From positions 1-33,293 of IMG/VR virus record IMGVR_UViG_3300049446_000003: a DNA stretch of 33,293 nucleotides, one strand, 5' to 3'. The notes under the pieces are model-generated. The model did not search any database, had not been told where the DNA came from, and saw only the letters and a program-made list of their open reading frames with translations. The DNA comes from a virus. Positions within the stretch are counted from its first letter, which is position 1. The number at the start of each line of letters is the position of its first letter. Shown here piece after piece: positions 1-33,293 of the stretch. A program made the position numbers and the translations under genes.

Positions 1-926
1 GGATTCGGGCCGGCCGCCACGCCGTTCGCGTCATTGCCCGCCGCGTCGAACGACGTGAAGTCCAGCTGCAGCGGCGTGGTCGTGTTGGCCTTGAACACGT
101 CATAGAACTCGGTGCGGGAGAAGAACTCCGTCGACAGGGTGCCGGTGATCGTCGGGATCGCGTTCTCGATCGGCTCCCCTTTCAGCCCGCTGTTCCCGAG
201 CCCGTACCTGTCCACCTTCATCGGGTTGCTGCCCGAGATGACCACGCCGTTCACCAGCGAGGCCACCGCCGCGCCCGCGGCCACGGTCGTCTCGCCCGCG
301 CTGGTCGTCGCCGTCCCGCCGATCTTGAAGTTAGTGGCGTTGGCGAAGGAGAAAAGGCCGTTCGGCGTCGGGTACGACGCGGCGGCCAGGGCCGTGGCGG
401 TCAGCTCCGTCTGCGCGTCGACCGTGACCTTCAGCTGCGCGATCTGGTTATCGTTACAGCTGAACTCCCAGTCAGTGACCTTGCACCCGACGTAGGTGAA
501 GGGCTGGACGGTGACGCCGGAGATCTGCGGCCGGCCGATCTGCGTGGTGAAGAAGAACCCGGCCTTGCTGCCCGGCGTGTGGATCTGCTTGAACGCCGTC
601 CCCAGCACGACCGTCGGCGTGACGATGCTGGAGCCGAGCGCCTGCTTCCACCAGAAGCCCATGTCATCGGCGATAACGCTCGCCGCCGAGCCGATGACGT
701 GCTCCATCGTCAGGTCGCCGTTGACATCGCTCTGCGACACGACGGTCCGGCTGGCGCGGTTGAACGCCTGCCCGGACTTCAGGCCCATCCCGTCCAGGAA
801 AGTCGGGTTGAAAACGAAATTCTCCGACAGGAACTCCCAGAACTTCGTCACGGTGACCGCCGTGGGGTAGCTGCCCTGGGCGACGGTCCCGACCTGGCTG
901 GAAAGCCCGGAGGCATACGTGGGCAT
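1..926 (-). CDS. Tail tube (major tail) protein, partial
   Basis: The gene starts at ATG 926 and runs off the left edge, so its C-terminus is missing; about 308 residues are visible. The N-terminus reads MPTYASGLSSQVGT, and the chain is rich in Thr, Ser, Gly and aromatic residues, with stretches such as TDWEFSCNDNQ, GEPIENAIPTITGTL and EFYDVFKANTTTPLQLDF. This pattern of alternating beta strands fits siphovirus tail tube proteins, which polymerise into the tube through which DNA passes. The start overlaps the stop of the upstream small gene as TGATG, so translation is probably coupled. Its place after the connector and tail terminator genes supports the call. The alternative is another beta-rich tail protein; the assignment rests on composition and context. 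Confidence 0.72.
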   Translation of the reverse strand, partial: MPTYASGLSSQVGTVAQGSYPTAVTVTKFWEFLSENFVFNPTFLDGMGLKSGQAFNRASRTVVSQSDVNGDLTMEHVIGSAASVIADDMGFWWKQALGSSIVTPTVVLGTAFKQIHTPGSKAGFFFTTQIGRPQISGVTVQPFTYVGCKVTDWEFSCNDNQIAQLKVTVDAQTELTATALAAASYPTPNGLFSFANATNFKIGGTATTSAGETTVAAGAAVASLVNGVVISGSNPMKVDRYGLGNSGLKGEPIENAIPTITGTLSTEFFSRTEFYDVFKANTTTPLQLDFTSFDAAGNDANGVAAGPN

Positions 927-1141
927 CAGGCCGCCGTCCCGTCCGCCGCCTTAGCGGCCTTTTCCGGCTTCACCTTCGGCTCGGCGACCGGTTCCCACGT
1001 GGCCTCCGGGTAGACGATCGGCGAGACGCCGTCGGGCTGGAAATCGGGGACCTCGACGGTCTCGCCGGCCTCAACATGCGCCTCGAAGCCGGGGACGATG
1101 AGGTCCCGCGGCCCGTCGGTGCGGTTCCTGACCTTGGACAT
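926..1141 (-). CDS. Small head/tail-region protein, unknown function
   Basis: This 71-residue protein starts MSKVRNRTDGP and has a GGGAGA ribosome-binding site a few bases upstream of ATG 1141. The first 45 residues look like a small beta fold (DLIVPGFEAHVEAGETVEVPD), followed by WEPVAEP and a Lys/Ala/Pro tail. The layout, a small beta module plus charged tail, resembles the 72-residue product at 8536-8754 in the same genome. The stop overlaps the tail tube start. It is probably a minor structural or joining protein; no family is firmly recognised. Confidence 0.7.
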   Translation of the reverse strand: MSKVRNRTDGPRDLIVPGFEAHVEAGETVEVPDFQPDGVSPIVYPEATWEPVAEPKVKPEKAAKAADGTAA

Positions 1142-1164
1142 GCGCTCTCCCGTACCTTGAGGGA

Positions 1165-1524
1165 ATGACCGACGCCGAATTCCTGACGCGACTGCTGCGG
1201 ATCGCGGCAGACGATGACGACATGGACCCGGGCTCGCTTGAGTTCGCGGTGATCACGGGCGGCACGACTCACGTGGCCGGGGACGCGAACGGGCCGCTGC
1301 GCGGCCAGGTCATCAAGGTGCCGGTGACGTACTGGCCGTTCGAGAAGGGCGAGATCGTCGTGCTGCCGGAGGACGGCCACCGCGAGCCGCTCGGCGCCGG
1401 GCGCAGCACCGCCAAGTGCGACGTCGTCGAAGAGCGGTTCGGCCGCGATTACGAGGCGGCTAAGCGCCGCAGCGACGAGGTGAAGGCCGCGCCTGACCGG
1501 GACGCCTTCGCGCCGCCGGCCTAG
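1165..1524 (+). CDS. Plus-strand orphan gene (moron candidate)
   Basis: A 119-residue protein (MTDAEFLTRLLRIAADDDD) is encoded against the direction of every other gene. It looks real: third codon positions are almost all G or C, the composition is balanced with acidic and aromatic residues (VPVTYWPFEKGEIVVLPEDG), and the minus strand leaves exactly this gap (1142-1520) between two structural genes. Its stop TAG interlocks with the stop of the tail terminator gene in a CTAG. The only purine-rich motif (GAGGGA) touches the ATG, too close for normal initiation, so translation may be leaderless. No family is recognised. Position and orientation fit a phage moron expressed independently of the late operon; function unknown. 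Confidence 0.72.
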   Translation: MTDAEFLTRLLRIAADDDDMDPGSLEFAVITGGTTHVAGDANGPLRGQVIKVPVTYWPFEKGEIVVLPEDGHREPLGAGRSTAKCDVVEERFGRDYEAAKRRSDEVKAAPDRDAFAPPA

Positions 1525-2012
1525 CCGCCGATCCTGGCCTTCAGCACCACCTGGAAATTCACCTGCGCGGCGACGCCGTTCGGGTTGCTGCTCTGCCGCA
1601 GCTGGCCGCCGGTGACGCCCGGGTCGGGGAACAGGATGCCGCCCAGCGCTGACCCGGGCGCAGTGCGGACCTCGTCCTCGACGGCCGACATGATCCCGTA
1701 GACCGCTATCCGCTGGGCTGCGACGTCACCGCCGCCCGACCAGGCCAGCGCCACGCACTCGATCGTGATCTCCTCGTTGCGGGCCAGCTTCCCCAGCCCC
1801 GCCCACGTCTGCTCGCTGGTCGCCGCGAGCACCTTGTCACCGGAGGTGAGCGTGTCCGTGCCGACCCCCAGGACCAGCTGCGCGGCGGCGTCGGTGACCT
1901 TCGCCCCGTCATAGACGGCGACCGGCGGTGTCGCGGCTCCGATCGTGGCCGCGTTCTGGAACAGGGTCACCAGCGCGGCGATGGCCGACGGGACGCGCGA
2001 GGTCGTGCTCAT
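1521..2012 (-). CDS. Probable tail terminator / tail completion protein
   Basis: The 163-residue protein starts MSTTSRVPSAIAALVTLFQ and overlaps the connector stop by one base. Tail terminators of siphoviruses usually have this size and this pattern: an N-terminal helix, then a short strand with a V-x-V-x-DG motif (here PVAVYDGAKV), a region rich in acidic residues and a C-terminal beta strand (AQVNFQVVLKARI). Such proteins cap the tail tube and join it to the head connector. The neighbours, connector upstream and tail tube downstream, match this role. The family call is by pattern and synteny only; a minor head-tail joining protein is the alternative. Confidence 0.6.
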   Translation of the reverse strand: MSTTSRVPSAIAALVTLFQNAATIGAATPPVAVYDGAKVTDAAAQLVLGVGTDTLTSGDKVLAATSEQTWAGLGKLARNEEITIECVALAWSGGGDVAAQRIAVYGIMSAVEDEVRTAPGSALGGILFPDPGVTGGQLRQSSNPNGVAAQVNFQVVLKARIGG

Positions 2013-2836
2013 CAGGCGACCACCGGCCGGGGCGGGCCCATGAGCTCCTTGGCCTTACTGGGGACCGAGAAGAACTCGCCGGGCTGCCGCCGGTACTCCT
2101 CCTCGCCGATCACCCCGGACATGACCGTGCCCTGGCCCCGCTGGGTCTCCCACAGGTGAGCCAGGATCACCAGGCCGCCGCGCTTGTAGTTCGCCGGGAT
2201 GACCTGGCGCCCGGCGACATAGACCACGTCCACCAGGCCGGTCACCGGCGGGCCGGCCATCACCCGCACCACCCCCGACGCGGCGGCCCGCATCTGGGTC
2301 ACGTCCCAGGTGACCGAGCCGTCCCACGCGGCCACCGACGTCAGGGAGATCACCGGCGCCGACCACAGCCGGAACCGGCGGGCGCCGCAGCCGTACCGGC
2401 CGTGCATCTCGATCTCATCGGTGACGGTGCGGCGGACGATCACCTCGCGCTTGTAGCCCTCCGCCGCGCCCGTGGCGGCGGCGATGAACTCCAGCAGCTC
2501 GGCGTCGTCGGAGTGGCTGGCCAGGTCGATGTTCAGCGCGTTCTTGGCGTCGGCCAGGCTGATGATCGCGGGCCACGGCGTGGGGGAGACGTCCCACTCG
2601 TCGTCCCATGAGGTGACCGGCCCGGTAGTGACCGCGTGGGCGGTGTACCGGCCGGGAATGGTGGTCTGCCAGGCGAGGCGGTACTGGCCGGGGACTGAGG
2701 CGTCGGTGATCGCGGGGCTGGCCGTCGTGCCGTCGGGCAGCGTGATGACCAGCGTGGCCGTGGTGGCGTGGATGAGGTTCCCGCTCGCGTCCAGGACGTC
2801 GAACGCGACCGGGTACAGGCTCCCGGAGCTGATCAC
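2012..2836 (-). CDS. Head-tail connector with N-terminal Ig-like domain
   Basis: A 274-residue protein starting at GTG 2836, in a GTGA overlap with the spike stop. Residues 90-200 (SLADAKNALNID, DDAELLEFIAAATGAAEGY, then a Tyr/Arg-rich part) resemble the gp6-like family of HK97-type head-tail connectors, helical proteins that dock under the portal. Residues 1-85 form an added beta-rich module (AFDVLDASGNLI, TLPDGT, PGQYRLAW, PGRYTAHAVT) that looks like an immunoglobulin-type or carbohydrate-binding fold. Known connectors of this family are about 100-200 residues, so this one is long. The N-terminal module may project from the particle; that is inference. Confidence 0.7.
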   Translation of the reverse strand: MISSGSLYPVAFDVLDASGNLIHATTATLVITLPDGTTASPAITDASVPGQYRLAWQTTIPGRYTAHAVTTGPVTSWDDEWDVSPTPWPAIISLADAKNALNIDLASHSDDAELLEFIAAATGAAEGYKREVIVRRTVTDEIEMHGRYGCGARRFRLWSAPVISLTSVAAWDGSVTWDVTQMRAAASGVVRVMAGPPVTGLVDVVYVAGRQVIPANYKRGGLVILAHLWETQRGQGTVMSGVIGEEEYRRQPGEFFSVPSKAKELMGPPRPVVA

Positions 2837-4875
2837 TTCAGCCCGATGAACAGGATCTGCGCCGCCGCGACACTGGAAGCCGGGACCAGCGGCGACGGCA
2901 GCGCGGTCTGGCCGGTGACGTTGGTCGCGCACCGGAAGTTCGTCGTCGCCGCGGCGCCGGTGTTGGTGATCGTCGCGTTGACGTTGTTCAGCCGCGCGAA
3001 CAGCGGCGGCGTGGCCCCCACCGACAGCAGCTCCGCCCAGACGAACGGCGGCGACAGCACGAACGGGCCGCCCGTCAGCGCCGCCGTCTTCAGCCCGGTC
3101 GACACCCACGCGGCGGACTGGTCGGCGGTGATCCCGATCTGCGTCCCCGCCGGCGTGACCAGGCCCAGCAGGTTCTGCCCGGCGGTCAGGGTGACCCCCG
3201 CCGTGCCGATCTCCAGCTCAATGCTGGTGACCAGGACCGGCGCCCGGATAAGGATCCGGAAGATGTTGACCGTCCCCGACGTCACGGCGCCGGCCACGGA
3301 GAGGGACAGCGCCGGGTCATATGTCCAGGCCAGGTAGCCCAGGTCAGACGGCACGAACCCGAGCGTCGGCGGGGACGGCGGGGTGATCACGCCCTGGGAG
3401 ATCGCGGCCTGCGTCGGCGACGGGTTCGTGATCACGGTGGCCGAGTTGCCGTTGACCGCGCTGCCCTGCGGCGACTGGTTGTTGATCAGCGTGACGTCGT
3501 TGCAGCCGTGGAAGTTCATGTACGCGTTCACCGTCGAGGACGGGGTCGGCGGCCGCACGGTGTAGCCCTCCACGTGGACCTGGGACGTGGTCGCCTCGCA
3601 CTCGACGTCCCAGGTCGTGACCCCGTCCGGGCCCTGCAGCGAACGGCCGGTGCCCGTGATCCGGACGCCCTGCGAGCCGCTGTTGCCCGCGGACGCGCCG
3701 TGGTAGAACAGCGAGTTCCCGGTCACCGGGCTCCAGCTCACCACGCCGCCGGTGGCCACCGTCCCGACAGGCGACCCGGATATGTACGTGCAGCCCGTGA
3801 ACGTGCTGCCGGCGATGCCGGTGTAGGCGATTATCGCCGTCGTCGGCCCCGACGCCGCCACGTTCAGCCGCCCCGCCGCCGGGTAGCCGGCGGTCGACGC
3901 GACCGACAGGACGCCCGCCGACGGCGACGCCCACGCCGCTATCCCCGAGATCGTCCCGCCGTTCGACCCCGCCGCCACCGTCGTCGCCAGGCCCGCCTGA
4001 CCCGGGAAGTTGTCCCACACCACGGACCCGTCCGTGGTGATGTTCTGGCCGCTCAGGCTCTTGTAGCAGCCACCGAAGCACTGCTCGAACCAGCAGTCCC
4101 GGATGTTGTCGGCGAAGTGGTAGGCCGCGCCGGTGCCGTTGCACTCATACACCACGGCGTACTGCGTGCAGTCCAGCCCGGCGTTGGTGAACTTGCACTT
4201 GAAGTGGGTGTTGTTGGATACCGCCCCGGACACCGACGACTTGATCCACACCATCGGGTTCGTCCGGATCGCGCTGGTGGTCGTGATATTCGCGCGCTCG
4301 AACAGGACGTTCAGCAGCGAGTTGACGCCGGAGGTCTGGAACGCCATCCCCGCCTGGCCGGTCAGCGTGATCAGCATGTTCCTGAATGAGCTGTCAGTCA
4401 CGTTGATCTGGTGGAACACGTCACCCGACCCGGCGTAGGAGATGCCGACGTTCTCGACCTCCAGGCCGCCCCACAGGCTGCCGCCGAACGGGAACGTGAA
4501 CAGGTGGTTGCTGTTCGACGGGCCGTTCAGCGTCACCGCCGGGTTGGTCACCGCCCCCGAGTACGACAGCGCCGCGCCCAGCCCCCGGAACCGCACCGGC
4601 CCGGTGAACGCCAGCCCCCCCGTCGCCAGGTTGTAATCCCCCGGCGGGATCACCACATCCCCGTTCAGGACCGTCGCCGCGGTGATGGCCGCCTGGAACG
4701 CCGCCGTCGAGTCCGCCACGTTCGTCGGGTCCGCGCCGCCCGCGAACTGGGTGCTGAGGACGTTGAACTGCGCGCTTGAGGCGTTCAGCGCGCGCACGAC
4801 GTTGTCCATGTCGCCGGGCGGGTCACCGGTGCCCACGGCACGGGTGTCCGGCGGAATCGTGAACTGGACGGGCAT
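2833..4875 (-). CDS. Beta-helix spike/fibre protein (pectate-lyase-like)
   Basis: A 680-residue protein starting at ATG 4875 behind a strong GGAAGGAGG ribosome-binding site 9 nt upstream. Residues 50-100 carry the hallmark of Pectate_lyase_3-type right-handed beta helices: ADSTAAFQAAI followed by VVIPPGDYNL. The middle (100-450) is repetitive, Asn/Thr/Ser-rich and Cys-containing, as expected of a parallel beta helix. The last 150 residues look like a separate beta-sandwich cap (LVTSIELEIGTAGVTL, FVLSPPFVWAELLSVG). Phage proteins of this kind trimerise and bind or cleave surface polysaccharide. Its position before the connector gene, rather than after the tail genes, is unusual, so a head-attached spike is possible. 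Confidence 0.75.
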   Translation of the reverse strand: MPVQFTIPPDTRAVGTGDPPGDMDNVVRALNASSAQFNVLSTQFAGGADPTNVADSTAAFQAAITAATVLNGDVVIPPGDYNLATGGLAFTGPVRFRGLGAALSYSGAVTNPAVTLNGPSNSNHLFTFPFGGSLWGGLEVENVGISYAGSGDVFHQINVTDSSFRNMLITLTGQAGMAFQTSGVNSLLNVLFERANITTTSAIRTNPMVWIKSSVSGAVSNNTHFKCKFTNAGLDCTQYAVVYECNGTGAAYHFADNIRDCWFEQCFGGCYKSLSGQNITTDGSVVWDNFPGQAGLATTVAAGSNGGTISGIAAWASPSAGVLSVASTAGYPAAGRLNVAASGPTTAIIAYTGIAGSTFTGCTYISGSPVGTVATGGVVSWSPVTGNSLFYHGASAGNSGSQGVRITGTGRSLQGPDGVTTWDVECEATTSQVHVEGYTVRPPTPSSTVNAYMNFHGCNDVTLINNQSPQGSAVNGNSATVITNPSPTQAAISQGVITPPSPPTLGFVPSDLGYLAWTYDPALSLSVAGAVTSGTVNIFRILIRAPVLVTSIELEIGTAGVTLTAGQNLLGLVTPAGTQIGITADQSAAWVSTGLKTAALTGGPFVLSPPFVWAELLSVGATPPLFARLNNVNATITNTGAAATTNFRCATNVTGQTALPSPLVPASSVAAAQILFIGLK

Positions 4876-4909
4876 CAGGCACTGCCTCCTTCCGGCGTCC
4901 GGTCTCTGG

Positions 4910-6733
4910 TCACTGCTGGCCCTGCCGCGCCCGGGGCAGCGGCATCTGCCCGGCCTCCGCCGCCGGGATGGCCGCCTGGCCCGCGGCGGCGCGGAAGCCG
5001 CCCGGGCCGTACAGCGGCCCGTAGGACGCCGCGTAGGCCCCGGCCCCGCCGGTCCCCGACTGCGCGCGGGCAGCAGCGGGCTGGCCGCCCCGCGCGGCGG
5101 CGATGGCCATGGCGGCCTGCCGCGCGGTGCCGTAAGTGACCGGCGCCGACGTCGCCGCGGCCCCGGCCAGCGACCCCGCGCCCGCCAGGAGCGCCGGGGC
5201 GCGCTGGACGGCCGGGGCGGCAAGGCTCCCGGTGCCGGTGAGCCCTGCAGGCGCGGACTGGGCTGCATGCGCCCCCAGGCTGCCCGCGGCGGCCAGGACG
5301 GCAGCGCCGGGCACCGCGGAGGTCCCGGCCGCGGCCAGCGATCCCGCGGCGGCCAGTGTGGCGGGGGCCGACTCGGCTGAGTGAGTGGCCAGCGACCCGG
5401 TCCCGGCGAGCAGGGCCGGGGCCTGCTGCGCCGCCGCGCCGGCCAGCGAGCCGGCTCCGGCCAGGGTGGCAGGCGCGGACCCGGCGGCGGCTGCGGTGAT
5501 GCTGCCCGTCCCCGCCAGCGACGCGGGAGCCGCCTGGACAGCGGCGGCGGCCAGCGACCCGGCGGCGGCCAGGGTGGCCGCGCCGGGAACCGTGCCGCCG
5601 CTGACCGTGCCCGCCGCGGCCAGCGACCCCGTGCCCGCCAGCGAGGCAGGCGCGGACTGTGCGGCCGCCGCAGTGAGCGACCCGGCAGCGGCCAGGGTGG
5701 CGGGAGCGGATCCCGCGGCCGCGGCAGCGAGCGAGCCCGTGCCCGCCAGGGTCGCGCCGGCGGACTGGACCGCGCCAGCCGCCAGGCTGCCCGCGGCGGC
5801 CAGGGACGCCCCCGCGGACTGGGCCGGGTGAGCCGCCAGGCTGCCCGCCGCCGCGAGGGTCGCCGGTGCCTGCTCCGCCGCCATGCCGGGCAGGCTCCCG
5901 GCGGCGGCCAGGACCGCGCCGGCGGACTGGGTGACAGCTGCCGCCAGGCTGCCCGTGCCGGCCAGCAGGGCAATGCCCGCCGGCGTCTCCGGGCCGCCGT
6001 ACACCGCCGGGTACGTCGCCGTGTAGGGCACGAACACGGCGCTGGGGACGACCGCCGCCCAGACACCCGCGTAACCGCTCGTGCCGGACGCCCACCGGGC
6101 CAGCTCTACCCAGGCCAGGCCACCGCCGCTGACGGTCATCGACACGGCCAGGCCGTTAGTGGCCACCATCGCGACCAGCAGCGACCCCGGCGGCGGCGAG
6201 AACGCCGCCGTCGTGAACGACGTGGCGTTGACCAGGCCCGACACCAGCAGCGCGTACTCGGCCAGCCCGGCGCCGAGGATCTCCGCGACGGCCACTCCGC
6301 CGTCAGCGGAGTTAGCAGTGCCGCCCGCGCTCGCCCCGGTCGTGACCGGCGTGCCCGCTACTGTCGTGACGGCCGAGCGGAACGTGCCGTAAATGCCGGT
6401 ATTGATGCTGTCCTGGACGTTCTGGCTGAACGTGCTCGCCGCGTCAGCCGTCCACACGCCCGACGTGTGGTTATCGGCGGCCGCGCCGTAGACCAGCGAC
6501 CCGGTACGGGCTGGGGTCAGCGCCACCTCGGCGCCCAGCGCCAGCTCGGCATGCGAGGCGGTGGCCCCGGTCCCGGCCGCGCCGGTGACCACCGCGACGG
6601 TGACCGCCATGCCGCTGCTGGGGGTGCCGCCCTGGGCGGCAGTGACCGACAGCGTGAGCCAGCCGGCCGGGGCCGCCCGCTGCCGGTGCCGGAACCGCCT
6701 GGCCCACGTTCTTCCCGGCTGGGCTAGCGGCAC
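4910..6733 (-). CDS. Fibre-like protein with ~15 tandem 18-residue repeats
   Basis: The 607-residue protein probably starts at GTG 6733, preceded by GGGATGAGG. Residues 1-250 are a Thr/Ala/Gly/Ser-rich beta domain (GVWTADAASTFSQNVQDS, SGGGLAWVELARW) like those of particle-surface proteins in Streptomyces phages. Residues 253-532 are an array of about fifteen 18-residue repeats with the core LAxxGSLxAxxxxSAPA. Residues 533-607 are Gly/Ala/Tyr-rich (YGPLYGPGGF) and end RARQGQQ. The repeats suggest a long fibrous shaft whose length can change by recombination. The gene lies between capsid and connector, so it could be a head fibre or a displaced tail fibre. No enzyme domain is seen. Confidence 0.68.
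   Translation of the reverse strand: MPLAQPGRTWARRFRHRQRAAPAGWLTLSVTAAQGGTPSSGMAVTVAVVTGAAGTGATASHAELALGAEVALTPARTGSLVYGAAADNHTSGVWTADAASTFSQNVQDSINTGIYGTFRSAVTTVAGTPVTTGASAGGTANSADGGVAVAEILGAGLAEYALLVSGLVNATSFTTAAFSPPPGSLLVAMVATNGLAVSMTVSGGGLAWVELARWASGTSGYAGVWAAVVPSAVFVPYTATYPAVYGGPETPAGIALLAGTGSLAAAVTQSAGAVLAAAGSLPGMAAEQAPATLAAAGSLAAHPAQSAGASLAAAGSLAAGAVQSAGATLAGTGSLAAAAAGSAPATLAAAGSLTAAAAQSAPASLAGTGSLAAAGTVSGGTVPGAATLAAAGSLAAAAVQAAPASLAGTGSITAAAAGSAPATLAGAGSLAGAAAQQAPALLAGTGSLATHSAESAPATLAAAGSLAAAGTSAVPGAAVLAAAGSLGAHAAQSAPAGLTGTGSLAAPAVQRAPALLAGAGSLAGAAATSAPVTYGTARQAAMAIAAARGGQPAAARAQSGTGGAGAYAASYGPLYGPGGFRAAAGQAAIPAAEAGQMPLPRARQGQQ
5138..5977 (-). repeat. 54-bp tandem repeat array coding 18-residue repeats
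   Basis: About fifteen diverged copies of a 54-bp unit lie inside the fibre-like gene. The fixed core at protein level is L-A-(A/G)-(A/T)-G-S-(L/I), with an A/P-rich linker ending mostly in QSAPA or GSAPA. Two units carry short insertions (after AAAGTVSGGTVPG and AAAGTSAVPG). The GCC/GGC-rich DNA also leaves long open frames on the opposite strand, which are artefacts of composition. Confidence 0.85.
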
Positions 6734-6744
6734 GGCCTCATCCC

Positions 6745-6803
6745 GTCAGTTCAGGCCGGGCGCGGGCCGCCTCGCTGCCGGTGCCCCCGGTCAGTTCAGG
6801 CCG
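6745..6803. repeat. Duplicated 14-bp gene-end sequence
   Basis: The 14-bp sequence GTCAGTTCAGGCCG occurs at 6745-6758 and again at 6790-6803. The second copy covers the last codons and stop of the upstream gene (read on the minus strand as GLN-stop). The first copy lies in the 57-nt gap before the repeat protein. It looks like a short duplication of a gene end and supplies a second stop in the same relative position. Confidence 0.6.
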
Positions 6804-7375
6804 AACAGGAGCATCTGCTGCAGCGTCGTGGTATTCCCGGCCGCGGACGCCGACCAGGTGCCCAGCAGCTCGACGTAGTTCGTTCCCTCGTTGCCGAGCC
6901 CGGCCGTGCTGGCGAAGCCCTTGTTCACCATCAGGTCGGTGGTGGTCGTCGTCGTGCCGGAAGCCACCGTGGTCATGCTGAAAGTCCAGGTGTGAGCCAG
7001 CGTGACCCCGGTCGAGCCGCCGACCGCCGTGCAGGTGATCAGCGACTCCAGGTCCCACTGCACCGTGACGGCGGCAGTCGGGGCCAGCGCCGGCCAGACA
7101 GTGCCCAGCGACGTGCCCAGGGTGCCCGGCGTCGAGTCCCAGCCGACCGCGACCGCCAGCGTCGCCGCCGAGGTGGTCGCCGCCGTCCCCGCGGCCTTCA
7201 GCAGCAGCCCGCGGCCGACGCCGTTGGGGACGGCCGCGAAGAAGCCACCCGGCACCGCGGCCTTCGGCTGCGCGGCCAGGGCGCTCAGCACGGCCTGCGT
7301 GGTATAGGTGTTCTTGGTGACAGGAGAGGTCAGCGAGTACAGCAGCTCGGCCTGCGTCCCGGTGTAGAAGCTCAC
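6791..7375 (-). CDS. Putative structural (decoration/fibre) protein
   Basis: A 194-residue protein starting at GTG 7375, one base after the upstream stop (7377). It opens VSFYTGTQAELLYSLTS and is Thr/Ala/Gly-rich with hydrophobic strands (VTVQWDLESLITCTA, HTWTFSMTTV, TNYVELLGTWSASA). This composition is typical of beta-rich virion surface proteins of actinobacterial phages. No enzymatic motif is seen. It sits in a set of similar proteins between capsid and connector and is probably assembled on the particle. The exact family is not recognised. Confidence 0.65.
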   Translation of the reverse strand: MSFYTGTQAELLYSLTSPVTKNTYTTQAVLSALAAQPKAAVPGGFFAAVPNGVGRGLLLKAAGTAATTSAATLAVAVGWDSTPGTLGTSLGTVWPALAPTAAVTVQWDLESLITCTAVGGSTGVTLAHTWTFSMTTVASGTTTTTTDLMVNKGFASTAGLGNEGTNYVELLGTWSASAAGNTTTLQQMLLFGLN

Positions 7376-7376
7376 G

Positions 7377-7811
7377 TCAGAACCCGCCGGCGGTGACCGC
7401 CGCCACGGCAACCGTGAACGTGTTCCCGATGGCCACGCCGATCGGCTGGCCGTTCCAGTTGCCGAAGAACCCCCGCACGCCCGCGTTGTCGGTGATCTCG
7501 ATCGACACGATATTCAGCACGCCCGTGGCCGTCAGCGACATAGCCGCCGTCGCCGGCATCGTCACGCTGGAGCCCGCCGCCGACGCCGAGCACTGGTTGA
7601 CGAATACCATCCCGTTCGCCGCGTAACCGGTCTGCGCGCCGATGTCAGTGCCCGACGCGCTGCCCGTCGACGCCGTGCTGGTGATCTTCAGCTTCATCGC
7701 GCCGGCGTTCAGCGCCGCCAGCTGCGTGCCGGGAATCCCGCCGACGCCGACCGGCAGGTTCGCGTTCAGCATCCCCGACGACCGCGCCGCGTCAACCGCC
7801 ACCTGCGCCAC
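7377..7811 (-). CDS. Putative structural protein, fibre-associated type
   Basis: A 144-residue protein starting at GTG 7811 (VAQVAVDAARSSG). It contains LKITSTASTGSASGTDIG, GYAANGMVFVNQ, then VTMPATAAMSLTATG and LNIVSIEITDNAGVRGFFGNW. The pattern, a short helix, then strands ending in a jelly-roll-like Gly/Asn stretch, resembles small phage tail-fibre or decoration modules in which a V-T-x-P-A turn is followed by I-x-I/L-W. It ends TVAVAAVTAGGF. Function is inferred from composition and neighbours only. Confidence 0.62.
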   Translation of the reverse strand: MAQVAVDAARSSGMLNANLPVGVGGIPGTQLAALNAGAMKLKITSTASTGSASGTDIGAQTGYAANGMVFVNQCSASAAGSSVTMPATAAMSLTATGVLNIVSIEITDNAGVRGFFGNWNGQPIGVAIGNTFTVAVAAVTAGGF

Positions 7812-7814
7812 CGG

Positions 7815-8159
7815 TCAGCCTCCCGTCACTGGCTGGAGCATCAGCGGGGAGCCCGCCGAGTACCAGGTGATCGTGATAGGCCGGCACACCGCGCAGTCCG
7901 GGTTATCTGCGCCGCAGTCACCGTCATGGTCGGCGCCCGGGACGCCGGCCAGCGCCAGGGGATGACCCGCGTTCGCGGCCCGCCCGTGGTGATGATCCAC
8001 CTGGCAGCACCCAGACCCCGGCGGGCAGATGACCAGCGCGTCAAGGTCAGCGCCCGGGCAGCCCGACAGGTGCGCGCCGGTGACGGCGGCGCACTCAGGC
8101 GCGCAGTCCGGCACGAGCGCCTCGGTGCCGCACCCGCCGCATCTCAGGTGAATCGCCAT
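7815..8159 (-). CDS. Cys/His-rich protein in the structural operon
   Basis: A 114-residue protein starting at ATG 8159 with a clear GGGAGGA ribosome-binding site. It opens MAIHLRCGGCGTEALVPDC and carries many Cys and His residues: C7/C10 (CGGC), PDCAPEC, SGCPG, ICPPGSGCCQVDHHH, DGDCGADNPDCAVC. The C-terminal part (PITITWYSAGSPLML) is a beta strand-like segment. The cysteines suggest one or more zinc sites. A zinc-rich protein is unexpected between capsid and fibre genes; it may be a small capsid-associated or fold-assisting protein. No family is recognised. Confidence 0.65.
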   Translation of the reverse strand: MAIHLRCGGCGTEALVPDCAPECAAVTGAHLSGCPGADLDALVICPPGSGCCQVDHHHGRAANAGHPLALAGVPGADHDGDCGADNPDCAVCRPITITWYSAGSPLMLQPVTGG

Positions 8160-8196
8160 TCAGTCCTCCCTTGCCAGCCGGCCGCCGGGACGTAGG

Positions 8197-8529
8197 TCAC
8201 GCCCTCGCCTGGATGAAAATCGTCGTCACCGTCGCGTTCGAGACCGTCTGGATCACCCGGAACCGCACAAACGGGTGCTGCACCACGAACACCGTCCCCG
8301 CCACCCCGGTCGAGGCCACCACGGCGGGCGTGTACGGCATGGTCGAGTCCAGCGTCGCGCCGTCGAAGCTGCCCTCGATGGTGAACGTGGTCGTGCCGGT
8401 GGTGAACACCGCCGACAGCAGCAGCGACGTATACCCCGTGGTGTCGAACCACACCGTCACCAGCGGCGACGCGGCCGTCGTCAGGGCGGTCGCGTTCGCC
8501 CATACCTTGTCACCGGGCGGAGTCGGCAC
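8197..8529 (-). CDS. Small beta-rich structural protein
   Basis: A 110-residue protein starting at GTG 8529 (VPTPPGDKVWANATALTT). It is rich in Thr, Val and aromatic residues with strands VTVWFDTTGYTSLLLSAVF, TTFTIEGSFDG and HPFVRFRVIQTVSN. The sandwich-like pattern F-T-I-E-G-S-F-D-G is common in phage head decoration and tail accessory proteins. It lies two genes after the capsid gene, which favours a capsid decoration role. No ribosome-binding site of good strength is visible, so it is probably coupled to the gene before it. Confidence 0.65.
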   Translation of the reverse strand: MPTPPGDKVWANATALTTAASPLVTVWFDTTGYTSLLLSAVFTTGTTTFTIEGSFDGATLDSTMPYTPAVVASTGVAGTVFVVQHPFVRFRVIQTVSNATVTTIFIQARA

Positions 8530-8535
8530 TGCGGC

Positions 8536-8754
8536 CTACTTCCGCGCCGCGGCGGCCCTGGCCGGGGCCTTCGCCGGGGGCTCCGGCTCTGGCTCCACCA
8601 GTTCCCAGTCGACCTTCATCGGCTCGAACAGGGCCTCGCGGCCCTTCAGGATCGGGTGACCCGCCCGCGCGGTCTGCCCGGCGGTGATGTACACGTTGCC
8701 GCCCTCGAACTCGGTCAGCACCGACTCGACGGCCACGAGAATGTCTCCGGCCAT
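8536..8754 (-). CDS. Small protein following the major capsid gene
   Basis: A 72-residue protein (MAGDILVAVESVLTEFEGG) with an AAAGGAAA ribosome-binding site upstream of ATG 8754. Residues 1-50 predict a small beta fold (NVYITAGQTARAGHPILKG, ALFEPMKVDWELV), followed by a Glu/Pro then Ala/Lys/Arg tail. The short fold immediately after the capsid gene fits a small head accessory or joining protein. It shares its overall plan with the product at 926-1141. No family is recognised with confidence. Confidence 0.7.
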   Translation of the reverse strand: MAGDILVAVESVLTEFEGGNVYITAGQTARAGHPILKGREALFEPMKVDWELVEPEPEPPAKAPARAAAARK

Positions 8755-8784
8755 GATCAGGTTTCCTTTCCCGGCCTCGCCGTA

Positions 8785-11379
8785 CTAGCCGACGACCAGC
8801 AGGCGGAAGGCATTGGGAATCAAAACGGTGCTGTTGTTCCGCCACCAGCAGTAATAGCCGCGCCTGCCGGTCGGGAACTGACCCTGCGCGGCGCCGAAGA
8901 CCGTCGGGACCAGCTCCATGTTCATCCCGACCCGGTCCACGATCAGGAACCCGTGGCCGAAGTCGCCCATCAGCAGCGGCTTGTCACCGGTCGCGTTGGT
9001 GGTGACCATGTCGGAATCCTCATAGGCGTCGTAGCCCCACAGCTGCCGCGGCTGGCCGAGCGACGGCCGGTTCCACGGGTCGGTCGCGAAGCCCGTCTGC
9101 GCGGCGAACAGGTTCCGGTACTTGTTGAACGTCGTCTTGCTGGCCAGGTAGGCCGCCAGCGCGCGGAACCGGGGCGCCATCGCCGACTCCAGCGTCTCGG
9201 GGTCCTTGAACGACAGGGTCGCCACGCCGCCGGTGCCGGTGATCAGCGAGCCGCCGGACTGCAGGGCGACGACACCGCCGGCGGTCACGCCGGTGCCGGG
9301 GCCGTTGGTGAACGACCCCGACTCCTCCACGTCCTTCGCGTCGGACAGCAGGCTCATCATCGAGGACTGCAGCCCCGTCCAGTCGCCTTCCAGCTCGACA
9401 GAGAACGGGATCCACCCCGACACCCGCTTGGGCTGCAGCGTCGGCTGCGCCAGGGTCGGGGAGTTGTCCGTCTCAGCCGCGAACTCCGCCTTCCGCGACA
9501 CCACCACGCCCGTCGAGGTGACCAGGTCGAATTCCTTGCCGGTGATCCGCTCCACCCGGGAGATCTGCCGCAGCGGGTTGATCACCCCGTTCGTGGTCAG
9601 GATCACCGTCGGGTCCAGCTGGAACGGCACGGCGAACGACCCCGTGTCCGACTCGCCCAGGGCCAGGATCTCCGCGTCCCGGCCCGTCGTCGGCGGCCGG
9701 CCAGCGGCCAGCGCCCGGCCGAACACCCGCGAGTACTCCGGCGACCCGGTCGCCAGGATCCGCCGCGCCACCCACCCGGTCGTGTCATCAGCGATCGTGT
9801 CGAGCAGGCTCGCCGCGTTGGCCTGCGACGTCTCCCGCGACTTCGACCCCGGGAACCGGTGCTCCTCGATCGCCCGCAGCGCGTTGTCCCGGTACAGCGC
9901 CGGGAGATCCTCCGCATTGCGGGCCTGCTGCCGGATCGCGGCCAGGTCATAGATGTCATGCGACGGCCGCGACGCCGGCGCGCCGAACCGCTGCGACGGG
10001 GCGCCCTGGCCGTTCCCGTTCCCGCCGCCCTGCGGGCGGGACTGATCGTGGCTCGCGCCGTTCCCGCCGTGGACCTGCGCCAGCACCGCGTTGCGCGCGT
10101 CGACCGCGTCGAGGGCGGCCTGGTGATCGCGGCGCTCGGCGACCAGCTGGTCCCACTCGGCCTGCGTGTCGGGCGGGAGCACCGCCGCGGGGTAGGCGGC
10201 GGCGACCTCAGTCAGCCGGCCGCTGATGTCGGTGATCCTGGTCCGGCGCCCCTCGATGGTGAGAGCGCCCTGGGCGTCGGTCATGTTGTTCCTTCCGCTC
10301 GATGCTGTCGCATCGTCACTGGGGCTGATCGCCTTCATGTGCGCCTCAAGGTGCGCCCTGGCCGCGGCCTCGTTGGTCAGGCCGCTGGTCTGCGGCAGCC
10401 GGGCCAGCGCGTTCCGGGTCCCGTCGGGATCCGCCGGGCCGCCCGGGTGCGCGTGGTGCGGCAGCGCGTACGCCGCCTGGGTCTTCGGGTCGCCGTCCCT
10501 GCGGCCCGCGCAGATCGCCGCCAGCGCCGCCGCCGGGTCGTCGGCGGACGAGGCAGCCGACAGCGCCGCGCCGCCGTCCCACGCCAGGACCGGGCCCGCC
10601 GCGGCGCTGTTCGGGGTGGGATCCTCGGCCGGCGGCTGGCCGGGCACGGGCTTGCCGGGGACTGACTTCTTCTGCTTCCCGTCCGCGGTCCAGTGCGAGT
10701 GGTCGGTGTCGCCTTCCGGCGTCGAGTCGTCATCACCGTCACCGTCGGGATCCCACCGGGCATGGCCGGCGGCCATGATCCCGCCCCGCATCGCGGCGGA
10801 AGCGCCCGCGGGCGCAAGCGCGGGCTCGCGGGCCGTCCCGCAGATCCCGGTGATCAGCCCCGCCTCCAGCGCCTTCTCCGCGGTGAACCACGTCTCCGCC
10901 TTCATCACGCCACGCCAGTGGTCCGCGGTGCCGCCCGCCGTGTCCGCGTACACCTGCGCGATCTGCCCGGACACCATGTGCAGCCGGTCAACCATGTGCT
11001 GCAGGTCATCAGCGTTCCCGTCGATACCCGCCCACGCGTCATGCAGCATCAGCTGCGACGTCTTCGCCGCCCATCGCTTCTGGCCGGCCATCGCGATCAG
11101 CGACGCCGAACTCGCCGCGATCGAGTCAACGAAGGTCTCCACGCCCGGCCGGGCCACCAGCGCGTTATAGATCGCGTACGCCTCGAACACGTCGCCGCCG
11201 TCAGAGGCAATATGCACGTCGACCGGGCCATTCACCGCGCCAAGGTCCCGGATGAAATCCTTCGCGGACACGCCCCACATGCCGATCAGGTCGTACAAGA
11301 GGATCTGCGCCGGGCCAGCCGACTGGTTAGTGATCCGGTACCAGCCGTCGCCGCCGCTGCGATCGCGTGCCCTGGTCAT
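8785..11379 (-). CDS. Head maturation protease fused to HK97-fold major capsid protein
   Basis: One 864-residue reading frame encodes two head proteins. Residues 20-185 are a ClpP-like head maturation protease: ASDGGDV (59-64), Ser90 in IAASSAS, His113 in MLHDAW and Asp146 in YADTAGG form the likely triad. Residues 186-365 are an acidic linker plus a module with ALPHHAHPGG and ARAHLEAHMKAI, also seen in other phage proteases. Residues 366-500 are helical and probably act as the scaffold (delta) domain; 500-864 are an HK97-type capsid protein (GSFAVPFQLDPTVIL, VINPLRQISRVERITG, C-terminal GYYCWWRNNSTVLIPNAFRLL). It overlaps the portal stop by ATGA. A strong internal start at 10284 probably yields free capsid protein. 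Confidence 0.88.
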   Translation of the reverse strand: MTRARDRSGGDGWYRITNQSAGPAQILLYDLIGMWGVSAKDFIRDLGAVNGPVDVHIASDGGDVFEAYAIYNALVARPGVETFVDSIAASSASLIAMAGQKRWAAKTSQLMLHDAWAGIDGNADDLQHMVDRLHMVSGQIAQVYADTAGGTADHWRGVMKAETWFTAEKALEAGLITGICGTAREPALAPAGASAAMRGGIMAAGHARWDPDGDGDDDSTPEGDTDHSHWTADGKQKKSVPGKPVPGQPPAEDPTPNSAAAGPVLAWDGGAALSAASSADDPAAALAAICAGRRDGDPKTQAAYALPHHAHPGGPADPDGTRNALARLPQTSGLTNEAAARAHLEAHMKAISPSDDATASSGRNNMTDAQGALTIEGRRTRITDISGRLTEVAAAYPAAVLPPDTQAEWDQLVAERRDHQAALDAVDARNAVLAQVHGGNGASHDQSRPQGGGNGNGQGAPSQRFGAPASRPSHDIYDLAAIRQQARNAEDLPALYRDNALRAIEEHRFPGSKSRETSQANAASLLDTIADDTTGWVARRILATGSPEYSRVFGRALAAGRPPTTGRDAEILALGESDTGSFAVPFQLDPTVILTTNGVINPLRQISRVERITGKEFDLVTSTGVVVSRKAEFAAETDNSPTLAQPTLQPKRVSGWIPFSVELEGDWTGLQSSMMSLLSDAKDVEESGSFTNGPGTGVTAGGVVALQSGGSLITGTGGVATLSFKDPETLESAMAPRFRALAAYLASKTTFNKYRNLFAAQTGFATDPWNRPSLGQPRQLWGYDAYEDSDMVTTNATGDKPLLMGDFGHGFLIVDRVGMNMELVPTVFGAAQGQFPTGRRGYYCWWRNNSTVLIPNAFRLLVVG
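10282..10296 (-). promoter_or_regulatory. Internal ribosome-binding site and ATG for free capsid protein
   Basis: Read on the minus strand, GGAAGGA lies 5 nt before an in-frame ATG at 10284 (codon 366 of the fused frame, opening MTDAQGALTIEG). Initiation here would give a 499-residue scaffold-plus-capsid protein, the usual length for this family, in excess over the full fusion. The site is as strong as any start in the window. Confidence 0.65.
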
Positions 11380-12785
11380 CTGGCTCCGTTCCCGTTCGAT
11401 GGCAGTGCCGGCATCGGCGGGAAGCCCGAGCCCGCGGGATCCTGCTGCTGCGCGGCGGGGCCTTGCAGCTGGACGGAAAGCAGGCCCGAATGCTTCAGCT
11501 GCGACCAGTCGCTGTTCGCGACCGCCTTGATCACGCTCTCGGGGGTGAACCCGTCGCGGATCAGCGCCGTGATCGTCAGCGCCTCAGTGCTCTGGATCGT
11601 CGCCGCATCAGCCGCGTCAACCCGCATGAACGGGATCCGCGCGTCATACCACAGCGACACGCCGCCCTGGCCGCCGCTCTCCAGCGACCGGCCCTGCCGG
11701 TCCCGCGGCCGGTCCAGCACCGGCTCGAGCGCCCCCGCCGCCGCCGTCCACAGGTCCACCAGCGTCCCGTCAGAGAACCGGCGGCGCGCCGAGTCGAAAT
11801 TGCCCGCGTTCAGCGCCGAGCCCTCCAGGCCCTCCGCGAACCCGACCCACGACGGCGGCACGCCCGCCGCCGCGGCCAGCCGCGACTCGGCACGGCCCTG
11901 GATCGTCGCGTAATCCATGTCCTTGAAAGACGAGCCGACCGGAACCGGCTTCGCGCCGCCGCCCAGGTACAGCGTCCGGAACGCGTTCGCCACGCCGCGA
12001 TGCTCAGTCTCCAGCAGCTCCTTGAAATCCCGCACCGCGTCGATCGTCACGCCCGGGTCGAAGCTGATCGCGATGTTCGGCGTCGCGGCGTTCTCGAAGA
12101 ACCGCCACTTATGCTCCGTTGACGCCTGATCGCCCTGCAGTTCCCGCAGCACCGGCGTAATCCACGACTGGCCCAGGAAATGGCTGTCCGGGTCAGGGAC
12201 CGGCGCGTAATGGGCGACCTGCTGCGGGGTGAAGAACATCATCTTCCCGCCCGGCGGCACCCACAGGTAGCCCGCGACAACCGTGTCCGCGGCCATCGAC
12301 GGGTTCTCCGCGTCCTCCTGCGACCCCATGACGATGATCACCCACGACGGGTGCAGCCGGTGCAGCGTGGATGCCCTGCGCCGGACGTAGGCGTTCCCCG
12401 CCGTCGAGGCGTCCCACTCCATCCGCGTCAGCAGGCTGGAGGTCGTCCCGCCCGGCCACGGCCTCTCCAGCACGCCCAGCTCAGCGGTGCCGAACAGGTC
12501 ACCGGGCTGCGCCCCGGCCATCCGCGTCCACTGGAACCGGGTCTGCGCGAACACCTGCGCCCTGGCCAGGCACAGCGCGAACACCGGCCCCGACGTCTTC
12601 GCCGCGTGCGCCGCGGTGACGGAGATGCGCTCCTGGTCCAGCGTGCTATAGGTCGTCTGCAGCAGCGGGTACTGCATCCCGCCGTAGCTGAACCACGACG
12701 CGTACTCATCCATCGACAGCGACGCCCGCGGACGGCCCCGGACAGCGGCGAGCCGGGCGCTGACGCGGTCAACTACGCCCGGCAC
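11376..12785 (-). CDS. Portal protein (HK97/SPP1-type)
   Basis: A 469-residue protein starting at GTG 12785 with GGAGG five bases upstream. It shows the usual order of phage portals: an N-terminal wing (SLSMDEYASWFSYGGMQYP), AHAAKTSGPVFALCLARAQ, the central WDASTAGNAYVRRR and LHPSWV segments, then the crown/stem region HWRF-like EHKWRFFENAATPNIAISFD, AAAAGVPPSWVGF and a Gln/Pro-rich C-terminus. Portals form the dodecameric DNA channel and dock terminase. Its place between terminase and protease is canonical. The first 17 bases overlap the preceding small membrane protein gene. Confidence 0.88.
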   Translation of the reverse strand: MPGVVDRVSARLAAVRGRPRASLSMDEYASWFSYGGMQYPLLQTTYSTLDQERISVTAAHAAKTSGPVFALCLARAQVFAQTRFQWTRMAGAQPGDLFGTAELGVLERPWPGGTTSSLLTRMEWDASTAGNAYVRRRASTLHRLHPSWVIIVMGSQEDAENPSMAADTVVAGYLWVPPGGKMMFFTPQQVAHYAPVPDPDSHFLGQSWITPVLRELQGDQASTEHKWRFFENAATPNIAISFDPGVTIDAVRDFKELLETEHRGVANAFRTLYLGGGAKPVPVGSSFKDMDYATIQGRAESRLAAAAGVPPSWVGFAEGLEGSALNAGNFDSARRRFSDGTLVDLWTAAAGALEPVLDRPRDRQGRSLESGGQGGVSLWYDARIPFMRVDAADAATIQSTEALTITALIRDGFTPESVIKAVANSDWSQLKHSGLLSVQLQGPAAQQQDPAGSGFPPMPALPSNGNGAR

Positions 12786-13011
12786 GAGCCCTCCGGACCG
12801 CCTCGGCCTTCCGGGCCTCCTGCCAGCCCTCGGCCACCGCGCAGCCGCACCAGGCCAGCGCGAGCCACGCCACCGCGAACGTCTTGTACGCCAGCCAGCC
12901 CAGCCCGAGCAGCACCGACCCGAGCACCGCCAGGGCAGTGCGGCCCGGCCGGGCCTGCCGCGCCCGCGCCGTGATCGCGTCGACCGGGATGCGCTCGGTG
13001 ATGGCCGTCAC
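12769..13011 (-). CDS. Small membrane protein before portal
   Basis: An 80-residue protein starting at GTG 13011, overlapping the previous stop as GTGA. A basic N-terminal third (residues 10-25) is followed by one long hydrophobic stretch from about 26 to 60 (ALAVLGSVLLGLGWLAYKTF, AVAWLALAWCGCAVA), long enough for one or two membrane helices, and a basic tail (EARKAEAVRRARAGRS). A membrane protein in the packaging module is uncommon. Function unknown. Confidence 0.68.
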   Translation of the reverse strand: MTAITERIPVDAITARARQARPGRTALAVLGSVLLGLGWLAYKTFAVAWLALAWCGCAVAEGWQEARKAEAVRRARAGRS

Positions 13012-13142
13012 TGGCGGAAGTCCTCGTCGACAGGGACATGGACCAGCAGGCCCGAGGAGGCCTCCGCGACCCGCAGGGCCTCCGCCTCATCCAGGAACAC
13101 GCCGACGATCCCGCCGCCGTTGAGCACAAGCCAGGCCGTCAT
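13008..13142 (-). CDS. 44-residue protein between terminase and portal
   Basis: A short gene starts at ATG 13142 with AGGAGA eight bases upstream. The product opens MTAWLVLNGGGIVGVFLDE and ends VPVDEDFRQ. The sequence reads like one small beta-alpha-beta unit (WLVLNGGGIVGVFLDEAEA, then EALRVAEASSG, then LLVHVPVDE), a plan seen in many tiny phage proteins. Its stop overlaps the next gene as GTGA. Because it is so short, support comes from the ribosome-binding site, coding-like composition and exact overlap. Confidence 0.68.
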   Translation of the reverse strand: MTAWLVLNGGGIVGVFLDEAEALRVAEASSGLLVHVPVDEDFRQ

Positions 13143-13151
13143 GCTGGTCTC

Positions 13152-13742
13152 CTATTCCTGGTAGGCGTCGGGATTGCGCACCGGCAGCACGCCGCCCTGG
13201 TGCATGATCGGCACCCGCTCCGGGCCCGGGGTCAGGAAAAACGGCCGCGGCGGCGGGTGCAGCAGCGCCCACACCGCCAGCTCCGCCGCCATCAGCGGCG
13301 ACTGATCCACCGGAACCTTCCGCTCCAGCGCCGCGGCGCCCGCCAGCGGCCGGTCCATCGCGGCCCGGACGGCATCGGTCAGCTCCTTCTGGCCCAGGTG
13401 CGCCAGGTCCCCGGCCGCGATCATGTCGAGGAACTCGCCGTGCGCCACCGCCACGTCCCGCGCCGACGGCTCCAGCGCCACGATCCCGGCATCCTTCAGC
13501 GGCTTTACCAGCGTCACCGCCTGCGACTTGGGGTCAATCACGAACGCCAGCGGGCGGTACCGGGCCTTCAGCTGCACCAGCCGGCCCACCGCCAGCGACG
13601 GGTGACCCTGCGGCAGCCGCAGCTCCGCCACCACCCGGCCGCCCGGCTCACGCCACGCCGCCACGATCGAGCACAGCTGCCGGGATCCGGAAATCTCGGC
13701 TCCGAACGCCACGTCACCGGGAACGAACGCGCCCGCAGTCAC
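13152..13742 (-). CDS. Large terminase, nuclease half (separate gene)
   Basis: A 196-residue protein starting at GTG 13742, overlapping the ATPase stop as GTGA. It matches the RNase H-like nuclease domain normally fused to the terminase ATPase: VAFGAEISGSRQ (first strand, acidic residue Glu in place of the usual Asp), FVIDPKSQA (second acidic residue), then DLAHLGQKELTDAVRAA and DQSPLMAAELAVWALL (third acidic residue and closing helix). It would cut concatemeric DNA at packaging start and end. Being encoded apart from the ATPase is unusual. Confidence 0.78.
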   Translation of the reverse strand: MTAGAFVPGDVAFGAEISGSRQLCSIVAAWREPGGRVVAELRLPQGHPSLAVGRLVQLKARYRPLAFVIDPKSQAVTLVKPLKDAGIVALEPSARDVAVAHGEFLDMIAAGDLAHLGQKELTDAVRAAMDRPLAGAAALERKVPVDQSPLMAAELAVWALLHPPPRPFFLTPGPERVPIMHQGGVLPVRNPDAYQE

Positions 13743-14677
13743 GACGCCGGCCTCAGGCCCGGCTCCGCGCACGCCAGCCACGCATCCTGCCCGATCACGC
13801 CCCAGCCCGGCTTGGCAACCTCCGGCCACTGGCAGAGATAGGCACGGCGGAACTCGGCCAGCTCCATCGTCACGAAGTCAGCCGCCACCGTCTCCTCGCT
13901 GACCGTGATCCCCAGCGCCGGCATGCACCCGTACCACGTCGACCGGTCCCCCGGATCCGCGTCATCCGGCGCCGAGTAGCCGAAGTAGCACGCCGTGTCC
14001 GTCAGCCCGGACTCCGCCGCCTCCCGGCCGCCGCCTACCTTGCCGCGGAAATACGACGACAGCTCATTGCCCGCCGTCGACACCACCCACAGCTGCGCGT
14101 GGTCGCGGGTCATCATCGCGGGCCTCACTGCCTGCTCGATCGTGTCGTCCCGCTGCGCCCACGCCTCATCGATCACCGCCAGGTCCAGCGTGTCGCCGTG
14201 ATCGGAGGCCTCCGTCCCCGACGCCAGCATGATCATCGACCCGTTCGCGAACGTGAACGCCTCCGACCCGTAGCCCTTCCGGATGCCCATCACCTTGCGC
14301 AGGCCCGGTGACTTGCGGATCCGCGGCCACCACGCGTCAAGGAACCGGCGCCGCCCAGCCAGCCGCGTCTGCGCCGAGTAGCTGATCATCGTGCCCGGCT
14401 TCTCCAGCCCCCGCGCCACCATCAGCGACAGGATGCTCACCGACTTGCCCTGCTGCCGCGGCTCCTCGATCACCACCTGCCGGAACGCGGGCAGGCCGCC
14501 CCGGCCTACCTCAGTCCCGGTGGCGACGATCTGCAGCTGGTGCGGCATCAGGCCGCGGAAGCCCAGCGCGGTCGCCGTCCAGGCCACCTTCGGCGCGAAG
14601 CTGTCCCGGCCCGGCGACGCCGGGGTCGCCCACCTAGGCCTTGCTGAACCCGGCGAGAAACTCCGCGAGCTCGCCAT
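13739..14677 (-). CDS. Large terminase, ATPase half (separate gene)
   Basis: A 312-residue protein with start chosen at ATG 14677 (MASSRSFSPG), seven bases after GGGGAAG; it overlaps the small terminase by 44 bases. Motor motifs are visible: deviant Walker A EEPRQQGKS (71-79), Walker B DLAVIDEA (165-172) and the coupling motif WVVSTAGN (197-204). The chain ends at GQDAWLACAEPGLRPAS, the linker that in ordinary terminases leads into the nuclease domain. It powers DNA translocation through the portal. The missing nuclease is supplied by the next gene. Confidence 0.85.
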   Translation of the reverse strand: MASSRSFSPGSARPRWATPASPGRDSFAPKVAWTATALGFRGLMPHQLQIVATGTEVGRGGLPAFRQVVIEEPRQQGKSVSILSLMVARGLEKPGTMISYSAQTRLAGRRRFLDAWWPRIRKSPGLRKVMGIRKGYGSEAFTFANGSMIMLASGTEASDHGDTLDLAVIDEAWAQRDDTIEQAVRPAMMTRDHAQLWVVSTAGNELSSYFRGKVGGGREAAESGLTDTACYFGYSAPDDADPGDRSTWYGCMPALGITVSEETVAADFVTMELAEFRRAYLCQWPEVAKPGWGVIGQDAWLACAEPGLRPAS

Positions 14678-14933
14678 CGGCACTCTTCCCCATCAGCGAC
14701 TGCAGGGTCATCCGCAGCTCCCTGGCCAGGCTCGCGTTCCCCGGATCGGCATGGTGCGCCGCCGCTAGCCGCGCCGCGAGCAGCCTCATCTCAGCCTCCG
14801 GGTCCTGCGCGGGCGCGGCACCGGGCGGCGGCGCGGCCAGCTTCAGGGCCGCGCAGTCGCGGCGGCAGAGGGAGTGATCACCGGCGGCGTGGGCGCGCTT
14901 GCGGCGCGACCGCACCGCCTCGCTATCGGCCAT
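14634..14933 (-). CDS. Small terminase subunit
   Basis: A 99-residue protein starting at ATG 14933. The N-terminus (MADSEAVRSRRKRAHAAGDHSLC) is a basic DNA-contact region with a Cys/His motif seen in small terminases of actinobacterial phages. The remainder is helical: EMRLLAARLAAAHHADPGN, LARELRMTLQSLMG and a C-terminal EFLAGFSKA that could contact the large subunit. Small terminase binds the packaging site and stimulates the motor. It sits between a repeat-rich non-coding stretch and the ATPase gene, as expected. The ribosome-binding site is weak. Confidence 0.78.
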   Translation of the reverse strand: MADSEAVRSRRKRAHAAGDHSLCRRDCAALKLAAPPPGAAPAQDPEAEMRLLAARLAAAHHADPGNASLARELRMTLQSLMGKSADGELAEFLAGFSKA

Positions 14934-14968
14934 GGCACACCCGGAGTGATTACGTTGAGTGAAGGTCG

Positions 14969-14984
14969 CCCGCCACGTGGCGGG
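14969..14984. repeat. Perfect 16-bp palindrome
   Basis: CCCGCCACGTGGCGGG is identical to its reverse complement, centred on CACGTG. It lies 36 bp upstream of the small terminase start in the candidate cos region and could be a terminase, HNH or repressor contact site. Confidence 0.75.
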
Positions 14985-15005
14985 GGTGGTCCCGTACGGA
15001 CACAG

Positions 15006-15020
15006 ACGACTCGGAGTCGT
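15006..15020. repeat. 15-bp palindrome with a single central base
   Basis: ACGACTC and GAGTCGT flank a single G. One arm is also a copy of the GAGTCG direct repeat found twice more at 15082 and 15104, which suggests a protein-binding element. Confidence 0.7.
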
Positions 15021-15140
15021 ACTCGATGATCTTGGCCCGTCGCGACCCCTCCCCCCCATGGTCACGCCTGTTTTTCGAACAGAGTCGCGATGGCATGCCC
15101 GGGGAGTCGTTCGCGTTGCTAACGAGCTGGGTGGTGCTGC

Positions 15141-15473
15141 TCACCAGCGCCGCGAGGTGGGCAGCGGCACCGCAGTCACGCTGCGTGAGCTACGGCGTGC
15201 CAGGTTGCCGCGCGTCGCGCCGTCGCTGCGGTTGCAGTGCCGATGTTCAAGCCCGGCGTACCTGGTCTTGCCGCTGCCGTCGACGTGCCCGTAGTCGACG
15301 GCGGACACGCGCCGTCCGCTCCGGTCGCGCATCCACAGGTAGCGGATCGGCTGGCCGCACCGCGCGCATGGCTGGCCGGGCACGAACCTGGCGATGGCCG
15401 CGGCGCGTGCTGCCCTGTGTGCTGGGCCGTAGCCACGCTCAGCGGCGGGGCGCCGCGGGTACGTCCTGGCCAT
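15141..15473 (-). CDS. HNH endonuclease next to terminase
   Basis: A 110-residue protein, start placed at ATG 15473 because GTGAGG lies six bases upstream. It opens MARTYPRRPAAERGYG and shows the HNH plan: Cys36-x2-Cys39 (CARCG), AVDYGHVDG (Asp60, His63), then GLEHRHCNRSDGATRGN with His79, Cys80 and Asn81. Phage HNH enzymes beside terS nick DNA at cos and are needed for packaging in several HK97-like phages. It overlaps the preceding zinc protein gene by 35 bases. Upstream in-frame starts at 15479 and 15485 are possible but less well spaced. Confidence 0.82.
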   Translation of the reverse strand: MARTYPRRPAAERGYGPAHRAARAAAIARFVPGQPCARCGQPIRYLWMRDRSGRRVSAVDYGHVDGSGKTRYAGLEHRHCNRSDGATRGNLARRSSRSVTAVPLPTSRRW

Positions 15474-15639
15474 GGGCATCCTCACGGCGTGGCATGTGGC
15501 CGCAGTCGCACAGTGCGCTGCCCGCGCGCTCGGCGGCGGCGGGGAGGCCGGCCTGCGCGAGCTGCTGCCCTAGCTTCCCCTGCCGTATGACCTCAGGGCA
15601 CTGGCTGTGCAGGGCCTCGCGGCACGGCGCGCAGATCAC
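15439..15639 (-). CDS. Small zinc-binding-like protein
   Basis: A 66-residue protein starting at GTG 15639, in a GTGA overlap. It has an N-terminal ICAPC pair with a nearby HSQC and a second CDCGH group (ALCDCGHMPRR), enough for one zinc site, with a helical segment in between (VIRQGKLGQQLAQAG). The C-terminus is short and basic. It directly precedes the HNH gene and overlaps it. Function unknown. Confidence 0.65.
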   Translation of the reverse strand: MICAPCREALHSQCPEVIRQGKLGQQLAQAGLPAAAERAGSALCDCGHMPRREDAHGQDVPAAPRR

Positions 15640-16019
15640 GGCCGGGTCTCCAGGTACGGCTCGCCGCCACCGGCGCGGACCTCGACGGGAATGCCGAACA
15701 GGCGGTCAGCGTCGGCCGGCTCGCGGTTTAGCGGGTCGGACATGGCGGCCATGTGCCCGGCCAGCTCACTCATGGCGGTGAACGGGCCGGCTGCGCAGCG
15801 TGCCGGGCACCCGCGCGGGAACACGGGGTCAGCCTCCATCCAGGCCGTGGCATGGGCCGCCGCCCTGGCGCGGTCCTGCTCTGGCGTCACCGTGACCGCG
15901 CGTACCCGGTCATACCAGGAGCGGTCCATCACCCAGCGGGTGCGGCTGTCCTGGCGCTCCCAGTTGCCCGTCGCATCATAGGCACGCTGGCAGAGATCGG
16001 CCAGCTGCGGGGCGTCCAC
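15636..16019 (-). CDS. Hypothetical 127-residue protein
   Basis: The gene starts at GTG 16019, two bases after the TAG of the 23-residue membrane peptide, and ends in a GTGA overlap. It opens VDAPQLADLCQRAYDATG and contains RWVMDRSWYDRVRAV, a helix EQDRARAAAHATAWM, and GCPARCAAGPFTAMSELA. The composition is that of a soluble helical protein. No family is recognised. It is likely translated together with the membrane peptide. Confidence 0.65.
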   Translation of the reverse strand: MDAPQLADLCQRAYDATGNWERQDSRTRWVMDRSWYDRVRAVTVTPEQDRARAAAHATAWMEADPVFPRGCPARCAAGPFTAMSELAGHMAAMSDPLNREPADADRLFGIPVEVRAGGGEPYLETRP

Positions 16020-16021
16020 CG

Positions 16022-16093
16022 CTACCGCCGGACGAGGAGCAGGACGAGGATGATCACGACGATCAGGAGGACCAGGCCGCCGCCGATGAACAT
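16022..16093 (-). CDS. 23-residue hydrophobic membrane peptide
   Basis: ATG 16093 is preceded by GGGAGG eight bases upstream, and the frame closes with TAG after 23 residues: MFIGGGLVLLIVVIILVLLL then VRR. This is a single transmembrane helix with a basic end, like known small phage and bacterial membrane peptides. It sits behind a candidate promoter and immediately before the 127-residue gene. The strong ribosome-binding site argues that it is expressed and is not just a leader remnant. Possible roles include membrane targeting, lysis timing or exclusion; nothing in the sequence decides. Confidence 0.62.
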   Translation of the reverse strand: MFIGGGLVLLIVVIILVLLLVRR

Positions 16094-16136
16094 GGGCGGG
16101 CCTCCCTGGTTCCGGGCAGTGCAGTCGCGTGGCATT

Positions 16137-16167
16137 TAGCGTACACGCTAGCTACCTGCAGTGACAG
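16137..16167 (-). promoter_or_regulatory. Candidate promoter with overlapping operator-like inverted repeat
   Basis: On the minus strand, CTGTCA (16167-16162) and TACGCT (16143-16138) are separated by 18 bp, matching the loose TTGACA / TANNNT pattern of actinobacterial promoters. The inverted repeat TAGCGT-GT-ACGCTA (16137-16150) covers the -10 box and the stop of the upstream HTH gene. A repressor bound here would block transcription of the membrane peptide and the packaging genes beyond. The base composition is locally AT-richer. This is inference from pattern. Confidence 0.35.
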
Positions 16168-16393
16168 GAGAGGCATCGGCGGCCGCCAGCCAGGGCAGCA
16201 GCGCGGTGTGGAGGCGGCAGACCTCCGCCCAGTCGTAGCAGGCGACGGGGTGGCCGCGGCCGGTGCCGGGGTGCCGCCATCCCGCGGGCTGCCAGCGCAG
16301 CTCGCGGATGATGGCGCGCAGCTGCCGCTCGGACAGCGGCGGGTCCAGCAGCCCGGCCGCCTCGGCGAGGGTGATCGTGACGACGGCGGCCAT
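16148..16393 (-). CDS. Small HTH protein, excisionase/MerR-like
   Basis: An 81-residue protein starting at ATG 16393, six bases after the XRE gene stop. Residues 7-50 read TLAEAAGLLDPPLSERQLRA, then IIRELRWQPAGWRHPGTG and VACYDWAEVCRLHTAL. This layout (helix, recognition helix, wing, then a Tyr-Asp-Trp strand) is that of winged HTH proteins of the excisionase/MerR type that read out a locus by binding repeats. It may control late or lysogeny genes, and the inverted repeat at its own 3' end is a possible target. The assignment is moderate. Confidence 0.6.
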   Translation of the reverse strand: MAAVVTITLAEAAGLLDPPLSERQLRAIIRELRWQPAGWRHPGTGRGHPVACYDWAEVCRLHTALLPWLAAADASPVTAGS

Positions 16394-16397
16394 GCGG

Positions 16398-16679
16398 TCA
16401 TGATGGCATTGCCCGGCCGCAGACTGCGCAGATGAAGCCGGGGGGCGGGGAGTCAGCGCACGCCAAGCAGGATGGCTCTGTGATCAGGGCGGCTGCCGTC
16501 GTGCCCAGAGCGCTCGCGAGCAGTTCCAGGTCGTCCAGGGACGGCTGCCGCTTGCCCGCCTCCCAGTACGAGACTGCCGTCTGGGTCACCCCGGCCCGCT
16601 CTGCCAGTCCGAACTGAGTAAGGGCGAGCGCTTCTCGCCGACTGCGGATGTTCCGTGCGCACGCATCCCTGATGGTCAT
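16398..16679 (-). CDS. XRE-family HTH regulator with C-terminal zinc knuckle
   Basis: A 93-residue protein starting at ATG 16679 (ATGA overlap). Residues 12-62 are a clear lambda-repressor-like helix-turn-helix: RSRREALALTQFGLAERAGV, TQTAVSYWEAGKRQPSLDD and LELLASALGTT. The tail holds four cysteines (CLACADSPPPGFICAVC) that form a likely zinc knuckle, an addition not present in ordinary Cro/C1 proteins. It probably binds operators as a dimer. The neighbouring winged HTH gene and inverted repeat make this a small regulatory block. Confidence 0.85.
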   Translation of the reverse strand: MTIRDACARNIRSRREALALTQFGLAERAGVTQTAVSYWEAGKRQPSLDDLELLASALGTTAAALITEPSCLACADSPPPGFICAVCGRAMPS

Positions 16680-17248
16680 GTCACGAGCCCGTCGGCCCAC
16701 TCGATGACCGGGGAGCCGTCGAGCCTGCCGTAATCCATCCGGCCCTCCGGGTGGCTGCCGTCACCGTCGGCGCAGTCGGCCTTCAGGCAGGTGACCCGCC
16801 TGTCCCGGACCCAGGCGCGCAGCATCGGGCACCCGCAGTAGGGACAGGCGCCGGCCACCTTCTTGGGCCGCTCGGCCTCGTCGATCGCGGGCAGCTGCTC
16901 GATCGCCGCCGTCCACCGGTCCACGATCCGGGCGGCCTGCGCGGCGGCGGCGTCGGTGACGGCGGTGCCGAGGTTCCCGATGGCGGTGATCGCGGCGGCG
17001 GTGTTGCCGTCGGACCCGCCGCGCCTGGGACCGGGGCCGCCGGTGACGGCCAGGCGGAGGGAGGCTTCCAGGCGGCGGACGCCCTCGTCGGCGCCGGTCT
17101 TGGCGTCCGCGGCCGCGGGATTCCACGGGGGCCGGGAGCCGGGCTTCCCGCCGCCCGCGGTGCCGTCGGCGTCGGGCTGCGCGATGAGCGCGGCGGCGGC
17201 GGGCAGCCACCGGGCCAGCCCGGCGCACGCCTCGGCCAGGCCGGTCAT
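16676..17248 (-). CDS. Protein with C-terminal zinc ribbon, actinophage type
   Basis: A 190-residue protein starting at ATG 17248 in an ATGA overlap. The N-terminal two thirds are Ala-rich helices (MTGLAEACAGLARWLPAAAA and AAAITAIGNLGTAVTDAAAA). The C-terminus is a zinc ribbon: CPYCGCPMLRAWVRD (136-150), then VTCLKADCADGDGSHPEG, ending SPVIEWADG. Proteins with this helical body plus ribbon, with the D-G-x-x-x-I-x-W-x-D-G ending, recur in actinobacterial phages and their function is not known to me. A role in DNA transactions is plausible but unproven. Confidence 0.68.
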   Translation of the reverse strand: MTGLAEACAGLARWLPAAAALIAQPDADGTAGGGKPGSRPPWNPAAADAKTGADEGVRRLEASLRLAVTGGPGPRRGGSDGNTAAAITAIGNLGTAVTDAAAAQAARIVDRWTAAIEQLPAIDEAERPKKVAGACPYCGCPMLRAWVRDRRVTCLKADCADGDGSHPEGRMDYGRLDGSPVIEWADGLVT

Positions 17249-17502
17249 GACGGGTCCGGTATCCGGCCGATGTGATCTCGCAGCTCGCCTGCGGTCAGCT
17301 CCGGTGCGCATCTCATCCACAGGTCGAGTGCGGCGACGTGCTGCGGGAATCCGAGTCGCAGCCGCCGCTTGTTGCCAGGGTCGGCTTTCTGGATCAGCTC
17401 CAGGAGCCTGCCGGTGAACGAGTCGGGTGAGCCGCCGAGTGCGAGGCACAGGTCCGACCAGCCGGCGAGCGGGTGATCGGGCTGAAGCGGGCATTCGTGC
17501 AT
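17245..17502 (-). CDS. Hypothetical 85-residue protein
   Basis: Start chosen at ATG 17502 because AGGAGG lies six bases upstream; a TTG at 17532 that would overlap the previous stop is a weaker option. The product opens MHECPLQPDHPLAGWSDLCL and holds helices LLELIQKADPGNKRRLRLG and VAALDLWMRCAPELTAGEL. It resembles small helical phage proteins that pair with the following ribbon protein gene. No family recognised. Confidence 0.65.
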   Translation of the reverse strand: MHECPLQPDHPLAGWSDLCLALGGSPDSFTGRLLELIQKADPGNKRRLRLGFPQHVAALDLWMRCAPELTAGELRDHIGRIPDPS

Positions 17503-17528
17503 CTGCTGCCTCCTGGCTGCCAGCCGGG

Positions 17529-17882
17529 TCAATGGATTCCCAGCTCGGCCTCAAGCTCGCCGACGCGGGCCTTCAGCCGCGCCGCCTCCGCCTCCCGCTC
17601 GGCCACGGTCGGCGGGGGCCGGAACCGGACCAGCGCGACCATCACCACGCACGGCCAGAACAGCGCTGCGGTGACGGCCCACAGCGTCGCCAGGCCGTCG
17701 GTCAGCGGGTCTTCGTCATGGCAGCACGCGGGCCATCTGCCGTTAGCGGTGGCGTACTTGCGCTGGCCGTGCAGCGGGCAGTACCCGCCGCCGGCCCCGG
17801 TGCCGCGCCACCGGCCGTAGAGACGGCGGGCGGTCAGCAGCCACCCGGCGGCGGCCAGGACGGCGATGGCGACGGCGGTCAT
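17529..17882 (-). CDS. Two-helix membrane protein with Cys/His loop and coiled coil
   Basis: A 117-residue protein starting at ATG 17882 (ATGA overlap). Helix one spans about residues 3-19 (AVAIAVLAAAGWLLTA). A loop with CPLHGQRK and PACCHDED could bind a metal. Helix two spans about 65-86 (ATLWAVTAALFWPCVVMVAL). The tail (REAEAARLKARVGELEAEL) is a short coiled coil. Topology suggests a metal-binding loop outside and coil inside the cell, or the reverse. No family recognised; small membrane proteins like this are common among phage early genes. Confidence 0.65.
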   Translation of the reverse strand: MTAVAIAVLAAAGWLLTARRLYGRWRGTGAGGGYCPLHGQRKYATANGRWPACCHDEDPLTDGLATLWAVTAALFWPCVVMVALVRFRPPPTVAEREAEAARLKARVGELEAELGIH

Positions 17883-18454
17883 GACGGGTCTCCGAGCACG
17901 CGAAGCCAGCGCTGGACGACATGGCCGGCGATGGGCCGCGACGGCTGCAGGTCGGCGCGGAAGCTCAGGTAGCCGATGAACTCCCGGACGGCGTCCTCAA
18001 GCTCGCGGATCCGCTTCCGGTCGGCTGCGGCAATGAGCGGCGCGGCGGCTTCGAGTGCTGCGGCAGCGTCGGGCAGCGCGTCCAGCAGGATCGCGGCGCG
18101 GCGGGCGTCCGGGTCGCCGCTGCCGTGAGTGGCGGCCAGGCGGCGGCTGAGGATGGCCCCGGCCGCCGCCGCGAGCACGGGGCTGCCTTCGGGGTGCGGC
18201 TCGGCGGTGATGGCCTCGTCCGGGATCTCGGCGAGCAGGCCCAGCGGGGACGTGCCGAGGCTGTCGCAGATGCGGGCGAACTCAAGAGTGCTGAGGTTCC
18301 GCAGGCCAGAGAGCACCCTTGAGAGTGCCGTCGGGTCCATGCCGATAGCCTCGGCAACGGCCTGCTGTGACATGCCCGAAGCGCCGATCGCGGCCTTCAG
18401 CCGCTCGCCTAGCACGGCGGCTGTGAGTTCAGCGCCATTGCGGATGGCGGTCAT
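17879..18454 (-). CDS. XRE-family HTH regulator, 191 residues
   Basis: The gene starts at ATG 18454 in an ATGA overlap. Residues 13-65 are a lambda-repressor-type HTH: LGERLKAAIGASGMSQQAVA, EAIGMDPTALSRVLSGLRNL, STLEFARICDSLGTSPLGLL. The rest is an Ala/Asp-rich helical part ending ELEDAVREFIGYLSFRADLQ and VVQRWLRVLGDPS. It is longer than the 93-residue XRE protein and lacks the zinc tail. It may be a repressor or anti-repressor acting on the early genes. No Ser-Lys autocleavage site of LexA/CI type is visible. Confidence 0.8.
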   Translation of the reverse strand: MTAIRNGAELTAAVLGERLKAAIGASGMSQQAVAEAIGMDPTALSRVLSGLRNLSTLEFARICDSLGTSPLGLLAEIPDEAITAEPHPEGSPVLAAAAGAILSRRLAATHGSGDPDARRAAILLDALPDAAAALEAAAPLIAAADRKRIRELEDAVREFIGYLSFRADLQPSRPIAGHVVQRWLRVLGDPS

Positions 18455-18651
18455 GTCGTGTCCTTCCCGGCGCGGGCGCGGACCCGCCACCGCAGGCAGT
18501 CCGGGGCGGTGAACAGCGCCGCGTCCAGCACGGCCAGCCAGGCGGCCCGCCACCGCAGCACGATGTCAGCGGCGGCCACGGCCAGCCACTGCGCCGGCCG
18601 CCACCACGGCGGCGGGGCGAGGGCCACGCCGGGGAACCCCGGCCCGGTCAC
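18451..18651 (-). CDS. Small Trp-rich, probably membrane-associated protein
   Basis: A 66-residue protein starting at GTG 18651 in a GTGA overlap. It opens VTGPGFPGVALAPPPWW and has a hydrophobic stretch QWLAVAAADIVLRWRAAWLA and AVLDAALFTAPDCLRWRV, which could be an amphipathic or transmembrane helix, ending ARAGKDTT. No family recognised. Confidence 0.55.
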   Translation of the reverse strand: MTGPGFPGVALAPPPWWRPAQWLAVAAADIVLRWRAAWLAVLDAALFTAPDCLRWRVRARAGKDTT

Positions 18652-18890
18652 TGGTACCACGTCCAGGTGAGCGTGACCGGGCAGTCGTGAGGCTCGGCGG
18701 ACCTCTCGCACGGCCCGCATATCACTGTCCCGTCCAGGCGCTGGATCTCGGCGGCGTCGGCCGCGCAGACGCGGTGCGGAACGCTGATGTGCTCGTGGAT
18801 GCACGCGCCGGCGAACTCGCCGATGGCAGGCTCGCCGCACCACGGCGGACTGCCGTCCCAGTCCGCTGACACGGCGCAGGCGGCGGTCAT
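18648..18890 (-). CDS. Cys/His-rich 80-residue protein
   Basis: The gene starts at ATG 18890 in an ATGA overlap. The product (MTAACAVSADWDGSPPWCGE) has Cys5, Cys18, Cys30, His32, His34, Cys42, Cys58, Cys61 (ICGPC) and a final HDCPVTLTWTWYQ. The spacing is compatible with two zinc sites. Related small Cys-rich proteins occur throughout the early genes of actinobacterial phages. Function unknown. Confidence 0.62.
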   Translation of the reverse strand: MTAACAVSADWDGSPPWCGEPAIGEFAGACIHEHISVPHRVCAADAAEIQRLDGTVICGPCERSAEPHDCPVTLTWTWYQ

Positions 18891-19237
18891 GCCGGGACCG
18901 GGGACAGCACCGGGCGCGGCGCCAGCGTCTCCCGCAGCCGCCGGATCAGCGTGGCCAGCAGCGCCCGCGACTTCGCGCCGGGCACGGCCAGGGCACGGCG
19001 GCGCCTGCGCCGCCGCCGCCACCAGATCACCAGGCCGATGCCGACGTGAGCGGCGCCGGTGAGCACGATGATCCACTGCAGTTCGAGGAGGCCGGCGGCC
19101 ATGACGCCCGCGCCGCCGCCGGCCCAGCTCACGCCGAACGCCGGCGGCAGGTCAGGGAACATCAGCCGGTCGGGAAGCATCCACGCGACCGCGAGCACCG
19201 GCGGCCACGCCAGCGCCCAGAGCCCGAAGGCGGTCAC
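18887..19237 (-). CDS. Membrane protein with three or more helices
   Basis: A 116-residue protein starting at GTG 19237 in a GTGA overlap. Hydrophobic stretches span roughly 4-22 (FGLWALAWPPVLAVAWML), 36-52 (VSWAGGGAGVMAAGLLE) and 54-72 (QWIIVLTGAAHVGIGLVIWW), followed by a run of eight arginines (about 74-81) and an amphipathic tail. The arginine block marks the cytoplasmic side. It could be an exclusion or host-takeover membrane protein; no family is recognised. Confidence 0.62.
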   Translation of the reverse strand: MTAFGLWALAWPPVLAVAWMLPDRLMFPDLPPAFGVSWAGGGAGVMAAGLLELQWIIVLTGAAHVGIGLVIWWRRRRRRRRALAVPGAKSRALLATLIRRLRETLAPRPVLSPVPA

Positions 19238-19563
19238 GTGGCCCTCCTCAGCAGCCGCGGCCGGAGCCGCCGCCGCGCCGGGCGCGGGCTGCCGGCTGGC
19301 CCGGCCGCGCCGCGGACGTCAGCGTCGACCGCGTCGAGAACGCCGGTGATCCCGCCGGGGCTGGCGTCGGAGATGAACGGCGGCGGGACGGGAAGCCGCA
19401 CGGGCCCGGGGGCCAGCGGCCGGTTGAGCTCGGCGTACGGCTCGCCGTCAAAGCGGCGCGAGGCGGGGGCTGGCACCGCGGCGGCGGGGCAGGCGGTGGC
19501 GGTGGACAGCATGCCGGCGTAGTGACCGAAAACGCGCGGGTCGTGACAATGGCAGCCGGTCAT
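19234..19563 (-). CDS. Pro/Ala-rich hypothetical protein, 109 residues
   Basis: The gene starts at ATG 19563, sharing one base with the previous stop (TGATG). The N-terminus MTGCHCHDPRVFGHYAG holds a Cys-His-Cys-His cluster that could bind metal. The middle (PAPASRRFDGEPYAELNRPL, VRLPVPPPFISDASPG) is Pro-rich and the C-terminus is basic. No family recognised. The metal-like cluster at the very start is the only notable feature. Confidence 0.58.
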   Translation of the reverse strand: MTGCHCHDPRVFGHYAGMLSTATACPAAAVPAPASRRFDGEPYAELNRPLAPGPVRLPVPPPFISDASPGGITGVLDAVDADVRGAAGPAGSPRPARRRLRPRLLRRAT

Positions 19564-19799
19564 CAGTAGTACCCCGGCGCGCTGATCGGCAGGAACTCGT
19601 AATGCGGGTCGCCTGCGCCGAGTATCGCGCCGCGTATGTAGCGCCACGGGTCGGCGGGGTTCTTTCCCTCCAGGATGTGCATGATGACCTTTCCCGCCCA
19701 CTCGGGTGTGACTTCTTTCCCGGTTACTGATTTCAGCAGGGCGGCTGTCTGGCGCTGGAGTGATGCGTCTGTGTACCGCTGGCGTTGCGGCGGCTGCAT
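19563..19799 (-). CDS. Small protein after replication initiator
   Basis: A 78-residue protein starting at ATG 19799 with GAGAGGAC eight bases upstream. It opens MQPPQRQRYTDASLQRQTAA and includes LLKSVTGKEVTPEWAGKVI, MHILEGKNPADPWRYIRGAI and a Tyr-rich end (HYEFLPISAPGYY). The helical plan with a W-x-Y-I-R-G motif resembles the C-terminal part of some phage replication accessory proteins, but the match is not strong. The position directly after the initiator-like gene supports a replication role. Confidence 0.65.
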   Translation of the reverse strand: MQPPQRQRYTDASLQRQTAALLKSVTGKEVTPEWAGKVIMHILEGKNPADPWRYIRGAILGAGDPHYEFLPISAPGYY

Positions 19800-19817
19800 G
19801 GTGCGGGTCCTCTCGCG

Positions 19818-20125
19818 TTATCCACAGGCCGGCTGTCGCGCGCGTTGCGGCGGGCAACGACGTGCTGGATACATCAGCGCCCTACCGTCCCTTCGGGACG
19901 GGTACGGGGCGGGGTGGAGTCTTTTTTTTGTCTTCAGACGCGCCTTGAGACGCGTCTTTCGGGCGTCTCTGCCTACTCTCAAGCCATCGGCGCTGACGCT
20001 CCGCCTTTGCTTTCCGGTCATCGCTCACCTTCCGTGCAGACGGCTGATACTCCAGGTAGTCGTGAATGATCCATCCCCGGCGGTTATCCACAGCGCCGGA
20101 TTCGCCCGCGGGGCGGTTATCCACA
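19818..20125 (+). promoter_or_regulatory. Three exact DnaA-type boxes, candidate replication origin
   Basis: TTATCCACA occurs at 19818-19826, 20084-20092 and 20117-20125, all in the same orientation. This is the strong DnaA-box form known from bacterial origins. The first lies in the 82-nt gap between the initiator-like gene and the next gene; the other two are inside the initiator-like gene, where they encode a repeated V-D-N-R motif. An AT-rich 9-mer repeated in DNA this GC-rich is not expected by chance. A fourth copy is at 32609-32617. Confidence 0.55.
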
Positions 20126-20382
20126 TGGGCGGGGCACTTCGCCGAGTCGCACTTCTCGTCGGCCAGGTGCCACAGGCGGCGGATGACGCACTCGGCGGCG
20201 AACCGCTCCGCCTGGCGCACTCTCGGGCATACGTCGTCAAGGTCGCCCGCGTCGACGAACCCGTCCGTGCCGTTGCGCGATGACCAGAACACGGCGGTGG
20301 CGTGCAGCCGGAATGCCCTGTCTGACAGGCCGCTCACCTTGCGGTGGATCGGGTACTGGTCATCGAAGCGAACCCAGGGCAT
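19882..20382 (-). CDS. Replication initiator / primosome-like protein
   Basis: A 166-residue protein starting at ATG 20382, sharing a base with the nuclease stop (TGATG). The start MPWVRFDDQYPIHRKVSGLSD, followed by AFRLHATAVFWSSRN, and the segment GWIIHDYLEYQPSARKV with a basic tail, are typical of a winged-helix family placed at the replication locus of actinobacterial phages. A Cys/His pair (CDSAKCPAH) is present. It may melt or mark the origin and load host helicase; three DnaA-type boxes lie in and just after the gene. The C-terminus contains a run of eight A in the coding strand. Confidence 0.66.
   Translation of the reverse strand: MPWVRFDDQYPIHRKVSGLSDRAFRLHATAVFWSSRNGTDGFVDAGDLDDVCPRVRQAERFAAECVIRRLWHLADEKCDSAKCPAHVDNRPAGESGAVDNRRGWIIHDYLEYQPSARKVSDDRKAKAERQRRWLESRQRRPKDASQGASEDKKKTPPRPVPVPKGR
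19885..19901. terminator. 7-bp hairpin at the end of the initiator gene
   Basis: CCGTCCC and GGGACGG flank a 3-nt loop directly at the initiator stop codon (19882-19884). There is no T run after it, so it is at best a weak actinobacterial-type terminator; it could also serve as an RNA structure downstream of the A-run (19922-19929). Confidence 0.4.
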
Positions 20383-20936
20383 CAGGAGACCTTGTTTCTC
20401 GACATGGCCTCGATGGCCTCGTCAACCTTGACGAGCGGCACGAACATGCATTCGCTCTGCCAGGAACGCGAATCCTGGACATCGCTCCTGCACTGGGCTT
20501 TCCAGTCGCCGTAATTGCGCCGGAAGGTTTCTCTCAGCAGCGGTAGCGGGCGCACATAGGCGAACGCGTGGTCGGCCGCGTCGAAGGTGAACAGGATCAG
20601 GTCTATTTCCTTGGACTCATCCAGTGTCCAGCCCGTCCGCGCGCGGCTGGCGGGGACCTGGTACTTGCCGCCAGGCCGGACGCTCCAGACCTCCAGTGCT
20701 ACCTCGGGGCCGGCTTTCCAGAACCGGCGGCATCCCTTGTCCCTGGCCTTGGCGTCAACGCAGAGCCGGGCACCGCGCCGCAGTGAGATGACGTAATCGG
20801 TTCCGGCGCGGTCTTCGGCTTCGCCTGTCTTCACCACGGATGCGCAGGTGGGGAACATCAGGCGGAGAGTCTCGATGTCCGAGTCCTGCCGCCGTGCCTT
20901 GCTGAACGTCAGACGCTCGCCGAAGTCGTAGATCAC
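20382..20936 (-). CDS. PD-(D/E)XK-like nuclease adjacent to methyltransferase
   Basis: A 184-residue protein starting at GTG 20936, in a GTGA overlap with the methyltransferase stop. The core AGTDYVISL (Asp47) followed by LCVDAKARDKG (Asp61-x-Lys63) is the catalytic pattern of PD-(D/E)XK nucleases. Further conserved-looking blocks are EVALEVWSVRPGGKY, ARTGWTLDESKEIDL and DSRSWQSECMFVPL. Similar proteins occur in other phages without a settled function. Tight coupling to an adenine methyltransferase suggests a restriction-modification-like or DNA-repair pair. It could alternatively be a Holliday-junction or VRR-type nuclease. Confidence 0.6.
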   Translation of the reverse strand: MIYDFGERLTFSKARRQDSDIETLRLMFPTCASVVKTGEAEDRAGTDYVISLRRGARLCVDAKARDKGCRRFWKAGPEVALEVWSVRPGGKYQVPASRARTGWTLDESKEIDLILFTFDAADHAFAYVRPLPLLRETFRRNYGDWKAQCRSDVQDSRSWQSECMFVPLVKVDEAIEAMSRNKVS

Positions 20937-21952
20937 GCTTCCGCGCCCCAGGCCGACCAGCCCGGCCGGGCGCTGCGGCTGAACATCTCCAGCCACGGGC
21001 CAGGACTGCACTCCTCGACTAGCTCATAGAACGCATCCGGCTTCGAGCTGTGGCCCCGTGCGCGCGGCGCCTGAAACCAGGTGCCGCGGTCCCGGCGCAG
21101 GAGCGGCAGCCTGCCGCGTACGCCGAACAGGACCTGCTCTGTCTGGCCCCGGTAGTAGTTGCCCATGCCGAAGTGCGGCTTGCACCAGGTCAGCATGGTC
21201 ACATAGCGGAAACCCCAGGCGTCCAGCAAGCTGAATCCCTTGGGCAGGCTCCGGTTGGTTATCCAGAGATAGATGTGGGCGCTGGCATCCGCCTGCGCGC
21301 CTACCGGGAGCGCCAGCAGCTCTGCGTGGCTCATCGTGCCGTAGGTCGGCCGGGCGCGGCCGAGCTGGTCGGCGTCGCCTTCGTCTCCCCAGTCCCACGG
21401 CGGGTCAATCACGATGGCCTGGTAAAGCGCCTGCGGGTCAGCCTCCAGCGGCGCGACTTCTTCCACTAGGGCACGGTTATCCTCCCGCTTCTGCTCGCGC
21501 TCGCGCTCGCGCTGAATGCGGGCTAGCTGGTCGGCGCTGGCCTTCTTCCGCTGGTCCGCCATGTGGTCTTCAAACTCGTCGTCAGGGATGGCGGCGAGTT
21601 TCTGCGAGCGGGCCGATACTTTGTATCCGCCAGCGCGCTCCCGGTCGGTTGGCAAATCTTCCCGCTCGGCAGATTTGCCACCTGTGTGTTGATTGCCGTG
21701 GTCTCCGCCTGCTGCCTTGGGCGTCTTCTCCAATATCTGCCCGATGCGCCTTTCCGCCCGGGTGGCTATCTCGGCGGCGTACCGCTCGGCTTCCGCGCCT
21801 AGCTTCCTGGCCCGGGCGTAGTGCTCGGCCGCTATCGCGACGTCGCGAATTGACTTCACCTCGGACAGGTCGCGCGACGCTTCCAGCAGGGCGCGCGCCT
21901 GGCTGAGCTGACTAAGCGGGTTGTCCGGCACGATGGCCAGCTCGGTGGTCAT
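20933..21952 (-). CDS. MT-A70 family adenine methyltransferase
   Basis: A 339-residue protein starting at ATG 21952, with AAAGG eight bases upstream. Residues 30-160 form a helical/coiled N-terminal part (SIRDVAIAAEHYARAR, ATRAERRIGQIL) usual in phage members of this family. The catalytic motif IDPPW is at 182-186, followed by LWITNRSLPKGF, YVTMLTWCKPHFGMGNYY and a C-terminal KPDAFYELVEECSPGPWLEM plus GWSAWG. The product would methylate adenine N6 in DNA (or less likely RNA), probably protecting phage DNA or marking the origin. It follows two hairpins, so it may start a transcript, and overlaps the nuclease gene. Confidence 0.88.
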   Translation of the reverse strand: MTTELAIVPDNPLSQLSQARALLEASRDLSEVKSIRDVAIAAEHYARARKLGAEAERYAAEIATRAERRIGQILEKTPKAAGGDHGNQHTGGKSAEREDLPTDRERAGGYKVSARSQKLAAIPDDEFEDHMADQRKKASADQLARIQREREREQKREDNRALVEEVAPLEADPQALYQAIVIDPPWDWGDEGDADQLGRARPTYGTMSHAELLALPVGAQADASAHIYLWITNRSLPKGFSLLDAWGFRYVTMLTWCKPHFGMGNYYRGQTEQVLFGVRGRLPLLRRDRGTWFQAPRARGHSSKPDAFYELVEECSPGPWLEMFSRSARPGWSAWGAEA

Positions 21953-21988
21953 CCGCGGAGCCTTTCTGCGGGCACGGATATGCGGGGT

Positions 21989-22032
21989 GCCGTCCTGGCG
22001 GCCGGGGGATGGGGGCTGGCCGCCAGGACGGC
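21989..22032. terminator. Perfect 15-bp inverted repeat, hairpin A
   Basis: GCCGTCCTGGCGGCC (21989-22003) and its exact reverse complement (22018-22032) flank a 14-nt G-rich loop. It lies between the stop of the 127-residue gene and the methyltransferase. Its stability fits a T-less actinobacterial terminator, an operator or a transcript-processing site. Confidence 0.6.
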
Positions 22033-22034
22033 GG

Positions 22035-22066
22035 GACGCGCGGGCGAGGGGATGCCCGCGCGCGTC
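22035..22066. terminator. Second inverted repeat, hairpin B
   Basis: The right arm GCCCGCGCG (22054-22062) pairs with the left arm CGCGCGGGC (22037-22045) over 9 bp, and further pairing is possible with a 2-nt bulge, around an 8-nt loop. It reaches the stop codon of the upstream gene and is followed at once by hairpin A. The tandem pair makes this the best transcript boundary in the window. Confidence 0.5.
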
Positions 22067-22449
22067 TAGGCGGGGTCGTAGGTCGCGCGAAATATCTCGT
22101 CTTTGCACGGGTAAAACTCGCCCTGCACGCCGCGGATGATCCAGTCACCGGGCCGGGCGAGCATCTCCCCCTCAAGGGTCGCGATGGCGAGGGTAGTCGT
22201 CTCGCCCATGCCACCCGGGCAGCTGAAGTCGGTGCCCGATGCCATGAGGATGCCGGTGATCTCACCTGCGGCCGCGAGGTCGCCCGGCGTCCACTGCCAT
22301 GCTTCGATGACGACGGGCTTCTTGCGGTACTGAGCCATGTGGCTGTCCTCTCGTGGTGGTGGTCCCGGCCCGGCGGGCGCGGGCTGCCCGTAGACGGTGA
22401 TGGTGACCGGCGGGCGCGGGTGCGCGAGCCCTGCCGTGCCGTCAGTCAT
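22066..22449 (-). CDS. Phage-wide small protein (PGD-W-I-I-x-G family), alternative starts
   Basis: The frame opens at ATG 22449 (ATGACTGA overlap) and encodes 127 residues. A second, possibly preferred start is ATG 22338 (MAQYRKKPVVIEAWQW) with GAGAGGAC upstream, giving 90 residues. The core LEGEMLARPGDWIIRGVQGE followed by FYPCKDEIFRATY is shared by small proteins in phages of many hosts; its function is not known to me. The 37 extra N-terminal residues are Pro-rich after VTITVYGQP and look like a decayed or fused sequence. The stop lies within hairpin B. Confidence 0.72.
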   Translation of the reverse strand: MTDGTAGLAHPRPPVTITVYGQPAPAGPGPPPREDSHMAQYRKKPVVIEAWQWTPGDLAAAGEITGILMASGTDFSCPGGMGETTTLAIATLEGEMLARPGDWIIRGVQGEFYPCKDEIFRATYDPA

Positions 22450-22591
22450 CGCCGTCCTCCTCGCCGCACTCCTCGCACAGCCAGCCGCCCTCGCCGTCGG
22501 ACCGGATCTGGTCGCCACCGCAGATATCGGCACCGCAGTTATCGCACTCGCTGTCGTAGATGGCGGCGAGCCACGGGCCGTAGTCACTCAT
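22442..22591 (-). CDS. 49-residue zinc ribbon protein
   Basis: The gene starts at ATG 22591 with an 8-nt overlap (ATGAGTGA). MSDYGPWLAAIYDSECDNCG leads into a four-cysteine ribbon: CDNCGADICGG and WLCEECGEED. The C-terminus is acidic. It is a standalone zinc ribbon that may be a transcription or replication accessory factor or a host-inhibitory protein. Small ribbons like this are common in phage early regions. Confidence 0.72.
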   Translation of the reverse strand: MSDYGPWLAAIYDSECDNCGADICGGDQIRSDGEGGWLCEECGEEDGDD

Positions 22592-23366
22592 CGCCGTCCT
22601 CCTCGGCCTCGCGGACGGCGTCGCCGGTGACCACGCCGCTCGCCTCTGCCAGCCAGGGCACCTCGGCCAGCTCATCGCGCCACGGCGAGGCGGCGAGCAT
22701 CTCGGCGGGCGACTCCAGGTAGCTGACGGGCATCCACGCGCCCAGGAAGTGGCTCTCGACGCTGATCAGGATCGACTGGTCGCCTTTGCTGCCGGTGAAG
22801 AACGCGAGGCGCTCGCCCTTGCGGACGGCGCTCTGCCACCTGGCCAGGAGTGCCGCATTGAAGTTCAGCGCGGGCGCGCTCCTGGCCATGGGCCGGGTGA
22901 TCAGCCCGGCCAGCGTCTTGCGCCAGCCCCCGAGCGGGTCATGCGACGGGTCGCGGTGGTCCATGAGCACGGCCCTGGTGCCGTCGAGCGCCTCGATGGT
23001 GATCTGCAGCCGGCCGATCGCTGCGGGCTGCCCGGCGACCATGACCGGGAACGGCTGCTTATCGATCGTGAGGTGCAGCGGCGGGTCGGAGTCCTTGCTG
23101 AACGGGAACAGGGTCAGCGCCGACTTGGCCTCTGCCGCGCGGACGTGCACGGGTTCCGGGATGTCGCCGGGGCGGTTCCCGGCGTCGAGCCAGAGCCGCT
23201 CGGCGGCGAGGGTGTACCGGTCGAACCCGACGGCGTACACCGCCCGCCTGGCCAGCTCGATGCGGATCACGGCCAGCTCGCGGGCCTCCGGGTCGGTCGA
23301 TGCGTGGGGGATGACCGGCTTCAGCAGCTCGGCCAGTCCCCTGCTGGTCATGTCGATTCGCGTCAC
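22584..23366 (-). CDS. Putative DNA polymerase sliding clamp (DnaN-like)
   Basis: A 260-residue protein starting at GTG 23366 (GTGA overlap). Beta-clamp-like elements are AELLKPVIPHAST, AVYAVGFDRYTLAAERLWLD, then a central basic/beta part, ALNFNAALLARWQSAVRKGE and, near the end, DQSILISVESHFLGAWMPV, which resembles the clamp ending with a Met-Pro strand. Host clamps are about 370 residues with three domains; this is shorter and probably two-domain, as in phage clamps. It would hold the polymerase on DNA. The recombination genes upstream fit. Confidence is moderate because the match is by pattern. Confidence 0.55.
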   Translation of the reverse strand: MTRIDMTSRGLAELLKPVIPHASTDPEARELAVIRIELARRAVYAVGFDRYTLAAERLWLDAGNRPGDIPEPVHVRAAEAKSALTLFPFSKDSDPPLHLTIDKQPFPVMVAGQPAAIGRLQITIEALDGTRAVLMDHRDPSHDPLGGWRKTLAGLITRPMARSAPALNFNAALLARWQSAVRKGERLAFFTGSKGDQSILISVESHFLGAWMPVSYLESPAEMLAASPWRDELAEVPWLAEASGVVTGDAVREAEEDGDE

Positions 23367-23728
23367 TGGGTTCCTTCGGGTGCGGGGAAGAGGCTGGGCT
23401 GCTGCACTGCGCCGTGGGGCCGGCTGGCTTTCGCGATCCGGTCACGCTGCCGCCGGCGGAACGCTTCCTTGCGGTCGCAGTCGTCGAAATGGTTGCGCCA
23501 TCGCTCCTCGCCGGCGGCGGTGTCGGGTTCCTGCCCGGCGGCGAGGAACCGGCCGTGCTGCCAGTCGCGGCCGGGGCAGGCGGCGACGGTCCCGGCGGGG
23601 TCGGGGGCGGCGCGCAGCGGGATCAGCAGCGGTCTCGGGCCGGGCCCGGCGACGAGCTTGAACCAGATCAGGGCAGAGCAGCCCTCGCACTGGACGGGCC
23701 GGCGCGGCGATGACGGGGGCCTAGCCAC
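23363..23728 (-). CDS. Zinc-ribbon-containing 121-residue protein
   Basis: Starts at GTG 23728 in the recurrent GTGGCTAG overlap. CEGCSALIWFKLVAG (14-28) gives one Cys pair, Cys51 another position, and HFDDCDRKEAFRRRQRD a basic C-terminal helix with Cys/His. The pattern of a Cys pair, tryptophan, and a late His/Cys with FRRR is met in other phage proteins of unknown function. Ends with QPSLFPAPEGTQ. It follows a run of four similar small genes and precedes the clamp. Confidence 0.68.
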   Translation of the reverse strand: MARPPSSPRRPVQCEGCSALIWFKLVAGPGPRPLLIPLRAAPDPAGTVAACPGRDWQHGRFLAAGQEPDTAAGEERWRNHFDDCDRKEAFRRRQRDRIAKASRPHGAVQQPSLFPAPEGTQ

Positions 23729-23948
23729 CGGGCACCGGCTCCTTCCGCTCGATGTAGCCGATGGCCGCCCGGGCCGCCGCGAGGTAGGCGGGCGACGGGT
23801 CCTTGCGGTTCTCCTGGCCGGGGACGTAGGCCGCCCAGATCGCGGCCTGCATGGCCTTCGGCAGGGAGTACCAGTGGCCCCGGCACATGAATATCCGGGG
23901 CGGCACGGTCTTCGTGCAGCCGGTCGCGTGGCAGAGGTGGCTAGCCAT
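23721..23948 (-). CDS. Small Cys/His protein of a phage-wide type
   Basis: A 75-residue protein starting at ATG 23948 (ATGGCTAG overlap). MASHLCHATGCTKTVPPRIF then MCRGHWYSLPKAMQ carry Cys6, His7, Cys11, Cys22 and His25, which likely chelate zinc. AIWAAYVPGQENRKDPSPAY and AARAAIGYIERKEP complete it. The H-L-C-H-x-x-G-C-x4-PP and W-x-x-Y-x-P-G-Q motifs are shared by many small phage proteins; function unknown. Confidence 0.75.
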   Translation of the reverse strand: MASHLCHATGCTKTVPPRIFMCRGHWYSLPKAMQAAIWAAYVPGQENRKDPSPAYLAAARAAIGYIERKEPVPGG

Positions 23949-24132
23949 CGGTGCTCCTGTCCGGCTCGGCGTACGTGGTCGGCGCTGGTCCGCGGCAGCG
24001 GTGCCCGTGGCCCTGGTGGTGGAAGAACCCGTGTGATCCGGGCGGGCAGGCGTGCGGCAGCGGCCGGGTGATGCACGCGACGATGGCCCTGCGGCAGTGC
24101 GCGCATTTCGGCATCGGCTTGCGGCTAGCCAT
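23941..24132 (-). CDS. 63-residue Cys/His-rich protein
   Basis: Starts at ATG 24132 (ATGGCTAG overlap). MASRKPMPKCAHCRRAIVAC has Cys10, Cys13 and Cys20; PLPHACPPGSHGFFHHQGHG and HRCRG give further ligands. A zinc or other metal site is likely. No family recognised. Confidence 0.65.
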   Translation of the reverse strand: MASRKPMPKCAHCRRAIVACITRPLPHACPPGSHGFFHHQGHGHRCRGPAPTTYAEPDRSTDG

Positions 24133-24337
24133 TGCTGCGCAGCTTCCCGCAGTAGCACCGTCCGTCGCCGCTCGCGGCGGCGTCCCGGCGGCATGCGTCC
24201 CCGGCGGGTGACCACGGGACCCGGCGGCGTCCCGGCGGCCGGGGCGGCCCGAGCGCCCATGAGACCAGGTCGGCCCAGCACTGGCCGGGGAGCCGGCTGA
24301 GCTGGGAGGCCAGCCACCAGCGGATGCGGCTAGCCAC
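24125..24337 (-). CDS. 70-residue protein with Cys-containing tail
   Basis: Starts at GTG 24337 (GTGGCTAG overlap). VASRIRWWLASQLSRLPGQC and WADLVSWALGPPRPPG form a Trp-rich amphipathic part; CRRDAAASGDGRCYCGKLRS provides three cysteines. Possibly metal-binding or membrane-associated. No family recognised. Confidence 0.6.
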   Translation of the reverse strand: MASRIRWWLASQLSRLPGQCWADLVSWALGPPRPPGRRRVPWSPAGDACRRDAAASGDGRCYCGKLRSNG

Positions 24338-24548
24338 GGCGCGCCTGCGGGGGGAACGGGTGGACGTGCGCGCCATCGGCGTGGCACTGCGCGCGGCGCG
24401 GGTGGTCACTGGCGCAGTCGTGCGGCGGCTGGCCTTCCGGCGGGTCGCCGCACCGGCACCACTGGCCGGGCCGCTGGCGCACTGCGGAGCCGCTGAACGT
24501 GCCCTCCCAGACCTGGTGCACCTCAGCCGCATAGTCGCGCCCGGTCAT
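24330..24548 (-). CDS. 72-residue Cys/His protein
   Basis: Starts at ATG 24548 in an ATGA overlap with the 29-residue gene. MTGRDYAAEVHQVWEGTFSG and CRCGDPPEGQPPHDC, CHADGAHVHPFPPQA give several Cys and His residues suited to metal binding. Gly/Pro-rich and probably small and compact. No family recognised. Confidence 0.62.
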   Translation of the reverse strand: MTGRDYAAEVHQVWEGTFSGSAVRQRPGQWCRCGDPPEGQPPHDCASDHPRRAQCHADGAHVHPFPPQARRG

Positions 24549-24634
24549 GGCCGGCACCAGCCGCGACGGTGCCGACGCGGCCAGATGCGCCCGCAGACAG
24601 CGCACGGGTGCCAGATGCGCCTCATGCTGCTCAT
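24545..24634 (-). CDS. 29-residue zinc-knuckle micro-protein
   Basis: A very short gene starting at ATG 24634 and ending TGA at 24545, with 4-nt ATGA overlaps to genes on both sides. The product MSSMRRIWHPCAVCGRIWPR continues RHRRGWCRP, with Cys11-x2-Cys14, His22 and Cys27, all that is needed for one zinc knuckle, in a very basic chain. It is the only way to fill 24549-24630 while keeping the strict overlap pattern. A nucleic-acid-binding role is plausible. Confidence 0.6.
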   Translation of the reverse strand: MSSMRRIWHPCAVCGRIWPRRHRRGWCRP

Positions 24635-24837
24635 CGCTCCTCGCCGCCCCGGTACCGCTGGCACGCGGCCTCGGCCCGGGCGAGCAGCGCGGACAGCCTG
24701 CCCCGCTGCGCCGCGTCGAGGCGGGCGACGGTGAAGCCGCTGCCATCGTCCAGGGTCATCAGGCCGCAGTCGGTGCCGACGTGAAGCGATGCCCCGTCCA
24801 CGTCGGTGACCGACCCGATCCGCCCGGCGTCAGCCAT
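24631..24837 (-). CDS. 68-residue protein
   Basis: Starts at ATG 24837 (ATGGCTGA overlap). MADAGRIGSVTDVDGASLHV and GTDCGLMTLDDGSGFTVARL form a compact beta-like domain, and AALLARAEAACQRYRGGEER a helix. It resembles small helper proteins of unknown function; no family recognised. Confidence 0.65.
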   Translation of the reverse strand: MADAGRIGSVTDVDGASLHVGTDCGLMTLDDGSGFTVARLDAAQRGRLSALLARAEAACQRYRGGEER

Positions 24838-25225
24838 CGCCGTCACACTCGCCCTCGCAGTCCCCGCCCTCGCAGTCAGCGGAATGGACGGAGGCATCAG
24901 CAACCGGGTCCGGGTCCAGCCACGGATCCAGGGCCCGCGGCTCGGCGGGCGGCTGGGCGGGCGTCAGCTCCCACTGGGCGACCGGCATCGAGCTGGCCAG
25001 CGTGTCGGCGCCGAGCCTGCGGGCCAGCGCCTCGGTGCAGGAGGTGAGGCAGTAGACGGGGTAGGGGACGCCCATGGTGGCGGCCGGCTGCCCGGCGTCG
25101 CCCGCGTAGATGTCGATCTGCAGGCGGGTGGCCTGCAGCAGCGGCGCGTCGGCCCGGACGTACCCGGCGAGCCGGCGCCTGCCGAACAGCTCGGCTATCG
25201 CCCAGCCCTCGAACGGGTCAGCCAT
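24830..25225 (-). CDS. 131-residue protein with acidic Cys tail
   Basis: Starts at ATG 25225 (ATGGCTGA overlap with the RecT stop). The N-terminal domain (MADPFEGWAIAELFGRRRLA, GYVRADAPLLQATRLQIDIY) looks like a small alpha/beta fold, and the tail HSADCEGGDCEGECDGDG is acidic with three cysteines. Being next to RecT it may be a recombination accessory. No family recognised. Confidence 0.65.
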   Translation of the reverse strand: MADPFEGWAIAELFGRRRLAGYVRADAPLLQATRLQIDIYAGDAGQPAATMGVPYPVYCLTSCTEALARRLGADTLASSMPVAQWELTPAQPPAEPRALDPWLDPDPVADASVHSADCEGGDCEGECDGDG

Positions 25226-26441
25226 CCTGCTCGCCTGCCTCGGGCTGCGGGTGCGCGGCCCGGTACTCCTGCCAGATGGCCGACGCGGCGTCCTGCGTGC
25301 TGCCCTGCGCGTCTTTCAGGGCCGCGTCCAGGTACTGGCGCACCGAGGCGGTCTCGTCGCGGGTGAGCCCGTCCAGGCCGGTGACGGGCCGGGCGAGCCG
25401 CCAGGACATGAACTCGGACAGGTCATCCGGGTCGGGTCCGAGGATCCGGGTCAGGCTCCTGCCGAGCTGCGCGGCCTGCGCCCCGGTGGGCCGGGCAGGC
25501 CGCGCGCCGTCACCGCCGGGCGGCGAGCCCGCGGCCGGGGCACCGGGGCCCGCCGCAGGAGCGCCGGTGCTCGCGGCACCGTCCGCACCATCCGCCGGCG
25601 TAGGCCCCGGCCCGGCTGCCGGCTCATGCCCGGCAGGTTGACCCGGTGCGGGTGCCGGGCCGGGGCTGTCGTCGATGATCTCCGCGTCGTAGACCTCGGG
25701 CTCCGGAACCCGCTCGGCGCGGCCGGGCAGCACCAGCGGGGCGCTGGCGGCCGGGTGCGCGGCGGCGGCGATCCGGTACTCGGCCGATGTCGGGACGTAG
25801 GGCTCCAGGCCGCGGAGCGGGCACTTCTTCCACATCGACTCCTCCCACTGCTTCCACGGGGAGTCGGCCTTGTCCGAGCCGCGCGACTTGGCCTTGTGCT
25901 TCATGATCTCCGCGCGGCCCATCGGGATGACCTTCGAGAACCGGCCGTCGAGCATCACCGCGTAGGCGTAGGCGCCGCGCAGCGGGCCGCGGCTGGCCGG
26001 GTCGGCGAACTCGTCGAACTCGTGCACGGGCGGGGTCGTCGCGCCGGTCCGCCGGTACACGTCCTGCTGGTAGACGACCTCCGCGACGACCGATGACACG
26101 GCCCCGGCGCGGTACATCCGCTCGATGATGCCCTTGTAGCCCTCGATGCCGGTGACCTCGCTGCCGAACGGCACGAGGTAGTAGTCGTCGGTGTCGGGCT
26201 CGTGGCCGAGGCGGGCGCAGTCCAGGAGGCAGTACAGCAGCGACTGGGGGTTGGCGATCGCGGCGGCCAGGAGCTTGGGGTTGCGGCGCAGCGCGCCCTG
26301 GGTGACGCGGATGATCGCGGATGGCTTGACATGGGTGGCGGCGGCCATCGCGATGTCGTCCTGCTGGGACCGGATCCAGTTAACGAGCTGGTCGGACTTG
26401 TCGCGGACGGACACGGCCTGGCTGACGGTGGTGGCGGTCAT
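25218..26441 (-). CDS. recT: RecT-family single-strand annealing protein
   Basis: A 407-residue protein starting at ATG 26441 with AGGGAGC upstream. RecT features: residues 50-140 AIIRVTQGALRRNPKLLAAA, NPQSLLYCLLDCARLGHEPD, DYYLVPFGSEVTGIEGYKGI, then YQQDVYRR, MLDGRFSKVIPMGRAEIMKH, WKQWEESMWKKCPLRGLEPY. The C-terminal 150 residues are Pro/Ala/Gly-rich and may bind host SSB or other partners; the segment at 330-400 (AAQLGRSLTRILGPD) is more ordered. It anneals single strands made by the exonuclease and drives homologous recombination. The partner YqaJ gene is upstream, two small genes away. Confidence 0.88.
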   Translation of the reverse strand: MTATTVSQAVSVRDKSDQLVNWIRSQQDDIAMAAATHVKPSAIIRVTQGALRRNPKLLAAAIANPQSLLYCLLDCARLGHEPDTDDYYLVPFGSEVTGIEGYKGIIERMYRAGAVSSVVAEVVYQQDVYRRTGATTPPVHEFDEFADPASRGPLRGAYAYAVMLDGRFSKVIPMGRAEIMKHKAKSRGSDKADSPWKQWEESMWKKCPLRGLEPYVPTSAEYRIAAAAHPAASAPLVLPGRAERVPEPEVYDAEIIDDSPGPAPAPGQPAGHEPAAGPGPTPADGADGAASTGAPAAGPGAPAAGSPPGGDGARPARPTGAQAAQLGRSLTRILGPDPDDLSEFMSWRLARPVTGLDGLTRDETASVRQYLDAALKDAQGSTQDAASAIWQEYRAAHPQPEAGEQDG

Positions 26442-26458
26442 CGGGGGATGCTCCCTGG

Positions 26459-26677
26459 TCAGAAGGGGACGCGCGGGGAAAGGTCGAGGGCCATCCACAG
26501 CCAGCGGAGCGCCCGGTGGCGTGCCTCCTCGCCGAGTGGCTGGAGGACGTCGTAGGCGGCGGCCATGGCGGCGGTCTCCGCGCGGACCTCCTCGCGCTGC
26601 TCCCGCAGGAGCGTGTCGGCGGGCGACTCGGCCGCAGCGGCGGCGTTGCTGGTGATGAAGTTGCCGGTAATGGTCAT
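26459..26677 (-). CDS. 72-residue helical protein between exonuclease and RecT
   Basis: Starts at ATG 26677 (ATGA overlap). MTITGNFITSNAAAAAESPA then DTLLREQREEVRAETAAMAA form long amphipathic helices, ending ALRWLWMALDLSPRVPF. It may be an accessory to the recombinases. No family recognised. Confidence 0.65.
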   Translation of the reverse strand: MTITGNFITSNAAAAAESPADTLLREQREEVRAETAAMAAAYDVLQPLGEEARHRALRWLWMALDLSPRVPF

Positions 26678-26928
26678 GGGGTTAGCTCCGATGGGCTGCG
26701 GGACATCGCCAAAGCGGTCTGGATGACCGACGGGGTAGCGAGCGCGATGTGCTCGCGCCAGTTGAGTAGCTCGGACACCGGATCGGCGGCCCTGATGACC
26801 TGGGCCGGGTCGATCTCGGCGGTGACGTACGCGGCGAACTGCTCAGCGGTCGCCTGGTCGCTGAACGGCCCCCAGCACGCGGACTGGTGGTAAGGCAGGT
26901 GGCTGCCGAGCACGACGACCCACATCAC
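26674..26928 (-). CDS. 84-residue protein between exonuclease and RecT
   Basis: Starts at GTG 26928 or ATG 26925 (GTGATG, overlapping the exonuclease stop). MWVVVLGSHLPYHQSACWGP and FSDQATAEQFAAYVTAEIDP resemble a short beta-hairpin followed by a helix that ends VSELLNWREHIALATPSVIQ. The pattern of an initial strand, then W-G-P-F and a long helix is seen in small phage helper proteins. Function unknown. Confidence 0.65.
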   Translation of the reverse strand: MMWVVVLGSHLPYHQSACWGPFSDQATAEQFAAYVTAEIDPAQVIRAADPVSELLNWREHIALATPSVIQTALAMSRSPSELTP

Positions 26929-27905
26929 TGCCCCTCCGGTGCCCTGGCGGGCACGAGCTTGTCTGTGACGGAGGCCTTCCGGACGTGCTCTTTCACGCCG
27001 TAGACCTGGCGGGTCGCGATGACGTCGCCGGTCACCCGGTCGACGACCCGGTGGCCATTGCCGAGCAGCTCGCGCAGCCGGTTCTCGGCGAGTTTCTTGT
27101 GCTGCCCGGCCTCCTTGTAGCGGCGGCACGCGGCGCGGTACTGGATGCCGGGCATGCGCCGGATCTCCACGTCGCGGTCCTCGATGGCCGGGTGCAGGGC
27201 CTTCAGCGCCCCGGTGGTGGCGGGCCGCCAGTCGACGCCGGGGGGGTCGCCGCGGCCGATGCGGTCCAGGAACAGCTCAGCGTGCGCCCGCATGATCTTC
27301 AGGTCGGCGCGGGCCGCGCCGTCCATGGTGAGCTCGTAGACCCGCACCTTCTTGGAGTGCAGGAACAGGCAGGCGACGTATCCGGTGGTGACGCCCATGA
27401 CGTCCATCTGCCACAGCTTCTGGCAGCGGTAGGCGACGGGGATCTCGTCGGTGCCGTCGTCGCCCCACTCGTCGTAGGTCGCCGACGTCTTGGCCTCGAG
27501 CGTGGCGAGCGGCTGCACGACGAACACGCCGTCGAGCTCGACGATGCCGCACGACGGGCCGTCCTCGAGGAGCCGGTCGGGCGTGGCGAGCTGCCACGGG
27601 CGGTCAGGGTGGGCGTAGATGGCCTGCCCGTCGCCGGTCACCGCGAATTCCGGGTGGCGGCCGGCGAACTTGGCCACGACGTAGTCCTCCAGGTACCGGC
27701 CGAGTTCCATGTCTACGTTGTCGTCCTGGTCTGGCAGCGCCCCGGTCTTCCGGAAGTACAGGGCGTAGGGCGATGACCACGATGAAAGGCCCATGACGAT
27801 CGCTATTTCTGACGCGGAGATGGCGCGGGCGGTGAGGGGCTGCCGGGCGGCCTGCCATTCCTCGTGGCTCATCCCGCCGGCGAGCACGAGCACGGGCCCG
27901 GTCAT
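26925..27905 (-). CDS. YqaJ-family viral exonuclease (lambda exo-like)
   Basis: A 326-residue protein starting at ATG 27905 (ATGA overlap). Nuclease motifs: SASEIAIVMGLSSW (30-43), ELGRYLEDYV (67-76) with acidic residues, TPDR (108-111), LEAKTS (136-141, the E-x-K), and CQKLWQMDVMG (161-171). This is the YqaJ-like branch of PD-(D/E)XK enzymes that digest one strand of duplex DNA from ends, leaving single strands for the annealing protein. The C-terminus (EIRRMPGIQYRAACRRYKEA) is a basic helical part. It is the partner of RecT. Confidence 0.9.
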   Translation of the reverse strand: MTGPVLVLAGGMSHEEWQAARQPLTARAISASEIAIVMGLSSWSSPYALYFRKTGALPDQDDNVDMELGRYLEDYVVAKFAGRHPEFAVTGDGQAIYAHPDRPWQLATPDRLLEDGPSCGIVELDGVFVVQPLATLEAKTSATYDEWGDDGTDEIPVAYRCQKLWQMDVMGVTTGYVACLFLHSKKVRVYELTMDGAARADLKIMRAHAELFLDRIGRGDPPGVDWRPATTGALKALHPAIEDRDVEIRRMPGIQYRAACRRYKEAGQHKKLAENRLRELLGNGHRVVDRVTGDVIATRQVYGVKEHVRKASVTDKLVPARAPEGQ

Positions 27906-28204
27906 CCCGGGTCTCCCGGCGCGGTCAGCTCGTGTTCCCAGGCCCGCCAGTCACGGTGCCGCCGGTGCGCCGGGCAGAACTCGACTCGCGCGTCCCCGCC
28001 GGGCAGGTACGTCAGGGCGCAGCCGCAGCGGTGCATGACGGCGGACAGCTCGCGGGCCGCGCTCAGCCCGGCGTGCGGCGGCCCGGGCAGCGGCGGCCGG
28101 GCGGGCTCGCGGGCGGCGAGGCGGCGGCCCAGCCAGGCCTCGACCCGCAGGGGCAGGACGTAGACGGCGGCGATGAACAGCAGGCACAGGACGACGGTGA
28201 TCAC
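27902..28204 (-). CDS. Membrane-anchored protein with Cys/His domain
   Basis: A 100-residue protein starting at ATG 28204 (ATGA overlap). Residues 1-20 (MITVVLCLLFIAAVYVLPLR) are a membrane helix; the remainder is soluble with Cys60, Cys62, Cys77, His80, His83 (HRCGCALTYLPGG, VEFCPAHRRHRDW), which could bind zinc. No family recognised. Confidence 0.65.
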   Translation of the reverse strand: MITVVLCLLFIAAVYVLPLRVEAWLGRRLAAREPARPPLPGPPHAGLSAARELSAVMHRCGCALTYLPGGDARVEFCPAHRRHRDWRAWEHELTAPGDPG

Positions 28205-28380
28205 GGGCGGTCCTCGGTAGCTGGCGGTTCCCTGATGGCATCCATCAGGGAAGTGATATCGGCACCGCGCTCAGCCCGCTCATGGGCGTCGATCAGGGCG
28301 CGCAGGGCTGACACGCGGCGGCGCGCGGCGAGCCACAGCACGGCCAGGATGGCGGCGGGCAGGTACCAGAGCAGGCTCAC
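28201..28380 (-). CDS. 59-residue single-helix membrane protein
   Basis: Starts at GTG 28380 (GTGA overlap). VSLLWYLPAAILAVLWLAAR is a membrane helix with a basic stop-transfer end; RALIDAHERAERGADITSLM is an amphipathic helix. Similar short bitopic proteins are common in phage early regions. Confidence 0.65.
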   Translation of the reverse strand: MSLLWYLPAAILAVLWLAARRRVSALRALIDAHERAERGADITSLMDAIREPPATEDRP

Positions 28381-28721
28381 GGCGTCGCCGCCTGTGCCCG
28401 GGCGAACGCGCCGGTGCGCTGGCAGGCGCGGCATGTCACCCGGGCCGGGTCGCGGGTCCACTGCGGGTCGATCGCGGAGGTGCGGCACGCGATGGGGTGG
28501 GCGAGGTGGACGGCGGGCGGCGGCACGTCGCCGGGCTGGCGGAGCCGCCGGTCGGTCTCGCGCAGCACCGAGCGGGCCTCGGCGACCGCGAACGCGGCGG
28601 CGGCGGCCAGCACCCGGTCGGTGAGCGCGTTGTCGGCGTAGGTGCCGTCGTGGATGGCCAGCTCGCGGTCGCGGACGGCCAGCTCGCGGCGGATGACGGC
28701 CTCAAGCTCGTCGCGGGTCAT
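28377..28721 (-). CDS. 114-residue protein with C-terminal zinc site
   Basis: Starts at ATG 28721 (ATGA overlap). MTRDELEAVIRRELAVRDRE starts a helical bundle; HPIAC (75-79) and VTCRACQRT (96-103) provide His75, Cys79, Cys97 and Cys100, a likely zinc site. The plan, helices plus a small ribbon, is repeated in several proteins here. No family recognised. Confidence 0.66.
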   Translation of the reverse strand: MTRDELEAVIRRELAVRDRELAIHDGTYADNALTDRVLAAAAAFAVAEARSVLRETDRRLRQPGDVPPPAVHLAHPIACRTSAIDPQWTRDPARVTCRACQRTGAFARAQAATP

Positions 28722-28981
28722 CGTGCCGCCTCCGGGTGCTCCGCGTGCCACTCAAGATCACTGCGCACCGCCGTGTGAGACACGCCCAGCCTGCCCGCGA
28801 TCTCGCGCAGCGTCATGCCGTCAGCGCGCAGCCTGGCCGCGCGGCGCCGCCGGCTCACCACGTGCGGCGCGATCTCGCGGGCATCCGGCGTGCCGTGCCC
28901 GGCCTCGGCTGCGGCTATGACCTGCCGGGCCCACGGGTAGGCGCGTGCCCGCCAGGCGTAGCGGGGGATCGTGTCAGCCAC
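28718..28981 (-). CDS. HTH protein (resolvase/sigma-70 region 4-like)
   Basis: An 87-residue protein starting at GTG 28981 (GTGGCTGA overlap). Residues 54-75 (DGMTLREIAGRLGVSHTAV) are a helix-turn-helix of the type found in the recognition region of sigma factors and resolvases; the preceding segment (VVSRRRRAARLRA) is basic. It is likely DNA-binding. The C-terminal RSDLEWHAEHPE continues as a helix. Confidence 0.75.
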   Translation of the reverse strand: MADTIPRYAWRARAYPWARQVIAAAEAGHGTPDAREIAPHVVSRRRRAARLRADGMTLREIAGRLGVSHTAVRSDLEWHAEHPEAAR

Positions 28982-29171
28982 CGGGCACCTCCGCCGGGGG
29001 GCCGATGATGATCAGCCGGGTCTGGGTGACCCGGACCTCATGGCCGGTTCTGGTGACGTGCCGCGCGGCGTCGGCCACGGCGGCTGGCCCGGCGAACGCC
29101 TTCGGGCACCTGGCGCACTGCCCGGTGGACAGGAGCACCTGATAGCGGCGGCTGAGCTTGCCGTCAGCCAC
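28974..29171 (-). CDS. 65-residue C2H2-like zinc finger protein
   Basis: Starts at GTG 29171 (GTGGCTGA overlap). Cys19-x2-Cys22 (QCARCPKAF) and His38-x5-His44 (ARHVTRTGHEV) match a zinc-finger-like spacing (C-x2-C-x15-H-x5-H), with the F and L core positions seen in fingers. RLIIIGPPAEVPGG is the tail. Standalone finger proteins are rare in phages; DNA or RNA binding is plausible. Confidence 0.68.
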   Translation of the reverse strand: MADGKLSRRYQVLLSTGQCARCPKAFAGPAAVADAARHVTRTGHEVRVTQTRLIIIGPPAEVPGG

Positions 29172-29994
29172 GGGCCACCCCCGCCAGCGCCGCGAAGCTG
29201 CCGGTCTCGTCGGCCCACGCGGCGGGTGCCAGCCACGGCCACCGGTCCCGCTCGGCCGCGGTGGGCTGCGGGTCGCGCATCCGGTCCAGCTCAGCCACGG
29301 CATCCTGAAGCGCCGGGGACATGATCGTGGACGGCAGCGCGGCGGGCACGTCGGGCGCGATCCGGAGCAGCCCCGGCGACGGCAGCGGGTCCGGCGGCGG
29401 CTCGGTCCGGGGGTGGACGACAGGCAGGCCGGGCAGCGGGCAGACTTCCGTCCACTTGCCGGGACTGCCCATCGTCTCCCGCAGCTGCGCGGTCAGGTCT
29501 TCTACCTCGGTCCCGGTGAGGGCCTCCCACGGGTCCGGCCTGAGCGGCACGGGCGGCAGGCCGAACCGGCCTCCCGCGTCGACGACCCGCTGCAGCGACG
29601 GCGGGACTGAGCCCTGCCGCCGGACCCAGTACTCCCGCGCGGCTGCGTACTCCTCGTCGCTGATCTCGAACGGGTCTGGCGCGTCATAAGCGGCGCGGAA
29701 CTCGGGGCTAGCAGCGCGTGTCTCGTCGACGTAGGCATCAAGCTCGTCGACGTCCCCCGGCGCGGGCAGCGGTGCCAGCGTCTCGCTGGCGAGGACGACG
29801 ACTCCGCGGGCGCGGGACCGGCCGCGCGGGCTGTGGAGGCTCCGCGCCCACGCCACGGTGGCGTCGTCGGCGGCCCTGGCGAGCTTCCGGCGGCGGGCGG
29901 CGCGCGTCCCGGCGTGCCGGTCCAGCGTCCCGGCCAGCCACGCCACCGACAGGACGGCGGCGGCGGCCAGGACGGCGATCCACGCCGCGATCAT
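29164..29994 (-). CDS. Membrane-anchored 276-residue protein
   Basis: Starts at ATG 29994 (ATGA overlap). Residues 1-22 (IAAWIAVLAAAAVLSVAWL) form a membrane helix followed by a basic stretch (RAARRRKLARAADD). The soluble part is Pro/Asp-rich with DVDELDAYVDETRAASPEF, DPFEISDEEYAAAREYWVRR and LRETMGSPGKWTEVCPLPGL. No catalytic motif is apparent. It may act at the membrane against host or superinfecting phage; speculative. It is one of the largest genes in the early cluster. Confidence 0.66.
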   Translation of the reverse strand: MIAAWIAVLAAAAVLSVAWLAGTLDRHAGTRAARRRKLARAADDATVAWARSLHSPRGRSRARGVVVLASETLAPLPAPGDVDELDAYVDETRAASPEFRAAYDAPDPFEISDEEYAAAREYWVRRQGSVPPSLQRVVDAGGRFGLPPVPLRPDPWEALTGTEVEDLTAQLRETMGSPGKWTEVCPLPGLPVVHPRTEPPPDPLPSPGLLRIAPDVPAALPSTIMSPALQDAVAELDRMRDPQPTAAERDRWPWLAPAAWADETGSFAALAGVARG

Positions 29995-30278
29995 GACGCC
30001 GCCCCGGCGGGGACCAGGCTGTCCGGGACGTCCAGCGTGAAGCTGAACGGGGCGACCTTCTTGCCGGTGTCGAACGCGGTCATGAAGTCTGCGGCCACGT
30101 CCGGCGTGGGCACGACGATCACTTTCGTGCCCTGCCCCAGGTCCATGTCCGTGGTGCCGACGCCGATGTCTTCGAGCCCGAGGACGCGCCGGACCGCCCG
30201 CGCGACCGGGCAGGCCCAGCAGTTGCCGGCCGTGCCGTGGTCGATGTCGTCCTGGGTGACGTCGATGGTGACTACCAT
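29991..30278 (-). CDS. 95-residue protein with C-x2-CP-V-A motif
   Basis: Starts at ATG 30278, overlapping the upstream stop by 7 nt. The start MVVTIDVTQDDIDHGTAGNC followed by WACPVARAVRRVLG is a motif met in several actinobacterial phage proteins (VTxxDIxxG, C-x2-C-P-V/I-A). LGQGTKVIVVPTPDVAADFM and VAPFSFTLDVPDSLVP are beta-like. Function unknown. Confidence 0.7.
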   Translation of the reverse strand: MVVTIDVTQDDIDHGTAGNCWACPVARAVRRVLGLEDIGVGTTDMDLGQGTKVIVVPTPDVAADFMTAFDTGKKVAPFSFTLDVPDSLVPAGAAS

Positions 30279-30439
30279 CCCCGCCGCCTTTCCGATGCCT
30301 GCCGGGCCAGCGCGCCGGCGCGGGCCTCGGTCGCGATGGCGTACCGGGAGCCCCGCGCCCGGCGGCGGCGGCGCGCCGCGATGAGCCCGGCGGCGGCCAG
30401 GCCGGCCAGCCCGGCCAGGGCGATGATGATGCCGGTCAT
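30272..30439 (-). CDS. 55-residue membrane peptide
   Basis: Starts at ATG 30439 (ATGA overlap) and ends TAG at 30272. MTGIIIALAGLAGLAAAGLI is a membrane helix, then five arginines, then a basic helix (YAIATEARAGALARQASERR). Small bitopic membrane protein, unknown role. Confidence 0.65.
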   Translation of the reverse strand: MTGIIIALAGLAGLAAAGLIAARRRRRARGSRYAIATEARAGALARQASERRRGW

Positions 30440-30780
30440 GACGCCGGGCCCGTTCCCGTGAAGGTGACGCCCTGGTCCAGCAGCGACCGCGCGGCCCGCA
30501 TGGCCGCCCCGTCAGTGACGATGACATGGCCGAACGCGACGCGCAGGCACCTGGCCAGCACGGTGACCTGCGCCTGGTCGCGGATGTCCGGCAGGTCCGG
30601 GGCTTCCTGCCCGGCCGCCTCGTACAGGGCGGTGACGACCTCGGCCAGCCTGTGCGCCGGGACGAACACGGCCAGGCCCGCGCCGTCGGGATCGCAGTCC
30701 ACGGCTGCGGCGCCGGGCCAGGGTGCCGGGCGGATGGCCAGGGCCGCGCCGCAGGAGTCGGTGAACCGGTACTCGCTCAT
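30436..30780 (-). CDS. 114-residue protein of alpha/beta type
   Basis: Starts at ATG 30780 with GGAGGAAAGG upstream, the only start in this stretch with its own strong ribosome-binding site. MSEYRFTDSCGAALAIRPAP and VDCDPDGAGLAVFVPAHRLA suggest a beta-sheet with a helix VVTALYEAAGQEAPDLPDIR. No family recognised. A hairpin precedes it, so it may be expressed independently. Confidence 0.66.
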   Translation of the reverse strand: MSEYRFTDSCGAALAIRPAPWPGAAAVDCDPDGAGLAVFVPAHRLAEVVTALYEAAGQEAPDLPDIRDQAQVTVLARCLRVAFGHVIVTDGAAMRAARSLLDQGVTFTGTGPAS

Positions 30781-30801
30781 CAGGTGGTGCCTTTCCTCCG
30801 G

Positions 30802-30829
30802 CCCCGCCGTCCTCGGACGGCCGGCGGGG
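30802..30829. terminator. Hairpin upstream of the 114-residue gene
   Basis: CCGTCC (30807-30812) pairs with GGACGG (30815-30820) around a 2-nt turn, and CCCCG (30802-30806) with CGGGG (30825-30829) across a 4-nt bulge. It fills most of the 55-nt gap after the preceding gene and stands before the next ribosome-binding site, as a terminator or mRNA-processing site would. Confidence 0.45.
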
Positions 30830-30835
30830 AAGCTT

Positions 30836-31168
30836 CTAGGTGGCTGGCGGCGCGTCCGCCTGCGCGGGAGGCGGGGTCGCGTAGTCGTCGTTCTCCTGGT
30901 CCTCGTACACGCCGACGCCGAACGCCTTCAGGAACGCATCCATCGGCACGGTCTTCTTCTTCCGGTCGGCCAGCGCCCACAGCCGGGCCAGCCGCCGCTC
31001 GTGGCTGGTGAGCAGGTGAGCGGTGCCCGACAGGATCCGCTGCCGCTGATCCCTGGCGAGCAGGCAGCTGAAGCACCAGGCGCGGGCGGCGGCCAGCAGC
31101 TGGTCGCGGTCCATCGCCTCGAACCGCTGCGCGTGGCCGGTGAACTCGTCGGCCGGCTCGCCGGTCAC
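30836..31168 (-). CDS. 110-residue protein, unknown
   Basis: Starts at GTG 31168 (GTGA overlap). Contains ARAWCFSCLLARDQRQRILS (a Cys pair), then HLLTSHERRLARLWALADRK and VPMDAFLKAFGVGVYEDQEN, ending in an acidic/Pro/Ala-rich tail. Mostly helical. No family recognised. Confidence 0.68.
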   Translation of the reverse strand: MTGEPADEFTGHAQRFEAMDRDQLLAAARAWCFSCLLARDQRQRILSGTAHLLTSHERRLARLWALADRKKKTVPMDAFLKAFGVGVYEDQENDDYATPPPAQADAPPAT

Positions 31169-31398
31169 CGGAAGTCACCTTCGAACGCGCGGCCGGTGCG
31201 CCCCGGGAACCCGGGCTCGCGCGGCGGGAGGCCGGCGCGGCGGCGGTACTCCCGCTCGTAGCCGCCCCATGTGCGCTCGGAGACGCCCAGCTCACGCCCG
31301 GCCTCAGCAGGAAGCGCGCCGCCGTCGCGGAGCTCGGCGTACCGGGCGAGGCGCGCCAGCATGGCCTGCCGGTGGTGCTGTCCCCGGGTGCCGGTCAT
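31165..31398 (-). CDS. 77-residue HTH protein
   Basis: Starts at ATG 31398 (ATGA overlap). MLARLARYAELRDGGALPAE leads into AGRELGVSERTWGGYEREYR, a helix-turn-helix with the GVSERT recognition helix start. The C-terminus PREPGFPGRTGRAFEGDFR is basic. Likely a small DNA-binding regulator. Confidence 0.72.
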   Translation of the reverse strand: MTGTRGQHHRQAMLARLARYAELRDGGALPAEAGRELGVSERTWGGYEREYRRRAGLPPREPGFPGRTGRAFEGDFR

Positions 31399-31559
31399 GT
31401 CGCGGTCACCTCCGGCGCGGCGGGGCGGGCCTGGCGGGCGGCGGCGGCGTGCACGGCGTGCAGGTACAGGCCAGCCGACGAGGACGCCATGCCGAGCCCG
31501 AACGCGACCGCGGCGACGAGGGCCAGCCGGCACCACCCCGGCGCGGGACGGCGGGTCAC
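31395..31559 (-). CDS. 54-residue membrane peptide
   Basis: Starts at GTG 31559 (GTGA overlap). After a basic start (VTRRPAPGWCRL) comes a hydrophobic helix (ALVAAVAFGLGMASSSAGLY) and a His/Ala-rich tail. Could be a bitopic membrane protein or a signal-anchored peptide. Confidence 0.62.
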   Translation of the reverse strand: MTRRPAPGWCRLALVAAVAFGLGMASSSAGLYLHAVHAAAARQARPAAPEVTAT

Positions 31560-31918
31560 CGGGCACGCTCCCCGTCGTCCAGTTCCCACAGGTGAAAGCA
31601 CGTCTCGTGGATGTTGACCCACTCGGCGCGGGGCGGCAGCAGCATCGCCACCCGCACCTCGTCGGGGATGAACCGGTAACGGGCCTCGACAATCTCGTCC
31701 CAGTCCGGGTACCGGCCCGGCTGCGGCGGGCGGGTGCTGGTGCGGTGGCTGATGGACAGGTGCCACAGCGGCCGGGAGTACCCCGGGCCTGGCTCGCGGC
31801 CGGCCATGACCACCAGGTGACCGTCGGCCACGTCGCGATGCCACGCCCGCGTGCCGGGATACTGAGCCCTGACCAGCGGCCCCGGGTCGGCGCGCGTCCA
31901 CTTCACGGCCGCGGTCAC
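31556..31918 (-). CDS. Phage protein with W-x-x-x-S-H-x-T motif
   Basis: A 120-residue protein starting at GTG 31918 (GTGA overlap). KWTRADPGPLVRAQYPGTRA, DGHLVVMAGREPGPGYSRPL, WHLSISHRTSTRPPQPGRYP, DWDEIVEARYRFIPDEVRVA, MLLPPRAEWVNIHETCFHLW make a well-ordered alpha/beta domain. The W-H-L-S-I-S-H and M-L-L-P-P-x-x-x-x-V-N-x-H-E motifs recur in actinobacterial phage proteins of unknown function. The conserved histidines could be catalytic or bind metal. Confidence 0.72.
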   Translation of the reverse strand: MTAAVKWTRADPGPLVRAQYPGTRAWHRDVADGHLVVMAGREPGPGYSRPLWHLSISHRTSTRPPQPGRYPDWDEIVEARYRFIPDEVRVAMLLPPRAEWVNIHETCFHLWELDDGERAR

Positions 31919-32520
31919 AGCGCACCGCCCTGGCGGGTGATCTCGGCGAGCAGTTCCCGGAGCCGCGCCGTGCACAGCGCCTGGGCTGCCAGGGCATCCA
32001 CGGCGTGCTGCGCGGTGGACGGCGACCTGACCGCCTTGTCGTACCGGGCCAGCTCCGCGCGGGCCTGCACGGCCGGAGGGCTGGCCGCCAGCGCGGCGAT
32101 CGCGAACCGGCGGCACGAGGCGGCGTGGATGTTGGGGACGTTGCCGCGCCCGCCGCACTCCGCGCACTGCGGCACGGGGCCGGTGCCGACGGCGGCCAGG
32201 TTCGGCGTCCCCGTCACGCCCTGGCTGGCGATCCCGGCAGGCCTGGCCACCGGGCCGAACGGGCCGCCCCCGTCGCAGAAGTGGCTCCCGGCCTCGGAGC
32301 CGGACTCGGAGTGGCACCAGCCGCTGATGCGGCAGCGGGGGGTGAAGCCGCACGGCACGATCCGGCGGCCGCACCCGCAGGTGCGGGCACCGTCGTCGCG
32401 GATCCCGGCCACGGTGGCGGCCAGCTCGGCGACCGCCTCCCCGGACGCCTGCACGCAGGCACGGGCAGTCTCCTCAGCGGCGCGGGCAGCGTCATCGCCC
32501 GGATACCGGGAGCCGCTCAT
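31915..32520 (-). CDS. Cysteine-rich 201-residue protein, several zinc sites
   Basis: Starts at ATG 32520 (ATGA overlap). The N-terminus is helical (AARAAEETARACVQASGEAV). Residues 48-82 hold CGCGRRIVPCGFTPRC, ISGWCHSESG and HFCDG; 119-136 hold QCAECGGRGNVPNIHAASC, resembling a zinc knuckle of the DnaJ/CxxCxG type. The C-terminus is a helical region (AVDALAAQALCTARLRELLA). Multiple zinc sites suggest protein-protein or nucleic acid binding. No family firmly recognised. Confidence 0.68.
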   Translation of the reverse strand: MSGSRYPGDDAARAAEETARACVQASGEAVAELAATVAGIRDDGARTCGCGRRIVPCGFTPRCRISGWCHSESGSEAGSHFCDGGGPFGPVARPAGIASQGVTGTPNLAAVGTGPVPQCAECGGRGNVPNIHAASCRRFAIAALAASPPAVQARAELARYDKAVRSPSTAQHAVDALAAQALCTARLRELLAEITRQGGAL

Positions 32521-32741
32521 CGTGGCCTCCGCGCCCGGCTGCCATAGCGGCGGACCACGAGCAGGACCGCGCCGAGAATGAGCAGGACCAGCGCGGCGAA
32601 GGCGGCGCTTATCCACACCGGCGACAGCACCCACCACCACGACCAGTCGATCTCGTGCACGAGCTTCAGGACGATGAACACGATGGCCAGGACGCCGCCG
32701 ACGCCGACGCCGCCTGACCTGCCGCCCCTGTAGTCGCTCAT
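32517..32741 (-). CDS. 74-residue membrane protein, two helices
   Basis: Starts at ATG 32741 (ATGA overlap). After a Gly-rich start (MSDYRGGRSGGVGVGG) come two helices, VLAIVFIVLKLVHEIDW and WISAAFAALVLLILGAVLLVV, joined by WSWWWVLSPV, ending RRYGSRARRPR. It may interfere with host membrane or block superinfection; unproven. A TTATCCACA box lies within it at 32609-32617. Confidence 0.68.
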   Translation of the reverse strand: MSDYRGGRSGGVGVGGVLAIVFIVLKLVHEIDWSWWWVLSPVWISAAFAALVLLILGAVLLVVRRYGSRARRPR

Positions 32742-32929
32742 GACTGCTCTCCGTCGCGGTCGGCGGCCAGCGGCCACGGGTGGCCGTTCCTGCGCTCCCG
32801 CGCGGCGTGGGTGGCGCGCAGGTCGTCCAGGCCGGGCATGGCGACCTGGGCGGTGCCGCGCCGGGCGAGGCGGTCGCGGTACCGGCTGCGGCCCCGCTCG
32901 GGGTGCCGGCCGTTGTGCTTGCGGCTCAT
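32738..32929 (-). CDS. 63-residue basic protein
   Basis: Starts at ATG 32929 (ATGA overlap). MSRKHNGRHPERGRSRYRDR is strongly basic, then LARRGTAQVAMPGLDDLRAT and a C-terminal HAARERRNGHPWPLA. Likely nucleic-acid-associated. No family recognised. Confidence 0.65.
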   Translation of the reverse strand: MSRKHNGRHPERGRSRYRDRLARRGTAQVAMPGLDDLRATHAARERRNGHPWPLAADRDGEQS

Positions 32930-33165
32930 GACGGGCTCCCGCCGGGTACGGTCATCGCCAAGGCGCGGCGGGCGATCAGGGCGCACTGCTCAGCTTCGGC
33001 GCGGCACACCTCCCGGCTCCGGGCCGCGTCCGGGCCGGAGAACTTGCGGCTCTTCGCCAGCTTGCGGAGAAGCTCGGCGCGGTCATGCAGTGCCCGGATG
33101 ATCAGGTTCAGGTCGTCGCCGGCCTGGATGAGCTGATACCAGCGCTCGCCCGCGTCCTCGCTCAT
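32926..33165 (-). CDS. 79-residue helical protein
   Basis: Starts at ATG 33165 (ATGA overlap). MSEDAGERWYQLIQAGDDLN, LIIRALHDRAELLRKLAKSR and CRAEAEQCALIARRALAMTV form a helical bundle typical of small phage proteins. Function unknown. Confidence 0.68.
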   Translation of the reverse strand: MSEDAGERWYQLIQAGDDLNLIIRALHDRAELLRKLAKSRKFSGPDAARSREVCRAEAEQCALIARRALAMTVPGGSPS

Positions 33166-33293
33166 GACTGCGCGCCGTTCAGGAGCGACTCGACGGCGCG
33201 GTCGAATCGCTGCCCGCCGCACGCGCCCCGGGTGACGGTCCCGTCCGGGAACAGGTTCCGGCGGACCCAGCGGCGGACGCCGGTGGGGTCGAC
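33162..33293 (-). CDS. Partial gene at right edge
   Basis: The 3' part of a gene enters from the right; 43 residues are visible, reading VDPTGVRRWVRRNLFPDGTV, TRGACGGQRFDRAVESLLNG and ending AQS. Its stop overlaps the next start as ATGA. The basic RRWVRRN segment could be DNA-binding. Not identifiable from this fragment. Confidence 0.65.
   Translation of the reverse strand, partial: VDPTGVRRWVRRNLFPDGTVTRGACGGQRFDRAVESLLNGAQS

Follow-up and report, generated by a model that had tools for sequence, protein, structure and literature searches.

A reverse-strand gene in the head-tail operon of an actinobacteriophage-like siphovirus is probably a moron-like accessory cassette with a leaderless start

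Why does a single gene run backwards inside the structural operon of a phage, how might it be expressed there, and what might it do? These questions are raised by a 33,293-base IMG/VR virus contig from an actinobacteriophage-like siphovirus of soil (GC about 72%), the whole of which is called the window here. The minus strand of the window encodes terminase, portal, a protease-capsid fusion, a tail-spike-like protein, a head-tail adaptor, a 163-aa protein, a 71-aa protein and the tail tube; elsewhere there are genes for an HTH repressor-like protein, a DNA methyltransferase, RusA, RecT and RecE. The only clue to the host is a weak tail-tube match (32%) in an Actinomycetota MAG. A preliminary description had placed a lone plus-strand gene at 1142–1524, within the operon, and had suggested that it may be a moron that changes the lysogenised host, for example by exclusion or toxicity.

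Some features of the operon were recorded in their own right. The large terminase is divided between overlapping ORFs (13739–14683 and 13152–13742, minus strand) that match consecutive parts of phrog_9, and this arrangement (13152–14683) may be a true split, a frameshift or a sequencing error. A single 864-aa ORF (8785–11379, minus strand) joins the head maturation protease to the major capsid protein, resembling the annotated fusion of Rhodococcus phages such as Shagrat. The tail-spike-like gene (2833–4875, minus strand), with a weak match to phrog_2234, is placed with the head genes, upstream of the adaptor; this position is unusual and is shared by the related contigs L008 and L009.

The position of the reverse gene was defined first by its neighbours. 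The 163-aa gene (1521–2012, minus strand) matches phrog_22863 (E 1.3e-12) and, compared with annotated phages, occupies the tail terminator position; the next gene downstream is the conserved 71-aa gene (926–1141, minus strand). Between them the minus strand is empty from 1142 to 1520 (379 nt), and the plus strand of this gap carries one ORF, at 1165–1524, with an ATG start, a TAG stop and 119 codons. The end proposed in the preliminary description was thus correct, while its start, 1142, is the first base of a 23-nt spacer that precedes the gene. The description was also right that a high-GC3 gene of 119 residues fills the minus-strand gap, and that the stops are interlocked: the palindrome CTAG at 1521–1524 supplies the TAG stop of both the reverse gene and the 163-aa gene. 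The GC content at the three codon positions is 0.73, 0.48 and 0.92, and the codon score, 0.44 bits per codon, resembles that of the operon genes (about 0.45–0.6).

Of 300 gaps of 379 nt simulated with an order-2 Markov model of the window, 35 (about 12%) held an ORF as long as this one, so its length is not significant by itself. Its reality follows instead from conservation. Using the tail tube as query, 32 related contigs were collected, and homologues of the focal protein were found on the reverse strand at the same junction in L029 (69% identity) and, in L043, one junction further along, where the 71-aa gene meets the tube (62%). Two more, in L056 and L121, are nearly identical to each other, match at 56% and have an N-terminal extension. 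Over 117 codons, the differences between the window and L029 fall 24, 18 and 60 at codon positions 1, 2 and 3, giving dN of 0.23, dS of 1.1 and a dN/dS of about 0.2; the ratio against L043 is weaker (dN 0.30, dS 0.52). These comparisons indicate that the ORF is a true gene whose product evolves under purifying selection. In the window, as in L043, one antisense frame is open. Coding on the minus strand across the interval was rejected on the codon statistics, on stops in every antisense frame of the L029 homologue, and on 13 relatives in which the neighbouring genes abut. A conserved minus-strand protein over the interval in relatives, which would have overturned the original gene reading, was looked for and not found.

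The homologues in L056 and L121 are found in a reverse island that also holds a DUF6221 gene and that, again, has a tail tube gene (PF18906) next to it (both families tested in L056). This tube belongs to the same Pfam family as that of the window, yet gives no tblastn match to it. In L056 the island adjoining the tube (4351–5521, plus strand) consists of three genes, namely the DUF6221 gene, the extended focal homologue and a 70-aa gene. DUF6221 is a family of actinobacterial genomes and phages and is not known as a marker of lysogeny.

Next we compared the junction between the 163-aa and 71-aa genes across about 26 independent relatives. Thirteen were empty, with −1 to 14 nt from stop to start, and 13 were filled, with 175–861 nt between the operon genes (15 rows, less the near-duplicates L009 and L038). 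A further filled slot, in L218, came from a second collection pattern, whose matches were mostly chance and outside the group. The inserts are small reverse ORFs which, the focal family included, fall into about ten families with no convincing mutual similarity by BLASTP. In the window, L029, L031, L078 and L218, the insert takes its stop from the CTAG palindrome in which the 163-aa gene ends, made up of that gene's final codon and its stop; the interlocked stops therefore mark an insert that fills the slot exactly to its neighbour's stop. One other family is shared by L008, L028 and L218, the L028 copy being broken by an in-frame stop. Both L008 and L028 have stacked inserts, and within the L028 stack (4893–5776) there is an internal copy of the start element described below, beside an apparent truncated start of the 71-aa gene. 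The stacks and the truncated start point to repeated recombination at the slot.

The slot of L037 holds a predicted membrane protein (2309–2662, minus strand) with its own Shine-Dalgarno sequence, possibly an exclusion candidate to judge by its topology. Reverse HNH-type endonuclease genes are inserted between the 71-aa gene and the tail tube in L030 (5187–5969, minus strand) and L033 (about 5191–5972, minus strand), that of L030 having an HNH_3 and a weak NUMOD3 match. Homing endonucleases were rejected as a general explanation, the focal gene and the other inserts not being of the HNH type.

What the unrelated inserts do share is their start. In the window, the 23-nt spacer at 1142–1164 reads in both directions. 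On the minus strand it contains GGGAG (1147–1151), the ribosome-binding site (RBS) of the 71-aa gene, 5 nt from its ATG; on the plus strand it contains TACCTT (1153–1158), a predicted −10 box of the form TANNNT that ends 6 nt before the ATG of the focal gene and is the only such site in the window. This two-way element, here called the head, has the consensus CTCC(C)GTAYNNTG-N5/6-ATG, that is, CTCC(C)GTAnnnT and, 6–7 nt further on, a reverse-strand start codon. It is present in 12 of the 13 filled junctions, mostly before unrelated inserts, and in none of the 13 empty ones. Reverse genes at two further junctions also start behind this head. Besides the 71-aa gene, the operon gene adjoining the head can be the tube, as in L043, or, as in L090, L100 and L101, a 217-aa gene that lies downstream of the capsid. 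On the operon strand, GGGAG is the RBS of the adjoining gene, 5–8 nt from its start. In L090 (4161–4442), L100 and L101, the reverse gene before the 217-aa gene encodes a 93-aa protein of a family beginning MTDEDEK.

Across 16 heads, CCGTA, T12 and G13 are invariant, as are thus the TA and T of TANNNT, while positions 10 and 11 vary. A search pattern derived from the first examples was found 13 times in 34 contigs, at most once in each, and the reversed control pattern was not found at all. Within the group, all 7 distinct hits of a pattern scan had a start codon at the correct distance, compared with 5 of 65 hits elsewhere. The heads of L059, L078, L102, L090, L100, L101 and L218 were found by the pattern and then shown to have the same arrangement. 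With a single head in the window and at most one per contig, a dispersed regulatory repeat of the stoperator kind was rejected. In L041 the CTCCCG part has been lost and TACGGT-N6-ATG is kept before a 68-codon reverse ORF, an arrangement that would separate the promoter role of the head from its ribosome-binding role. The heads of L028 and L037 are dead, and the insert of L037 and L038 has an ordinary Shine-Dalgarno sequence behind its dead head.

How might the focal gene be read from such a head? TANNNT boxes and leaderless starts are common in actinobacteria; in M. tuberculosis and S. coelicolor, about a fifth to a quarter of the genes whose primary starts have been mapped are served by leaderless promoters (PMC3898074, PMC4895711). 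Since the distance from the end of TANNNT to the start codon is 6–7 nt, the first transcribed base would be the first base of that codon or one next to it. The focal gene has both features expected of a leaderless gene, a −10 box at about this distance and, as the preliminary description had noticed, no spaced Shine-Dalgarno sequence: GAGGGA directly abuts the ATG. Its suggestion of leaderless expression gains from the comparison, since mutually unrelated genes at the same junction share a start that fits a leaderless promoter. A possible −35 box, CTGACC (1128–1133, plus strand), lies 19 nt upstream of the −10 box, inside the 71-aa coding sequence; it resembles the S. coelicolor motif NTGACC (PMC4895711) but is weak and not kept at other junctions. 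A scan with the sigma-70 consensus found no promoter, and no −35 is conserved. As in known leaderless actinobacterial promoters, TANNNT would put the first transcribed base at the start codon, with a weak or absent −35 and a preference for ATG (PMC3898074, PMC4895711); what differs is that the head is known from phage sequence alone.

The product offers few clues. It is small and acidic (pI 4.7) with no obvious membrane segment, and is therefore probably cytosolic. The sequence had been called unfamiliar, and indeed nothing significant was found in Pfam, PHROGs, PADLOC, NCBIfam or PDB sequences. Searches by tblastn gave no relative in annotated phages and, with the L056 homologue as query, none in phages and plasmids. 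No relative appeared among GTDB genomes in a first scan that reaches close relatives only, or in a second scan of 396 genomes, run with no positive control. AlphaFold models had a mean pLDDT of 41 (4 sequences) or 44 (5 sequences), too low to be used in a fold search.

Measured against the published list of moron characteristics (PMC2920897), the focal gene behaves as a moron in several respects. It is an addition between genes that lie side by side in relatives, as the 13 empty junctions attest; its homologues in L056 and L121 place it in more than one kind of phage; its slot is a hotspot with different genes in different phages; and it may have its own transcription control, here predicted from a TANNNT at the leaderless position, with neither a conserved −35 nor a consensus sigma-70 match. 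Unlike morons, it has no detectable terminator (none between 900 and 2100 in a scan for simple T-tailed hairpins) and differs little in GC (0.708 against 0.724 for the contig, inserts being slightly lower than their contig in 10 of 12 relatives). The inserts are also always reversed, and about ten unrelated ones have a common start element, which is at the same time the RBS of the neighbour. Lacking a detectable terminator and a clear GC difference, the cassette is called moron-like rather than a full moron. The earlier moron proposal thus holds for an accessory gene inserted into the operon, but no family, defence model or fold backs exclusion or toxicity, family and defence-model searches having given no match to a described anti-phage defence or exclusion family.

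Taken together, the focal feature is probably a single-gene, reverse-strand, moron-like accessory cassette with a leaderless start, set in a head-tail slot, independent of the late operon and on when that operon is silent. In the mechanism we propose, the −10 box within the 23-nt spacer would set the transcription start at the A of the ATG, and the host housekeeping polymerase would transcribe from the head a leaderless mRNA that is translated without a Shine-Dalgarno sequence. The focal gene would be on as long as late transcription is off, in a prophage or immediately after entry; once the late operon is active, polymerases running antisense through the gene would shut it down. The cassette could be exchanged without harm to the operon because the RBS needed by the operon gene that follows lies on the opposite strand of the spacer. 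The small acidic product would not serve the virion but would target the host or competing phages; such an effect is our guess at the likeliest role for a gene in this position. We infer the promoter function of the head, the on-state while the late operon is off, the shut-off by antisense read-through and the target of the product. Lysogenic expression is plausible in a group that includes phages with integrases: a tyrosine or serine integrase is carried by 7 of 19 longer related records, so the group is at least partly temperate. A search of the window for the two families gave none.

A rather unlikely alternative is that this is an ordinary early or middle lytic gene, such as one for a host take-over protein, which happens to face backwards and to which lysogeny is irrelevant. 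The DUF6221 gene in the L056 island and the lack of an integrase in the contig would suit such a gene, whereas the integrases of the longer relatives speak against it. A start independent of the late operon is compatible with both states, and the data do not separate them.

The head could also be a recombination scar and nothing else, RBS homology allowing blocks of genes to be swapped, with a TANNNT that has no promoter function and inserts that are weakly expressed or silent. Heads may indeed descend from one ancestral block and so be shared by descent rather than selection. The head includes the next gene's RBS, the truncated 71-aa start beside the internal head of L028 implies that recombination did occur there, and two heads are dead. 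Nevertheless, T12 and the 6–7 nt distance to the start are invariant while adjoining positions vary, L041 retains the promoter half alone, and purifying selection acts on the focal protein, all of which makes the scar improbable as the whole account.

The product could instead belong to the virion or help to assemble the head-tail junction, with backwards transcription serving regulation. This would explain the location among head-tail genes, but is very hard to reconcile with the absence of the gene from 13 relatives of otherwise the same gene order and its replacement by unrelated proteins in others. Least credible of all is a spurious ORF in GC-rich DNA: for all that chance would yield this length in about 12% of such gaps and that one antisense frame is open in two contigs, it is contradicted by a reverse-strand protein conserved in four other contigs, by the dN/dS and third-position bias against L029, by the closed antisense frames of L029 and by the lack of a minus-strand gene in 13 relatives.

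The preferred reading, a moron-like cassette with a leaderless start, can be set beside several known systems. By analogy, the closest precedent is Corndog gene 53 with promoter PL2 in the Cluster O mycobacteriophages, where likewise one gene of a structural operon is turned backwards and a leaderless SigA promoter is predicted at its start codon (PMC4351075). The likeness drawn here is one of description. Corndog gene 53 is a single gene conserved across one cluster and reported to encode a DNA-binding protein, and the available part of that account describes no swapping of unrelated genes behind a shared head (PMC4351075). The start-associated sequences of Cluster K mycobacteriophages are similarly short and conserved; they have a Shine-Dalgarno core and are associated with many small genes at their starts (PMC3203893). 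They differ in being GGGATAGGAGCCC, in having many copies per genome and in their proposed role in translating the gene that they precede (PMC3203893), whereas the head described here has another sequence, at most one exact copy per contig, and faces two genes. That unrelated reverse genes are swapped at fixed junctions of a late operon, each behind the same two-way head, seems to be new in the open-access literature searched.

More tentatively, the head (about 20 bp) may be a portable two-way element that plugs unrelated genes into late-operon junctions, each on only when the virion genes are silent and turned off by late antisense transcription; we regard this general form as possible rather than probable. 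Annotation tends to miss such genes because they are short, reversed and without an RBS. If the proposal is true, a one-line DNA pattern would locate independently expressed accessory genes inside the late operons of uncultured actinobacterial phages, and about ten unrelated candidate host-modifying proteins would be available at one site. It would also give a concrete model of how temperate phages gain genes without disturbing virion production.
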